Assembly: GCF_009923995.1 (NCBI RefSeq)
Contig: NZ_RFSK01000010.1
Location: 1 to 64,000 of the forward strand
Direction of reading: 5' to 3'
Origin: Janthinobacterium sp.
GTDB taxonomy: Bacteria > Pseudomonadota > Gammaproteobacteria > Burkholderiales > Burkholderiaceae_D
Length of the DNA stretch: 64,000 nucleotides
A program made the position numbers and the translations under genes. This document shows, piece after piece, positions 1 to 64,000 of this stretch. A model generated the notes under the pieces. It did no database searches, had not been told where the DNA came from, and saw only the letters and a program-made list of their open reading frames with translations. Within the stretch, counting starts at the first letter, position 1; every line of letters starts with the position of its first letter.

Positions 1-75
1 CCGTCACGCCTTGCGCGTGAGCATGCCGGTGGCCAGGCGGGGCGGCGGCGCGTGCCCGCGCCAGTCAGGTGCCTA

Positions 76-1323
76 TCACGCCTTTTTCGCCTGCAGTCGG
101 CGCGCGCGGCGTTTTCGTTCCCAGATGACGATGCCGGTGACGGACAGCATGGCCACCATCAGGCCCATGCAGGACATCAGAATGCGTCCCGGCAGGCCCA
201 GGATGCGGCCCGAGTGCAGGGGGAATTGCAGCTGCACGAAGACGTCGGCGGCCGTGCCTTCCCAGGGCTTGTGCTGGCCGATGATGGTGCCGTCCATGCC
301 GTCGACGTAGAGGTTCGACAGGCCCATGCCGGCCGCGCCGAATTCGTCGGCAGGGTCGAAGAAGGAGACGTTGTAGAACGAATAATTGCCGCCGTAGTAA
401 ATGCCGCCCATGGGCGCGGTGATGCCCCGCTGCGCCGCGGCCTGCCTGGCGATGCCGGCCGCCTGCTCGAAACCGATGGCGGGCGCGATGTAGCTGCCGT
501 ACGGCGCCGGCTTCTGCGTCTCGTACGGCCCCGGCGTGGTGGTGGAGACGAGCGACATGAGGGGATAGAACACTTCGCGGTACAGGTTCAGCGAGAACGA
601 GGTGAAGGCCACGACGAGGATGATGGCCCACACCCACAGGCCGCCCGCGCGGTGCAGGTCGAAATTGAGCTTGTAGCCGCCGGCCGCCCAGCGCACCGTC
701 CACGACGGCATCCACCGCTGCCACCAGCCGGCGGCGTCGCGGTGGCGCGGCGCCTCGTCGCGCGCGCGGGGACGCAGGCGGCGCGGCGTTGTGAGATAAA
801 ACGCCACCATGCTGTCGAGCAGCCAGACGAGGGCGACGCTCCCCATCAGCCAGTAGCCCCAGCGGTCCGTGCCCCAGAAGGCGGGCACGTGCAGGCTGTA
901 GTGCAGGTGGCGCAAAAACGGCATCAGGCTGCGGCGCGACAGGGAAATGGCCGTCGAATCGCGCGTGCCCGTGATCCGCGCCGTGACGGGGTCGATGTAG
1001 ACCGTGTCATAGCCGAGGGCGAAGGGCTTGCCGGTGGCCGGATCGGCCAGGGGGCGCACCATGAAGGCGGCCGCATGGCCTGCTTCCAGGCCCAGGGTCA
1101 TGTAATTGACTTGCGCGCGCGCATCGGCCTGCGCCACGGTCTGCGCCAGCGCAAAGGGCGACAGCACCGGGCCGCGGCCCGGCGTGTCCATGATGTCGGC
1201 ATTGAGCCATTCGTCCAGTTCGTGGTCCCACGAGGTGACTGCGCCCGTCAGCCCCGCGACGATGAGGAAAAGGGCGATGGTGAGGCCGGCCCAGCGGTGT
1301 ATGACAGTCCAGAAAGCGCGCAT
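76..1323 (-). CDS. PepSY-associated membrane protein, probably iron-regulated
   Basis: A 415-residue inner-membrane protein of the PepSY-associated transmembrane family. Members of this family often accompany ferric-siderophore uptake and may act as membrane reductases. The N-terminus has the typical His-Arg-Trp-x-Gly start (about residues 9-13) leading into the first membrane helix. A second helix lies near residues 155-180, a third near 225-250 and a fourth near 370-395, ending in a basic tail. Length fits the family. It is the last gene of the minus-strand locus, 84 bp after the phosphopantetheinyl transferase. A Fur-box-like sequence lies in that gap, so it probably has its own iron-responsive promoter. 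Family assignment is firm; the reductase role is inference. Confidence 0.85.
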   Translation of the reverse strand: MRAFWTVIHRWAGLTIALFLIVAGLTGAVTSWDHELDEWLNADIMDTPGRGPVLSPFALAQTVAQADARAQVNYMTLGLEAGHAAAFMVRPLADPATGKPFALGYDTVYIDPVTARITGTRDSTAISLSRRSLMPFLRHLHYSLHVPAFWGTDRWGYWLMGSVALVWLLDSMVAFYLTTPRRLRPRARDEAPRHRDAAGWWQRWMPSWTVRWAAGGYKLNFDLHRAGGLWVWAIILVVAFTSFSLNLYREVFYPLMSLVSTTTPGPYETQKPAPYGSYIAPAIGFEQAAGIARQAAAQRGITAPMGGIYYGGNYSFYNVSFFDPADEFGAAGMGLSNLYVDGMDGTIIGQHKPWEGTAADVFVQLQFPLHSGRILGLPGRILMSCMGLMVAMLSVTGIVIWERKRRARRLQAKKA

Positions 1324-1373
1324 GCGTAAGACAACCCTGCAAAACTTGTTGAGAAATCCGCATGGCTACAAAT

Positions 1374-1392
1374 GCGAAGCATTCTCATTATC
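1374..1392 (-). promoter_or_regulatory. Fur-box-like site upstream of the PepSY gene
   Basis: Read on the minus strand, this 19-bp site starts GATAATGAGAATG. By eye about 13 of 19 positions match the classical Fur consensus GATAATGATAATCATTATC, with the left 6-1-6 unit nearly perfect. It ends about 50 bp before the PepSY start codon and lies after the stop of the preceding gene, which is where an iron-repressed promoter would be expected. The right half is degenerate. Confidence 0.55.
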
Positions 1393-1407
1393 GAGCGTGG
1401 CGGGCGT

Positions 1408-2115
1408 TTATGCAAGCGCTTGTCCAGGTGGCAACGGCGCGGCGGGCCAGGCCTGGAAGCGCAGCCACACGGGCCTGGCGCCCCGTCCTGCCACGCACAG
1501 GCTGGCCGCGTAGCCGTCGGCCGGATACAGCGGGTAGACCCAGGCGCCGCAGCGGGGATCGCGCGCATCGCTGACGGGCGCCGGACCGGGCGAGGCGCCG
1601 AACGTCAGCCGCGCGGGGTCCGTGTGCAAGCCCGTGCCCAGCAGCTTGCAATACGCTTCCTTGTGCGTCCACAGCTGCAGGAAGCGGGACTGCGCCTGCG
1701 CCGGCGGCAGGGCAGCAAGGGCCGCGCGTTCCTCGGGATGGCAGACCAGCGGCGCCAGCGCCGCTCCGTCGAAGCCGTCGCGCCCCTGTTCCAGGTCGAT
1801 GCCCACGGCCACCTCGGAGACGGCCACCAGCGCCAGGGTGCCGCTGTGGCTGAGGTTGAAATGCGGCCCGCCCTGCGCCAGCACGGGCTTGCCCAGGGGC
1901 CCTTCGGCCAGCGCCAGCGCGGCCGGCGCCTGTCCTGTCTGCCGCGCCAGGATGTGGCGCAGGGCCGCGCGCCCGCGCCGGTAGTCGCGCTGCAGGGCCT
2001 CGCCCCGGTAGCGGGCCGCGCGCGCCTGTTCCTGCGCGCTCAGGCAGGACACCAGGGCATCGAGGGCGGGATCGGCCAGGTCGACCAGCCACAGGAAGAC
2101 GGCCGGTTCACGCAT
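1408..2115 (-). CDS. Sfp-type 4'-phosphopantetheinyl transferase
   Basis: This 235-residue enzyme should transfer the phosphopantetheine arm of coenzyme A to the carrier (T) domains of the upstream synthetases, converting them to holo form. The two signature motifs are visible: VGIDLEQ (magnesium-binding Asp/Glu, about residue 130) and WTHKEAYCKLLGTG (about residue 170). Length matches the Sfp/Gsp family. The ATG at 2115 overlaps the end of the HAD gene by 8 bp, indicating translational coupling. Its place at the end of an NRPS locus supports a dedicated activating role, although such enzymes are often promiscuous. Confidence 0.92.
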   Translation of the reverse strand: MREPAVFLWLVDLADPALDALVSCLSAQEQARAARYRGEALQRDYRRGRAALRHILARQTGQAPAALALAEGPLGKPVLAQGGPHFNLSHSGTLALVAVSEVAVGIDLEQGRDGFDGAALAPLVCHPEERAALAALPPAQAQSRFLQLWTHKEAYCKLLGTGLHTDPARLTFGASPGPAPVSDARDPRCGAWVYPLYPADGYAASLCVAGRGARPVWLRFQAWPAAPLPPGQALA

Positions 2116-2734
2116 GCGGGCCTCGCGCCTGGGCGATGAAGCGCCCGCCGCGCCATAAAAAGGCGTGGCGCGCCAGGGCCAGCATGGGCAGGTCGGCGCG
2201 GCTGTCGCCGTACGCGTAGGCGATGGGGTGGGGGGAGCGGGCCAGCCAGCGGGCGATGCGGCGCACCTTTTCCTGGCCGTGGCAGTTGGCCCCCGCCAGC
2301 GGAGAGGCGATGCAGGCGCGGAAGCCGTGGCGCCGCGCCCACGGCTGCAGGTACAGCGCGGGCGAGGCGCTGACGAGCACGCAGGCGTGGCCCTGCGCCT
2401 GGTGCCAGCGCAGGCGCGCCATGCCTTGCGGGCGCAGCAGGGCGTCCAGCGGCGCGCCCGCATACGCGTCGGCCAGCCGCGCCAGCGCGCCGGCATCGAT
2501 GCCGTCCAGGCAGTGCGCCAGCAGGCGGCGCTTGGCCACGTCGTTGCGCAGCAGGCCGCAGGCATACGCCAGCAGCACGGGCGACAGGCGCAGCAGGCTG
2601 GCCGCCAGGCGCGGCGTGCCGCAGGCATGGCGCAGGAAGGGCAGCAGCGAGTCGCGCCGGCTCAGCGTGCCGTCGAAATCGAACAGGGCGGCCGGCGGCA
2701 GGCCGTTTGCCGTGGCGGTGCGGGCGGCGCTCAC
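2108..2734 (-). CDS. HAD-superfamily phosphatase, candidate for the arabinosyl-lipid pathway
   Basis: A 208-residue haloacid-dehalogenase-like hydrolase. Motif I FDFDGTLS lies near residues 17-24, the motif II Ser/Thr in VLVSAS near 105, and the motif III/IV region GDSRADLPML near 180. The GTG start at 2734 overlaps the stop of the SDR gene in a GTGA arrangement. It sits directly behind dprE1/dprE2-like genes and a UbiA-type phosphoribosyltransferase. A phosphatase is needed there to remove the 5-phosphate from decaprenyl-phosphoryl-5-phosphoribose before epimerisation. Assigning it that step is inference from context; the HAD fold is clear. Confidence 0.85.
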   Translation of the reverse strand: MSAARTATANGLPPAALFDFDGTLSRRDSLLPFLRHACGTPRLAASLLRLSPVLLAYACGLLRNDVAKRRLLAHCLDGIDAGALARLADAYAGAPLDALLRPQGMARLRWHQAQGHACVLVSASPALYLQPWARRHGFRACIASPLAGANCHGQEKVRRIARWLARSPHPIAYAYGDSRADLPMLALARHAFLWRGGRFIAQARGPHA

Positions 2735-3489
2735 AGGCGCGTGCGGTGGAAGACCGCGTCGGGCGTCAGGCGGATGGCCAGCATGATGTAGCGCCAGAAG
2801 CCGGGCAGGTAGGCCTGCGCCTGGCCGCGCCGCATGGCCTTCACGATGCCGGCCGCCACCGTGTCGGCGCTGGCCCACAGGGGGCCGCCCTTGTCCAGGC
2901 CCGCCGTCATGGGCGTGTCGACGAAGCCGGGCTTGATGGTCAGCACGGCCACGCCATGCGGCGCGAGGCGGTGGCGCAGTCCCTGCAGGTAGATGGCCAG
3001 CGCGCCCTTGGCCGTGCCGTACATGTAATTGCTTTGCCGGCCACGGTCGCCCGCCACCGAGCCGATGGCCGCCAGCACGCCCTGGCCCCGTGGCTGCAGC
3101 AGGTTGGCCGCCAGCGCCAGGATGGCCATGGCGCTGCCGCCATTCGTCGTCCACTGCGCCAGCATCAGCGGCACGGAGGCGGCGCAGGCTTGCTGGTCGG
3201 GCAGGCAGCCGTGGGCCACCAGCACGGCGTCGATGCCGCCCAGCGCCGCGTCGGCGCGCGCCAGCAGGCCCGCGTGCAGGTCGTAGTCGTCCAGGTCGGC
3301 GCATTCGCCGCCGATGTAGGGGCCCTCGGCGCCGGCGCGCACGCGCAGGTCCTGCAGCAGGGTGTCGAGCCTGGCGCCGTTGCGGGCGATGCAGTGGACG
3401 CTGGCGCCGGCGGCGACGAGGCGGCGCGCCGTGGCGTGGGCGATGGCGGAGGTGGCGCCGAAGATGACGGTGCGTTGCAATGATCTCAT
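2731..3489 (-). CDS. dprE2: Short-chain dehydrogenase, DprE2-like decaprenylphosphoryl-2-keto-ribose reductase
   Basis: A 252-residue SDR with an N-terminal nucleotide-binding motif GATSAIAHATA (residues about 10-20), a catalytic Ser in IGSVAGD and the Tyr-x-x-x-Lys pair in YMYGTAKGA. A hydrophobic, basic C-terminal stretch (YLPGFWRYIMLAIR) may contact the lipid substrate. The adjacent overlapping gene (ATGA) encodes a DprE1-like oxidase. In mycobacteria DprE1 and DprE2 act together to epimerise decaprenylphosphoryl-ribose to decaprenylphosphoryl-arabinose, this enzyme supplying the NADH-dependent reduction. The pairing and order make the assignment likely; a different lipid-sugar substrate is possible. 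Confidence 0.8.
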   Translation of the reverse strand: MRSLQRTVIFGATSAIAHATARRLVAAGASVHCIARNGARLDTLLQDLRVRAGAEGPYIGGECADLDDYDLHAGLLARADAALGGIDAVLVAHGCLPDQQACAASVPLMLAQWTTNGGSAMAILALAANLLQPRGQGVLAAIGSVAGDRGRQSNYMYGTAKGALAIYLQGLRHRLAPHGVAVLTIKPGFVDTPMTAGLDKGGPLWASADTVAAGIVKAMRRGQAQAYLPGFWRYIMLAIRLTPDAVFHRTRL

Positions 3490-4778
3490 GGGTTGACTCT
3501 TCTCCAGAAGCTTGATGAAAATCGGGGATCGATGAAGGCGCTGAATGCCTCCCAGGCGGGAAAGCCGGCGCGGAACAGGCTGGCGGGCATGCGCGCATCC
3601 TTGGCCGGGTACAGGGCGCCGCCCGCCTGGGCGACGATGGCGTCGAGGTCGGCGAACAGGCGCAGGCTGGCGGCGCCCCGGTTGGGGAAGTCCAGCGCCA
3701 GGGTGGCGCCGGGCCGTGCGAACGACAGCATGCCGGCCGGCGGCCGCGTGCCGAAGGTCTTCAGCACGGCCAGGAAGGACCCCTGGCCGCTGGCGGCGAT
3801 GCGCGCGAGGATGGCGGCGATGCCGTCGCGGCAGGTGGACGGTGGCAGCACGCACTGGTACTGGAAGAAGCCGCGCCGGCCGTAGATGCGGTTCCAGTCG
3901 CGCACGCCGTCGAGCGGATAGAAAAAGCCCCCATGGTGGCGCAGCGCCGGCGCCGCCGGCAGGGGGCGGTGGTAGTACAGGGCATTGAAGGCGCGCAGGC
4001 TGAGGCAGTTCACCAGCGAGACGGGCGGCATGAAGGGCATGCGGCGGCGTGCGGCGCGGTGCGCGGGCAGCTCCGGCTGCGGCGGCGCATGGCAGGCGCT
4101 GCTGAAGATGCCGCGCGGCTGACGCGCCAGGCAGTCGATCCATGCCACCGTGTAGGGCGCGGCGCGCTCGGCCGCCGCATTCAGTTCCCAGAAGCTGTCC
4201 AGCCCCGCAAAGCGCCGTTCGGCCACCAGCATGAAGGGGTTGGGCACGGGCATGAGCTGCAGCTCGGCCCAGACGATGCAGCCCGTCAGGCCCAGCCCGC
4301 CCACGGTGGCGGCAAACCACTGCGGCAGCTGGTCCGGCCCGCACAGCAGGCGGCTGCCGTCCGAGCGCAGCAGCTCGAAGGCGCGCACGTGGTGGCCGAA
4401 GCTGCCCGCCACATGGTGGTTCTTGCCATGCACGTCGTTGGCGATGGCGCCGCCCACCGTCACGTGGCGCGTGCCCGGCGTGACGGGCAGGAACCAGCCT
4501 TGCGGCAGGACCAGCGCCACGATGTCGCCCAGCAGCACGCCCGCTTCGCAGCGCAGCACGCCGCTGGCGCGGTCGAAGGCGATGAAGCGGTCCAGGCCCC
4601 GCGTCAGCAGCACGGTGCCGCCGTCGTTCAGGCAGCTGTCGCCATAGCTGCGGCCATTGCCGTGCGCCAGCAGGCTGCCGGCCGGCGTGGGCAGGGCCGC
4701 GTCGCGCGCCTGCAGGGCCAGCTGGCCCGCATGCGCCGCCTGCGGCAGGCCGTTCCACGAACGCACGGGCGCGCTCAT
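3486..4778 (-). CDS. dprE1: FAD-dependent decaprenylphosphoryl-ribose 2'-oxidase, DprE1-like
   Basis: A 430-residue flavoprotein of the vanillyl-alcohol-oxidase/PCMH fold. The FAD-binding segments are visible: GNGRSYGDSCLN (about 42-53), TPGTRHVTVGGAIANDVHGKN (about 100-120) and GLGLTGCIV. The C-terminal half carries the family pattern LDFPNRG followed by YPAKDAR, matching the mycobacterial region with its active-site lysine. The residue aligned with mycobacterial Cys387, the covalent target of benzothiazinones, is alanine here (SFARPGATLALDFP). ATGA overlaps link it to the UPF0104 gene upstream and the SDR downstream. It should oxidise the 2'-hydroxyl of a polyprenylphosphoryl ribose. Confidence 0.85.
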   Translation of the reverse strand: MSAPVRSWNGLPQAAHAGQLALQARDAALPTPAGSLLAHGNGRSYGDSCLNDGGTVLLTRGLDRFIAFDRASGVLRCEAGVLLGDIVALVLPQGWFLPVTPGTRHVTVGGAIANDVHGKNHHVAGSFGHHVRAFELLRSDGSRLLCGPDQLPQWFAATVGGLGLTGCIVWAELQLMPVPNPFMLVAERRFAGLDSFWELNAAAERAAPYTVAWIDCLARQPRGIFSSACHAPPQPELPAHRAARRRMPFMPPVSLVNCLSLRAFNALYYHRPLPAAPALRHHGGFFYPLDGVRDWNRIYGRRGFFQYQCVLPPSTCRDGIAAILARIAASGQGSFLAVLKTFGTRPPAGMLSFARPGATLALDFPNRGAASLRLFADLDAIVAQAGGALYPAKDARMPASLFRAGFPAWEAFSAFIDPRFSSSFWRRVNP

Positions 4779-5734
4779 GTCGGCTGCACCCGGGCCATGC
4801 GGCTGGTGGACAGGGCGGCCACGCCCAGGGCCACGGCAAACCACAGGGTCGTCAGGCGGATCAGGATGGTGGCGGCGACGGCCTGCGCCGGCGCCATGCC
4901 CTGCCACAGCAGCAGGCTGACCATGGCCGCTTCCATGCCGCCCAGGCCGCCCGGCAGGAAGCTCAGGGCGCCGGCCAGCATGGCGCTGGCAAAGGCCAGG
5001 CAGGCGAAGGATAGGCTGGCGCCGGCGCCCAGCCATTGCAGCAGGCAGTAGAAGGCCAGCGCTTCCGCCGCCCAGGCCGCCAGCGCGAGGACGAAGGCGG
5101 CGGCCATCAGCCGGGGCGCGTGGCAAGCCTGGGCCTGGCGCAGCAGCCGGGCCAGGTGGCCCGCCAGCGCGCGCCCGCGCGCCCCCGGGCGTGCCCCGCT
5201 CCAGGCGGCCAGCCGGCGGGCGGGTGCGGCGCGCGTCAGCAGCCATACGCCGGCCAGCGCGGCGGCGCCGGCGCCAGCGACCAGCGGCAGCAGGGGCGGA
5301 TACTGGCTCAGGCCGAACAGGGCCAGGCAGATGATGGCCAGCAAGTCCGACACGCGCTCGCTGAGCAGCGCCGCCAGGCTGTGCGCATGCGGCACGCCCA
5401 GGCGCGCCAGCAGCACGCCGCGCAGCGCTTCCCCCGCCTTGCCCGGCGTCACCGTCAAGGCGAAGCCGGCCAGGTAGATGCGCAGGCTGGCGCGCCACGG
5501 CACGGCATGGCCCATGGCGCCCAGGTAGCGCTGCCAGCGGCAGAAGCGCAGGCCGTAGTTGAGCAGCGACAGGGCCAGCATCAGCGCCGCCCCGCCCGCG
5601 CCCACGTGCGCGGCGGCGCTGCCCAGCGCGGGCAGGCCGCCCCACAGCGAAAAGGCCAGGTAGCCGGCGGCGGCCATGGCGATGGAAAGCAGGAAGGCGC
5701 GGTAGCGCCATCCCGACAGCAGGGCGCCGCTCAT
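4775..5734 (-). CDS. Polytopic membrane protein, UPF0104/lysylphosphatidylglycerol-synthase-TM family
   Basis: A 319-residue protein with about eight hydrophobic segments. It carries the family signature around TPGKAGEALRGVLLARLG (about residues 95-112), an SERVSDL motif (about 123) and FLPGGLGGMEAAM near residue 270. Members of this superfamily include flippase-like proteins and the transmembrane half of MprF. The overlapping position between the UbiA-type enzyme and DprE1 suggests a job in moving or handling the polyprenyl-phosphate sugar across the inner membrane. That role is inference. No soluble domain is fused to it. Confidence 0.8.
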   Translation of the reverse strand: MSGALLSGWRYRAFLLSIAMAAAGYLAFSLWGGLPALGSAAAHVGAGGAALMLALSLLNYGLRFCRWQRYLGAMGHAVPWRASLRIYLAGFALTVTPGKAGEALRGVLLARLGVPHAHSLAALLSERVSDLLAIICLALFGLSQYPPLLPLVAGAGAAALAGVWLLTRAAPARRLAAWSGARPGARGRALAGHLARLLRQAQACHAPRLMAAAFVLALAAWAAEALAFYCLLQWLGAGASLSFACLAFASAMLAGALSFLPGGLGGMEAAMVSLLLWQGMAPAQAVAATILIRLTTLWFAVALGVAALSTSRMARVQPT

Positions 5735-6615
5735 GGCAGCACCCCGATGGTGACGGCCAGCCAGCCTGCCACGGTCAGCAGCAGGTGGCGGTCCGTCAGC
5801 AGGTCGTGCGCGGTATCGTTGCCCTGCGCCCGCAGGTGCAACAGAAACAGGTAGCGAAAGATGCCGTACACCACGAACGGCACCGTGTAGATCAGGTTGG
5901 CCGTGCCGTGCGTGGCGATGGTGTCGCGGCTGACCGTGTACAGGCTGTAGCTGAGCACGGTGCAGGCGGCGCTGACGGCGATGAACTGGCCCAGCATGAC
6001 GCCGCTGTAGTCGTCCAGCACGCGCCGCGCGCAGGCGCCGCCTGGCCCGGCGCGGGGGCCGTGCACCGCCGCCAGCTGCATCAGTTCCGCATGCCGCTTG
6101 GCGAAGCCGAGGAACAGGGTCACCATCAGGCCGCACAGCAGCAGCCATTGCGACGGCGCGATGCCGATGCCCACGGTGCCGGCCAGGATGCGCAGCATGA
6201 AGCCGGCCGAGATGACGAAGACGTCGAGTATCACCACGTGCTTCAGGTACAGCGAATAGGCCACGTTCAGGGCCAGATAGGTCAGCAGCAGCAGCGGCAC
6301 GGCCAGTCCCACGGCCGAGCCCAGGGCCAGCGCGGCGCCCGCCAGCAGCACGCAGGCGCACCAGGCCGCGGGCGCCTTGATCTCGCCGCTGGCGATGGGG
6401 CGCCGGCATTTCTGCGGGTGCTGGCGGTCCGCCTCGGCGTCGAGCAGGTCGTTGAGCACGTAGACGGCGCTGGCCATGGCGCAGAAGGCCAGGAAGGCCA
6501 GCGCCGCGTGCGCGGCCGTGGCGGCATCGCGCTGCGTGGCAAAGAGCAGCCCCAGCAGGACGAAGCCGTTCTTGATGTACTGGTGCGGCCGCAGCAGCCG
6601 GATCAGCGCGCGCAT
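5731..6615 (-). CDS. UbiA-family decaprenyl-phosphate phosphoribosyltransferase
   Basis: A 294-residue integral-membrane prenyltransferase-fold protein. It begins MRALIRLLRPHQYIKNGFV, typical of phosphoribose-diphosphate:decaprenyl-phosphate phosphoribosyltransferases (Rv3806c type). The first Asp-rich motif NDLLDAEADRQHP is at about residues 54-66. The second region, DVFVISAGFMLRILAG, is near 135-150. It should join phosphoribosyl diphosphate to decaprenyl phosphate, the first committed step toward decaprenylphosphoryl arabinose. It is first in the overlapping five-gene block with UPF0104, dprE1, dprE2 and HAD, and starts 113 bp after the DUF5916 gene, with a hairpin between them. Confidence 0.85.
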   Translation of the reverse strand: MRALIRLLRPHQYIKNGFVLLGLLFATQRDAATAAHAALAFLAFCAMASAVYVLNDLLDAEADRQHPQKCRRPIASGEIKAPAAWCACVLLAGAALALGSAVGLAVPLLLLTYLALNVAYSLYLKHVVILDVFVISAGFMLRILAGTVGIGIAPSQWLLLCGLMVTLFLGFAKRHAELMQLAAVHGPRAGPGGACARRVLDDYSGVMLGQFIAVSAACTVLSYSLYTVSRDTIATHGTANLIYTVPFVVYGIFRYLFLLHLRAQGNDTAHDLLTDRHLLLTVAGWLAVTIGVLP

Positions 6616-6679
6616 GGGGCGCTCCCGGTGGCGGAGGAAAAGATTGCTTGCATGTTCAGACTCCAGTTGCGTGCAAAGA

Positions 6680-6713
6680 CCAGGGCGGGCGAGGCGGGCA
6701 TGGCCCGCCCTGG
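6680..6713 (-). terminator. Strong hairpin between the DUF5916 and UbiA-type genes
   Basis: Perfect 11-bp arms (CCAGGGCGGGC and its complement) lie at 6680-6690 and 6703-6713 with a 12-nt loop, 15 bp after the DUF5916 stop. On the minus-strand transcript the stem is followed by TCTTTG, a weak U-rich tail. It could be a partial terminator or attenuator between the two gene blocks. Confidence 0.45.
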
Positions 6714-6728
6714 GGGAGGTGGCCGGCC

Positions 6729-8969
6729 TTACAGCTGGAACAGGTAGCTGAACTTGACGAACACCTTGCGGCCCGTGTGCATGTCGAGGTCGCGCGTGCG
6801 CTGCAGCAGTTGCGGATTGCCGATCAGCTGCAGGTTTTCCTGGCGGTCCGTGTAGCCCGCGTACGCCGTCGTGCCGGGACTGAGCACATAGCTGAACAGC
6901 AGGTCGCCCGTCAGCCGCTTGCCGCCTTCGATGCCCGTCAGCGCCCGGTTGGTCTTCAGGTGGCTGTAGTCGAGGATCAGATGGGCGGCCATGAAGCGGC
7001 TGTGCTGGTAGCGCAGCTTGGTGCGCGACAGCAGCTCGCGGTAGACCATGCTGCCCGGCGCCAGACCCGCCACGCCCGCCTGCGTGCGCAAGTCGTTCCA
7101 GTACAGGGTCTGCTCGACGCGGAACTGCGCCACGGGCGTGAACTTCAGGTTGGCCGAGACGCTGCGCGCGTCGCCCAGGAAGGGCGCCAGGCCCGGTGCC
7201 GGCTGGTAGTTGATGACGTCGTTCTGACCCACGGTGACCCAGCCCGTCAGCCAGCTCAGCCATTCGGTGCTGGCCGCCAGCGAGTAGCCCGACTTGCGGA
7301 AGTCCAGGCCCGCGTACTTTTCAAAGCCATCGAGCTTGTGCGCCTCGAAGGTGGTGGCGCGCAAGCCGTTGACGCTGAAAAACGCGTCGCTGGACCAGTC
7401 CTGCAGCGTGTTGTCGTGGTCCTTGGTGCCCACGGCCTTGATGCTGGGGCCGGCGCTGACGAGCCATGGCGCCTCCGGGAAGTTCCACAGGTAGGACGCC
7501 GTCTGCGTCGTCTGGCGGATGTCCGTGCGGGGAATGAAGGCCAGCGCGGGATCGAAGTCGCGCGTGATGTCCAGGTACTGGCCCGCATAGTTGAAATTGC
7601 GGTCCGAGCGGCTGGCCTCGACGAAGGCCAGGCGGCCGCTGTGGTCGGGCAAGCCGTCCATGCTGGACTTGCTGTGCGCCAGCTGGCTGCTCAGCACCCA
7701 GTTTTCGTCGATCTTGTAGCGCAGGTCGACGCCGGCCACGCGGTTGCTCTGCTGGCCGAACTTGCGGTCCGTCAGCAGCACGCCCACATTGGAATCGCCG
7801 TCGAAATCGTTCTGCACGCGGGCCACGGCGATGCGCGCCGCCTTGCCGAAGTCGCGGCTGTCGCGCGGCAGCGCTTCGCCCGGCGCCACGTCGTCCATCA
7901 GCAGGCCGCCCACGGACCAGTGGCCTTCGCGGCCCGTCAGGCGCGCGCCGTAGCGCGGCTCGGCGATGCGGCGCGAAAAGAACAGGGGCTGCGGCGTGGT
8001 GAAGAAGCCCGAGTTTTCCAGGAAGAACGGGCGTTTTTCCGGGAACAGCACTTCGTAGCGCTTGTCGATCAGCACCTGCGGTTCGTCCGACTCGACTTCG
8101 CTGAAATCGGGCTTGTAGGTCAGGTCCAGGGCGAACTTGTCGGCCAGCACCAGCTTGGCGTCGAGGCCGGCCTGGTTCTTGTCGTCGCGGTCCCAGAAGG
8201 TGTTGGCCGGATCGCTGCCGTTCAGGGCGCGGCTGCGGCCGATATAGCCGTAGGGAATCAGCTGGATGTTGCGCCCGGACGTGATCGGCTCGGGAATCTG
8301 CACGGGCGCCAGCTGCGGCACGAAGGCGGCCTGGCGCTTGGTGATGTAGGGCCAGTAGGAAAACTCGTTCAGGCGCGGCACGATGCGGCCCACGGCGATG
8401 CCCCAGTTCTGCACGTCGGCGCGGTTGAAGCGCAGGCTCTTGAACGGGATGGCCATGGTGACGACGTAGCCGGTGGGCGTGATCTTGCCGTCCGACTGCC
8501 ATTGCGTGTCGAAATTGAAATCGTCGCCCAGGCCTTCCGTGTGCTTGGCATCCATCTGCACGCCGTACGGGTTGGCGTAGAAGCGGAACGAGCGCTGCTT
8601 GTCGTTGAAGGAGTCGATTTCCAGCTGCACCGCGTCGTCGCCGGGCAAGTCTTCGCGGCGGGCGATGCGCGCGCGCACCAGGGCCGGGTCGTCCGTGCAG
8701 ACGAAGACGGCGTACAGGTGCTCGTCGTCGTACGACAGGTAGGCCTTCGTTTCCAGCAGCGACGGCTCGCCGTCGCCGGGCGCGTACTGGCGGAAGCCCT
8801 TGATTTCCACGCCGGCGTCGGCCGGCACCTTGCCGATGTAGTCGGCCAGCACGGGCGCATGCGCGGCGCGGGGAATCTGCAGGCGCTCGTCGGCCAGGGC
8901 GGGAGCGGAAAAGGCCAGCATCAGGCACAGGGCGGTGCGGCGCAGCGGGGTCAGGATAGCTTGTTTCAT
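6729..8969 (-). CDS. DUF5916 outer-membrane beta-barrel protein with CBM9-like N-domain
   Basis: A 746-residue secreted protein. Residues 1-26 form a signal peptide ending APALA-DE. The N-terminal domain (about 35-220) resembles carbohydrate-binding family 9, with DDEHLYAVFVC and DDAVQLEIDSF patterns. The rest (about 240-746) has alternating amphipathic strands and the DUF5916 signature LFPEKRPFFLENSGFF near residue 310, ending in a Leu after Phe/Tyr-rich strands as in outer-membrane barrels. Substrate is unknown. Lying between the GT87 glycosyltransferase and the arabinosyl-lipid genes, it may bind or export a glycosylated product; that is inference. It starts 24 bp after the GT87 gene. Confidence 0.82.
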   Translation of the reverse strand: MKQAILTPLRRTALCLMLAFSAPALADERLQIPRAAHAPVLADYIGKVPADAGVEIKGFRQYAPGDGEPSLLETKAYLSYDDEHLYAVFVCTDDPALVRARIARREDLPGDDAVQLEIDSFNDKQRSFRFYANPYGVQMDAKHTEGLGDDFNFDTQWQSDGKITPTGYVVTMAIPFKSLRFNRADVQNWGIAVGRIVPRLNEFSYWPYITKRQAAFVPQLAPVQIPEPITSGRNIQLIPYGYIGRSRALNGSDPANTFWDRDDKNQAGLDAKLVLADKFALDLTYKPDFSEVESDEPQVLIDKRYEVLFPEKRPFFLENSGFFTTPQPLFFSRRIAEPRYGARLTGREGHWSVGGLLMDDVAPGEALPRDSRDFGKAARIAVARVQNDFDGDSNVGVLLTDRKFGQQSNRVAGVDLRYKIDENWVLSSQLAHSKSSMDGLPDHSGRLAFVEASRSDRNFNYAGQYLDITRDFDPALAFIPRTDIRQTTQTASYLWNFPEAPWLVSAGPSIKAVGTKDHDNTLQDWSSDAFFSVNGLRATTFEAHKLDGFEKYAGLDFRKSGYSLAASTEWLSWLTGWVTVGQNDVINYQPAPGLAPFLGDARSVSANLKFTPVAQFRVEQTLYWNDLRTQAGVAGLAPGSMVYRELLSRTKLRYQHSRFMAAHLILDYSHLKTNRALTGIEGGKRLTGDLLFSYVLSPGTTAYAGYTDRQENLQLIGNPQLLQRTRDLDMHTGRKVFVKFSYLFQL

Positions 8970-8993
8970 CGTGGTTTTCTTTCTGAATGGGGG

Positions 8994-10517
8994 TCAGGCG
9001 GCCGCGGGCGACGCGGACGCAGTGGTGTTGGCGCTGTCTTGGGCGGCGGGGCGGCGCAGCACGGGCCACAGCCAGAAGGCCAGGGCCAGCAGCTGGCTGG
9101 CGGTGGAGACGGCCAGCATCAGGGGCAGGTGCTGCGGCTGCACCAGGCCGATCGGCATGACGATGGCAAAGGCCAGCCACAGCACGCCATACGCGGCGGC
9201 GCGCAAGACGCGATGGGCAGGAGCGCGGGCCTGGCCGGCGGCCAGCAGGCACCACAGCCACAGGGCGGGGAACAGGGCGTAGTCGTCCGGCACGAAGGGG
9301 CTGCGCACGGCGGCCAGGCCCAGCAGGCCGAGCCAGACGGCGGCCAGTTCCAGGCGCGAATACGCGCTGGCGCGGCGCGCCGCCAGCCAGGCCAGCGCCA
9401 CCACCACCACGCTCCACAGCAGGGCCACGGCGGCCAGGTGACGGTATTCCAGGCCATCGACGCCGAACAGCTTGAGCTTGAGCACCAGGGCCGGCACGGA
9501 GTAATTGATGGCGACCACCGCTTCCAGCCCTTCGAGCTGCATCCACGTCCACACTTCGCCGCTGGCGATGCGCGGCATCTCATAGCCGACGAAATCGCGG
9601 AAGGGCTGGGCGCCCAGCATGGCGTAGGCCAGCGCCGCGTACAGCAGCGAGAAGGCGACGCTCCACGCCAGTGCGCGCCAGCGCTTGCAGAACAGCAGGT
9701 AGGCGCACAGCACGCCGGGGAAGATCTTGAACAGGGCCAGCGCCATCACGGCGCCGCCCGCTTCGTCGCGTCCCCGCTGGAACAGCAGCATGGCCAGCAG
9801 GGCCAGGGCGATGGCGGCCAGCTGGAAGTTCCCCGTCTGCATGGTGATCAGGGTAGGCAGGGCCAGCCAGGCGGCCGGCAGCAGCAGGGCGGCGCGGCGG
9901 CCCGCGGCGCCGCCGATCCAGGCGCAGACGGCCAGCATGATGGCCATCACCAGGGCAGCGTCGACGGCGAACCAGGCGGCGCGCATGGCCACGAAGCCCG
10001 CGCCCAGGGATGCCGCCAGTTGCGGCAGGATCAGGAAGGGCGGCGGATACAGGTATTCGTCGAGCTTGAAGCGTCCCTCGTTGCCCGCATAATGGGCGCC
10101 GTCGTAGATGTTTGCCGCCCCCGCGCTGGCCAGTTCGGACGCTTTCCAGTACGAGGAAAAGCAGCTGTGGTTGACGTAGAAGGGGTCGTACCAGATGGCC
10201 GACAGCTGCGGCTGCTGCGGGTCGGCCATGAACAGGGCGACGCCGGCGATGCGGGCCACGGCCAGCGCGGCCAGCGCCAGCCACAGCAGGCTGAGCGCGG
10301 GATGGGTGCGCAGCAGGCCGTCCAGCTCGCGCGGCAGATGGCGGGCCAGCACCGGGCTCAGTCCCAGTGCGATGGCCAGCGGCAGCAGCGCCAGCGGCGA
10401 CGGCGCCGCTTGCAGGGCAGTGGCGGCGACGGCCGCGCAGATGCCGAAGAAGGCGCACAGCAGCAGCGCCACGGCCAGGCGCTCCCACGCGCGGCCTTGT
10501 ACATGTACAGGATGCAT
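8994..10517 (-). CDS. GT87-type (DUF2029) polytopic glycosyltransferase
   Basis: A 507-residue membrane protein with about 11-12 hydrophobic helices. After the helices near residues 15-105 there is a periplasmic loop containing WYDPFYVNHSCFSSYWKAS and an IYD motif (about 108-145), followed by DEYLYPPPFLILPQL. This is the usual layout of GT-C enzymes of family GT87, which use polyprenyl-phosphate sugars. The Asp commonly preceding the FxxxW pattern appears as Cys here; Asp about residue 110 in WYDPF is an alternative candidate acid. Context with dprE1/dprE2 makes decaprenylphosphoryl-arabinofuranose a plausible donor. The start codon overlaps the stop of the flavin monooxygenase gene (TGATG). 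Confidence 0.75.
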   Translation of the reverse strand: MHPVHVQGRAWERLAVALLLCAFFGICAAVAATALQAAPSPLALLPLAIALGLSPVLARHLPRELDGLLRTHPALSLLWLALAALAVARIAGVALFMADPQQPQLSAIWYDPFYVNHSCFSSYWKASELASAGAANIYDGAHYAGNEGRFKLDEYLYPPPFLILPQLAASLGAGFVAMRAAWFAVDAALVMAIMLAVCAWIGGAAGRRAALLLPAAWLALPTLITMQTGNFQLAAIALALLAMLLFQRGRDEAGGAVMALALFKIFPGVLCAYLLFCKRWRALAWSVAFSLLYAALAYAMLGAQPFRDFVGYEMPRIASGEVWTWMQLEGLEAVVAINYSVPALVLKLKLFGVDGLEYRHLAAVALLWSVVVVALAWLAARRASAYSRLELAAVWLGLLGLAAVRSPFVPDDYALFPALWLWCLLAAGQARAPAHRVLRAAAYGVLWLAFAIVMPIGLVQPQHLPLMLAVSTASQLLALAFWLWPVLRRPAAQDSANTTASASPAAA

Positions 10518-11884
10518 CAGTTACCTCCAATCAGGGTCAGGGACAGGACGACGGCGGCGATGCCCAGCACGGCCAGGGCCAGCGCGCCCGAGGCGTGCAG
10601 GACGCGCTCCTGGCGCCGCGCCCTTTGCAGCGCGTCGCCGTAGGGCATGGTGGTGTGGGCGATCATGGTGTACAGGGGCAGCCAGCCGCGCGGCCAGGCG
10701 CGGTTGAGCAGCAGGTCGAGCTTCTTGCGGGCGACGAACCACGGCGACTGCACTTTTTGCCGCAGTTCCGTGAAGTTGCTTTTTGATAATTGCGCCAGCG
10801 CATCCGTGTGCCGGCGCCGCGCCAGCTCGTAGCTGGCAAACGCGCTGGCCGTGTCGCCGCGCGCCGCATCGAGGGCGGTCATCAGGGTGCAGCAATCCTC
10901 GAACGCGGAATTCATGCCCTGGCCATAGAACGGATACACGGCGTGGCAGGCGTCGCCCACCAGCACGGCCCAGTCGCCGAAGCGCCACGGCGCCGTGCGC
11001 GTGGTGATCAGGGTGCCCGTGGGGTGGCGCGACCACTGTTCCAGCAGGCCCGGCAGCAGGGGCAGCAGGTCGGGGAAATACTTGGCGAACAGCGCCGTCA
11101 CGTCATCCTCGCTGCGCACGCTGGCGAAGCTGTCCTCGCCTTCGAAGGGCAGGAACAGGGTCAGGGTGTGCGAGCCGTCCTGGTTCGGATGCGAGACGAA
11201 CAGGCAGTGGCTGCGCGGCCACACGTGCAGGGCCGTCAGTTCGATGGCCGAGCTGCCGTCCGCGCGCGGCGCCAGGGTCAGCTCCTTGTAGCCCCATTCC
11301 AGGTATTCCTGCTGGTAATCGGCGCGCATGCCGTGCTGCAATTCGCGGCGCATGCTGGAAAAGGCGCCGTCGGCACCCACCACCCAGGCCGGGTGGGCCG
11401 TGATGCGGCGCCCGCCCGGCGTTTCCAGCTCCAGTTCGCGCTGCGCCTTGTCGGCGCGCAGCAGACGGTGCTCGAAATGCAGTTTCACCTGGGGATGCTG
11501 CTCGGCCTGGTCCAGCAGCAGGTGGTTGAGCAGGTTGCGGTCGATCGAATGCAGCACCTCGCTGTCATCCTTGCCATACGCCTGGTAGCGCGTGCTGCCG
11601 TCCGGCGCGTGGATGACCCTGCCCCGCATGACGACGGCGTGGGCCAGCACCTGCTCCAGCAGTCCCACCATCTGCAGGGCCTGCATGCCGCGCTTGGACA
11701 GGCCCAGGTTGATCGAACGGCCCGCCGCGCCATCCTGGCGGCGCGGATCGGCGCGGCGTTCGTAGACGTCCACGCCATGGCCTTGCCGTGCCAGCGCCAG
11801 GGCCAGCAGGGAGCCGGCCAGGCCGCCGCCGACGATGGCGATGCGGTCGCTACGGGCGCCGTGGGTAGCTTGGGCGGCGCTCAT
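10517..11884 (-). CDS. FAD-dependent monooxygenase, kynurenine 3-monooxygenase-like
   Basis: A 455-residue flavoprotein hydroxylase. The Rossmann motif GGGLAGSLLALALARQG is at about residues 19-35, an RSINLGLSKRG substrate-region motif near 56-66, and the FAD ribityl motif GDACHAVYPFYGQGMNSAF near 310-328. A C-terminal membrane anchor (about 430-450) matches kynurenine 3-monooxygenases, which hydroxylate kynurenine using NADPH and oxygen. No kynureninase or tryptophan dioxygenase gene is nearby. It overlaps the DUF6875-like gene (ATGA) inside an NRPS locus, so a role in preparing or modifying a tryptophan-derived building block or the peptide is possible. Exact substrate is unknown. Confidence 0.8.
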   Translation of the reverse strand: MSAAQATHGARSDRIAIVGGGLAGSLLALALARQGHGVDVYERRADPRRQDGAAGRSINLGLSKRGMQALQMVGLLEQVLAHAVVMRGRVIHAPDGSTRYQAYGKDDSEVLHSIDRNLLNHLLLDQAEQHPQVKLHFEHRLLRADKAQRELELETPGGRRITAHPAWVVGADGAFSSMRRELQHGMRADYQQEYLEWGYKELTLAPRADGSSAIELTALHVWPRSHCLFVSHPNQDGSHTLTLFLPFEGEDSFASVRSEDDVTALFAKYFPDLLPLLPGLLEQWSRHPTGTLITTRTAPWRFGDWAVLVGDACHAVYPFYGQGMNSAFEDCCTLMTALDAARGDTASAFASYELARRRHTDALAQLSKSNFTELRQKVQSPWFVARKKLDLLLNRAWPRGWLPLYTMIAHTTMPYGDALQRARRQERVLHASGALALAVLGIAAVVLSLTLIGGN

Positions 11885-12675
11885 GCCGTCTCTCCCGCGC
11901 CTGCCGCATCGGGCTGGCCCTGGCCTGCCTGCCACTGTTCGATTTCGGCGGCCACGACGCCGTCGAGCGCCTGCTCGAAGCGCGCCCAGCCCAGGCTGCC
12001 CGCCAGGCGGAACAGGTAGGCGCGCAGGTAGGCGGCCCGCACGGGAGCCGCGTAGGCCGCGCGCAGCAGGAAAGGCAGGTCCGAATCGACCATGTGGCGC
12101 ATGGCCAGCATGGGGATGGGGCTGCGCAGGGGGCGGAATTCTGCGTTGCGCAGGCCGGGACTTTCGTTGCTGGCGTGGAATTCACCGAGCATCAGGCCCT
12201 TTTCCACGAAATCCTTCTTCAGCAGCTGCTGCACTTCGTCGACGACGCCCGCGCCCTCGGCGCCCAGGTTGGGGAAGATCACGAGGAAGGCCTTGTTGAT
12301 GGCGTCCGGGCCGCTGGTCGGTTCGGTGGCGAGGAAGAGGTCGCGGTAATACAGGATCACGCGCGAGATGCTGTCGAGCGTGGGTTCGCGCTCGGCGATC
12401 TCGGCCATCCAGATGCTGTCCTGCTCCAGGGCCACGGGGACGAAGGGGCAGACGGCGCCCTTGCGGCCCAGTTCCGGGTGGCTGCGCGCGAGGAAGGCGC
12501 GCATCCATTCCAGCACGCTGGCCAGCGCGGAGTGGCTGGGATAGTCGCGCGCCACCTGGGAAACGCGCATCAGCCCGTATCCGGGACCGTGCGCGGCGGC
12601 GGCTTGCTTGTCGTGATGGGCGACCGGGCACTTTGTGGGCGCCGGTGCCATGTGCAGCATGTCTGTGTCAGTCAT
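11881..12675 (-). CDS. DUF6875-like protein of unknown function
   Basis: A 264-residue soluble protein without signal peptide or membrane segments. Notable features are CPV near residue 16, RKGAVCPFVP near 72-81, and helical segments rich in Ala and Leu. The CPFV pattern and the overall look suggest the DUF6875 family, which I cannot verify without a search. The gene is translationally coupled (ATGA) to the kynurenine-monooxygenase-like gene, so the two products probably act together. Its ATG at 12675 is 126 bp after the exporter gene, with a hairpin in the gap that may lower expression relative to the synthetases. Confidence 0.6.
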   Translation of the reverse strand: MTDTDMLHMAPAPTKCPVAHHDKQAAAAHGPGYGLMRVSQVARDYPSHSALASVLEWMRAFLARSHPELGRKGAVCPFVPVALEQDSIWMAEIAEREPTLDSISRVILYYRDLFLATEPTSGPDAINKAFLVIFPNLGAEGAGVVDEVQQLLKKDFVEKGLMLGEFHASNESPGLRNAEFRPLRSPIPMLAMRHMVDSDLPFLLRAAYAAPVRAAYLRAYLFRLAGSLGWARFEQALDGVVAAEIEQWQAGQGQPDAAGAGETA

Positions 12676-12734
12676 CTTGCTTGCTCCAGTGGGTCGATGT
12701 TGTTATCGATTTGCTACTGCATTGCGTTTTTGAA

Positions 12735-12774
12735 GAAAAAGCGTCCCCACAACGCTGCGTGGCAGCGCTTTTTC
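12735..12774 (-). terminator. Inverted repeat with T-rich arms between exporter and DUF6875-like gene
   Basis: Arms GAAAAAGCG and CGCTTTTTC at 12735-12743 and 12766-12774 can pair, giving a stem with T-rich ends on both strands. A tighter hairpin (CGCTGC-GTG-GCAGCG, 12753-12767) followed by CTTTTTC reads as an intrinsic terminator on the plus strand. On the minus strand, the direction of transcription, it could attenuate read-through from the exporter into the modification genes. Confidence 0.45.
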
Positions 12775-12801
12775 ATTCACCTTGGTACTACCGAGAAAAA
12801 A

Positions 12802-14141
12802 TCAGGCGGGCTGGGCGTCCCCCTCGGCCGCCGGGGGCGGCTGGGTCCAGGCGTCGGGCAGTTCGTCGGCGCGGCGCAGGGCGGGGATGCTGTAGGCCAG
12901 CATGGCGACCAGGCTCATCGCCAGGCCCAGGACGATGAACATCAGGCCCATGCCGCGTCCCGCGCCCGTGCCGATCAGCTGGCCGATGGAGCCGGCCAGC
13001 GCGCCGCCCGGCATCAGCAGGGGCTCGAAGACGTGCTCGGCCAGCGGGCCCGCCAGGCAGTAGCCGACGGGCATGGCCGCCTCCGATAGCACGCGCTGGA
13101 TGGCGAAGCAGCGCCCCTGCAGGCCGGGCGGCACCTTGCTTTGCCACAGCGAATCGTTCGACGCGCTGATCACGGGCAAGGTCAGGAAGAAGACGAAACC
13201 GGCCGCCGTCACCAGTACGAAGGACGGCGCCAGGCCGTGCGCGGCCAGGGCCAGCCCCGCCAGCAGGGAAAAGCCCAGCACGCCGTTGATGCGCTTCTTC
13301 ATGCCGCCCGAGGCCGCCATCAGCACGCCGCCCAGCAGCAGGCCCGCGCCGCCGATGGACATCTGCACGCCCAGCAGGGCCGGATCGGCCATCGACAGCA
13401 CCAGCGGCGTGATGGTGATGGCGGCGATGCCGAACAGGAAATTGCAGGTGCCAAACACCAGCAGCAGGCCGAACAGGCTGTTGCGCTCGCGCACATAGCG
13501 CCAGCCCGTCGCCGCTTCGCGCCACAGGCTCTGTCCCGCGCCGTCCTGGCTGCGGGGCGGGCGGGGGATGCGCGCCAGCAGCATGGCGATGAAGGCGGCG
13601 ACGAAGGACAGGGCGTCGATCAGCAGCACGCCGGGCAGGCTGATCAGGCTCACCAGCACGCCCGCCAGCAGGGGGCCGGCCACCTGGGCGATGGCGCCGC
13701 CCGTCTGCACCAGGCCGTTGACCCGGCTCAGCTGGCCGTGCGGCACCAGCAGGGGGATGCTCGACGCATAGGCGGGGCCGTGGAAGGCGTTGGCCAGCGC
13801 CGTGGCGCCCACGCACAGGTAGATGTGCCAGATGGCCAGCTGGCTGTTCATCAGCAGCGCCGCCAGCACCAGCTGTGCGCTGGCCGAGACGATGTCGCAG
13901 CACAGCATGATGCGGCGCCGGTCCCAGCGGTCGACGAGGGCGCCCGCGAACGGCGCGATCAGCAGCGCCGGCACGGCCATGGCGACGAAGATCAGCGCGA
14001 ACTGGGTGGTCGACCCCGTCGTGCGCAAGACCCAGATGCCCAGCGCAAAGCTGGACAGGCGCGAGCCGATGCCCGAGGTCATCTGGCCGAACCAGATCAG
14101 CAGAAAGTCGCGCAAGCCCGCGTAGCGGCGAGTGGACGTGT

Positions 14142-14145
<4 letters not shown>
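12802..14145 (-). CDS. MFS exporter, EntS-like, for the NRPS product
   Basis: A 447-residue major-facilitator protein with about 12 membrane helices. It has the EntS/MFS_3-type loop motif DRWDRRRIMLCCD (about residues 68-80) and an N-terminal QMTSGIGSRLSSFALGIWVL. This subfamily exports enterobactin and other secondary metabolites. The ATG at 14145 overlaps the stop of the last synthetase gene (ATGA); a second in-frame ATG lies at 14151. The direct coupling to the reductase-terminated NRPS strongly suggests it exports the peptide product. Substrate identity is inference. Confidence 0.85.
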
Positions 14146-18682
<4,537 letters not shown>

Positions 18683-18686
<4 letters not shown>

Positions 18687-21600
18687 GTGTTTTCCAGTGC
18701 GCCGCCCAGCAGCGCTTCGATGTTGTCGTCCGAAAGGCCTTCCAGCTGGTCCAGCATGCTGGCCAGGTCGCCCGCATCCACGCTGTCGAGGCGGTTGCGC
18801 ATCAGGGCCGCGCCGAAGGCCGCCACGGTGGGTGCCTCGAACAGCAGGCGCAGACTGAGTTCGCCGCCAAACGCCTTTTGCGCGCGCATCACCAGCTGCG
18901 TGGCCAGCAGCGAGTGGCCGCCCAGCTTGAAGAAGTTGTCTTCGATGCCCACGCGCTCGAGGCCCAGCACTTCCTGCCACAGGCCGCACAGGAGCTCCTC
19001 GTCGCCGTTGCGTGGCGCGACGTAGCTGTGGCCGGGCGCCGCCTCGCTGTCGGGCACGGGCAGGGCATTGCGGTCGACCTTGCCGTTCGGCGTCATCGGC
19101 AGCTGCTCCAGCATCACGTAGGCCGAGGGCAGCATGTAGTCGGGCAGCTGCGGCGCGATGGCGTCGCGCAGGGCCGCCGCCTGCAGCACCTGGCCGGGCT
19201 GCGACAGCAGGTAGGCCACCAGGCGCTTGTCGCCGGGACGGTCTTCGCGGCAGATGACGACGGCCTGGCGCACGCCCGCCTGGTCGCCCAGCACGGCTTC
19301 GATCTCGCCCAGTTCGATGCGGTAGCCGCGCAGCTTGACCTGGTTGTCGATGCGGCCCAGCACTTCCATGTTGCCGTCGCGGCTCCAGCGCGCCAGGTCG
19401 CCCGTGCGGTACAGGCGCGCGCCCGGCTCCGGCGAATGGGGGTCGGCGAGGAATTTTTCCGCCGTCAGTTCGGGGCGCGCATGGTAGCCCTGCGCCACGC
19501 CGGCGCCGCCGATCAGCAGTTCGCCCGGGATGCCGGGCGGCAGCGGCTGCAGGAAGGCGTCCGCCACGTACAGGCGCGTATTGGCGATGGGACGGCCGAT
19601 GGCGATCGGCGCGCCGTCCGCCTCGATTTTTTCCACGCTCGACCAGATCGTCGTCTCCGTGGGGCCGTACATATTCCACAGGGTGCCGCCGCCGGCCAGC
19701 AGGCGGTCGGCCAGTTCGCGGCTCAGCGCCTCACCGCCGCACAGCATGGCCATGCCGGGACGGCTTTGCCAGCCCGCGTCGAGCAGCATGCGCCAGGTGG
19801 CGGGCGTCGCCTGCAGCATGCTGGCCTGCGAGCTGTCGAGCAGGCGCGCCAGCTCCATGCCGTCGGCCGCCGTGGCCGGGTCGGCGATCTCGATGCGCGC
19901 CCCCACCGTCAGCGGCAGCAGCAGTTCCAGCACGGCGATGTCGAACGACAGGGTGGTGACGGCGCACAGGCGGTCGGCGGCCGTGATGCCGGGCCGCTCC
20001 TGCATGGACAGCAGGAAGTTGACGACGGCGACGTGCGGCAGGCGCACGCCCTTGGGCCGGCCCGTCGAGCCGGAGGTGTAGATGACGTAGGCCGTCTCGC
20101 CCGCCGCCACGGGCGCGGGCGGCGCCACTTCGTTCAGGCGCGCCTCTTCCAGCAGCACCAGGGCCGGGCCGCTGGCCGGCAGCAGCGGCGCCAGCGCGCG
20201 CTGCGTGACGACGCAGCGCGTCTGCGCATCGTCGAGCATGAAGGCGATGCGCTCGGCCGGGTAGATGGGGTCGAGCGGCACGTAGGCGGCGCCCGCCTTG
20301 AGGATGCCCAGCAGCGCCACCAGCATGTCGGGCGAGCGCTTGACGAACAGCCCCACCAGCTCGCCCGGCTGCACGCCGCGCGCCAGCAGGTGGCGCGCCA
20401 GCGCATCGGCGCGCTGGTCCAGCTCCGCGTAGCTGAGTTCACGTCCCAGGTGCGACAGGGCGATGGCTTGCGGCGTGCGCGCCGCCTGCGCCTCGAACAG
20501 CGCATGCGCCGTCAGGGCGCCCCCGGCCGGCAGGGCGCGCGCCGTGTCGTTCCAGTCGTGCAGCACGCTGCGCCGCTCGGCGGGCGTCAGCAGCTCCAGC
20601 TCGGACAGGCGGCGGTCCGGGTCGCCCAGCGCGCTTTGCAGCAGCTGCTGCAGGTGGCCCGCCATGGCGGCGATGGTGGCCGCGTCGAACAGGTCGGTCG
20701 CGTACTCGATGTACATGGCCAGGCCGTGGTTTTCCTCGCTGGCGAACAGGGTCAGGTCGACGCGCGAGGTGCCCGACGAGATGACGCCCGGCTCGATCGG
20801 CGACAGCACCAGCCCGTGCAGGCGGATTTCCTCGGACGGGAAGTTCTGGAAGAACAGCATCACCTGGAACAGGGGCGAGTGGCTCAGCGAGCGGTCGATC
20901 TTCAGCACGTCGAGCAGGCGTTCGACGGGCATGTCCTGGTGCGCATACGCGCCCAGGGTGCCATCCTTGACGCGCGCCAGCAGTTCGCGGAAGGTGGGGT
21001 CGCCCGTCAGGTCAGTGCGCAGCGCCAGGGTATTGGCGAAAAAGCCCACCAGGGCCTCGAGTTCCTGGCGCGGCCGGTTCGCCACGCCCATGCCGATGAC
21101 GAGGTCGAGCTGGCCCGTGTAGCGCGCCAGCAGCGCCTTGAAGGCCGTGGCAAACACCATGAATGGCGTCGCGCCTTCCTGGCGGCTCAGGCGTTTCAAG
21201 CCGTCGTACAGGGTCGGGTCGAGGCGGTGCACGGAGGCCGCGCCGCGCCGGCTTTGCTGCGCGGGGCGCGGGCGGTCGCCCGGCAGCTCCAGCACGGGCG
21301 GGTGGCTGACGAGGCGCTGCTGCCAGTAGGCGAACTGCTTGCGCATGGTCTCGCCCTCGTCGTCGAGCAGGGCGTTCTGCCACAGCGTGTAGTCGGCGTA
21401 CTGCAGCGGCACCTCGGCCAGCGGCGACGGCAGGCCCGCGCAATAGGCGTCGTACAGCTGGCACAGTTCCGTGTAGATGATGGTGTAGGACCAGCCGTCG
21501 AGCGCGATGTGGTGGCCGTTCAGCACGAACAGGTGCTGTTCCTCGTCCAGGCTGATGAGCACGGCGCGCAGCAGCGGCCCCGTGCTGAAGTTGAACGGCG

Positions 21601-22039
21601 TGCCCGCTTCCTGCTGCGCCAGGGCGGCCGCTTCCTCGCGCCGTTGCGCGGCCGGCACATGCTCCAGGCTGACGCGGCGCAGCGGCACGGGCGCCGGCGG
21701 CAGGATGCGCTGCTGCGGTCCCACGTCGTCGGTGACGATGGCCGTGCGCAGCACTTCATGGCGGCGCACGATTTCATCGAGGCTGCGCTGCAGGATGGCG
21801 CAGTCGGGCCGCCCGCGCATCCACATGGCCGACGGCACGTTATAGGTGGCCGAATTCGGGTCCATCTGTTCCAGGAACCACAGGCGGTTCTGCGCATGCG
21901 ACACGGGAATGCGCGCGGGCCGGGGCTGGCGCGTGATCTCCCGGCGGGCGGCGGGCGCCGCCTGCTTGCTCAGCTGCTGCATCAGCAGCGCGCGTTTTTC
22001 CGGCGACAGGCCGGCCAGGCGTTGGTTCAAATCAGTCAT
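18683..22039 (-). CDS. NRPS module C-A-T, predicted glycine-activating
   Basis: A 1118-residue single module. A short helical N-terminus (about 1-40) precedes the C domain (about 45-470) with intact NGHHIALDGWS near 175. The A domain (about 490-1000) has YTSGSTGRPKG near 660, NMYGPTE and GRIDNQVKLRGYRIE. The T domain motif DNFFKLGGHSLL is near 1036. The hand-derived specificity pocket is D-I-L-Q-L-G-M-I-W-K, one residue from the glycine code DILQLGLIWK. The C-terminal 40 residues are Asp/Leu-rich and could be a docking helix. It starts 4 bp after the broken first synthetase and overlaps the terminal module gene. Confidence 0.93.
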
Positions 22040-22043
22040 GTCA

Positions 22044-23003
22044 TCATCCCAGGATAGGCGAGTCGCCGACGGGCGCGGGCGCGTGCTGCAATTGCGCGCT
22101 GGCCTGTTCGTCGCTCAGGTTGTCAAGTTGTTTCAAGAGTTCGTCGAGTGCGTCCGCATGCTGGCTGGCCAGCTGCAGGGCGATGGCGTCGGCCATCTGC
22201 GCCAGCCGCGGCGCGTCGAACACGGCGCGCAGCGGGAAATCGATGGCGTAGTGCTGGCCGATGCGCGCCACCAGCCGCGTCGCCAGCAGCGAGTTGCCGC
22301 CGACGTCGAAAAAGCTGTCGCCGGGCCCCACGCCGGCCAGGCGCAGCAGGGGGCGCCACAGCTGCGCCAGGGTTTCCTGCTCGGCCGACAGGGGCGCCGC
22401 CGGCGTGTCCACGGCCACGTCGGCCGGGTCGGGCAAGGCATGGCGGTCCACCTTGCCGTTGGCGTTCAGCGGCCAGCGCGGCAGCACGACGAAGGCCGCT
22501 GGCAGCATGTAGGCGGGCAGCTGGGCGCGCAGCGCTTCGCGCGCGGCGGCCACGTCGAAGCCGTCGGCGGCCGTCAGGTAGGCCACCAGGCGCTTGTCGC
22601 CGGGGCTGTCCTCGCGCGCCAGCACCAGCGCCTCGCGCACGCCGGCGCAGGCGGCCAGGCGCGCCTCGATCTCGCCCGGCTCGATGCGGTAGCCGCGGAT
22701 CTTCACCTGGAAGTCGTTGCGGCCGGCAAACTCGATGCTGCCGTCGGCGCGCCACTTGCCCAGGTCGCCGCTGCGGTACAGGCGCGCGCCCGGCTGCGCC
22801 GAGAACGGGTCGGCGATGAAGCGCTCGGCGCTGTGCTGCGGCAGGTTCAGGTAGCCGCGCGCCACGCCGTCGCCGCCGATATGGATCTCGCCGGGCACGC
22901 CCACGGGCACGGGCTGGCCCAGGGGGTCGAGCAGGTAGACCTGCGTGTTGCCGATGGGCCGGCCGATGGGAATGGCCCGCGCCTCGTGCGGCGCGCCCGT
23001 CAC
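22044..23003 (-). pseudogene. NRPS fragment: end of second A domain plus T domain, out of frame with upstream part
   Basis: This 319-codon frame continues the A2 domain after the frame disruption. It carries the A7-A10 motifs (YRSGDLGKW, GRNDFQVKIRGYRIE, NANGKVDRHALP) and an intact T domain (DSFFDVGGNSLLATRLV, about residue 235). The open frame extends upstream of this GTG to about 23096 and includes the NGYGPTETTTFATTH motif, so it is the natural continuation of the 23000-27898 gene. The GTG at 23003 overlaps the upstream stop (GTGA), so reinitiation is conceivable. The product would lack most of an A domain. It ends 4 bp before the next module's ATG. Confidence 0.8.
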
Positions 23004-26000
23004 GGCATGGGTGGTGGCGAACGTCGTCGTCTCGGTGGGGCCGTAGCCATTGAGCAGATGGCGCGGCGGGCGCTCTTCAGGAAAAGGTCGGTGCCTTCAC
23101 GGCGGGAAAGTTTGGCCTTGGGGCCGAGGCCGCCGAACGCCTCTTCCAGCGCATCCGCGTATTCATGGAACAGGCCCGCCGTCAGCCACAGGGCCGTCAC
23201 GCCGCCGTCGGCCAGCGCGCGGTTGAAGCGCGCCGGGTCGAGCAGCGTGTCCTGGTCGAACACCAGCACCGAGGCGCCGTTCAGCAGCGGCGCCCACAGC
23301 TCCCACGTGGCCGCGTCGAAGGCGGGGTTGGCGCAGTGGGCCACGCGGTCGCCGTGCTCCAGCGGGGCAAAGCCGCTGTCGACGGCCAGGCGCACGATGT
23401 TGCGGTGCTCGACCATCACGCCTTTCGGCATGCCCGTCGAGCCCGAGGTGTACATCACGTAGGCCAGCGACCGCGCGTCGATGCCGGCGACGGCGGGATC
23501 GGTATCGGGCAGGCCGTCGGAGGGCGCCGCGCCCGGCTCGGCCAGCAGCAGCGGCGGGCCGCCGGCGGGCAGGCGCGCGGCCAGGGCGGCGCTGCTGAGC
23601 ACCAGCGCGGGCGCGGCGTCGGCGAGGATGTGCGCCAGGCGCTGCGGCGGGCAATTCGCTTCCACCGGCACGTAGGCGGCGCCCGCCTTGAGGATGGCCA
23701 GCAAGGCGATCACCAGCGCATCGCTGCGCTCGAGCAGCACCAGCACGCGCTGGCCCGGCTGCACGCCGGCGGCCAGCAGCGCGTGCGCCTGGCGGTTGGC
23801 CTGCGCATCGAGGGCGGCATACGTCAGGCTGCGCGCGCCGTGGCGCAGGGCCAGCGCCTGCGGCGTGCGCGCCGCCTGTTGCGCGAACAGCGCAGGCACG
23901 CTGTCCTGGCGGGTCGGCGCGACGGTGGCGCGGTTGAAGTCCAGCAGCACCTGCCGGCGCGCCGCCGCATCCATCAGCGGCAAGCGGCCCAGCGCCAGGC
24001 TGTCGTCGGCCGCCATGGCCGCCAGCACGGCTTGCAGGCTGGCGGCCAGCCGCGCCATGCCGTCGGAGTCGAACAGCTCGCTCGCATATTCCAGGTGGCC
24101 GCTTACCTGTTCGCCGTCGTCGTCGAGCAGCAGGGACAGGTCGAAATGCGTGCTGGCCTGCGGCAGCGGCAATGGACGCGGATCGAACAGGGCGCCTTCG
24201 CCGTCCGGCGCCGGCGTGTTGTTGAGCGCCATGACGCTCTGGAACAGGGGGCTGTAGGCCAGGCTGCGCACGGGCTTGACGGCATCGACCACCTGGTCCA
24301 GCGGCAGGTCCTGGTGTTCGTAGGCCGCCAGCGCCGTGGCGCGGACGCGCGCCAGCAGTTCGGCCACCGTGGGATCGCCATGCAGGCGCACGCGCAGGGC
24401 CACCGTGTTGACGAAGAAGCCAGGCAGCGCTTCCAGCTCGGGCAGCGGGCGGTTGGCGACGGGCGTGCCGATGACGATGTCGTCCTGGCCGCCCAGGCGC
24501 GACAGCAGCGCGCTCCAGCCCGCGAGCAGGGTCATGAACAGGGTGGCGCCGTGGCGGGCGCTGAGCCGGCGCAGCGCTATTGCCAGGGGCGCCTCCAGGG
24601 CGAACGCCAGGCGCGCGCCGCGGTAGCTCTGGCGCGCGGGACGGGGATGGTCGAGCGGCAGTTCCAGCAGGGGCGGCGCGCCGTCCAGCTGGGCGCGCCA
24701 GTAGGCCTGCTGCGCCTGCAGCGGCGCCGCATGCGCGGCATGGCGCTGCCAGCGCGCGTAGTCCGCATATTGCAGCGCGGGCGGCGGCAGCGGGTCGGGC
24801 AGGCCGGCGGCGAAGGCGGCGTACAGGGCCGCCAGTTCCCCGCACAGCACGCCCAGCGACCAGCCATCGCTGATGATGTGGTGCTGCACCAGCAGCAGCT
24901 CATGCTCGTCGTCCGCGCGGCGCAGCAGCAGGGCGCGCAGCAGCGGCCCGCGCGCCAGGTCGAAGGGGCGGGCGATTTCTTCCCCGTGCAGGGCTGCCGC
25001 CGCGGCATCGCGCTGCGGCGCCGGCAGGCGGGAAAGGTCTTCCTGGCGCAGGGGGAAGGCGAACGGCGCGCCCGCCACCTGGTGCGGCACGCCGTCGCTG
25101 GCGCCGAAGTGCGTGCGCAGGATGGCGTGGCGCCGCAGCAGGGCGTCGAGCGCCTGGCGCAGGGCATCGGCTTGCAGCGGCCCGCGCAGGCGCCATGCCA
25201 CGGGCATGTGGTAGGCGGCGCCGGCGGCGGCGTCGAGCTGGTTCAGGAACCACAGGCGCTGCTGCGTGTACGACAGCGCCACCTTGTCGCCATCCGGTGT
25301 CGCCTGCGCCGACAGCGGGGGCAGGGCGGCGCCGGCCGGGGCGCCGTCGAGGAGGGCTGCCAGGCCGGCCACCGTGGGCGCGCCGAACAGCTGGCCCAGG
25401 GTCAGGGCCGTGCCGCTGGCCTGGCGCAGGCGCGACACGAGCTGGCCGGCCAGCAGCGAGTGGCCGCCCAGCTCGAAGAAGTCGTCGTGCCGGCCCACCT
25501 GCTCCAGTCCCAGCAGCTCGCGCCACAGGCGCGCCACGAGCATTTCCTGCAAGCCGACGGGCGCCTCCACCAGCCGTCCGGACAGGGCGGCGCGACCGGG
25601 CACGGGCAGGGCGCGGCGGTCCACCTTGCCGTTCGGCGTCATGGGGAACTGGTCCAGCAGCACGAAGGCAGGCGGCACCATGTAGGCCGGCAAGGCCTGC
25701 GCCAGCAGCGCGCGCAGGCTGGCGATGAGGGGCGCGCCGTCCGCCTGCGCCAGGTCCGCCGCGTCGGCGCGCACGTAGGCGGCCAGGCGCTTGTCGCCGG
25801 GACGGTCTTCGCGGCACACCACGACGGCCTGGCGGCAGGCCGGATGGCTGGCCAGCACGGCTTCGATTTCTCCCAGCTCGATGCGGAAGCCCCGCAGTTT
25901 CACCTGGTTGTCGATGCGGCCCAGCATGTCCAGGCGGCCGTCGCGGGTCCAGCGCACCAGGTCGCCCGTGCGGTACAGGCGGCTGCCGGGCGCGCCGGAA

Positions 26001-27898
26001 AACGGGTCGGCGATGAATTTTTCCGCCGTCAGTTCGGGCCGCGCATGGTAGCCGCTGGCCACGCCCAGGCCGCCGATCAGCAGCTCGCCGGGCACGCCCA
26101 CGGGCACGGGCTGCAGATGGCGGTCGACCAGGTAGACCTGGGTATTGCTGACGGGCTTGCCGATGGTGATCAGGCCATCGCCGGGCAGCACCCGTTCGCC
26201 CGTGGAGTAGATGGTGGTCTCCGTGGGGCCGTACAGGTTCCACAGCTGCGCCACCCTGGCCAGCAGGCCGTCGGCCAGCTCGCGCGTCATCGGCTCGCCG
26301 CCGCTGATGATGCGCAGGCCGCCGCGGCCCTGCCAGCCCGCATCGAGCAGCATGCGCCAGGTGGCGGGCGTGGCTTGCACGAGGGTGGCGCCGCAGGCGT
26401 CGATCAGCGCGGCCAGGGCCAGGCCATCGGCCGCCGTGGCCGTGTCGGCGATGGCCACCCTGGCGCCCACGGTGAAGGGCAGCAGCAGTTCCAGCACGGC
26501 GATGTCGAAGGACAGGGTGGTCACGGCGCAGATGGTGTCGGCAGCCGTCATGCCCGGCTGGTGCAGCATGGCGGCGAAAAAGTTCACCAGCGCGCGGTGC
26601 GGCAGGAGCACGCCCTTGGGGCGGCCCGTGGAGCCGGAGGTGTAGATCACGTAGGCGGGCGAGGCGGGATCGACGGTCACGCTGACGGCCGGCGCGTCCG
26701 CCGCGCGTTCGGCGATGTCGTCGATGGCGACGAATTCGCGGGCGCCGGCGGGCAGCTGCGCCTGCAGCGCGCGCTCGCCGAGCACCAGGCGCGCGCCCGA
26801 ATCGTCGAGCATGAAGGCCAGCCGTTCGGCCGGATAGGCGGGATCGAGGGGCACGTAGGCGGCGCCCGCCTTGAGGATGCCCATCAGGCCCGCCACCAGC
26901 TGGGGGCCGCGCCGCAGATGCAGTCCCACCAGGTCGCCCGGCTGCACGCCCCGCTCCAGCAGGCGCGCGGCGATGGCGTCGGCGCGGCGCGCCAGCTGGC
27001 CGTAGCTCACCTTCTGGCCGCCGTGCTCGATGGCCGTGCGCTGCGGTGTGCGGGCCGCCTGCGCATCGACGAAGTCGTGCGCATTGCGCAGCGCACCGAG
27101 GGGCAGGGCGCTGGCGTTCCAGTCGTGCAGCAGCAGTTGCCGCTGCGCGGGCGGCAGCAGGGGCAGGAGCACGAGCGGCCTGGCGGGATCGGCCAGCAGC
27201 GAATGCAGCAGCTGCTGCAGGTTGTCCGCCCAGGCGGCGATGCCTTCCCCGTTGAACAGGTCCAGCGCGAAGTCGAGCCGGCCCGCATAGCCGCCGTCGG
27301 CGCCATCCTCGAGCACCAGCGCCAGGTCGAAGGGCGTGTCCTGCGCAGGGTGGGCGCCGAAGGCCAGCACGGCCTGGAACAGGGGATGAAAGCTGTCGCT
27401 GCGCGGCGGCTGCAGCGTCTCGACCAGCTGCGCCAGGCTGCCGGCGCGGTGGCGCGCCGCTGCCGCCAGGACGGCACCGGCCTGCGCCAGCAGGCTGTGG
27501 CCCGTGCTGGCGTCATCGAGGCGCAGGCGCAGCGGGGCGACGGCATCGGGCTGCGCCGTGCCGATGACGAGGTCCTGCTGTCCGCTGAGGCGGGCCAGGA
27601 AAGCGGACCACGCCGTCAACAGCACGGCCAGCGGCGCCGCGCCGCAATGCCGGGCCAGCTGGCGCACTTGCATGGCCGTACCAGGGGCGATGGCGAAGGG
27701 CACGCTGCCCGTGCGCCAGCTTTGGCGGGCCGGCCGGGATCGTTCGCCGGGCAATTCCAGCAGGGCGGGGGCGCCGTACAGCTGCTGGCGCCAGAAATCG
27801 GCCTGCTCCTGTGCCAGCGGGGCGCCTGGGGCAGGACTGGCCGTGGCGTTTGCCAGGCGGCCATGCCGGAGAGTGTGGAAATAGTCTGTCAGAGCCAT
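23000..27898 (-). pseudogene. NRPS initiation protein: partial C-A-T-C-A, broken in the second A domain
   Basis: About 1632 codons. Residues 1-270 are only the C-terminal lobe of a condensation domain: no HHxxxDG motif is present, and the upstream DNA does not encode it. A1 (about 275-770) has YTSGSTGRPKG near 417 and pocket D-I-L-Q-I-G-L-I-Y-K, glycine-like. T1 (DDFFELGGHSLL) is near 803. C2 (about 850-1290) has intact QHHIISDGWS near 1006. A2 starts near 1320 with YTSGSTGMPKG near 1480 and FDAATWELW. From residue 1592 it becomes ribosomal S4 sequence, then off-frame residues, and stops at 23000. ATG 27898 is chosen; GTG 27907 is an alternative. Marked as a pseudogene because the A2 domain cannot fold as encoded. 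Confidence 0.85.
23063..23125 (-). other. Ribosomal protein S4 (rpsD) coding fragment inside an NRPS A domain
   Basis: These 63 bp, read in the frame of the upstream NRPS part, encode 21 residues that match the N-terminus of bacterial S4 (about residues 6-26), including KLSRREGTDLFLKS. S4 is recognisable because this motif is nearly invariant. Codons such as CTT (twice) and CGT contrast with the CTG/CGC habit of the surrounding synthetase. The block stands where an A domain should read like LRYLIVGGDALDP; beyond it the NRPS sequence resumes in another frame at RHLLNGYGPTE. No flanking inverted repeats or target duplication are visible. It may be natural recombination or an assembly chimera. 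Confidence 0.85.
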
Positions 27899-29246
27899 GG
27901 TGTACACCGAAAAGTGAGGCAGTGAGTCAGTCCGGTCCGTGCCAGGCGGGCTGGAACGGGATCGGGGCGGGAAATCAGCGTTGCGAATATAGCATCGTGT
28001 TTTTCATTTCCAGGGCATCTTGGTGTTTTCAACTTAATAACAACACTTGGTTTGAATAATGATTTTTTAGCCAATTTTTCGATTATTCGTGCGCACGGGC
28101 GGGCGCCATGATCCGCGCTGTCGCGCTAATTGCGGCGCTGCAGAAAAAAGGGGCTTATATCGGAAGATGGATATCGGAAGGGCGGCCTGGATGCACTCTC
28201 CTGGTGCAAATGGAGCGCCAGGGAGGGGGTATAAACTGGCCGGCATAGCCGCTGCGGTGCGGGTTTTTGCCAGGGCGGCGGCCGGAAATGAATTGGCCGG
28301 CAAGGCATGGATGGGAGAGGAAAGAGGAATGGCGCCGGATACGCCAGCAATACGCCGAAAGGCACCCTGGGCGCAGCTTCGATATTGTTAACTGTTTGTA
28401 ATTTTTAGTAAATTATAAAAACATGGAAAATATTGATTTGATTCAATAACGCAGGAGAAAAATCAGGAAAACACGTCATATTCATTGATTATTTTGTAAT
28501 ATTAAAAATATGGCATATATGCTACGGCTTCAAGGGCAAAAGCATTATCCGCGCGGATGCGCGGCGGGCCGCTGTCCTGCCTTCGGCCCTGGGACGCCCA
28601 TAAATGGGGGGATTTCCAGTCGCTGCACGAGTAGAGGGCATACTGATAGTCACAAATTTAATAATTGCTTAAGTATTAAATATCATTTCCATATTTTCAC
28701 AGAAATTATCATCTTTATCATTGATTTTCGATATAAGGAATTTCCTATATGAGCTTGGCTAAATACGTCCAACATATATAAAAATAAGATAATTTAATGC
28801 GTTTCGGTAGAGGCTGGCTATCAAAAGTATGGTATGGCGGCGGCGTGCATATTTATATTGGAAAAGATGGATCGCCTAAATGTCGTGAATTGATGCTTAT
28901 CTGCCGATAAAAATGCTTTAGGCTTAAATGAAATGGTATGCCTGTGTATATGTGTGAGTTTCTTGCTGTAATGGCGATAATACGCTTCTGACGCGATAAG
29001 CTGGCCTGGACGGGGATTATGCACGGGGTGGTGGCCGGTATTATCTGGCGTAGGGGAAAGGGTGGTGACTATCAATAAGAAAGTTACTTGGAGAAAACCT
29101 CGATAGCTGCAAAGAACGCTGTTGTGGGAAAAAAACGGGTAGAGTAGCGTCGCTTCCAGGGTGGCGCATTGTGGCCTGCTGGGGTATTCTTGCGTACAAA
29201 GATGATAATAAATGTATTTTTGCGGAAACAATCGAACGAGGTAGGC
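27899..29246. other. AT-rich intergenic spacer, no convincing gene
   Basis: This 1.35-kb gap separates the divergent NRPS locus and hydrolase/kinase pair. Base composition falls sharply, with long A/T runs around 28000-28080, 28390-28510 and 28640-28950. Short open frames here lack ribosome-binding sites and recognisable sequence. It presumably carries the NRPS promoter(s) reading left and the hydrolase promoter reading right. I see no clear -35/-10 pair, repeats, tRNA or IS remnants. Confidence 0.6.
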
Positions 29247-30065
29247 ATGCATATTCACCGTCGCAACAACGTCCGTGTCGCTGGAGAGGGGCCGGCAACC
29301 CTCGTATTTGCCCACGGTTTCGGTTGCGACCAGACGATGTGGCGCTATCTGGAACCGCAGTTCCGCCAGCATTACCGGACCGTGCTGTTCGACCTGGTGG
29401 GCAGCGGCCGCTCGGATCTGGACGCCTACGATATGCGCCGCTACGCGACGCTCGACGGCTATGCCGACGACCTGCGGGAAGTGGTCGATTCCGTGCCGGG
29501 CGCCGGCGACGGCCCCGTGATCTGCATCAGCCATTCCGTCAGCGCCATGAGCACCTTGCTGGCCACCATCGCCGCACCGGGCCTGTTCGCCGCGCAGGTC
29601 ATGCTGGCGCCATCGCCCTGTTATATAGACGAGCCGGCCACCGGCTACCGGGGCGGCTTTACGCGCGCGGACATCGACGATCTGCTGCGCGCCATGGACA
29701 GCAATTACCTGGGCTGGTCCGGCACCATGGCGCCGGCCATCATGGGTGCGCCCGGGCAGCCGGCGCTGGGCGAGGACCTGGCGCGCAGCTTTTGCCGCAC
29801 CGACCCGGCCATCGCCCGGCACTTCGCGCAAGCCACCTTCTTGTCCGATCACCGCGCCATCCTGCCGCGCAACACGACGCCGGCGCTGATCGTGCAATGC
29901 AGCGACGACTTCATCGCGCCCGTCCCGGTGGGCGCCTACCTGCGCGAGATGCTGCCGCGCAGCAGCCTGCAAGTGGTGGAAAACCTCGGCCATTGCCCGC
30001 ACATGAGCGCGCCCGACGCCAGCTACCGCGCCATCCGCGGCTTTCTCGACGGCCTGCGCCTGTGA
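29247..30065 (+). CDS. RsbQ/KAI2-like alpha/beta hydrolase
   Basis: A 272-residue cytosolic alpha/beta hydrolase. The oxyanion-side motif FAHGFGCDQTMWR is at 21-33, the nucleophile elbow SHSVSAM has Ser97, the acid is Asp about 219 in CSDDFIAP, and the His is about 248 in LGHCPHMS. The HSVSAM elbow closely resembles bacterial RsbQ and plant D14/KAI2 receptors (GHSVSAM). The ATG at 29247 follows GAGGTAG at good spacing; an upstream in-frame extension to 29169 looks non-coding. Its stop overlaps the start of a PAS-containing sensor kinase (TGATG), so it probably generates or senses a small ligand for that kinase, as RsbQ does for RsbP. Confidence 0.85.
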   Translation: MHIHRRNNVRVAGEGPATLVFAHGFGCDQTMWRYLEPQFRQHYRTVLFDLVGSGRSDLDAYDMRRYATLDGYADDLREVVDSVPGAGDGPVICISHSVSAMSTLLATIAAPGLFAAQVMLAPSPCYIDEPATGYRGGFTRADIDDLLRAMDSNYLGWSGTMAPAIMGAPGQPALGEDLARSFCRTDPAIARHFAQATFLSDHRAILPRNTTPALIVQCSDDFIAPVPVGAYLREMLPRSSLQVVENLGHCPHMSAPDASYRAIRGFLDGLRL

Positions 30066-31612
30066 TGCGCGACGCCATGGCTTCCCTGCCTGACGCCAAT
30101 ACCCTGTTCCAGCACGCGGCGTGCGGGCTGCTGCTGTGCGCCAGCGACGGCACCATTCTCCAGGCGAATGCCACGTTTTGCGGCTGGCTGGGCTATGGCG
30201 CGGGCGAATTGATCGGGCACAAGAAGCTGCAGGATTTGCTGACCATCGGCGGGCGCGTGTTCCACCAGACCCATTGGCTGCCGCTGATGCAGGTGCAGGG
30301 CAGCGTGTCGGAAGTGCTGCTCGACATGCGCCAGCGCCAGGGACAGTCCGTGCCCATGCTGTTCAACGCCGTGCGGCGCGTGCACGACGGCGTGCGCTAT
30401 GACGAGATCGCCGTCTTTGTCGCCAGCGACCGGCGCAAGTACGAACAGCAGCTGCAGCTGGCGCGCCGGGAAGCTGGCGTGCTCAACGACCAGCTGGCGG
30501 CGGCCGACCGGCGCAAGGACGAGTTCCTCGCCACCCTGGCGCACGAACTGCGCAACCCGCTGGCGCCCATGCGCAACGTGCTGGAAGTGCTGCGCCTGGC
30601 GCAGCTGGAGGACCCGCAGCTGTGCTGGGCCCGCGACGTGCTGGGGCGGCAGGTGGGCCACATGACGCACCTCGTCGACGACCTGATGGAAGTGTCGCGC
30701 ATCACGCGGGGCCGCCTGGAATTGCGCCGCGCCAGCGTGGAACTGGCGCCCGTCGTGGAGGCGGCGCTGCACAGCGTGGCCAGCCTGGCGGCCCAGTGCG
30801 GCCACCAGGTGCACGTGGAGCAGTGGCCGCAAGCCATCTGGCTCGATGCGGATGCCACGCGCCTGGGACAGATGATCGCCAACCTGCTGACGAACGCCGT
30901 CAAGTACACGCCCGCCAACGGCAGCATCTGGCTGGCCGTGGCATGCGCGCCCGGCGAGGTGCGGCTCACCGTGCGCGACTCGGGCATCGGCATCGCGCCG
31001 GAACACCTCGACACCGTCTTCGACCTGTTTTCCCAGCTGGAACCGGCCCTGTCGCGCGCCCAGGGCGGCCTGGGCATCGGCCTGTCCCTCGTGCGGGGGC
31101 TGGCCGAATTGCATGGCGGAACCGTCAGCGCCCACAGCGGCGGCGTGGGGCAGGGCAGCACCTTCGAGCTGCGTTTGCCGCTGCCCGCCGTGCCGCTGGA
31201 GCCTGCCGTGGCCCCGGACCGCCGTCTGCTGGCCGGCACGCGCGAAGGCAAGGTACTCGTCATCGACGACAGCGCCGACGCGGCCGAAAGCCTGGCGCTG
31301 GCGCTCGACATCCTCGGCTACGAGGTGCGCACGGCCTACGACGGCGCGGCCGGCGTGGCGGCAGCGCAAACCTTCCTGCCGCAAGTCATCCTGCTCGACA
31401 TCGGCTTGCCGCACATGAATGGCTACGACGTGGCGCGCCAGCTGCGCCGCGAACCGTGCGGCAAGGATGCCATCCTCGTGGCCGTCACGGGCTGGGGCCA
31501 GGACAAGGACCGCAAGATGGCGTCCGATGCAGGCTTTGATCTGCATTTGACCAAGCCCGTGGATTTTTATGAGCTCGATGCAGTGCTGCAAAAGATGCTG
31601 CAGGCGCAGTGA
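30065..31612 (+). CDS. PAS hybrid sensor histidine kinase with C-terminal receiver
   Basis: A 515-residue cytosolic kinase with no membrane helix. A PAS domain (about 8-125) includes VFHQTHWLPLM, seen in RsbP-type sensors. A coiled linker (about 130-150) leads to HisKA with HELRNPLAP (phospho-His about 160), HATPase (about 255-370) with NLLTNAVKYT, DSGIGI and GGLGIGLSLV, and a receiver (about 395-510) with phospho-Asp about 445 in LLDIGLPHMNGYD and Lys in LTKPVD. It is translationally coupled to the RsbQ-like hydrolase. No separate response regulator or HPt gene is adjacent, so the output partner is elsewhere. Confidence 0.92.
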   Translation: MRDAMASLPDANTLFQHAACGLLLCASDGTILQANATFCGWLGYGAGELIGHKKLQDLLTIGGRVFHQTHWLPLMQVQGSVSEVLLDMRQRQGQSVPMLFNAVRRVHDGVRYDEIAVFVASDRRKYEQQLQLARREAGVLNDQLAAADRRKDEFLATLAHELRNPLAPMRNVLEVLRLAQLEDPQLCWARDVLGRQVGHMTHLVDDLMEVSRITRGRLELRRASVELAPVVEAALHSVASLAAQCGHQVHVEQWPQAIWLDADATRLGQMIANLLTNAVKYTPANGSIWLAVACAPGEVRLTVRDSGIGIAPEHLDTVFDLFSQLEPALSRAQGGLGIGLSLVRGLAELHGGTVSAHSGGVGQGSTFELRLPLPAVPLEPAVAPDRRLLAGTREGKVLVIDDSADAAESLALALDILGYEVRTAYDGAAGVAAAQTFLPQVILLDIGLPHMNGYDVARQLRREPCGKDAILVAVTGWGQDKDRKMASDAGFDLHLTKPVDFYELDAVLQKMLQAQ

Positions 31613-31643
31613 GCAGGAACCGATGATGGATAAAGGAAAAAAC

Positions 31644-32024
31644 ATGACGGAATTGAATGCCGCGCCAGCCGATGCCCGGCGGCCTGTCTGGATCGCCGTG
31701 ATGGCGGGCTGGCTGCTCCAGCTTGTGCTCAAGGCGCTGCTCCCCTTGGTCCTCCAGGCCGCCAGCGCCCCGCACTGGTATGCCGCCCAGGCCGCTATTT
31801 TCATAGGCTCTGCCATTGCGGGTGCCCTGGCCGCCAGGCTGGCGCCGGGCAGGCCGCTGGCGGTGGCCGCCGCGCTCGTCATCCTGAGCCTGTTATCGGC
31901 CGGCTTCGAGCAATTTCCCCCGTCCATGTCTGCCATGGTGGCGCTCGTCTGGCTGGGCGGGCCATGCCTGGGGCTGATCGCAGGCGTGCTGCTGGCGCGA
32001 CCATTGGCCCGGAACGCGAACTGA
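31644..32024 (+). CDS. Small four-helix membrane protein, unknown function
   Basis: A 126-residue protein with four predicted membrane segments (about 17-40, 48-66, 70-88 and 97-118) and no recognised domain. The ATG at 31644 follows AAAGGA at good spacing; ATG 31623/31626 in the same frame is an alternative that would add seven residues. It lies 31 bp after the hybrid kinase gene and could be cotranscribed. The fold resembles generic small inner-membrane proteins. No function is suggested by sequence. Confidence 0.65.
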   Translation: MTELNAAPADARRPVWIAVMAGWLLQLVLKALLPLVLQAASAPHWYAAQAAIFIGSAIAGALAARLAPGRPLAVAAALVILSLLSAGFEQFPPSMSAMVALVWLGGPCLGLIAGVLLARPLARNAN

Positions 32025-32060
32025 AACAAGGCCGAGGGCGGCAGGGCCGTTCCGCCCTGC

Positions 32061-32168
32061 ATGATGGCAGGCATGGCACAACTGAAGGAACTTGATGTGG
32101 ACGTGCCGCTCTTTGATACGACGGCCATCCATTGCGCGGCGGCGGTGGCGTTCGCCGTCGAAGATTAA
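32061..32168 (+). pseudogene. Remnant of an aspartate/glutamate racemase gene (C-terminal end)
   Basis: A 35-codon open stretch contains VPLFDTTAIHCAAAVAFA, which looks like the conserved C-terminus of Asp/Glu/hydantoin racemase-family enzymes (family pattern VPxxDTTxIHxxAAVxxA). No upstream part of the gene survives. A perfect hairpin (GCAGGGC arms, 32041-32060) abuts it, possibly the terminator of the preceding small gene. This is most likely a degraded remnant left after a deletion. Confidence 0.5.
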
Positions 32169-32217
32169 GCGCGGCACAGGAGCGGCCGCCTGAACAGGCT
32201 GCCGCTCGCCTGGAACA

Positions 32218-33438
32218 TCAGGCGGGCTGCGCGCCGCCCAGGTTGCGGCTGCGGTTTTCCACCAGCACGGAAATGCCGAGCACGACGATGCCGCCGCAGG
32301 CCAGCATGGCGCCCACCCAGCCCGTCGAGCGCAAGCCCATGCCCATGGCGATGGCGATGCCGCCGGCCCAGGCACCCAGGGCGTTGGCGATGTTGAAGGC
32401 GGAGTGGTTGAGGGCAGCGGCCACGGTTTGCGCGTCGCCGGCCACGTCCATCAGGCGCGTCTGCACGGCGGGAGCGACGGCGATGCCGGCGCCGATGGCG
32501 AACAGGTTGATGGCCGTCAGCCAGACATTGCTGCTCGTGTAAGTAAATGCAGCCAGGGCGGCCACGTTCCACAGCAGCACGCCGAAGATGGTCCACAGGC
32601 GCGAACGGTCGGCCAGCCAGCCGCCGATCAAGTTACCTACCGTCATGCCGATGCCGATGATGGCCAGCAGGATGGAAATGACGAGGGGCGACACTTTCGT
32701 GATTTCCAGCAAGGTTGGCGTAATGAAGGTGTAGACGGCGAACATGCCGCCGAAGCCGATGGCCACCATCAGCAGGGTCAGCCACACTTGCAGGCGGCGG
32801 AACACGCCCAGTTCGCGGCGCGGGCTGGAATCGCCGGCGGCCACCATGGGCACGAAGATGCGCACCATCAGCATGGTCAGCAAGCCCAGCGCGGCGACGA
32901 GCAGGAAGGCCGAGCGCCAGCCCAGGGTCTGGCCGATGTAGGTGGCCAGCGGCACGCCGAAGATATTCGCCACCGTCAAGCCCATCAGGACGCGGGCCAC
33001 GGCCTGGCCGCGCCGGTCCGGCTCGGCCAGGGCGGCCGCCACCAGGGCCGCCACGCCGAAGTAGGCGCCGTGCGGGATGCCGGCCACGAAGCGGGCCACC
33101 ACCAGCAAGCCATAGTTGGGGGCGATGGCGCTGAGCAAGTTGCCGCCCGCGAACATCAGCATCAGGCAGATCAGCATCAGGCGGCGCGGCATGCGCGCCA
33201 GGAAGATGGTGATCAGGGGCGCGCCGATGACCACGCCCAGCGCGTAGGCGCTGATCATGTGGCTCATCTGCGGCAAGGTCGTGCCCAGGTCGTCGGCGAC
33301 GACGGGCAGGATGCTCATGGAGGCGAATTCGCCCGTGCCGATGGCGAGGCCGCCGATGGCCAGGGCCAGGTCGGCGTATCCAGCGCCAAAAGGCGCGGTG
33401 ACGCGCGGAATCAGGGGTTCTACGGATGATGCGTGCAT
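32218..33438 (-). CDS. MFS transporter, AraJ/DHA1-type drug or sugar efflux family
   Basis: A 406-residue protein with 12 membrane helices. It has the DHA1-type motifs GEFASMSILP near 36, ISAYALGVVIGAP near 62 and the loop-2 basic motif LARMPRRLMLICLM near 80-93. This resembles the AraJ/PbuE/NepI efflux group, which exports arabinose-like sugars, purines or drugs. It has its own upstream region of about 320 bp and no coupled neighbour. Substrate cannot be read from sequence. Confidence 0.85.
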   Translation of the reverse strand: MHASSVEPLIPRVTAPFGAGYADLALAIGGLAIGTGEFASMSILPVVADDLGTTLPQMSHMISAYALGVVIGAPLITIFLARMPRRLMLICLMLMFAGGNLLSAIAPNYGLLVVARFVAGIPHGAYFGVAALVAAALAEPDRRGQAVARVLMGLTVANIFGVPLATYIGQTLGWRSAFLLVAALGLLTMLMVRIFVPMVAAGDSSPRRELGVFRRLQVWLTLLMVAIGFGGMFAVYTFITPTLLEITKVSPLVISILLAIIGIGMTVGNLIGGWLADRSRLWTIFGVLLWNVAALAAFTYTSSNVWLTAINLFAIGAGIAVAPAVQTRLMDVAGDAQTVAAALNHSAFNIANALGAWAGGIAIAMGMGLRSTGWVGAMLACGGIVVLGISVLVENRSRNLGGAQPA

Positions 33439-33757
33439 GTTCTTATTGGCTGGGTAAGGGTGAAACCGGGTGAAGTTGCGTGCTGTGGCTCAGCCGCAGG
33501 GGTGGCAAAGCGCCACCGGATGCGAAGTGAAGAAAGGCAAGGAGGTGACAGCCGCCCGGCATTTCGGGCTGGAAAAGCTGCCCACAGACAATATTGTAAA
33601 AGATTCGGGCAAGCTCTGCCGGGCGGCGGGCAAAATATGCTGCACTGCACACGACAGCGTCTGCTCTTGTTGTTAACGATAACACGGAATGTGCCGATTT
33701 CCGCCACAGGGCAAGCGAAGAAAACGCGGCTGTGGCGGAAATGGTCTTGCCGCTGTC
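33439..33757. other. Intergenic region upstream of the MFS gene
   Basis: No gene is supported here. The region should hold the MFS promoter, reading left. It contains a short dyad TGTTA-ACGA-TAACA at 33671-33684 and the long inverted repeat described separately. Short frames in it lack start signals. Confidence 0.5.
33697..33742. repeat. Perfect 13-bp inverted repeat downstream of the SRPBCC gene
   Basis: Arms ATTTCCGCCACAG and CTGTGGCGGAAAT at 33697-33709 and 33730-33742 enclose a 20-nt loop, 15 bp past the SRPBCC stop. There is no U tract on the minus strand. It could be a factor-independent transcript end stabiliser or an operator for the MFS gene beyond. Confidence 0.55.
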
Positions 33758-34174
33758 TTAAGGGGCCAGGGTTTGCTGCAGCGCTTCCAGTCCCGCCACG
33801 TAAATGCCGTGGAACAGTTCGGTGACTTCCTGCTCGCTCACGCCCACGGGCGTGAAGCGGCCCGACCACGTGACCCGGGCGCCGTCGCTGCCGGCGATCG
33901 CACTGACTTGCAAGGTCGACAAGTAATCGGTGGCGGGAAACGGCGCCTGCAGGATGGAATAGCTGTAGCTGCGGGCCGCGTTGTCGTACGCTTCCAGCTG
34001 CTCGACGATGACCTCGCCGGCCGGGTTGGCCAGGTGGCGGATGCGGCCCCCTGCGCTCAAGGTGCTGCTGGGAATATAGGGCAGCCAGTCGGGCAGGGCA
34101 TTGAAGCCGCCGATCAGTTGCCACACTTGCGCCGGCGTGGCGGCGATGTCGATGGAGGTGGTGGTGTGTGCCAT
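33758..34174 (-). CDS. SRPBCC (START-like) family protein
   Basis: A 138-residue protein of the polyketide cyclase/dehydrase SRPBCC fold. It has the usual N-terminal pattern IDIAATPAQVWQLIGGF leading to WLPYI, alternating strands, and a C-terminal helix GIYVAGLEALQQTL. Such proteins bind small hydrophobic ligands. The ATG at 34174 is chosen because AAGGA lies at proper spacing before it; the ATG at 34180 abuts that site. It is 28 bp after the aldo/keto reductase gene and probably cotranscribed with it under the divergent LysR regulator. Confidence 0.82.
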   Translation of the reverse strand: MAHTTTSIDIAATPAQVWQLIGGFNALPDWLPYIPSSTLSAGGRIRHLANPAGEVIVEQLEAYDNAARSYSYSILQAPFPATDYLSTLQVSAIAGSDGARVTWSGRFTPVGVSEQEVTELFHGIYVAGLEALQQTLAP

Positions 34175-34202
34175 GTGCATTCCTTGTCTGGTAGTCTATT
34201 AA

Positions 34203-35219
34203 TCAGTTGCTGCCGGCTGGCAGCGGGGCGGACGGCGAAACCAGCTGTTCGGCGCGCATCTCTTGCCAGAAGGCGGCTGGGATGACGGCGTGCAATGCCT
34301 GCTGGTCTTCGGCCAGGCGTTCCGGACGGCTGGCGCCAGGGATCACGGCGGCGACAGCGGGATTGGCCAGCGAGAATTGCAGGGCGGCCGCCTTGACGCT
34401 GACGCCGTGGCGCGCGGCGATGGCCTTGATGCGTTCCACTTTGGCAATAATCTCGGGCGAAGCTTTCTGGTACTCGAAATGCGTGCCGCCGGCCAGGATG
34501 CCCGAGCTGTAGGGACCGCCGACGACGATGTCGACATCTTGTGCCGCGGCGGCCGGCATCAGGCGCTGCAGGGCCCGTTCGTGGTCGAGCAGGGTGTAGC
34601 GGCCGGCCAGCAAAAAGGCGTCCGGCTGCGCTTCGGCCAGGTCCAGGGTCAGTTCCAGCGGTTCCACCTTGTTTACGCCCACGCCCCAGGCCTTGATGAC
34701 GCCTTCTTCGCGCAAGCGGGTCAGCACGCGGAAGGCGCCCGTGCGGGCAATCTCGAATTGCGCCAGCCAGTTGTCGCCATGAAAATCCTGGGCGATGTCG
34801 TGGACCCAGACGATGTCGAGGCGGTCCGTGTCGAGGCGCTTCAGGCTGTTGTCGATCGAGCGCAGGGTGGCGTCGGCCGAGTAATCATCGACGATCCTGT
34901 TCTTGCGGCCGAATTCGAACAAGCCCCCTTTTTCGCCTAGTGCGCGGGCGGCGGGGTCTTCCAGTTCGTCGAGGATGAGGCGCCCCACCTTGGTGCTGAG
35001 CACGTAATCGTCGCGGCGACGCTGTTTCAGGGCGGCGCCCAGACGCAGTTCGGCCAGGCCGGCGCCGTAGAACGGGGCCGTATCGAAATAGCGGATCCCC
35101 GAGTCCCACGCCGCGTCGACGGTGGCCAGCGCTTCTTCTTCGGGAATGTTGCGGAACATATTGCCCAGCGGCGCCGTGCCGAAACCCAGTTTGCCTGTCA
35201 GTAAGTGTTTGATCGTCAT
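34203..35219 (-). CDS. Aldo/keto reductase
   Basis: A 338-residue NADPH-dependent oxidoreductase of the AKR superfamily, close in appearance to D-threo-aldose/fucose or pyridoxal dehydrogenases. The barrel begins LLTGKLGFGTAPLGNMF. The catalytic Asp/Tyr appear in FDTAPFYGAG (about 45-54), Lys in LSTKVGR (about 78), His in DIVWVHDI (about 140), and the cofactor region GASRPERLAEDQ near 305-316. It is divergent from a LysR regulator with 102 bp between starts, suggesting control by that regulator. Physiological substrate is unknown. Confidence 0.88.
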   Translation of the reverse strand: MTIKHLLTGKLGFGTAPLGNMFRNIPEEEALATVDAAWDSGIRYFDTAPFYGAGLAELRLGAALKQRRRDDYVLSTKVGRLILDELEDPAARALGEKGGLFEFGRKNRIVDDYSADATLRSIDNSLKRLDTDRLDIVWVHDIAQDFHGDNWLAQFEIARTGAFRVLTRLREEGVIKAWGVGVNKVEPLELTLDLAEAQPDAFLLAGRYTLLDHERALQRLMPAAAAQDVDIVVGGPYSSGILAGGTHFEYQKASPEIIAKVERIKAIAARHGVSVKAAALQFSLANPAVAAVIPGASRPERLAEDQQALHAVIPAAFWQEMRAEQLVSPSAPLPAGSN

Positions 35220-35261
35220 GGTGTTTTCCTTCAATGAGTGAGTCAGTGGAGACAGAATAGC

Positions 35262-35282
35262 TGGACAAGTTAAGCCTGTCCA
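35262..35282. promoter_or_regulatory. LysR-type dyad between aldo/keto reductase and regulator genes
   Basis: Perfect 6-bp arms TGGACA and TGTCCA with a 9-bp centre lie in the 102-bp divergent intergenic region, about 40 bp from each start codon. The shape fits a LysR recognition box and suggests autoregulation plus control of the reductase/SRPBCC pair. Confidence 0.5.
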
Positions 35283-35321
35283 AGACATAATTGGCGCAAC
35301 TTGAGTCCTGAAAGGTCTGAC

Positions 35322-36224
35322 ATGCTGGACATGCGCCAATTGCAATACTTCATCGCCGTCGCCGAAGAAGAACACGTGGGACGGGCCGCCGAGCGCCTGC
35401 ATATTTCCCAGTCGCCGCTGAGCCGGCAGATCGCCCAGCTCGAAGACAAGCTGGGCCTGACCCTGTTCGAACGCAGCGCCCAGCGCATCCGCCTCACGCG
35501 CGACGGCCATACCTTCCTGGCCGAAGCGCGCGCCTTCATGACCCACGGCAACCGCCTGGAAGCGCTGGCCAGGCGCCTGGGGCGGGGCGACGAAGGGGGG
35601 CTGTGCATCGGTTACATCGAAAACGCCATGCATGCGGGCGTGCTGCCCGATGGCTTGCGCACCTTGCGCGCCACGCGGCCGCAGGTGCACGTGGCCCTGT
35701 ACAACCTGCATTCGGCGGAACAGATCGAAGGCTTGCGCCAGCGCAGCCTCGACATTGCCCTGCTGTGCGAACCGCCGCTGCCGAACGACCCCGACCTCGA
35801 CAGTGCGCAGGTGCTGAGCGACCCCATGCTGCTGGCCTTGCCGGAGACCCACCCGCTGGCGGCCAAGGCGGAACTGACGCCGGAGGACCTGGCGGGCCAG
35901 GAATGGATCGCCGTGCTGCACAAGGAAAGCGTGCTGAAGCACGATAACTTTATCGCCGCCTGCGCGCGCGCCGGTTTTACGCCCGATATCCGCCTGGAAG
36001 CGACGGAGCCGCTGACGGCGCTGGGCCTCGTGGCGGCCGGTCTCGGCATGGCCATGATCCAGCACAGCCTGCGCCAGCACGCACCGGCGGGCGTCGTCGT
36101 GCGCGCATTGCCGTGGTTCAGCTACCGTACGCCCCTGTGGCTGGCCTGGCACAAGGTGAATTTGCGCCCGCTGGTGGGAATTTTCCGCGCCACCCTGCTG
36201 GAGCAGGCGGGCGTGGCCCCTTAA
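35322..36224 (+). CDS. LysR-family transcriptional regulator
   Basis: A 300-residue regulator. The winged helix-turn-helix occupies residues about 1-62, with LQYFIAVAEEEHVGRAAERL and ISQSPLSRQIAQLE, followed by a linker helix and a two-lobed effector domain (about 90-295). The ATG at 35322 follows AAAGG; an upstream in-frame TTG at 35301 is less likely. It is divergently transcribed from the aldo/keto reductase and SRPBCC genes. Its TAA shares the TTAA with the convergent DUF6328 stop (4-bp overlap). Confidence 0.92.
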   Translation: MLDMRQLQYFIAVAEEEHVGRAAERLHISQSPLSRQIAQLEDKLGLTLFERSAQRIRLTRDGHTFLAEARAFMTHGNRLEALARRLGRGDEGGLCIGYIENAMHAGVLPDGLRTLRATRPQVHVALYNLHSAEQIEGLRQRSLDIALLCEPPLPNDPDLDSAQVLSDPMLLALPETHPLAAKAELTPEDLAGQEWIAVLHKESVLKHDNFIAACARAGFTPDIRLEATEPLTALGLVAAGLGMAMIQHSLRQHAPAGVVVRALPWFSYRTPLWLAWHKVNLRPLVGIFRATLLEQAGVAP

Positions 36225-36694
36225 ATCCGCTTGCCGTGTTTCAGGTGCAGGGGCAGCCACCACCACATGCAGGCGATGAGCACGCCCATCAGCGTGCAGG
36301 CGGCGATGCCGGCGACGTGGCCGAAGACTTCCGACATCACCAGGTTGGTGCCGAGGATGAAGGCCAGCGCCAGCGACAGGGCGCCCGCCATCATGATGCG
36401 GTCCGCCACGCGCTTGAAACGTTCGCGGTCTTGCAGGGGGCGCATCACGCGGTGCTGGATGGCAGGCGCGCTGAGCAGCACCAGGCTGGTCATGGACAGG
36501 AAGAACGTGGCGAGGAAGACGATCTTTTCCGCCTGCACGATCTTCGCGAAGCCGCCGTTGAAGGGCAGGATGATGAGGAAGGCCGTCAGCATCTGCGCGC
36601 CGGGCAGCAGGATGCGCAGTTCGCTGAGCAGGTCGGACAGGTCGCCTTCGTCGCCGGACTGGTCATCGTCTTCCCGTGGTTGAGCGTGCGGCAT
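36221..36694 (-). CDS. DUF6328-like membrane protein
   Basis: A 157-residue protein. A charged, acidic N-terminal tail (about 1-25) is followed by ELRILLPGAQMLTAFLIILPF and three to four membrane helices (about 33-52, 62-82, 105-125, 130-150). The ELRxxLPGxQxLxAFLLxxPF pattern is typical of DUF6328 proteins of unknown function. The ATG at 36694 has AAAGGA upstream; a TTG at 36718 would add eight residues. It ends overlapping the LysR stop in a convergent arrangement. Confidence 0.75.
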   Translation of the reverse strand: MPHAQPREDDDQSGDEGDLSDLLSELRILLPGAQMLTAFLIILPFNGGFAKIVQAEKIVFLATFFLSMTSLVLLSAPAIQHRVMRPLQDRERFKRVADRIMMAGALSLALAFILGTNLVMSEVFGHVAGIAACTLMGVLIACMWWWLPLHLKHGKRI

Positions 36695-36769
36695 GGCGGC
36701 GGTCCTTTTCGTGGTCAAGGTGTCCAGTCTACGCGGGGGCGCGGTGCCTGACTGTGGGCGGGCGCACCC

Positions 36770-37471
36770 TCAGAAGCATTGCGCGAAGCGGCGCGGCTGG
36801 CGCCGGGCGAAGTCGCGCAGGCGCCACAGCGGCGTCGAGACGATGGCGGTGGCGCTGTAGCTGGCGTCGTGGCCGCACTGGCCGCAGGTGTGGCGGCGGT
36901 GCGGCGCCAGCGCGAAGTCGCCCAGGTCCAGGTGCGGATGGCCGCAGCGGGCGCAGTCGCTGCAGCCCAGCGGCACGCCGGCCCGCAGGGCGGCCAGCCA
37001 CGCCTGCGCGGCCGGCGGCGTGATATTCAGTTGCACGACGTCGGGGGCAAACAGGCCGGGCAGGGCGCGGCAGTCGATGGCCAGCACCGGCACGTCGCGG
37101 GCCAGCAGGGCGCCGCCGTCATCGGCCCTGGCGCGCAGCTGCAGCAAGCCATCCGCGCCCGCGCGCAGGCAGATGTCGTGATGGCGCGCGGGATCGAACC
37201 GTTCCGGGTACAGCACATAGCCCATGGGGCTGGCGTGCAGGCGGCAGCGCAGCTGGCCGGACGCCTGCCGGGCGGCCACGTCGGCCTGCGTGCCCCAGTA
37301 GCACTGGTGCGTGCGGCACCAGTGGCGGGCCGCGCCGTTGCGGAACTTGCCGGCGGGATGCACATCGCACGCGACGATGGCGTCCATGCCCGCGCCCGCG
37401 CGAAAGTGGCCCGTGATGTGCTCCGTGGTCGCGGCAAGGTGGCCCGTGCTTGCCTGCAGGGGCCAGCACAT
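36770..37471 (-). CDS. Hypothetical protein with C-terminal zinc-ribbon-like cysteines
   Basis: About 233 residues from the ATG at 37471. The C-terminal third holds paired cysteines CSDCARCGHPH and HTCGQCGHD, suggesting a structural zinc site; another Cys/His cluster HWCRTHQCYWG lies near residue 55. No family is recognised. The frame stays open to a TTG at 37558, but a terminator for the neighbouring small gene occupies that spot, so the internal ATG is preferred. No strong ribosome-binding site is visible, so the start is uncertain. It may use its own promoter. Confidence 0.5.
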   Translation of the reverse strand: MCWPLQASTGHLAATTEHITGHFRAGAGMDAIVACDVHPAGKFRNGAARHWCRTHQCYWGTQADVAARQASGQLRCRLHASPMGYVLYPERFDPARHHDICLRAGADGLLQLRARADDGGALLARDVPVLAIDCRALPGLFAPDVVQLNITPPAAQAWLAALRAGVPLGCSDCARCGHPHLDLGDFALAPHRRHTCGQCGHDASYSATAIVSTPLWRLRDFARRQPRRFAQCF

Positions 37472-37565
37472 GCCGGGCAGGGTCAGCGGCGCGGCCAGGC
37501 CAGCCTCCGCGCGGCTACCGCCTTGCCAGCCGTCATCGGCCCAAAGCACTTGGCGCAAAGAACAA

Positions 37566-37585
37566 GCCCGCCGTCACGGGCGGGC
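37566..37585 (-). terminator. Intrinsic terminator after the helix-hairpin-helix-like gene
   Basis: Arms GCCCGCC and GGCGGGC with a 6-nt loop are followed on the minus strand by TTGTTCTTT. It lies 36 bp beyond the stop of the 70-residue gene and matches a rho-independent terminator. Confidence 0.6.
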
Positions 37586-37620
37586 CTGGCAGTGTCCTGC
37601 ATGCGGGGCATGGCAGCGAC

Positions 37621-37833
37621 TTATTCTTCCGTATCGGCCAGGGTGACGATGGCGCGCGCCCATTTCGCGTACTTCAGGTTGGCCAGGTCACGCACGGTCT
37701 TGACGTTGAATGCCTGCTTGAGCAGCTCGGCGTCCTTCTCGCTCACGCCTTGCAGCGCATCGACGGGGGCATCGGCGATTTCCTTGAACGTCTTTTTTTC
37801 GTAGGCCTTGTCTACCGCTTTATTGATGTTCAT
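37621..37833 (-). CDS. Small conserved protein with helix-hairpin-helix-like domain
   Basis: A 70-residue acidic/basic balanced protein. The central segment reads like a helix-hairpin-helix: DAPVDALQGVSEKDAELLKQAFNVKTVRDLANLKYAKWARAI region (residues about 20-62), with the G-V-S turn and VKTVRDL. Similar small proteins occur in proteobacteria and cyanobacteria without known function. A GAGGAG site lies upstream of the ATG at 37833. It is monocistronic with its own terminator. Confidence 0.7.
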   Translation of the reverse strand: MNINKAVDKAYEKKTFKEIADAPVDALQGVSEKDAELLKQAFNVKTVRDLANLKYAKWARAIVTLADTEE

Positions 37834-38006
37834 ATCTTGATACTCCTCAGTAAGTGGGAAAATTTATTCTACACGGTTTTGTTTTTGCTCAATTTACGCT
37901 TGCATGTTGTGCCGAAGTAAATATGATGGAGGTGGGCGCAGCTGCAGCCGAGCCCGTATTTCCATGGCCTGTTAAATTGCAATCATGGCATTTTTATTAT
38001 TCATAG

Positions 38007-38012
38007 TATAAT
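38007..38012 (+). promoter_or_regulatory. Perfect -10 element upstream of the YidB gene
   Basis: TATAAT stands 85 bp before the yidB-like start codon in a locally AT-rich stretch. No good -35 hexamer is seen at 16-18 bp, so only the -10 is proposed. The leader after it contains a dyad-like AGATGACACTCCGACCTT region that I could not interpret. Confidence 0.35.
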
Positions 38013-38096
38013 TGTTGCGCATGTCGGAGATGACACTCCGACCTTACCGGACGCCGCAGTGACGCGGCCCTAATCGATAGCGTTCAGGAGATTACG

Positions 38097-38516
38097 ATGA
38101 GTTTGCTAGACCAACTTGCAGGACAGGCGATGAGCGCTTTGGGCAACAAGGGTGCCGATGGGGAAGCCCAGTCGGGGCTGATGGCCAGCGTGATGGAGCT
38201 GGTCAACCAGCATGGCGGCTTGCCCGGCCTGCTGCAAAAATTCCAGGAAAGCGGCCTGGGCGACCAGGTGGCCAGCTGGATCGGCACCGGCGCCAATGCG
38301 CCCGTGTCCGGCGAACAGATCAAGGATGCCCTGGGCACCGACACCATCACCCAGATCGCCGAAAAGGCGGGCGTCGCGCCGGACGCCGCATCGGGCGGCC
38401 TGGCGGCCCTGTTGCCGCAGCTGATCGACAAGCTGACGCCGAACGGTCAGGTGCCGGAAGGCAATGACCTCGTCAGCCAGGGCTTGAATATGCTCAAGGG
38501 TAAGTTTTTCGGTTGA
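38097..38516 (+). CDS. YidB/DUF937 family protein
   Basis: A 139-residue small protein. It starts MSLLDQLAGQAMSALG and carries the family patterns LVNQHGGLPGLLQKFQESGLGDQVASWIGTG region (about 36-66), PVSGEQIKDALG and a C-terminal LLPQLIDKLTPNGQVPEGN. DUF937/YidB proteins are common in proteobacteria and have no firmly assigned function. The ATG follows AGGAG at correct spacing. An intrinsic terminator follows the stop. Confidence 0.88.
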   Translation: MSLLDQLAGQAMSALGNKGADGEAQSGLMASVMELVNQHGGLPGLLQKFQESGLGDQVASWIGTGANAPVSGEQIKDALGTDTITQIAEKAGVAPDAASGGLAALLPQLIDKLTPNGQVPEGNDLVSQGLNMLKGKFFG

Positions 38517-38540
38517 TACAAGCGATGCCCTGACAAAAAA

Positions 38541-38565
38541 CCTCGCAGCGATGCGAGGTTTTTTT
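38541..38565 (+). terminator. Intrinsic terminator after the YidB gene
   Basis: CCTCGC and GCGAGG arms with a 6-nt loop are followed by seven T residues and preceded by six A residues, so it can also act on the opposite strand. It sits 24 bp after the stop, between convergent genes. Confidence 0.85.
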
Positions 38566-38693
38566 ATGTGCAAGGTTTCCGGGTGCTCAGTGTGGACGTC
38601 TGAACAACGCCTGTGGCCAGGCGCCGCCCCGACGACAGTACGCGAGCATGGCGAAGGACAAGAGTGCTCCCGGCAACAACGCCACGGGCGTTT

Positions 38694-39791
38694 TCAGGCG
38701 GCGGCCATCATGCCGAAACGTTGTGGCTCGGCAGTCAGCCGCGCCGTGCTGCCCTCGACCAGATACGAGCAATACCGTCTCCGCTCGGCGCTGCCGCCGC
38801 GCCGGTCCATCAATTCTCCCAGCATGGCGACGGCATCGGCGGCCATTTTTTGCACGGGCTGGCGCAGGGTGGTGATGTCGTAGCTGAGCCAGCCGGACGC
38901 TTCCAGCGCGTCGAAGCCGGCCACGGACATCTGCAGCGGCACCTGGATGCCCATCTGGTGGCGCGCCGTGTCCAGGCAGCCGATGGCCATGATGTCGTTG
39001 CCGCAGATGACGGCGTCGGGCACGCGGCCCAGGCGGTCGATGACCTTGCGCAAGCCCAGTCCGCCGCTGGCGTAATCATAGTTGCCGCTGACGACGATGG
39101 GCGCGGGCAAGCCCAGGACCAGCAGGCGGTCCAGCACGCCAGCCTTGCGTTCCTGCGCCACGGCCGAATCGCCGGGGCCGTCGATGATGGCGAACTGGCG
39201 GTGGCCCGCCTCGGCCAGGCGCGACACGAGCAGGCGCGCCGCTTCCGCCTGGTCGCACAGCACGGCGTGCACGGCGTGCTCGCGGGGGCTGCGGTTGAAC
39301 AGCACCAGCGGTACCGCGCGCTTGCCGAACTCGGCCATCTGCTCGTCGGACAGGGCGGCGGCGACGATGGCGCCATCGACCTGGTATTGCCACACATCGC
39401 TGAGCACCCTGCCGATATCGGCTTCGCGCTCCAGGGTGAACAGCAGCAAACGCTTGCCCAGGCGGGCGATTTGCTGGCTCAGGTCGGACAGCACTTGCGG
39501 GTAGTACAGATTGGCCAGATTGGAAATGATGACGGCCACCAGGTTCGAGCGGCGCGTGATGAGGCTGCGCGCGGCCGCGTTGGGGATGTAATCGAGGGTG
39601 ATGGCCGCCTGCATGACCTTGGCGTGCGTCGCTTGCGAGATGCTGGCGCCCGGCTTGAAGCAGCGCGACACGGCCGATTGCGAGACGCCGGCCAGCAGGG
39701 CCACGTCATACGAGGTGACGCGGCGGGCGGCGCCGGGCAGGATGCAGGGGGTGGTGCTGGAGTTCCGGACGGCAGTATTCTTTTTTCGCAT
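38694..39791 (-). CDS. LacI-family transcriptional regulator
   Basis: A 365-residue repressor-type regulator. Residues about 25-75 form the LacI DNA-binding domain (TSYDVALLAGVSQSAVSRCF with hinge NAAARSL). Residues about 85-350 form the periplasmic-binding-like effector domain (AVIISNLANLYYP, VPLVLFNR, CGNDIMAIG). The ATG at 39791 is chosen because the domain begins soon after it; a longer frame to 39914 lacks conserved sequence. A 25-residue basic tail precedes the HTH, slightly longer than usual. No sugar-catabolic genes are adjacent, so the ligand is unknown. Confidence 0.88.
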   Translation of the reverse strand: MRKKNTAVRNSSTTPCILPGAARRVTSYDVALLAGVSQSAVSRCFKPGASISQATHAKVMQAAITLDYIPNAAARSLITRRSNLVAVIISNLANLYYPQVLSDLSQQIARLGKRLLLFTLEREADIGRVLSDVWQYQVDGAIVAAALSDEQMAEFGKRAVPLVLFNRSPREHAVHAVLCDQAEAARLLVSRLAEAGHRQFAIIDGPGDSAVAQERKAGVLDRLLVLGLPAPIVVSGNYDYASGGLGLRKVIDRLGRVPDAVICGNDIMAIGCLDTARHQMGIQVPLQMSVAGFDALEASGWLSYDITTLRQPVQKMAADAVAMLGELMDRRGGSAERRRYCSYLVEGSTARLTAEPQRFGMMAAA

Positions 39792-39992
39792 ATTGGTCTG
39801 GCAAGCAACCTGTCTCAAAGTATTCCTGCAGGCCCGGCCGCTTGTGGCGGCCCGGGCGGGAAGAATGAGCATAGCGAAAATATTTCTACGTGGCAAGAGT
39901 GCATGCTTGTTCACGTTTATTATTTTTGTTGCAAAAGAATAGGATGCGCTGGCAGGCGGCGTGCGGGTCCGTCGCGGCGGGCCGCGCGCGCC

Positions 39993-42062
39993 TCAGTCGG
40001 GGCTGTCGCAGGGGCCGCTGCCATAGGGGCTGATGCGTCCCGGCGGCGGCACGCGGCGCGCGCTGAAGTCGCTGGCCAGGGTGGCCAGCGGCAGCTCGGC
40101 CGTGGTGCTCGCTTCCGTGCCGCTCACCGTGCCCCGCACGGTCAGCGCCAGTTGCACCCAGGAACCGTAGTTGCGGGGATAGCTGACGGTGACGGTGGCC
40201 ATGCCCAGCGCATCGCTGGGGCCGCTGGCGCTGACGGTGAGGGGGATGCCCGGGTCCAGCACGCCATTGCCGTTGCGGTCATATGCGGCGTCGTAGATGC
40301 CGTTGCGCAGCACGTCCTCGTTGGGACAGCTGTAGTGGGGCAGGGCCAGGCGCCACACGCCCGTGTCGGGAAATTCCGGCTTGTCCGCCTCCCACACATA
40401 ATAGCCCTTGGCATACCGGCTGGGCCAGGCGGCGGCCGTGATGGCGACGCCGGGCACGGCGTTGCCGGCGCTGTCGGAAACGAAGACGGCAAACTCCTTC
40501 TGCAGCACGCTGGCCGAATACTCGCGCACCTGGTTGCCCGTGCCCAGCTTGATCGACAGGGCCTGGCGCGCCACCGTCAGGCTGACCTGTCCGCTTGCCG
40601 CCGCCTGCGCGGCACCGTCGATGCGGGCCTGGATCAGCACGCCGTCGCGGCCGCTGTCGGCCGGTCCCGCCACGTAGATGGCCCGCGCCAGCCCGTCGCT
40701 GCCCGTGTAGACGCGGCCCGCCTGCCGCAGGAAACCGCCGCTGGGGTCGCTCACGATGGTAAACACGACGGGAGCATTCTTGACGAGGTTGTTCGCCGCG
40801 CCATCGCGCACGACGGCGCTGATGACGCTGGCCTGCTCGCCCGACGCGGCCGTGCTGGCGCGCAGGACGGCCGGTTCGGCCTGCACGGCCAGCGTGCTGG
40901 CGCCGCTCAGGGGCGCGACGAATTCCAGCCGCGTCTGCGCCGTGGGGCCGCCCGCTACGGCGGCCGTGACGGTGGCCACGCCCGCATGCGCCGACTGGAG
41001 ATAGCTGCGCGGCAAATTGCCATTGTTAAAGGTCAAGCTGGGCGGCAGCGCCTGGCTGCAGCCGCTGTCGCCGAACAGGCTGCCGCGCGAAGTGGCCAGG
41101 CTGGCGCTGCCGGACTGCGTCACGCCCGCTTTGTCGTAGCGCACGTCGATGGCCTGGCAGGCGAAGGTGGGAATTTCCGGCAGCACGTCCGCGCCGCTGG
41201 CGTCCTGGCTGATGGCCGGACTCAGGCGCAGGTCGCTGCCGGCCACGGCATAGGCTTGCGCGGCGCTGGCGCCCAGCGCGCCGGCGGACACGGCATCCTT
41301 GCCCAGGCTGCCCGCCGTGAGGCGCAGCAGCAGCTGGCCTTGCGCATTGCTGACGGCCGCGCCGCCATCCTTCACGCGCAGGCTGTTGCCGGCGCCCGTG
41401 CCGTAGCTGACGGCGGCGCCAGCCACGGGCCGGCGCGCCGAGTCGCGCACGGTGACGGTGAAGTCCGCGCCCTGGCCCAGCAGCAAGGCCGATGGCCCCA
41501 GCAGTTCCACCGTGCTGCCCGTCACGGCCACCGTGCCGCTGCCGCTGCGCGCACCCACCGTGGCCGTCACCGTGATGGAGCGGTTGCCGTTGGCCCCGCC
41601 CGTGCCCAGCAGGGCGCGTGCCTGGCCATTCTTGTCCGTCACGCTGTCGACGCTGCCGAGGATGCCCGAATCGGCGGCAAAGGAAATCTTTGCGTTCGGC
41701 AAGGCCAGGTTGGCGCCATCCTTGACCAGGGCCGTGACGGCCACCTCGCCGCCGGGCAGGCCCGCCGAGGCCAGTTCCGTGCTGGAAAACACCAGCTTGA
41801 CGTCGGCGGCCAGGCTGGCCGGCTCGGGCGGCGTGACGGGGGGAATCACGGGCGGCGTCACGGGCGGCGTCACGGGCGGCACGACGGGATCGGGCAGGGT
41901 GCCGCCGCAGTCGGCCGTCCCATGCAGGGTGCAGCCGCCGGACGCCTGCGTCCCGGCGCTGCCTGCGCCGCCGCAGCCGGCCAGGCAGGCGAAGAGGGCG
42001 GCGCACAGCGATGCCGGCAGGTGGTGCAGGGGGCGGGCGTGGCGCAGGCGGACGAAGGGCAC
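39993..42062 (-). CDS. Large secreted lipoprotein with bacterial Ig-like repeats
   Basis: A 689-residue predicted lipoprotein. The GTG at 42062 has GGAG upstream and gives a classic signal peptide ending in lipobox LAGC (Cys30). A Pro/Val/Thr linker (about 55-80) made of PPVT repeats follows. Several Ig-like (Big-1/invasin-type) domains come next, each with a DGAN/ADSG or DSAG-type motif and alternating strands (about 85-180, 180-260, 370-480, 480-620). This architecture is typical of cell-surface adhesion or structural proteins. The in-frame TTG at 42101 would lengthen the signal region without benefit. Confidence 0.8.
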   Translation of the reverse strand: MPFVRLRHARPLHHLPASLCAALFACLAGCGGAGSAGTQASGGCTLHGTADCGGTLPDPVVPPVTPPVTPPVIPPVTPPEPASLAADVKLVFSSTELASAGLPGGEVAVTALVKDGANLALPNAKISFAADSGILGSVDSVTDKNGQARALLGTGGANGNRSITVTATVGARSGSGTVAVTGSTVELLGPSALLLGQGADFTVTVRDSARRPVAGAAVSYGTGAGNSLRVKDGGAAVSNAQGQLLLRLTAGSLGKDAVSAGALGASAAQAYAVAGSDLRLSPAISQDASGADVLPEIPTFACQAIDVRYDKAGVTQSGSASLATSRGSLFGDSGCSQALPPSLTFNNGNLPRSYLQSAHAGVATVTAAVAGGPTAQTRLEFVAPLSGASTLAVQAEPAVLRASTAASGEQASVISAVVRDGAANNLVKNAPVVFTIVSDPSGGFLRQAGRVYTGSDGLARAIYVAGPADSGRDGVLIQARIDGAAQAAASGQVSLTVARQALSIKLGTGNQVREYSASVLQKEFAVFVSDSAGNAVPGVAITAAAWPSRYAKGYYVWEADKPEFPDTGVWRLALPHYSCPNEDVLRNGIYDAAYDRNGNGVLDPGIPLTVSASGPSDALGMATVTVSYPRNYGSWVQLALTVRGTVSGTEASTTAELPLATLASDFSARRVPPPGRISPYGSGPCDSPD
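41842..41881 (-). repeat. 12-bp tandem repeat encoding the PPVT linker
   Basis: Units of the form GGCGTCACGGGC repeat about three times with one variant copy. They encode the Pro-Pro-Val-Thr linker of the lipoprotein. Unit number could vary between strains by slippage. Confidence 0.6.
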
Positions 42063-42241
42063 GATGGGTCTCCGGGAGCTTGCCGAATTGCTCGGCGTCA
42101 ATTTCTAAAGAGTAGCTTTTGCACGCGGCAGCTACTTGATGCAAAGCAAGCTTGTTGTCCGGGCCGTGCCGGAAGTATTTTTCTGGTGCAATGACGCCCG
42201 TTCTGATAAGATAACGCCCCTTTATTCAGGGAAGGGTCGAC

Positions 42242-43492
42242 ATGGCCAATGCTTGCGGCGTCGATTTCGGCACGTCAAATTCCACGGTAGGCTGGGCGCG
42301 TCCCGGGCAGAGCACCATGCTCGGCCTGGAAGATGGCAAGACCACCTTGCCATCCGTCGTCTTCTTCAATGCGGAAGACGAGGAAGTCAGTTTTGGCCGC
42401 GCGGCGCTGGCCGGCTATCTGGCCGGCTACGAGGGGCGCCTCATGCGCTCGCTCAAGAGCTTGCTGGGCACCAGTCTCATCGATGGCCAGACGGAAGTGG
42501 GCGGCCGCGCGCTGCCGTTCCGCCTGCTGCTGTCGCAGTTCATCGGCGAAGTGAAACGCCGCGCCGAGCAGTCCGCCGGGCGCGAGTTCACGTCGGCCGT
42601 GTTCGGCCGTCCCGTCTTCTTTATCGACGACAATGCGCAGGCCGACCAGCTGGCGCAGGATACCCTGGCCGAAGTGGCCCGCTCCGTCGGCTTCAAGGAC
42701 GTGGCCTTCCAGTTCGAACCCATCGCCGCCGCATTCGACTACGAGTCGCAGATCGACAAGGAAGAACTGGTGCTGATCGCCGACATCGGCGGCGGCACGT
42801 CCGACTTTTCGCTGGTGCGCCTGTCGCCCGAACGGGCGAAGAAGACCGAGCGGCGCGACGACATCCTCGCCACCGGCGGCGTGCACATCGGCGGCACGGA
42901 CTTCGATAAATACCTGAGCCTGTCTTCCGTCATGCCCTTGCTCGGCTATGGCAGCCGCCTGCACAACAATAGCGAAGTGCCCTCCAGCTATTATTTCAAC
43001 CTGGCTACGTGGCACACCATCAACCTGGCGTACACGAAGAAGATCTGGGTGCAGCTGGCCGACGTGTGCCGCGATGCGCGCGAGCAAGACAAGATGGGGC
43101 GCCTGCAAAAGCTCATCGACGAGCGCGCCGGACACTGGCTGGCCATGAAGGTGGAAGAGGGCAAGATCGCCCTGTCCGATGCGGCCGAAGTGCAGCTGGA
43201 GCTGGACCGCTTGTCGCCTGCGCAAAGCCTGCTGCTGAAACGCGGGCAATTCGACGAGGCCATCGGCCACCTGTGCGGTTCCGTGGAAGAGACCGTGCTG
43301 CGCCTGCTGCGCGACGCGGGCGTGACGCCGGAAGCCGTCGATACCGTCTTCTTCACGGGCGGTTCCAGCGGCGTGCGCCTGCTGCGCGAAAAGATCGCGG
43401 CCCTGGTGCCGGCGGCGCGCAAGGTCGAAGGCGATTTGTTCGGCAGCATCGGCGCGGGACTGGCGCTCGATGCCGTGCGCAAGTTCGGCTGA
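42242..43492 (+). CDS. yegD: YegD-like Hsp70-family protein
   Basis: A 416-residue ATPase of the actin/Hsp70 superfamily. The phosphate-1 motif is GVDFGTSNSTVG (6-17), the phosphate-2 motif DIGGGTSDFSLV (about 182-193), and the adenosine motif FFTGGSSGVRLL (about 370-381). It lacks a substrate-binding domain, as E. coli YegD does, and the length is slightly shorter than that protein. Role is unproven; a specialised chaperone is the usual suggestion. It is divergent from the lipoprotein gene. Confidence 0.87.
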   Translation: MANACGVDFGTSNSTVGWARPGQSTMLGLEDGKTTLPSVVFFNAEDEEVSFGRAALAGYLAGYEGRLMRSLKSLLGTSLIDGQTEVGGRALPFRLLLSQFIGEVKRRAEQSAGREFTSAVFGRPVFFIDDNAQADQLAQDTLAEVARSVGFKDVAFQFEPIAAAFDYESQIDKEELVLIADIGGGTSDFSLVRLSPERAKKTERRDDILATGGVHIGGTDFDKYLSLSSVMPLLGYGSRLHNNSEVPSSYYFNLATWHTINLAYTKKIWVQLADVCRDAREQDKMGRLQKLIDERAGHWLAMKVEEGKIALSDAAEVQLELDRLSPAQSLLLKRGQFDEAIGHLCGSVEETVLRLLRDAGVTPEAVDTVFFTGGSSGVRLLREKIAALVPAARKVEGDLFGSIGAGLALDAVRKFG

Positions 43493-43611
43493 TAAAATGT
43501 GCATGGCGGCGTTGCCGCGCCTTGCCGTACTAGTGTACTGTCTTCGACGCGGCGCCTTGCCCTGCGCATTTTATCGATACACCCACTGTTGCACCCACGA
43601 AAGAACGCCCC

Positions 43612-44241
43612 ATGCATGTGTTTGACAAACCGATCGTCATGATCGACTTCGAGACGACCGGCCTGTCACCCGACATGGGCGACCGCATCACGGAAGTGGC
43701 CGCCCTGCGCATCGAGGGCGGGCAGATCACGGACCGTTACGTGACCCTGATCAACTGCAATGCGCGCATTCCCTCCTTCATCACGGGCTTGACGGGCATC
43801 ACGCAGGCCATGGTGGACCATGCCCCGCCCGTGGCGGAAGTGGTGCCGCAGCTGCTGGATTTTATTGGCAGCGATGCCCTGTCGGCGCACAACGCCAGCT
43901 TCGATGAAAAATTCCTGCGCGCGGAAAGCGCCCGCCTGAACCTGGCGCCCGCGCACGAGGCGCTCGTGTGTTCATTGAAACTGTCGCGCCGCGTGTTTCC
44001 CGGCCTGTCCAGCTACAAGCTGGGCCTGCTGTCGAGCCAGCTGGGCATCGCCTTCAAGAGCGCCGCCCACAGGGCCGAGTCCGATGCGGAGGTGGCGGCG
44101 CAGGTGCTGATCCATATCGGCCGCCATTTGCGCAGCAACTACGGCATCGCCGACGTCGATGCGGGGCTGCTCGTGGCCCTGAACAAGCTGGCGGCAGCGA
44201 AGGTGCCGCAATTCCTGCACAAGCACCCGTCGCGCCGCTAG
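43612..44241 (+). CDS. DnaQ-like 3'-5' exonuclease
   Basis: A 209-residue DEDD-type exonuclease related to the DNA polymerase III epsilon subunit. Exo I is MIDFETTGLSP (Asp12, Glu14), Exo II is LSAHNASFDEKFL (Asp about 99), and Exo III is HRAESDAEVAA (His about 153, Asp about 158), giving the DEDDh set. It lacks the long C-terminal polymerase-binding region of DnaQ itself, so a repair or RNA-processing role is more likely than replicative proofreading. It stands alone between the Hsp70-like and Sel1-repeat genes. Confidence 0.88.
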   Translation: MHVFDKPIVMIDFETTGLSPDMGDRITEVAALRIEGGQITDRYVTLINCNARIPSFITGLTGITQAMVDHAPPVAEVVPQLLDFIGSDALSAHNASFDEKFLRAESARLNLAPAHEALVCSLKLSRRVFPGLSSYKLGLLSSQLGIAFKSAAHRAESDAEVAAQVLIHIGRHLRSNYGIADVDAGLLVALNKLAAAKVPQFLHKHPSRR

Positions 44242-44300
44242 CCGCCGCTCTCTCTTGCCGCGCGCCAATTCTGGCGCGCACGCTCCCGTTTCCCCTTGAA

Positions 44301-44347
44301 GCGAACTCATCAAAGCGATGTAATTTTGTTATTTCCTTTGAGTTCGC
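44301..44347. repeat. 9-bp inverted repeat upstream of the Sel1 gene
   Basis: Perfect arms GCGAACTCA and TGAGTTCGC are separated by 29 bp, about 60 bp after the exonuclease stop and 110 bp before the Sel1-repeat gene. The arms nearly extend further (CAAAG/CTTTG). It could be an operator or transcript hairpin. Confidence 0.4.
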
Positions 44348-44458
44348 TCAAGTCCTCCGCGCCCAGCGAATTTAAAATTTAAGCAACACACGATTTCGCC
44401 GCCCTGGGCCGCCGTTTTGCGCGCGCCGCCGGCAAGCGCAATGTGGATGGGGGCGCAC

Positions 44459-45859
44459 ATGGACAAGCACCATACTGCCAGAGACAGCCATCAGGCGTAC
44501 ATCTGGTTCCGCACGGCTGCCGAACAGGGCAATCCTTATGCCCAGTTCAATCTGGGGCTGATGTACAAGAAGGGCGAAGGCGTGGCGCACGACGATGCGC
44601 GGGCCTTCGTCTGGCTGCGCCTGGCGGCGCTGCAGGGGCTGGCCTTTGCGCAAAACCACCTGGGCGCCCTGTATTACCATGGCCGCGGCGTGGCGCAGAG
44701 CGACGAGGAGGCCGTGCTGTGGTTCCGCCGCGCGGCCGCGCAGGGCGATGCGTCGGCCCAGCAGAACCTGGGCCAGATGTACCGAAAGGGGCGCGGCGTG
44801 CTGCAAAGCGACGAGCTGGCGCTGGCCTGGTTCTACCGCGCCTCCGAGCAGGGCGTGGCCAGCGCGCAGTCGCTGCTGGGCGAAGCGTATGCGCAGGGGC
44901 TGGGGGCGAAGAAGAACGATGCGCTGGCCCTGGCCTGGTTCCGCAAGGCCGCCCTGCAGGGCGATGCGCAGGCGCAGCTGAATCTGGGCCTCGTCTACAA
45001 GCGGGGCCAGGGCGTGGCGCAAAGCGATACGCAGGCGCTGGCCTGGTTTCGCCAGGCGGCCGCCCAGGGCCTGGCCGTGGCGCAGCGGCAACTGGGCGTG
45101 GCGTACGCGGAAGGCCTGGGCGTGGCGCCCGACCAGCTGCGTGCCTACGCCTGGCTGCAGCGTGCGGCCGAGCAGGACGATGCCGATGCCCAGTTCAACC
45201 TGGGCGTGATGCTGGCGCGCGGCCAGGGCGTGGACAAGGACGAGGCGCGCGCCGTCGCCTGGTACCGCCGCGCCGCCCTGCAGGGCCACTGCATGGCGCA
45301 ATACAACCTGGGCGGCATGTACGCGGGCGGGCGCGGCGTCGCCCGCGACCTGCGCCAGGCCCTCGACTGGTACGCCAGGGCGGCGGCCCAGGGGGCCTCG
45401 AATGCCCAGTTCAACCTGGGCGTGATGTATGCCAATGGCCATGGCGTGGCCCGCGACGAAGTGTGCGCCGTGCGCTGGTACCGCACGGCCGCCGAGCAGG
45501 GCGATGCCAGCGCGCAAAATAACCTGGGCGTCATGTATGCGAACGGCCATGGCGTGCCGCAGGACGATGGCCTGGCCGTGCACTGGTATGCGCGCGCCGC
45601 CGAGCAGGGCCATGCGCTGGCCCAGTACAACCTGGGCGGCATGTACAACGGCGGACGCGGCGTGGACAAGGACCCCGTGCGCGCCTACATGTGGCTGGCG
45701 CTGGCGGCCGACGGCGGCGATGGCACGGCGGCCGGCGCGCGGGAATCCACGGCCGGCAAGCTGGCGCCGGCACAATTGCGGGAGGCCCGGGAATTGACGC
45801 GGCAGTGGCGCCTGGCCCATGCGCAGGCCGTGCCGCCCGACCCGCCCCCGCCCGCCTGA
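44459..45859 (+). CDS. Sel1-repeat protein
   Basis: A 466-residue solenoid of eleven complete 36-residue Sel1-like repeats plus a partial twelfth. Each repeat has the pattern A-x-x-W-(F/Y/L)-x-x-A-A-x-Q-G-x-x-x-A-Q-x-x-L-G. It ends in a Pro-rich tail. Such proteins are adaptor scaffolds for complexes, often in stress or envelope signalling. No signal peptide is visible from the ATG at 44459; an ATG at 44441 would add six residues. Repeats 8-11 are the most alike, suggesting recent internal duplication. Confidence 0.88.
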   Translation: MDKHHTARDSHQAYIWFRTAAEQGNPYAQFNLGLMYKKGEGVAHDDARAFVWLRLAALQGLAFAQNHLGALYYHGRGVAQSDEEAVLWFRRAAAQGDASAQQNLGQMYRKGRGVLQSDELALAWFYRASEQGVASAQSLLGEAYAQGLGAKKNDALALAWFRKAALQGDAQAQLNLGLVYKRGQGVAQSDTQALAWFRQAAAQGLAVAQRQLGVAYAEGLGVAPDQLRAYAWLQRAAEQDDADAQFNLGVMLARGQGVDKDEARAVAWYRRAALQGHCMAQYNLGGMYAGGRGVARDLRQALDWYARAAAQGASNAQFNLGVMYANGHGVARDEVCAVRWYRTAAEQGDASAQNNLGVMYANGHGVPQDDGLAVHWYARAAEQGHALAQYNLGGMYNGGRGVDKDPVRAYMWLALAADGGDGTAAGARESTAGKLAPAQLREARELTRQWRLAHAQAVPPDPPPPA

Positions 45860-45958
45860 GGCGCATGCGCCGTGACAGCGGACCGCATGCGATAATTGCC
45901 GCTCTGCATGCGGTTCGATCCCGCATGCGTTTTCAGGCGGCACAGCGAAAGGACGGCG

Positions 45959-46435
45959 ATGGTAAGGCAGGCAGGCGACGATGCATCCGAACAAAAGGTC
46001 ATAGACGACATCGCCACCTATGGCTGGCATTGCGTGCATATCGGCGGCGATGAAGAAGGGCCGGGCTACACCTTCACGATAGGCGCTTTCCACAGCTTCG
46101 GCTTGCCCGAATTCCTGATCATGGGCTTGCCGCAGGCGACGGCCCACCAGATCGTCGACCTGGCCCTCGATGCGGCGCGCAGCGGCGCCATTACGGATTT
46201 CACGCAGACGACGGGCGTCTTGCTCGACGGCCATCAATGCGCCTTCGTGCGCGTGCCCGAGGCCCGCTACCGCGACTGGGCCGGCTATGCGCGCTGGTTT
46301 TACCAGGGCAATGACTTCACCTTGTACCAGATCGTCTGGCCGTCGCGCGACGGCCATTTCCCCTGGGATGCGGCAGCCGCCAAGGCGTATGTCGCCAGCC
46401 AGCCGCTGCTGGGTCCCGCGCCACGGCCGGACTGA
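45959..46435 (+). CDS. DUF4262 domain protein
   Basis: A 158-residue protein with the DUF4262 pattern: IATYGWHCVHIGGDEEGPGYTFTIG region (about 17-41), followed by FGLPEFLIMGL and a conserved C-terminal WFYQGNDFTLYQIVWPSRDGHFPWD region (about 115-140). The function of the family is unknown. The ATG at 45959 follows AAAGGA at good spacing; an upstream extension to 45896 lacks such a site. It is 100 bp after the Sel1 gene. Confidence 0.82.
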   Translation: MVRQAGDDASEQKVIDDIATYGWHCVHIGGDEEGPGYTFTIGAFHSFGLPEFLIMGLPQATAHQIVDLALDAARSGAITDFTQTTGVLLDGHQCAFVRVPEARYRDWAGYARWFYQGNDFTLYQIVWPSRDGHFPWDAAAAKAYVASQPLLGPAPRPD

Positions 46436-46510
46436 ACCCGCCCGGGCGCCGGCGCCTGCTGCCAGCGCGCTCCTCAGTGGCGCGGCGAGTTTGCTGGCGC
46501 TTGACCCGTC

Positions 46511-48430
46511 CTAGGCATCCATGCGGGCCGCGCCCATGCCCTGGCGGCGGTCCAGGAACAGGCTGTTGCCGTGGATTTTCTTGGCCTGCTTCTTCGCTTC
46601 CGCCGCCCGCGTGGCGATCTGGTGGTGCGTGTAATACTGGTGCGCCTCGACCTTGATGACGCCCAGGGACAGGCTGATGAGCGAATAAAACACCTTTTTT
46701 CCTTGCCGGTCTTCGCTGATGTAGCCGCCCCGTTCGCAGTCCACCGTGCTGTAGCAGGCCAGGATGGCGGCCGCAAAATCGTCCAGCATGGCCTGGCAGC
46801 GCGCTTCCCAGTCCTCGCTCTGGAACAGGATCATGAAATCGTCGCCGCCGATGTGGCCGATGAAGTCGCGGTTCGGGTCGCAATGGCCGCTGAGGATTTC
46901 GCCCGTCAGCTGGATCACGTCGTCGCCCTTGCGGTAGCCGTACACGTCGTTGAAGGGCTTGAAGTGGTCGAGGTCGCAATAGCAGACCCAGAAGCGGCTG
47001 CCGCTGTGCAGCAGGCGGTCGATGTGTTCGTTGATGGGCACGTTGCCGGGCAGCTGCGTCAGCGGGTTCGCGTAGCGGGCCGCGTTGATCTGCATCTGCG
47101 TGATTTCGCGCATCAGGTCGTGGCCCGTGCCCATGCCCAGGTAACGGCCGTGCTCGGTGATGATGAAGCCGTTGAACAGGTGGTGGGCATCGGACTGCAC
47201 CATGGTGTAGCTGAGCTCCTGCAAGCTCGTCTCGTGGTCGGCGATGAGGGGATTGGCATCCATGAACAAGCTGCAGGATTTCTTGCCGTACAGCTCGCGC
47301 TGGTAGGGGCGGGCGAAGTGGTCGATCATCTCGAAGCGGCTGATCAGGCCCAGCGGCACGCCGTCGTCGACGACGGGGATGATCATCAGCTTCGGTTCCT
47401 TCAGGAAAATGTCGTACACCTCGTTATTGTTCTTTTCCGGCGAGACGGCCGCCACCCGGTGCAGCAGCTTGCGGATGCTGGCACCGTTCTTTTCCAGGCT
47501 GCTGCGCTGCGGATACACGGCCACGCCATTGCGCCCCAACGCCTGTACCACCTCGGCCGGCAGGGCGCGCGCCGGCACCATATTCGGCCGCCCCAGGTGA
47601 TAGCCCTGGCCAAAGGCCACGCCCAGGTCGCGCAGGACGAGCAGTTCCGTCTGCGCCTCGATGCCTTCGGCGATCACCAGGGTGCCCGATTTTTCCGCGA
47701 TTTCCTGGATGGAACGCACGAATTGCAGTTTCACGGGGTCATGATTGATGCCCTGGATGAAATGCATGTCGATCTTCACGTATTCCGGCCGCAGTTCCGA
47801 CCACAGGCGCAGGCTGGAAAAGCCTTCGCCCAGGTCATCGATGGCGATCTGGAAACCCATGTTGCGGTAATGCAGCACCGCTTCGCGCATCAGCTCGTAG
47901 TCGTAGGTGGGCTGGTTTTCCGTCAGCTCGATGATGACCCGGTCCGGATTGATGCCGATGTGTTCGATGTATTCCAGGGTTTCGCCATGGCGCGCATTGC
48001 GCAGCAACAAACATTCCGGGCTGACGTTGAGAAACAGCTTGCCCGGCAGCTGCAGTTCGGCAAAGCGTTCCAGCACCACCTGGCGGCACAGGTGTTCCAC
48101 TTCCAGGGTCAGGTCATTCGCGCGCGCCACCTTGAACAGATTCATCGGCGCATGCAGGGGACTGTCCGATGGCCCCCGTATCAGGCCTTCGTAGCCGATG
48201 ATCTCGCCGCTCTGCATGTGGATGATCGGTTGAAACAGGGCGCTCAGCTTGCGGCCCGCCAGGATCTCGTGCAAGGCATCCGTCCCTTCGATGCTCATGG
48301 GTGTTGAAGGCGGCTTCAGGTACGCCACATTCGATGGCGTCGCAGCGGCAGGCGCGGTGGTGGCGGCGGGGAAGGCGAGAGTAGGCATAGGGGAGTCTGG
48401 CGGCACGGCCTCTGGACGGGCCATGAACAT
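46511..48430 (-). CDS. EAL-CBS-GGDEF cyclic-di-GMP signalling protein
   Basis: A 639-residue cytosolic protein. The EAL domain (about 50-300) retains the catalytic set: YEGLIRG, LNVSPE, ELTEN, DDLGEGFSSL, VKID, EGIEAQTE and GQGYHLG, so phosphodiesterase activity is expected. A CBS pair (about 310-450) follows. The GGDEF domain (about 460-620) has CDLDHFKPFND and an active-site loop IGGDDFM, where the Glu of GGDEF is Asp, so cyclase activity is uncertain. The Pro/Ala-rich N-terminus (about 1-45) looks disordered. ATG 48430 is used; ATG 48424 is also possible. Confidence 0.88.
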   Translation of the reverse strand: MFMARPEAVPPDSPMPTLAFPAATTAPAAATPSNVAYLKPPSTPMSIEGTDALHEILAGRKLSALFQPIIHMQSGEIIGYEGLIRGPSDSPLHAPMNLFKVARANDLTLEVEHLCRQVVLERFAELQLPGKLFLNVSPECLLLRNARHGETLEYIEHIGINPDRVIIELTENQPTYDYELMREAVLHYRNMGFQIAIDDLGEGFSSLRLWSELRPEYVKIDMHFIQGINHDPVKLQFVRSIQEIAEKSGTLVIAEGIEAQTELLVLRDLGVAFGQGYHLGRPNMVPARALPAEVVQALGRNGVAVYPQRSSLEKNGASIRKLLHRVAAVSPEKNNNEVYDIFLKEPKLMIIPVVDDGVPLGLISRFEMIDHFARPYQRELYGKKSCSLFMDANPLIADHETSLQELSYTMVQSDAHHLFNGFIITEHGRYLGMGTGHDLMREITQMQINAARYANPLTQLPGNVPINEHIDRLLHSGSRFWVCYCDLDHFKPFNDVYGYRKGDDVIQLTGEILSGHCDPNRDFIGHIGGDDFMILFQSEDWEARCQAMLDDFAAAILACYSTVDCERGGYISEDRQGKKVFYSLISLSLGVIKVEAHQYYTHHQIATRAAEAKKQAKKIHGNSLFLDRRQGMGAARMDA

Positions 48431-48713
48431 GTTGCCGATAGTAAAGAAGATTTATGACGGCTTGATGAAACGTATTTGCTTTTGACAATATTTATTGCTG
48501 ACCGTCAGTTTGCCGATTCTTGCCAAAAACGCGATTTATGACGGCGATACACGTGAAATCCCCAAACAAAAGACGGCAAATTCCCCCGATAACTGTGCTT
48601 TAAAAGTACCATTCCGCGCTATGATTTCTCTTGGCGAAAGTCAACATGGGCAGCCGCAGCGCTGAATCGGGCGGCCTGCTTTCTTCGACATCCAACAATG
48701 AGACAAACAACCC

Positions 48714-50894
<2,181 letters not shown>

Positions 50895-50922
50895 TCCGTA
50901 GTTAAACCCCCAGGCAAAGACT

Positions 50923-50949
50923 GGGGTCGGACCCTCAGGGTCCGACCCC
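50923..50949. repeat. Perfect inverted repeat (GGGGTCGGACCC type) at a convergent junction
   Basis: Two 13-bp arms, GGGGTCGGACCCT and its complement, flank a single C. A near-identical element occurs at 60723-60749. The stop codon of the STM4011-type gene lies inside it, so the last residues of that protein (AGVGP) are encoded by the repeat. Likely a dispersed REP-like element also serving as a bidirectional transcript end. Confidence 0.8.
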
Positions 50950-51825
50950 GGCCCTTGCTTTCGGGCAAATCCTCGCCAGCACCCCCTCCCCGAATACCGT
51001 CTGGAACGGCAGATCCTTGCGCTGCGCATAGCCGATATAGCAGTCGCACTTGAAGCGGGGGCAGGCGCGTTCCTGCAGCATGTCCGCCAGATCATCCTCA
51101 TACAGATTCCCCAGCCGCTGCGGCACGAAATGGCAGCGCGCCAGTTCGCCGTCGCCATCGACGGACAGCGACGCCTCGCCCGCCAGGCACGGTTTGCCGC
51201 GCGAGGGCGACGGGCGGCGGTTCTGCGCGAACCACGGGTCGATGGCGTCCAGCCAGGCCAGGTCCTGTTCGCCGTAGTAGCCGGGACCGCGCCGGTCGTA
51301 GGCGTTCAGCCACAGGTAGACGTGGGCCGGCAGGGCGGCGCGCAGGGCGCGGATGGCGTCCCGGTGTTCGTTCATCGCCACGATGCCGACGGAGTAGCGC
51401 ACGCCCATGGCGTCCAGGCGCGCACAGCGTTCGAGAAAGCGCGCCAGCGTCGTCTGGTCCGGGTGGTAGGTGCACCACAGGCCGATCTTTTCCAAACCAG
51501 CCATGCCATCCAGCCAGTTCAGGGGGCCGGACAGATTCGTCTGCAGCGCCACCTGGCGCACGTGCGGCAGGCGGGCCAGGGCCTGCATGGCCGCGCGGTA
51601 GTGGCGCCGCACCAGCGCTTCGCCCCAGGGCGTGAACAGCACGCCGATGTCCCGCTCCTGGGCCGCCACCCAGCCGGTAAAGCGCGCCACTTCGCGCGCA
51701 TCGCGGGCCAGCGCCGCGCGGCTGTCGCGCTTCTTGGCGAAGGGGCAGTAGCCGCAGGCGTAGTTGCAGCTGGCCAGCGTGCCCCGGTACAGCAGGGACA
51801 AGGTGCCCGGCTGCGCTGTCAGCAT
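50935..51825 (-). CDS. Radical SAM protein, STM4011 family
   Basis: A 296-residue radical SAM enzyme. The cluster-binding motif CNYACGYCPF lies at about residues 19-28, and a C-terminal set of cysteines (CHFVP, CPRFKCDCYIG, ICPKA) could hold a SPASM-like auxiliary cluster. The ATG at 51825 follows AGGAGG at 8 bp and overlaps the STM4012-type gene by 7 bp. It is the last gene of the five-gene operon. The reaction is unknown; such proteins often modify peptides or cofactors. Its C-terminal codons run into an intergenic inverted repeat. Confidence 0.85.
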   Translation of the reverse strand: MLTAQPGTLSLLYRGTLASCNYACGYCPFAKKRDSRAALARDAREVARFTGWVAAQERDIGVLFTPWGEALVRRHYRAAMQALARLPHVRQVALQTNLSGPLNWLDGMAGLEKIGLWCTYHPDQTTLARFLERCARLDAMGVRYSVGIVAMNEHRDAIRALRAALPAHVYLWLNAYDRRGPGYYGEQDLAWLDAIDPWFAQNRRPSPSRGKPCLAGEASLSVDGDGELARCHFVPQRLGNLYEDDLADMLQERACPRFKCDCYIGYAQRKDLPFQTVFGEGVLARICPKARAGVGP

Positions 51826-53198
51826 GCCTGGCCCTCCTGCGCCATCAGCGCGCGTACCGTGCTCGATGCCAGCCACGGGCCGATGGTGTCGGCATACGAG
51901 TAACCACGGTCATTCAGGCGCAGCAGCGGGCCGTCTTCCTCCACCAGTGCCAGGGCGTGCAGCTCGGCCAGCTGCGGCAGATCCGCTTCGCAGCGCGTGC
52001 CGAAGCGGGCCGCGTAGGCGTCGCGGTCCAGGCCCGGCTGCGTCAGCAGCGACTGGATCACGTAGCGGCGGCGCTGTTCTTCCTCGTCCAGCACGTAGCC
52101 GTGTTCGGCCTGGGCGAAGCGTTCTTCGTCCAGTGTCAGGTAGTTGTCGATGATGCCGATGGTCTCTGCCCGCGCCACCGCGTACTCGCTCGAATAATGC
52201 AGGCTGGCCGTGTAGGAACGGGCGCCGGCGCCCAGGCCCACCATGCCGTCGTTCTGGCAGCAATACGACGGCCCGTCCTGTTCCGGCGCGTGGGGTGCGC
52301 GGAACATGCGCATCGAGACCTGTTCGTAGCCTTGGGCGCGCAAATGGTCGCGCGCGGCCGCGTACAGGGCCAGGCGGCTGTCGCCGTCCTGCGCCAGCAT
52401 GATGGGAGCCAGCGACTGCGCGCCCTGGCGACGCGCCACTTTACCGAGTCCCGTCTGCTCGCGCACGTAGAGGGGATACAGATAGATTTCCTCGGGGCGG
52501 AAGGCCAGCGCGCTGTCGATGGAGGCGAGCAGGCTGGCCACGGTTTGCCCGGCGATGCCGTAGATCAGGTCCAGGTTCAGGGTGGGAAAGCCGGCCGCCC
52601 GTATCAGGCCGATGGCGTGATGGACGGTGGCGTTCTGCTGGGGGCGGGCCAGGGCGCGCATTTCGCCGGCGGCAAAGCTCTGGATGCCCAGGCTGACCCG
52701 GTCGATGCCATGCGCGCGGCAGACGGTCAGGCGCTCCGCCGTGATGGTTTCGGGCGACGCTTCGATGCCGGCCGGCGTGGTTTGCAGGTCGATGCCGAGG
52801 ATGTCGCGCGCGCCGCACAGCAGGGTGTCGAGCTGCGCCGGCGACAGGTAGGTGGGCGTGCCGCCGCCCAGCGCGAAACGGGCAAAGCGCCGCTCGCCCA
52901 GCGCGCCGTTGAGTGCGCGCATCTGCAGCAGCACCTGCCGCACGTAGCGTTCGACCATGTCGGCGCCCGGGCGGGCCATGGCGAACAGGTTGCAAAAGCC
53001 GCAGCGCATTTCGCAGAATGGAATGTGGATGTAGGCGAAGAGGGCGGAGCGGTCCTGCCGCGCCCACAGGGGCGCCAGCGGCGCCGCCTGCGGCAGGGCG
53101 CGGTAGGCCGCCTTGTGCGGGTAGGAATACGAATAGGCCTGGTAGGGCGTGTGGCGCATGCGCTGCGCCAGGGTGCCAGCTTGTTCGGAAGGGTTCAC
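51819..53198 (-). CDS. Radical SAM protein, STM4012 family (HemN/HemW-like)
   Basis: A 459-residue radical SAM enzyme related to coproporphyrinogen dehydrogenase-like proteins. The HemN-type motif YIHIPFCEMRCGFCNLF lies near residue 63, followed by LGGGTPTYLSP and LGIQSFAAGEMRAL. The C-terminal domain is HemW-like. The GTG at 53198 has AGGAG upstream and overlaps the previous stop (GTGA). HemW-like proteins handle heme or methyl/carbon transfer; the substrate here is not known. Order in the operon: STM4015, 4014, 4013, 4012, 4011. Confidence 0.87.
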   Translation of the reverse strand: MNPSEQAGTLAQRMRHTPYQAYSYSYPHKAAYRALPQAAPLAPLWARQDRSALFAYIHIPFCEMRCGFCNLFAMARPGADMVERYVRQVLLQMRALNGALGERRFARFALGGGTPTYLSPAQLDTLLCGARDILGIDLQTTPAGIEASPETITAERLTVCRAHGIDRVSLGIQSFAAGEMRALARPQQNATVHHAIGLIRAAGFPTLNLDLIYGIAGQTVASLLASIDSALAFRPEEIYLYPLYVREQTGLGKVARRQGAQSLAPIMLAQDGDSRLALYAAARDHLRAQGYEQVSMRMFRAPHAPEQDGPSYCCQNDGMVGLGAGARSYTASLHYSSEYAVARAETIGIIDNYLTLDEERFAQAEHGYVLDEEEQRRRYVIQSLLTQPGLDRDAYAARFGTRCEADLPQLAELHALALVEEDGPLLRLNDRGYSYADTIGPWLASSTVRALMAQEGQAC

Positions 53199-54052
53199 GA
53201 TGGGGACTCCTGGGGTGGCTGTTTTGAGGCGGCCGTATCGGGTTCTATGAAAAAATGCGCGTAGGGCACGCTCCACACGCTGTCGTGGGCGATGCGGTGG
53301 CCCCGGTAGCCGTCTTCGCCATAGGCGCTGCCGTGGTCCGAGCAGACGATGGCAAAGGTGGGCGCGCGCGCGGCGCAGGCGGCAAACAGGGGCGCCAGCG
53401 CGCCATCCACGTAGCGCAGGGCCGCCGCGTGGCTGTCCAGGCAATCGGCGCGGCAGCCGGGCAGGTAGGCGCGGTTCGGCGCGTGCAGGGCGGCCACGTT
53501 GAGGAATAAGAAGGTGCGCTGGGCGTTTTCGGCCAGCAGTTGCATCGCCAGCGCCACCTGCTTCTGCGTCGAATGGCGGCTGGCCACGCCCATGCCCGCG
53601 CTCCAGTGGCTTTCCTGGAACAGCGACGGCAGCACGGAGCCCAGCGCCGTCTGCTTGTTGAAGAAGCCCACGCCGCCGATGCAGATGGTGCGGTAGCCGC
53701 GCGCGGCCAGCGCGGCGGGCAGGTCCGCTTCTTCGAAGGCAAACGTGTCGGGCGACGTCGTTTCGCTGCCCGCAAACGCGCTGGCGAACAGGCGCGGATG
53801 GCGGCCCGGCGCGGCCGGCGTGGGCAAAAAGCCGGCAAAGAAGGCCTGGTGCGCCGCATAGGTGAAGGTGGCGGGCGAGTGGCGCCGCTCCCAGCCGCCC
53901 GGTGGCAGCAGGCGCCCCAGCACGGGCAATTCTCCCGCCGCGTACAGGGCTTGCGCCACGTCAAAGCGCAGGGTGTCGAGCGTGATGAAGACGATGTCGT
54001 GGCTGCCGACGATGGCGCGCATGTCGGGGATGGCGGAGGTTAGTTCAGGCAT
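53195..54052 (-). CDS. STM4013-family protein of the sulfatase/alkaline-phosphatase fold
   Basis: A 285-residue hydrolase-like protein. It opens its core with DIVFITLDTLRFDVAQ (about 19-34), with the metal-binding Asp and the Thr position of sulfatase-superfamily enzymes, and later has CSDHGSAYGEDG (about 240-251), a metal-binding Asp-His pair. No Cys/Ser formylglycine sulfatase signature is seen, so phosphoesterase or phosphotransfer activity is possible. It overlaps the ATP-grasp-like gene by 8 bp and the STM4012-type gene by 4 bp, indicating tight coexpression. Confidence 0.83.
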   Translation of the reverse strand: MPELTSAIPDMRAIVGSHDIVFITLDTLRFDVAQALYAAGELPVLGRLLPPGGWERRHSPATFTYAAHQAFFAGFLPTPAAPGRHPRLFASAFAGSETTSPDTFAFEEADLPAALAARGYRTICIGGVGFFNKQTALGSVLPSLFQESHWSAGMGVASRHSTQKQVALAMQLLAENAQRTFLFLNVAALHAPNRAYLPGCRADCLDSHAAALRYVDGALAPLFAACAARAPTFAIVCSDHGSAYGEDGYRGHRIAHDSVWSVPYAHFFIEPDTAASKQPPQESPS

Positions 54053-55145
54053 GGTGAGGGAAGCGGGCCAGTTGCGCCGCGTAGGTGTCGGCGCCTTGCC
54101 ACAGTAAGCCGGGCAGCAGGTCGCCGAAGGTGTTCGCCTCCAGCACGCGGGCCTGGCCGTGGCGCACGACGAGGTCGTAGCCCGTCACGTGGCTGGCCGG
54201 GAAGGCGCGCGCGGCCAGGGCCGCCGTGTCTTCCAGTGCCCGCATGCCGGCGCCGTCCAGCAGGCCGGATGCATCGCCGCGGCGGTTGTCGAGGTGCAGA
54301 TTGGTCATCATGCGGTCGCCGATGCGCGCCACGCGGTGCGCGGGCTGGCCGGCCACGGTCACGACGCGCAGGTCGTAGTGGCTGTCGCCGCAGCGCGGCT
54401 TGTTCAGCCATGCTTCCGCGTACAGCTGCTGCGCGGCCAGCGCGTCGACGAGGGCGGCGATGTCGTGCCGCGTTTCGTAGCGGGCCATGCGCTTGACGTT
54501 GAACAAATGCGTCTGGCCGTGCGCCCGCGACAGGGAGGCCGAGGTGGTGGCTTGCTGCCGCCCGGCCTTGTTCCTGCGGTAGGCGACGACGCCGGAAGCG
54601 GACGAGCCATAGCGCGGTTTCAGATAGACGCGGTCGAGGCCATGTTCATGCAGCAGCGACTGCAGGTGGTCGTAGTTCTCCACTGCTCCCAGCAGCAAGG
54701 GCACGGGCACGCCGTGCGCGGCCAGGTGGCGCTGGCAGGCCAGCTTGTCCGTCATGAGGGTGATCTCGGCCGGGGCATTGAAGACGCGGGCCTGCGGCAG
54801 CCGGGCCAGTTGCGCCGCCAGGTCCTGCATGGCATGGGAAAAGCCCGCAAACCAGGCATCCATGGCCAGCAGCTGGCCGTGCGCGGGGGCGGCGACGGGC
54901 GGGCGGTCCAGCAGGCGGCAGCCCGCCCGCAGCAACCGCAGGTGGGCGGCGGGATCGTCGCCGGGCGGCTCGACCTTCAGCCGGCCCGGCTGCGCCAGCG
55001 CGGCACCGAGCAAGTCCGGCCGCGCCAGCCAGTCGCGCCATTCCAGCACCTGCGCGGGCGGCAGGCGCAGCTGCGCGCGCGCCGCCTGCATCAGGCGCAC
55101 GCGCTTGCTGCCGGCGGTGGCCAGCAGGGTGAGGGGGAGGTGCAA
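54045..55145 (-). CDS. STM4014-family protein, ATP-grasp-like
   Basis: A 366-residue protein. The segment around LMTDKLACQRHLAAHGVPVP (about 131-150) and VYLKPRYGSSASGVVAYR (about 170-187) resembles the central and ATP-binding parts of ATP-grasp ligases. A late ARVLEANTFGDLLPGL (about 334-349) matches the metal-binding Glu-x-Asn site. ATP-grasp enzymes join a carboxylate to an amine through acyl phosphate. The start is TTG at 55145, the only reasonable in-frame start near the STM4015 stop, with GGAG upstream. Ligase function is inferred from motifs. Confidence 0.78.
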   Translation of the reverse strand: MHLPLTLLATAGSKRVRLMQAARAQLRLPPAQVLEWRDWLARPDLLGAALAQPGRLKVEPPGDDPAAHLRLLRAGCRLLDRPPVAAPAHGQLLAMDAWFAGFSHAMQDLAAQLARLPQARVFNAPAEITLMTDKLACQRHLAAHGVPVPLLLGAVENYDHLQSLLHEHGLDRVYLKPRYGSSASGVVAYRRNKAGRQQATTSASLSRAHGQTHLFNVKRMARYETRHDIAALVDALAAQQLYAEAWLNKPRCGDSHYDLRVVTVAGQPAHRVARIGDRMMTNLHLDNRRGDASGLLDGAGMRALEDTAALAARAFPASHVTGYDLVVRHGQARVLEANTFGDLLPGLLWQGADTYAAQLARFPHHA

Positions 55146-55160
55146 AGGGCGCCGCTCCGC

Positions 55161-56087
55161 CTATTCGCCCACGGCCACGTAGCGGAAGGTGTCGCCGTCG
55201 TCTTCGTCCTCTTCCTGCGGGTCGTCCAGCACCACCTCGAAAGGCAGGGCCTTCAGCTTTGCCTGGTTTTCCTCCGAAATGTAGTGGTGCGACAGGTCCA
55301 GGCGCGTCAAGCCGCCCAGCTGCGTGTGATGGAGCACGGCCACGGAGCCCAGGTCGCCGATGGTGCCCAGCGACAGGTCCAGGGTGTGCAGCTGCGCCGC
55401 CAGCGGTTCTTCCGCCAGCCAGACGGCCAGGTCGTCGGCGATTTCCGCGTCGCGCAGGCCCAGATACTTCAGGGTGGGCACGGTCAGCTGCGCCAGCACC
55501 TTGCGGTACAGGTCCACGTCGCCCGAGAAGCCATAGTTTTCCGTGCCCAGCCACAGTTCCAGGTGTTCCAGCTGCGGCATGCTCGATTGCGCCAGCGCCT
55601 CGGCGATTTTCTGGTCGAGGCCGCCCGATTCGATGGTCAGCTTGCGCAGGTGCTGGTGGGCGAACGGTTCGATGACGAGCTCATTGCCGCCGCGGATGCG
55701 CAATTCCTCCAGCAGCGGGAAGGCGTCCAGCAGGGGCTTGTAGCTGCCCTGCACGATCCACGAGATTTCGCATTCCTCGTACGTCATGTCGCCGATGAAC
55801 AGGGCGCGCAGATTGGGCAGCTGCGGGGCCTGGGCGATCAGTGCGGCCATCACCTCGTCGGCGCCCGCTTCGTACGGGTCGCCCCACATGCCGATGATCA
55901 GCGCCTCGAGCGTGGCCTTGTCGGCCCGCTCGAGGAAGCCGGCGATCAGTTCGCCCATCTTGCGCGTGTCGTCGTAGTCGAGCGACAAGCGGTAGACGAT
56001 GCCGGGCGCCGCGTCGAACGGCAGGTCCGGGTCGTACTGCACGACTTTTTTATGGTGGAAGGTGGTGGTGCTATCGGAAATGGTCAT
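55161..56087 (-). CDS. STM4015-family leucine-rich-repeat-like protein
   Basis: A 308-residue acidic protein. After a WGDPYE-containing N-terminal part, it shows repeated LxxLxLxx(N/L) segments: LPNLRALFIGDM, LLEELRIRGG, HLRKLTIESGG, QLEHLELWLGT, TLKYLGLRDAE, QLHTLDLSLGT and GLTRLDLSHH (about 90-275). This is a leucine-rich-repeat solenoid, suited to binding a protein or peptide. It is the first gene of the operon; 15 bp separate it from the ATP-grasp-like gene. In this context it may be the substrate-recognition part or itself the modified substrate. Confidence 0.8.
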   Translation of the reverse strand: MTISDSTTTFHHKKVVQYDPDLPFDAAPGIVYRLSLDYDDTRKMGELIAGFLERADKATLEALIIGMWGDPYEAGADEVMAALIAQAPQLPNLRALFIGDMTYEECEISWIVQGSYKPLLDAFPLLEELRIRGGNELVIEPFAHQHLRKLTIESGGLDQKIAEALAQSSMPQLEHLELWLGTENYGFSGDVDLYRKVLAQLTVPTLKYLGLRDAEIADDLAVWLAEEPLAAQLHTLDLSLGTIGDLGSVAVLHHTQLGGLTRLDLSHHYISEENQAKLKALPFEVVLDDPQEEDEDDGDTFRYVAVGE

Positions 56088-56259
56088 CGCTGTGGCTCCG
56101 TGTAAGCGTTGGCAGCCTGGATGCCACGCGCGTGACAGCGTGACTGGACGAGCCGGGATGTGCCGCGACGCTCTGCGAAGACATCCAGGCCTGGAAATCT
56201 TGTCTATTCTAAAATCTTAGCATAGCCATATGGACATATTGCGCACTGCTGGAGCGCAC

Positions 56260-56835
56260 TTACCGGTGGATCACCACCAGCAGCGCCTTGCCCTCCGTCT
56301 TGCCCAGATTGCGTATCGTGTGCGGCAAGTCGGCCGGATAGCGCGCCGTGCCGCCATTCTTGACCTTTTTCTTCGCCGCGCCCACTTCCAGCTCCAGGTT
56401 GCCGTGGATCACCGTCAAATGCTCGGTCGTGCCCGGGTCATGCGGCTGCGACGCCAGTTCGCCGCCCGGCGCCAGCGTCACTTCATACCATTCGTACTTG
56501 CCCGCCAGTTCCATCGGCCCCAGGATGCGCAGCACGTAGCCCGCGTGGTCGCCGGGCAGGGTGGGGGTTTCGTGGGCGTCCGTGACGCGGATGGTTTCCA
56601 CGGCTTTTTCCGCGCTGGACAGCAATTCGCCGATCTGCACGCCCAGGGCATTGGCCAGGCGCCACGTGATGGCGATGGTGGGATTGGCCTTTTCGCGCTC
56701 GATCTGCGACAGCATGGACTTCGACACGCCCGCGATGCGCGACAAATCCTCCAGTGTCAGGCCGCGCGCCAGGCGCAGCCGTTGCAGGGTGGCACCCACT
56801 TCTGGGGGGGAATTGGTCGAAACGCTGGTTTTCAT
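56260..56835 (-). CDS. XRE-cupin transcriptional regulator
   Basis: A 191-residue regulator. The XRE helix-turn-helix spans about 14-68 (LRLARGLTLEDLSRIAGVS and SMLSQIEREKANPTI), and a cupin ligand-binding domain spans about 105-190 with TEHLTVIHGNLEL and LPHTIRNLG. Such proteins control amino-acid and amine catabolism. It is divergent from kbl-tdh-sdaA, and a strong dyad lies between them, so it probably controls that operon and itself. The ATG at 56835 precedes the HTH by about 13 residues; an upstream extension to 56976 crosses the operator and is rejected. Confidence 0.88.
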   Translation of the reverse strand: MKTSVSTNSPPEVGATLQRLRLARGLTLEDLSRIAGVSKSMLSQIEREKANPTIAITWRLANALGVQIGELLSSAEKAVETIRVTDAHETPTLPGDHAGYVLRILGPMELAGKYEWYEVTLAPGGELASQPHDPGTTEHLTVIHGNLELEVGAAKKKVKNGGTARYPADLPHTIRNLGKTEGKALLVVIHR

Positions 56836-56874
56836 CGGCAGGTGGCTTGCAAAGTTCAATAGGCTTGGGTAATA

Positions 56875-56908
56875 TCCACTATATTGAATTTCAGTTCGAA
56901 ATAGTGGA
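56875..56908. promoter_or_regulatory. Dyad operator between the XRE-cupin gene and kbl
   Basis: Arms TCCACTATATTGAA and TTCGAAATAGTGGA (12 of 14 complementary, outer 8 perfect) are separated by 6 bp. It lies 39 bp before the regulator start and immediately upstream of the kbl -35 element, an ideal place for repressor or activator binding by the XRE-cupin protein. Confidence 0.65.
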
Positions 56909-56910
56909 TT

Positions 56911-56939
56911 TTGAAGGAAAACACGGAAACGTGTAGACT
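56911..56939 (+). promoter_or_regulatory. Sigma-70 promoter for kbl-tdh-sdaA
   Basis: TTGAAG (56911-56916) and TAGACT (56934-56939) are spaced by 17 bp, about 117 bp before the kbl ATG, and the dyad operator ends 3 bp upstream. Confidence 0.55.
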
Positions 56940-57056
56940 TCAAACAGCGCTTCACGGTACAGCATTGTGCGCGCACCGGTCAAGCGGCGGCTTTCCCCTA
57001 TGGCGGCTGAGACCACACGGACACCACACGCATCCATCAGGGACACAAGGAATATC

Positions 57057-58283
57057 ATGAGCGAGCAAGCGAAGAACACCTTTTTCAGCGGTCTGCAACA
57101 GAATCTCGATCAACTGCGCCAGCAGGGCTTGTACAAGCCCGAGCGCGTGATCGCCTCGCGCCAGGGCGCCGAAGTGGTGTGCGACGATGGCCGTACCCTG
57201 ATCAATATGTGTGCGAACAACTACCTGGGCCTGTCTGGCGACGTGCAGACGCAGGAAGCGTCTATTGCCGCCACGCAAAAATACGGCTACGGCCTGTCGT
57301 CCGTGCGCTTCATCTGCGGCACGCAGACCGTGCATAAAGAACTGGAACAAGCCATTTCCAGCTTCCTGGGCACGGAAGACACGATTTTGTACGCGGCCGC
57401 ATTCGACGCCAACGGCGGCGTGTTCGAGCCCCTGTTCGATGAAAACGACGCCATCATCTCGGACGCGCTGAACCACGCATCCATCATCGACGGCATCCGT
57501 CTGTGCAAGGCTGGCCGCTACCGCTATGCGCACAACGACATGGCCGACCTGGAAGTGCAGCTGCAGGCGGCCGTCGTGGCCGGCAAGCGCCATAAAGTCA
57601 TCGTCACGGACGGCGTCTTCTCGATGGATGGCACGATTGCGCAGCTGGACAAGATCTGCGACCTGGCCGACCAGTACGGCGCGCTGGTGATGATCGACGA
57701 ATGCCACGCTTCCGGCTTCATGGGCGCGACGGGCCGCGGCACGCACGAACACCACAACGTGATGGGCCGCATCGACATCATCACGGGCACCCTGGGCAAG
57801 GCCCTGGGCGGCGCCATGGGCGGCTTTACCTCGGCGCGCAAGGAAGTCATCGACACCCTGCGCCAGAAATCGCGCCCCTATCTGTTCTCGAACACCCTGG
57901 CGCCATCGATCGCCGGCGCCTCGCTGTCGGTGCTGGAACGCCTGGCCAAGTCGACGGAACTGCGCGACCGCCTGCATGAAAACACGGCTTTCTTCCGCAG
58001 CGAAATCGAGCGCATCGGCTTCACTATCAAGCCGGGTACCCATCCCGTCGTCCCCGTGATGCTGTTCGACGCCCCCGTGGCGCAGAAATTCGCCGCCCGC
58101 CTGTATGAACTGGGCGTGCTGGTGACGGGCTTCTTCTATCCCGTCGTGCCGATGGGTCAGGCCCGGGTGCGCGTGCAGCTGTCGGCCGCCCACACCCGCG
58201 AACAGCTGGTCAAGGTGCTGGCCGCCTTCGAGCAGGCCGGCAAGGAACTCGGCTTGCTGACCACCACTACCACTACCAACTAA
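57057..58283 (+). CDS. kbl: Glycine C-acetyltransferase (2-amino-3-ketobutyrate CoA ligase)
   Basis: A 408-residue PLP enzyme that splits 2-amino-3-ketobutyrate with CoA into glycine and acetyl-CoA, the second step of threonine breakdown. The alpha-oxoamine synthase family patterns are present: CANNYLGLS, DALNHASIIDG, VTDGVFSMDG, DECHASGFMG and the PLP-lysine in TGTLGKALGG (about 245). The ATG at 57057 follows AAGGA. The protein ends with an unusual run of six threonines before the final Asn. tdh follows after 20 bp. Confidence 0.96.
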   Translation: MSEQAKNTFFSGLQQNLDQLRQQGLYKPERVIASRQGAEVVCDDGRTLINMCANNYLGLSGDVQTQEASIAATQKYGYGLSSVRFICGTQTVHKELEQAISSFLGTEDTILYAAAFDANGGVFEPLFDENDAIISDALNHASIIDGIRLCKAGRYRYAHNDMADLEVQLQAAVVAGKRHKVIVTDGVFSMDGTIAQLDKICDLADQYGALVMIDECHASGFMGATGRGTHEHHNVMGRIDIITGTLGKALGGAMGGFTSARKEVIDTLRQKSRPYLFSNTLAPSIAGASLSVLERLAKSTELRDRLHENTAFFRSEIERIGFTIKPGTHPVVPVMLFDAPVAQKFAARLYELGVLVTGFFYPVVPMGQARVRVQLSAAHTREQLVKVLAAFEQAGKELGLLTTTTTTN

Positions 58284-58303
58284 CAAGAATTCAGGAAAAT
58301 AGC

Positions 58304-59269
58304 ATGGAACGCATCTTAGTCATCGGCGCAAACGGCCAAATCGGTAGTGAACTGGTGGGCGCGCTGGCGCAGCAGCACGGCGCGGACAACGTCATCGCCA
58401 GCGACATCGGCACGAACAATCTGTACCAGGCCAAGCGCTACGCGCAGTTGAACGTGCTGGACAAGGACGGCCTGGCGAAGCTCATCGCCGACGAGAACAT
58501 CACCCAGGTCTACCAGCTGGCGGCCATGCTGTCGGCCACGGGCGAGGCGGCGCCGTTGAAGGCGTGGAGCCTGAACATGGATGGCTTGCTCAATATCCTG
58601 GAGCTGGCGCGCGAGCGGGGCGAGGCGGGCAAGCCGCTGCGCATCTTCTGGCCGTCGTCGATCGCCGCCTTCGGCCCGAACACGCCGCAGGTCAACACGC
58701 CGCAAATGACGGTGATGGACCCGACGTCGATGTACGGCATCAGCAAGCTGGCCGGCGAGCGCCTGTGCGAGTACTACTTCAACAAGTACGGCGTGGACGT
58801 GCGCAGCATCCGCTATCCGGGCATCATCAGCTACAAATCGCCTCCGGGCGGCGGCACCACGGACTACGCCATCGCCATCTTCCACGCGGCCTTGCGCGGC
58901 GAGCGTTATGACTGCTTCCTCGATGCGAACACCACCTTGCCGATGATTTACATGCCCGACGCCATCCGCGCCACCATCGAACTGATGGACGCGCCGGCGG
59001 CATCGATCAAGATCCGTTCCTCGTACAACGTGGCCGGCGTGTCTTTCAACCCCGAGCAACTGGCCAAGGCCATCGTGCACATGGTGCCGGACTTCAAGAT
59101 CAGCTACAAGCCGGACAGCCGCCAGGCCATTGCCGACAGCTGGCCGCAAAGCCTGGACGACAGCAAGGCCAGCGCCGACTGGGGCTGGAAGGCGCAGATC
59201 GGCGTCGAGCAGATGGTCACGGACATGCTGGCCAATGTCGACGCAGGGCAGGCGGCCAAGGCAGCCTGA
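58304..59269 (+). CDS. tdh: L-threonine 3-dehydrogenase, SDR/epimerase type
   Basis: A 321-residue NAD-dependent enzyme of the extended SDR family. The cofactor motif is GANGQIGSELVGAL (8-21), the catalytic Tyr-Lys is in SMYGISKLAGE (about 145-155), and YPGIISYKSPPGGGTTDYA (about 170-188) is characteristic of threonine dehydrogenases of this fold. It oxidises threonine to 2-amino-3-ketobutyrate, the substrate of the adjacent kbl product. The E. coli Tdh is a different, zinc-dependent family, so the symbol is functional. Confidence 0.93.
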   Translation: MERILVIGANGQIGSELVGALAQQHGADNVIASDIGTNNLYQAKRYAQLNVLDKDGLAKLIADENITQVYQLAAMLSATGEAAPLKAWSLNMDGLLNILELARERGEAGKPLRIFWPSSIAAFGPNTPQVNTPQMTVMDPTSMYGISKLAGERLCEYYFNKYGVDVRSIRYPGIISYKSPPGGGTTDYAIAIFHAALRGERYDCFLDANTTLPMIYMPDAIRATIELMDAPAASIKIRSSYNVAGVSFNPEQLAKAIVHMVPDFKISYKPDSRQAIADSWPQSLDDSKASADWGWKAQIGVEQMVTDMLANVDAGQAAKAA

Positions 59270-59316
59270 GCACGCACGAGCATTTATAAAAACATACTAA
59301 TATAAAGAGACACTAC

Positions 59317-60717
59317 ATGGATATGAGCGTATTTGACCTGTTCAAGATCGGCATCGGGCCGTCGAGTTCCCACACGGTGGGGCCGATGGTGGCGGCGCGG
59401 CGTTTCCTGGTCGAATACGGTCCGCTGGACCAGGTAGTGGGCGTCGAGGCGGCGCTGTATGGCTCGCTGGCGCTGACGGGCGTGGGCCATGCCACGGACA
59501 AGGCCGTCATTCTGGGCCTGATGGGCGAAACCCCGCAGCACGTGGCGCCCGATGCCGTCGACAGCATGCTGGCCGCCATCGAGGCGGCCGGCGAGATCGC
59601 GCTGCTGGGCACCCACGTGGTACCGTTCACGGCCGCCACGGGCTTGATCTGGCACAAGAGCGAATCGCTGCCCGAGCACCCGAACGGCATGCTGTTTACC
59701 TTGAAACTGGCGGACGGCAGCCGCGTCGACAAGGTGTATTACTCCATCGGCGGCGGTTTCATCCGCGAGGCAGGCGAAGCCCAGGCCGAGGCGGCCGTGG
59801 AATCGGCCGCTGCTGCCCGCGTCGTCTTCCCTTTCGATACCATGGAGCAACTGCTGGCGCATGGCGTGGAAAGCGGCCTGTCGATCCCGGAAATGCTGCG
59901 CGCCAACGAATGCGTCAAGCGCAGCGATGCGGAACTCAATGAAGGCCTGGACCGCATCTGGCACGTCATGCGCGACTGCATCGCGCACGGCCTGGAAACG
60001 ACGGGCAACCTGCCGGGCGGCCTGAACGTCAAGCGCCGCGCCGCGAAACTGTGGCGTTTGGCGCAGGAAGCGAAGGCGTCCGACAACCGCGCCAACGACT
60101 TGCCGCACGATGCCGTGCACCTGGTCAGCCTGTACGCGATGGCCGTCAACGAGGAAAACGCGGCCGGCGGCAGGGTCGTGACGGCGCCGACGAATGGCGC
60201 CGCCGGCATCATCCCGGCCGTGCTGCGCTACTACGCGCAGGATTGCCGCCCCAGCGACCCCGTGGGCGGCGTGCGCCGCTTCATGCTGACGGCGGCCGCC
60301 ATCGGCATGTTGTGCAAACGCAATGCCTCCATCTCGGGCGCCGAAGTGGGTTGCCAGGGCGAAGTGGGCGTGGCCTGCGCCATGGCGGCGGCCGGCCTGG
60401 TGGCGGCCCTGGGCGGCACGAACGAACAGATCGAGAACGCGGCCGAAATCGGCATCGAGCACCACCTGGGCATGACCTGCGACCCCATCGGCGGTCTCGT
60501 GCAGATCCCCTGCATCGAGCGCAACGGCATGGGCGCCGTGAAGGCGATCACGGCCGCCTCGCTGGCGCTCAAGGGCGACGGCACGCACTTCGTCAGCCTC
60601 GACGAAGTCATCGAAACCATGCGCCAGACGGGCGCGGACATGCAGGACAAGTACAAGGAAACGTCCCTGGGCGGGCTGGCCGTGCACGTAATTACCGTCA
60701 ACCACGCCGCCTGCTGA
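59317..60717 (+). CDS. sdaA: L-serine ammonia-lyase, iron-sulfur type
   Basis: A 466-residue single-chain serine deaminase converting L-serine to pyruvate and ammonia. It opens MDMSVFDLFKIGIGPSSSHTVGP, the conserved beta-domain start. Iron-sulfur-ligand cysteines appear in AEVGCQGEVGVACAMAAAG (about 350-365) and VQIPCIERNG (about 395). It follows tdh after 47 bp, so it extends threonine breakdown: glycine can be turned into serine and then pyruvate. An alternative ATG lies two codons downstream. A perfect inverted repeat begins 5 bp after the stop. Confidence 0.96.
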   Translation: MDMSVFDLFKIGIGPSSSHTVGPMVAARRFLVEYGPLDQVVGVEAALYGSLALTGVGHATDKAVILGLMGETPQHVAPDAVDSMLAAIEAAGEIALLGTHVVPFTAATGLIWHKSESLPEHPNGMLFTLKLADGSRVDKVYYSIGGGFIREAGEAQAEAAVESAAAARVVFPFDTMEQLLAHGVESGLSIPEMLRANECVKRSDAELNEGLDRIWHVMRDCIAHGLETTGNLPGGLNVKRRAAKLWRLAQEAKASDNRANDLPHDAVHLVSLYAMAVNEENAAGGRVVTAPTNGAAGIIPAVLRYYAQDCRPSDPVGGVRRFMLTAAAIGMLCKRNASISGAEVGCQGEVGVACAMAAAGLVAALGGTNEQIENAAEIGIEHHLGMTCDPIGGLVQIPCIERNGMGAVKAITAASLALKGDGTHFVSLDEVIETMRQTGADMQDKYKETSLGGLAVHVITVNHAAC

Positions 60718-60722
60718 GGGCC

Positions 60723-60749
60723 GGGGTCAGACCCGCCGGGTCTGACCCC
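60723..60749. repeat. Perfect inverted repeat (GGGGTCAGACCC type) at a convergent junction
   Basis: Twelve-bp arms GGGGTCAGACCC and its complement flank a GCC loop, between convergent sdaA and the AAA ATPase gene. It differs from the 50923 copy by G/A in the middle of the arm. Likely the same dispersed REP-like family, able to form a hairpin on either transcript. Confidence 0.8.
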
Positions 60750-60775
60750 AGATTTCCGCTGCGTCTATGACAACC

Positions 60776-61528
60776 TCACTCCTCCTCGAACAACTGCTCC
60801 AGCCTTCTCGGATAGTGATTCAGGAAATCGCGCGTCACGGCGTAGTGTTCCGTGTCTTCATACGCCACTTCGTGGATGCCGCCGCCCGTAAACATCAAAA
60901 TCTTCGCGTTCGGGTAAGCCAGCAGGATGGGCGAGTGGGTGGCGATGATCAGCTGCGAGTCGTCCTGCACCAGCTGGTGGATCACGGACAGGGCGGCCAG
61001 CTGGCGGCTGGGCGACAGGGCCGCCTCCGGCTCGTCCAGCAGATACAGGCCCTTGCCCCGCAGCTTGTTGATCAGGGTCGCCATGAACGCTTCGCCGTGC
61101 GATTGCGCGTGCAGCGACTTGCCGCCGTAGCCGGCCAGGTATTCGGGCATGCCGTCCATGTAGGTGGCAACGTTGAAAAAGCTTTCCGCGCGCAGGAAAT
61201 AGCTGTCCTCGGGTTTTTTATAGCTCTTGCTCAGGCGCAAATGCGCATGCAGGCCTGATTCCTTGTCCGAGGGCAGGGCGATGCGCACGTTGCGCGTGCC
61301 GCCATCCTTGCCGAAGCCCAGCGCCACGGCCAGCGCTTCGAGCATGGTCGACTTGCCGCTGCCATTTTCGCCCACGAAAAACGTCACGTCGCGGTGGAAG
61401 TCCACGTGCACGAAGTCGCGGATGGCGGGGATGGTGAAGGGATAGCGGTCCAGGTCGACGACGGCATCGGGGCGCAGGGCGGCGCTTTGCAAATACGGTT
61501 TTTTACTCAGCGACATGGCCGGTTCCAT
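60776..61528 (-). CDS. AAA-family ATPase, stand-alone ABC/SMC-like
   Basis: A 250-residue ATPase. Walker A GENGSGKST lies near residue 46, the signature-like loop is in PSRQLAAL, Walker B is LYLLDEPEAAL near 170, and the His switch is IATHSPILLAYP near 200. It lacks coiled-coil arms and nuclease fusion, so it resembles short AAA_21/RecF-like proteins found alone on chromosomes. The ATG at 61528 follows GAGG; ATG 61516 is equally usable. It is convergent with sdaA and divergent from thrC. The biological role is unknown. Confidence 0.8.
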   Translation of the reverse strand: MEPAMSLSKKPYLQSAALRPDAVVDLDRYPFTIPAIRDFVHVDFHRDVTFFVGENGSGKSTMLEALAVALGFGKDGGTRNVRIALPSDKESGLHAHLRLSKSYKKPEDSYFLRAESFFNVATYMDGMPEYLAGYGGKSLHAQSHGEAFMATLINKLRGKGLYLLDEPEAALSPSRQLAALSVIHQLVQDDSQLIIATHSPILLAYPNAKILMFTGGGIHEVAYEDTEHYAVTRDFLNHYPRRLEQLFEEE

Positions 61529-61730
61529 GAATGGCCTCAATTCGGCCGACAAGCGCCAGTGTGGCGCAAATCCGGCGCGCACGCCAGCATGCGGGCGCAT
61601 CTTTATGCGCAGCGTTGATCTCGGCCTGAAAAATTTCCAAAGTGCAATGCTTTTGCCGTGATTCCCGCAATGCCGGACGCTGCTGTTTGACAACAGGTGC
61701 GGCGGCCAGGGCGCCTGGGGACGCTTGCGA

Positions 61731-61760
61731 TTCGCCTTGGGCAGCGCCTGGCACTATAAT
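61731..61760 (+). promoter_or_regulatory. Sigma-70-like promoter upstream of thrC
   Basis: A perfect TATAAT at 61755-61760 stands 55 bp before the thrC start. The best -35 at 18-bp spacing is TTCGCC (61731-61736), a weak match. Confidence 0.45.
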
Positions 61761-61814
61761 ATCCGCTGCCATTCATGATCAACCGCACTCAGCTCAACTG
61801 GACTCTTCAAATCT

Positions 61815-63296
61815 ATGCACTACGTGTCTACCCGCGCTGATAAAGCGCCAATGAATCCGCAGCAATTCTCCGACATCCTCCTGGGCGGCCTCGCCCCCGA
61901 TGGCGGACTGTATCTCCCTGAACACTACCCGCAAGTCACTGGTGCCGAGCTGAACGCCTGGCGCACATTGTCGTATGCCGACCTGGCCTACGAAATCCTG
62001 AAGAAGTTCGCCACCGATATCCCGGCCGCGGACCTGAAGGCGCTGACGGCGAAAACCTATACCAAGGCAGTCTACAAGAACGCCCGCGCCGGCGAAAACG
62101 CGGCCGACATCACGCCGCTGCGCGTGCTGGAAGAAAACGTCGTCAAGGGCGGATCGACCACTCTGATCCTGCAGGCGCTGTCGAACGGCCCGACCCTGGC
62201 CTTCAAGGACATGGCCATGCAGCTGCTGGGCAATCTGTTCGAATACACCCTGGCCAAGACGGGCGCCGAACTCAATATCTTCGGCGCCACCTCGGGCGAC
62301 ACGGGCAGCGCGGCCGAATACGCCATGCGCGGCAAGAAGGGCATCCGCGTCTTCATGTTGTCGCCGCACAAGAAAATGAGCGCCTTCCAGACGGCGCAGA
62401 TGTTCAGCCTGCAAGACCCGAACATCTACAACATCGCCGTCGAAGGCGTGTTCGACGATTGCCAGGACATGGTGAAAGCCGTCTCGAACGACCTGGCCTT
62501 CAAGGCGCGGCAGAAGATCGGCACCGTCAACTCCATCAACTGGGCGCGCGTCGTGGCGCAGGTCGTGTACTACTTCCGCGGCTACCTGGCGGCCACCACC
62601 AGCAACGAGCAGAAAGTGTCGTTCACGGTGCCGTCTGGCAACTTCGGCAATATCTGCGCCGGCCATATCGCCCGCATGATGGGGCTGCCCATCTCGAAAC
62701 TGGTGGCCGCGACGAATGAAAACGACGTGCTCGACGAATTCTTCCGCACGGGCGTCTACCGCGTGCGCAAGTCCGCCGAAACGTACCACACGAGCAGCCC
62801 GTCGATGGACATCTCGAAGGCGTCGAACTTCGAGCGCTTCGTCTACGACCTGGTGGGCCGCGACAGCGAGCGCGTGCGCGCCCTGTTCACGAAAGTGGAA
62901 ACCCACGGCGGCTTTGATTTGTCCGGCAAGCCGGGCAGCGACGGCGACGAGTTCAAGCTGGTGGCCAGGTATGGCTTCAAGTCGGGCAAGTCGACGCACC
63001 AGGACCGCCTCGACACCATCCGCGACGTGGCCGACGACTACGGCATCACCATCGACACGCACACGGCCGACGGCATCAAGGTGGCGCGCGAGCACCTGGA
63101 GCCGAACGTGCCGATGATCGTGCTGGAAACGGCGCTGGCGGCCAAGTTCAACGAAACCATCCTCGAAGCGCTGGGTGTGGACGCGGAACGCCCGGCCGGT
63201 TTCGAGAACATCGAGGACCTGCCGCAGAAGTTCGTCGTGATGGAGGCGGACGTGGAAAAAATGAAGGCGTACATCGCCGCCAATACGGGCTTGTGA
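61815..63296 (+). CDS. thrC: Threonine synthase
   Basis: A 493-residue PLP enzyme converting O-phosphohomoserine to threonine. It begins MHYVSTRADKAPMNPQQFSD. The PLP lysine is in GPTLAFKDMAMQ (about 132), and it has ATSGDTGSAAEYAMRG and SGNFGNICAGHIARMMGLP. Length fits the class with N-terminal extension (E. coli/yeast-like long form). hom, its common upstream partner in Burkholderiales, is not immediately upstream here; an inverted AAA ATPase gene occupies that place. moeA follows with overlapping stop and start. Confidence 0.96.
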   Translation: MHYVSTRADKAPMNPQQFSDILLGGLAPDGGLYLPEHYPQVTGAELNAWRTLSYADLAYEILKKFATDIPAADLKALTAKTYTKAVYKNARAGENAADITPLRVLEENVVKGGSTTLILQALSNGPTLAFKDMAMQLLGNLFEYTLAKTGAELNIFGATSGDTGSAAEYAMRGKKGIRVFMLSPHKKMSAFQTAQMFSLQDPNIYNIAVEGVFDDCQDMVKAVSNDLAFKARQKIGTVNSINWARVVAQVVYYFRGYLAATTSNEQKVSFTVPSGNFGNICAGHIARMMGLPISKLVAATNENDVLDEFFRTGVYRVRKSAETYHTSSPSMDISKASNFERFVYDLVGRDSERVRALFTKVETHGGFDLSGKPGSDGDEFKLVARYGFKSGKSTHQDRLDTIRDVADDYGITIDTHTADGIKVAREHLEPNVPMIVLETALAAKFNETILEALGVDAERPAGFENIEDLPQKFVVMEADVEKMKAYIAANTGL

Positions 63297-64000
63297 TGAG
63301 CGGGCCTGTGATGAACGATCCAGCCGCGCAACGCAAACCCATGCTGTCGGTGGCCGAGGCGCAAGCCTTCATGCTGGGCGCGGCGCGCCCGGTGGCCGAG
63401 GTGGAACTGGTCGACACCCTGCGCGCCAACGGCCGCGTGCTGGCGGCCGCGCAAACGTCGACCCTGGACGTGCCCGAGCGCGACAACACGCAGATGGATG
63501 GCTATGCCGTGCGCGCGCAGGATTGCGCCAGCGGTACGGCCAGCCTGCCCGTGTCGCAGCGCATCGCGGCCGGCCACGTGGGCCAGCCATTGCAGCCGGG
63601 GACGGCGGCGCGCATCTTCACGGGCGCCTTGCTGCCCGACGGCGCCGACTGCGTCGTGATGCAGGAGCAGTGCAGCGTGCTTGACGGCGTGGTGACGGTG
63701 AACCACGTGCCGCAGGCGGGCGAATGGGTGCGCCGCCAGGGCGAGGATATCCGCGCCGGCAGCGTCATCCTGGGCGCCGGCCGGCGCCTGCGCAGCCAGG
63801 AAATGGGCCTGGCCGCCTCCGTGGGCCTGGCCCAGCTGCCCGTGCTGCGCAAGCTGCGGGTCGCCGTGTTCTTCACGGGCGACGAGCTGGCCATGCCCGG
63901 CGAACCGCTGGCGCCGGGTGCCGTCTACAACTCGAACCGTTTTACCCTGCGGGGCCTGCTGGAAAACCTCGGTTGCGAGATCACGGACCTGGGCATCGTG
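63296..64000 (+). CDS. moeA: Molybdopterin molybdenumtransferase, 3' end beyond the window
   Basis: The first 235 codons are present. The MoeA N-terminal and domain III signatures are visible: PERDNTQMDGYAVRA (about 60-74), FTGALLPDGADCVVMQE (about 107-123) and the start of the MoCF-binding domain VAVFFTGDELAMPG (about 190-203). The enzyme inserts molybdate into molybdopterin. The ATG at 63296 overlaps the thrC stop (TGATG); an ATG at 63311 would remove five residues. The thrC-moeA arrangement is a known betaproteobacterial order. Confidence 0.93.
   Translation, partial: MSGPVMNDPAAQRKPMLSVAEAQAFMLGAARPVAEVELVDTLRANGRVLAAAQTSTLDVPERDNTQMDGYAVRAQDCASGTASLPVSQRIAAGHVGQPLQPGTAARIFTGALLPDGADCVVMQEQCSVLDGVVTVNHVPQAGEWVRRQGEDIRAGSVILGAGRRLRSQEMGLAASVGLAQLPVLRKLRVAVFFTGDELAMPGEPLAPGAVYNSNRFTLRGLLENLGCEITDLGIV

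What the first reader, a model, noticed from the sequence alone, without database searches (positions are those of the whole stretch)
23063..23125. Ribosomal protein S4 sequence embedded in an NRPS adenylation domain
The upstream part of A2 runs normally to EEAFGG, then 21 codons spell the near-invariant N-terminus of ribosomal protein S4 (including [14 protein letters not shown]). The synthetase then resumes at RHLLNGYGPTE in a different frame. The stretch that should hold VGGDALDP and two specificity positions (299 and 301 in GrsA numbering) is gone. Codons such as CTT and CGT differ from the flanks. No transposon ends or target duplications are seen. Either a template-switch/microhomology event replaced part of a biosynthetic gene with a housekeeping fragment, or the assembly joined a chimera.
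Basis: partly seen in the sequence, partly recalled or inferred. Interest (0 to 1): 0.85.

Follow-up and report, generated by a model that had tools for sequence, protein, structure and literature searches.

The report
Foreign rpsD scrap inside an NRPS gene
A scrap of about 53 bases of a ribosomal gene from another bacterial family sits in place of part of a peptide-synthetase gene and breaks it, most likely a scar of stray DNA copied in at a short matching sequence, although an assembly error cannot be ruled out without the raw reads.

Summary
On the minus strand at about 23057-23129, an NRPS adenylation domain (A2) lost about 66 nt and gained 53 nt of rpsD (ribosomal protein S4). The net change of -13 nt shifts the frame. 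The scrap is not the strain's own rpsD (7 of 53 nt differ). A2 is uninterrupted in the three other genomes of the genus where it was found; the contig of one (G025) is 96.5% identical around the site. Host and donor share 2-3 nt at one junction and 7-17 nt at the other, depending on which donor and host proxy are compared. [quoted passage not shown] The genome has comEC- and dprA-type genes in open frames. The main rival is a chimeric library molecule or assembly error: the assembly is a draft, genera near the donor are listed as reagent contaminants, and no reads were available. If real, it is a natural cross-family case of a known kind of event, not a new system.

The parts
23074..23126 (-). 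Donor-only rpsD segment (53 nt) that replaces about 66 nt of the A2 coding sequence
   Evidence: Identical to L034-L037 and L069; 7 mismatches to the strain's own rpsD; 6-8 mismatches to the 26 rpsD loci held of the same genus; boundaries from comparison with uninterrupted relatives
23057..23073 (-). Junction microhomology on the side towards the 3' end of the gene: up to 17 nt shared by the G035 NRPS and rpsD of three donors; 11-13 nt for four donors identical over the 53 nt; with G025 as host proxy 14 and 8-10 nt
23127..23129 (-). Junction microhomology on the 5' side of the gene: CCT (2-3 nt)
23000..27907 (-). Upstream part of the NRPS gene (adenylation, PCP and condensation domains and the start of A2), now ending 20 codons after the rpsD-like ARR at a stop
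   Evidence: Pfam, translation; in G035 the corresponding region is one 2,074-aa ORF
22044..23003 (-). Downstream part of the NRPS gene (end of A2, AMP-binding_C, PCP), out of frame with the upstream part
   Evidence: Pfam

Best explanation
[quoted passage not shown] A short single-stranded piece of rpsD from a bacterium of the Comamonadaceae/Sphaerotilaceae kind (inferred: taken up by natural transformation) annealed to the NRPS gene at a microhomology of about 8-17 nt, was joined at the other end at 2-3 nt (CCT), and was copied or ligated into the daughter strand. About 66 nt of the gene was replaced by 53 nt of rpsD. The patch has no function of its own; its effect is to frameshift and truncate the NRPS in the middle of A2. 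Shown: foreign origin of the DNA, replacement rather than insertion, frameshift, junction microhomology, uninterrupted relatives. Inferred: that it exists in the living strain, uptake from outside, single-strand annealing, loss of the peptide product.
For: 53 of 53 nt identical to rpsD of four named records (two Polaromonas, a Rubrivivax MAG, a Methylibium MAG) and of the unnamed G677. Own rpsD differs at 7 of 53 and the 26 rpsD loci held of the genus at 6-8. 244 of 399 genomes sampled from the family of G303 match the 70-nt query at E<=1e-20. A2 uninterrupted in the 3 of 39 other genomes of the genus that gave a near-full-length match. The G025 contig is 96.5% identical over 6,615 columns with non-multiple-of-3 gaps only at this spot. 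Junctions share 2-3 nt and 7-17 nt. With donor L071, the junction is the longest exact match between rpsD and the host locus on either strand: 17 nt for G035, 14 nt for G025. A random junction reaches 8 nt with frequency 4e-4 and 11 nt with 3e-5. comEC- and dprA-type genes in open frames. The 57-nt core has 4 exact matches in the 84,980-genome collection, all within rpsD, so it is not a common vector or adapter sequence.
Against: No read support could be examined. The assembly is a draft of 154 contigs. No other foreign patch turned up, though I looked only at parts of the window, and from the 8-kb donor ribosomal locus L034 nothing else close was found in the genome except one 31-nt match at 94%, so there is no sign of a strain prone to such events; recJ, whose loss is said to favour such events (recall), is present in an open frame. 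No donor examined has both the 53 identical nt and the 17-nt junction match: four identical ones give 11-13 nt (G035) or 8-10 nt (G025), and L035, not run, about 7 nt by its letters. For L034 and L069 a longer chance match exists elsewhere in the G035 and G025 loci. [quoted passage not shown]
Confidence: 0.6

Rival explanations
1. Artefact: a chimeric library molecule or a wrong join in the assembly brought a contaminating Comamonadaceae/Sphaerotilaceae-type rpsD read into the NRPS contig at a stretch of low coverage.
For: Draft assembly, 154 contigs. The gene is one of several NRPS genes with similar A domains, and the contig of the close relative G025 ends about 440 bp away, at window 23570. 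The strain's own ribosomal operon is split between contigs after rpsD (C135) and before an rpoA-like ORF (C73). Polaromonas, Pelomonas and Curvibacter are listed as reagent contaminants (PMC4228153, passages). PCR chimeras also use short 3' matches (established knowledge).
Against: Two junctions are needed on one molecule, 53 nt apart, with both NRPS flanks in register to within 13 nt. The 2-3 nt junction is far too short for read overlap or a de Bruijn join (inference). A rare chimera should lose against correct reads (inference). Contamination estimate 0.42%. No second, uninterrupted copy of A2 found in the genome. Composition gave no sign of donor contigs, but it is a weak test: of 120 contig stretches fetched 24 read as N, and the two outliers among the 96 readable ones (G+C 0.545 and 0.552) were not followed up.
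Confidence: 0.34
2. Template switch to the strain's own rpsD (intragenomic replacement), followed by divergence.
For: Same protein sequence ([21 protein letters not shown]).
Against: Own rpsD differs at 7 of 53 nt while rpsD of other families is identical; the flanking NRPS is 96.5% identical to a relative that lacks the patch.
Confidence: 0.02
3. Insertion by a mobile element or integron-like system carrying an rpsD scrap.
For: Foreign DNA inside a gene.
Against: Host DNA was replaced, not merely interrupted; the foreign part is only 53 nt, and its edges are plain microhomologies.
Confidence: 0.02

Closest known systems
[quoted passage not shown] Harms et al. 2016, PNAS, doi 10.1073/pnas.1615819114; paper not held, seen as a reference entry and named in a passage of PMC7192050)
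   Same: Replacement of a short genomic stretch by a short heterologous segment (title: of intragenomic or extragenomic origins), joined at microhomologies (recalled)
   Different: Found in a draft genome rather than selected in the laboratory; donor is another family; neither competence nor the event itself is tested
Homology-facilitated illegitimate recombination (HFIR)
   Same: Foreign DNA anchored on one side by sequence match and joined illegitimately on the other (abstract of PMC3240628 in the listing)
   Different: HFIR uses homologous recombination at one end; here the anchor is at most 17 nt and the patch is tiny
Microhomology-mediated template switching (FoSTeS/MMBIR-like; recalled)
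   Same: Short tract copied from another template with microhomology at the switch points
   Different: The template would have to be foreign DNA inside the cell, not a chromosomal site

Membership tests
SPDIR | A short host tract is replaced by a short heterologous tract | tested here: met
   About 66 nt replaced by 53 nt against G035; 414 against 401 nt for both G025 and G035
SPDIR | Microhomology at the junctions (feature recalled) | tested here: met
   2-3 nt and 7-17 nt over eight donors and two host proxies; the true donor and the host sequence before the event are unknown
SPDIR | Source of the patch identifiable, inside or outside the genome | tested here: met
   rpsD of other families, identical over 53 nt in five loci; own rpsD excluded
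SPDIR | Event present in the living cell, formed by annealing of single-stranded DNA at replication (recalled) | not testable with these tools
   No reads, no strain
SPDIR | Route for extragenomic DNA (competence) | tested here: inconclusive
   comEC- and dprA-type genes in open frames, but the two families also ring in 10 and 11 of 14 control genomes, E. coli included, so this does not show competence
HFIR | Homologous anchor on one side, longer than a microhomology | tested here: not met
   Longest exact match found at either junction is 17 nt
Transposon or integron insertion | Inserted element with ends, no loss of host DNA | tested here: not met
   Host DNA lost, 53 nt only, plain junctions

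The most novel reading that the evidence does not exclude
This is a natural, recent, cross-family SPDIR scar: a scrap of environmental DNA from a Comamonadaceae/Sphaerotilaceae-type housekeeping gene was written into the genome of a member of another family at a microhomology and knocked out a biosynthetic gene. If so, short scraps of highly conserved genes can serve as traceable labels for a process thought to be negligible in nature, and scanning genomes for out-of-place ribosomal peptides would measure its rate.
Probability: 0.55. Interest if true: 0.62.

Novelty: new member of a known kind. Interest (0 to 1): 0.5.

Why it matters
[quoted passage not shown] Here the foreign DNA is a highly conserved gene fragment, so both its origin and its edges can be read. 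If confirmed by reads, it gives a concrete natural case and a simple search strategy (conserved ribosomal fragments out of place). If not, it is a warning that a draft genome holds a chimeric 53-nt patch that makes a biosynthetic gene look broken.

Tried and rejected
Own rpsD as source: rejected. Mobile element: rejected (replacement of host DNA, 53 nt). Second, uninterrupted copy of A2 in the genome: none found. Further foreign patches in the window: only aligned blocks over 6 kb were scanned, with the 15 worst spots kept for each, and 11 spots besides this one were printed. By eye they are small indels or diverged stretches; their origin was not searched, and blocks below 6 kb and parts without a counterpart in G035 were not scanned. 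Further pieces of the donor's ribosomal locus in the genome: of 14 matches to L034, 13 are elsewhere than this site; they are 69-86% identical, orthologues and tRNA-like by my reading, save one of 31 nt at 94% on C144:99763-99793. Contaminant contigs by trinucleotide composition: one search was sorted wrongly because of stretches of N and is replaced, which shows two outliers (L176 and L178, lower G+C); not followed up. 16S search in the own genome found none, so neither the species nor a contaminant could be named that way. The alignment had the window on the other strand and its columns were not used. The SPDIR paper itself is not held; what I say of its details is recall. Paper searches on the mechanism; none was made for this strain or gene, since the strain is unnamed.

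Full report
What is there. The NRPS gene runs on the minus strand. Its upstream ORF spans 27907..23000 and holds adenylation, PCP and condensation domains and the start of A2; its downstream part spans 23003..22044 and holds the end of A2, AMP-binding_C and PCP. At 23126..23074 the frame reads rpsD-like residues: [28 protein letters not shown], followed by 20 out-of-frame codons and a stop. RHLLNGYGPTE follows in another frame.

What it replaced. In the genus, 40 genomes were searched, the own one included. Three others hold this A2 over nearly the whole 401-nt query: G025 (87%), G035 (86%) and G013 (67%). All three read an ordinary domain there. Of the other 36, 35 gave only partial matches (in the listed rows mostly at the rpsD positions of the query) and one none. 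The G025 contig is 96.5% identical over 6,615 columns (window 16970-23570), and its only gaps that are not multiples of three lie at 23079-23126. G035 is 91.0% identical over window 88-31606; it has non-triplet gaps elsewhere too, many of them in poorly matching stretches such as 28.2-29.2 kb, but between 14142 and 27907 (the NRPS ORFs) the only ones that do not cancel out nearby lie at this place. Relative to G035, 66 nt are gone and 53 nt of rpsD are present, net -13 (the script's printed 67 includes one base of the junction homology). In G035 the gene is a single 2,074-aa ORF.

Where the DNA comes from. The strain has one rpsD by the Pfam search, 86% identical over 65 nt, with 7 of 53 mismatches in the donor-only stretch; the 26 rpsD loci held of the genus have 6-8. 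The 57-nt core has four exact matches in the collection of 84,980 genomes (the window's own genome may be left out), all rpsD: Polaromonas glacialis R3-9, a Polaromonas MAG, a Rubrivivax MAG and a Methylibium MAG. NCBI places Polaromonas in the Comamonadaceae and the other two in the Sphaerotilaceae. Of 399 genomes sampled from the family of G303, which is not the host's family in the tool's scheme, 244 match the 70-nt query at E<=1e-20, best 68 of 68 nt in G677. That this unnamed family is the one that holds the named records is inference. The host's family is unnamed; Oxalobacteraceae-like is my recall from its rpsD.

Junctions. Eight of the 50 donor loci aligned were compared with two host proxies. 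On the 5' side of the gene host and donor share CCT (2-3 nt). On the 3' side they share 7-17 nt against G035 and 7-14 nt against G025. The value 7 is L087, which differs from the patch and cannot be the donor. Four loci identical over the 53 nt (L034, L036, L037, L069) give 11-13 (G035) or 8-10 (G025); L035, also identical, was not run and would give about 7 by its printed letters. Those with 17 nt differ from the patch at one position in the core. Between the G035 locus and the L071 rpsD the 17-mer is the longest exact match on either strand; between the G025 locus and L071 it is 14 nt, also at the junction. For L034 and L069 the longest match lies elsewhere. Random junctions reach 8, 11 and 17 nt with frequencies 4e-4, 3e-5 and 2.5e-6 (400,000 draws; the host sequence used contained the patch itself, which inflates the tail).

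How it most likely arose. Replacement of a short tract, a foreign source, a longer microhomology on one side and a minimal one on the other are what short-patch double illegitimate recombination would leave (SPDIR; named in a passage of PMC7192050; original paper known here by its reference entry, details recalled). Genes for DNA uptake and processing (comEC and dprA types) are present, as is recJ. Uptake itself is inferred. The patch is a scar: it frameshifts A2 and removes the stretch around LAGGDVLDP that forms part of the substrate pocket (pocket numbering recalled), so the NRPS is very probably inactive.

Why not certain. The assembly is a draft, the reads are not available, and 24 of the 120 contig stretches fetched (each under 3 kb) read as N. 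Two of the 96 readable stretches stand out in composition by lower G+C; they were not followed up. Genera near the donor are listed as reagent contaminants (PMC4228153, passages). A double chimera with a 2-3 nt junction, in register and winning over correct reads, seems harder to produce than a single chimera, which is why I favour a real event at about 0.6 against 0.34 for an artefact.

Verdict. Real sequence feature of this assembly, a foreign rpsD patch by replacement, and a new natural example of a known kind of event if reads confirm it.

Noticed in passing
G000:C135 end and C73 start: The own ribosomal operon is split between contigs after rpsD, at a palindrome that looks like a terminator; C73 begins with an rpoA-like ORF (name recalled from its sequence).
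   Followed up: partly
window 23570: The contig C49 of the close relative G025 ends here, about 440 bp from the patch, so this NRPS stretch may be hard to assemble.
   Followed up: partly
L176 (G000:C69:1-20000) and L178 (G000:C71:1-20000): Two contig starts with lower G+C (0.545 and 0.552 against a mean of 0.645) and unusual trinucleotide use, perhaps islands, prophage or plasmid.
   Followed up: no
window 39918-42175: About 2.2 kb without a counterpart in the aligned G035 region; ORF 39993..42101 on the minus strand matches Big_1 and, just above the cut-off, Invasin_D3 (Ig-like), an adhesin-like protein.
   Followed up: no
window 14142-19679: An NRPS-type ORF on the minus strand ends in a NAD_binding_4 reductase domain, suggesting reductive release of the peptide.
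   Followed up: no
whole genome G000: No 16S rRNA found in the assembly; the fetched contigs under 3 kb read as N, so it may lie there.
   Followed up: no
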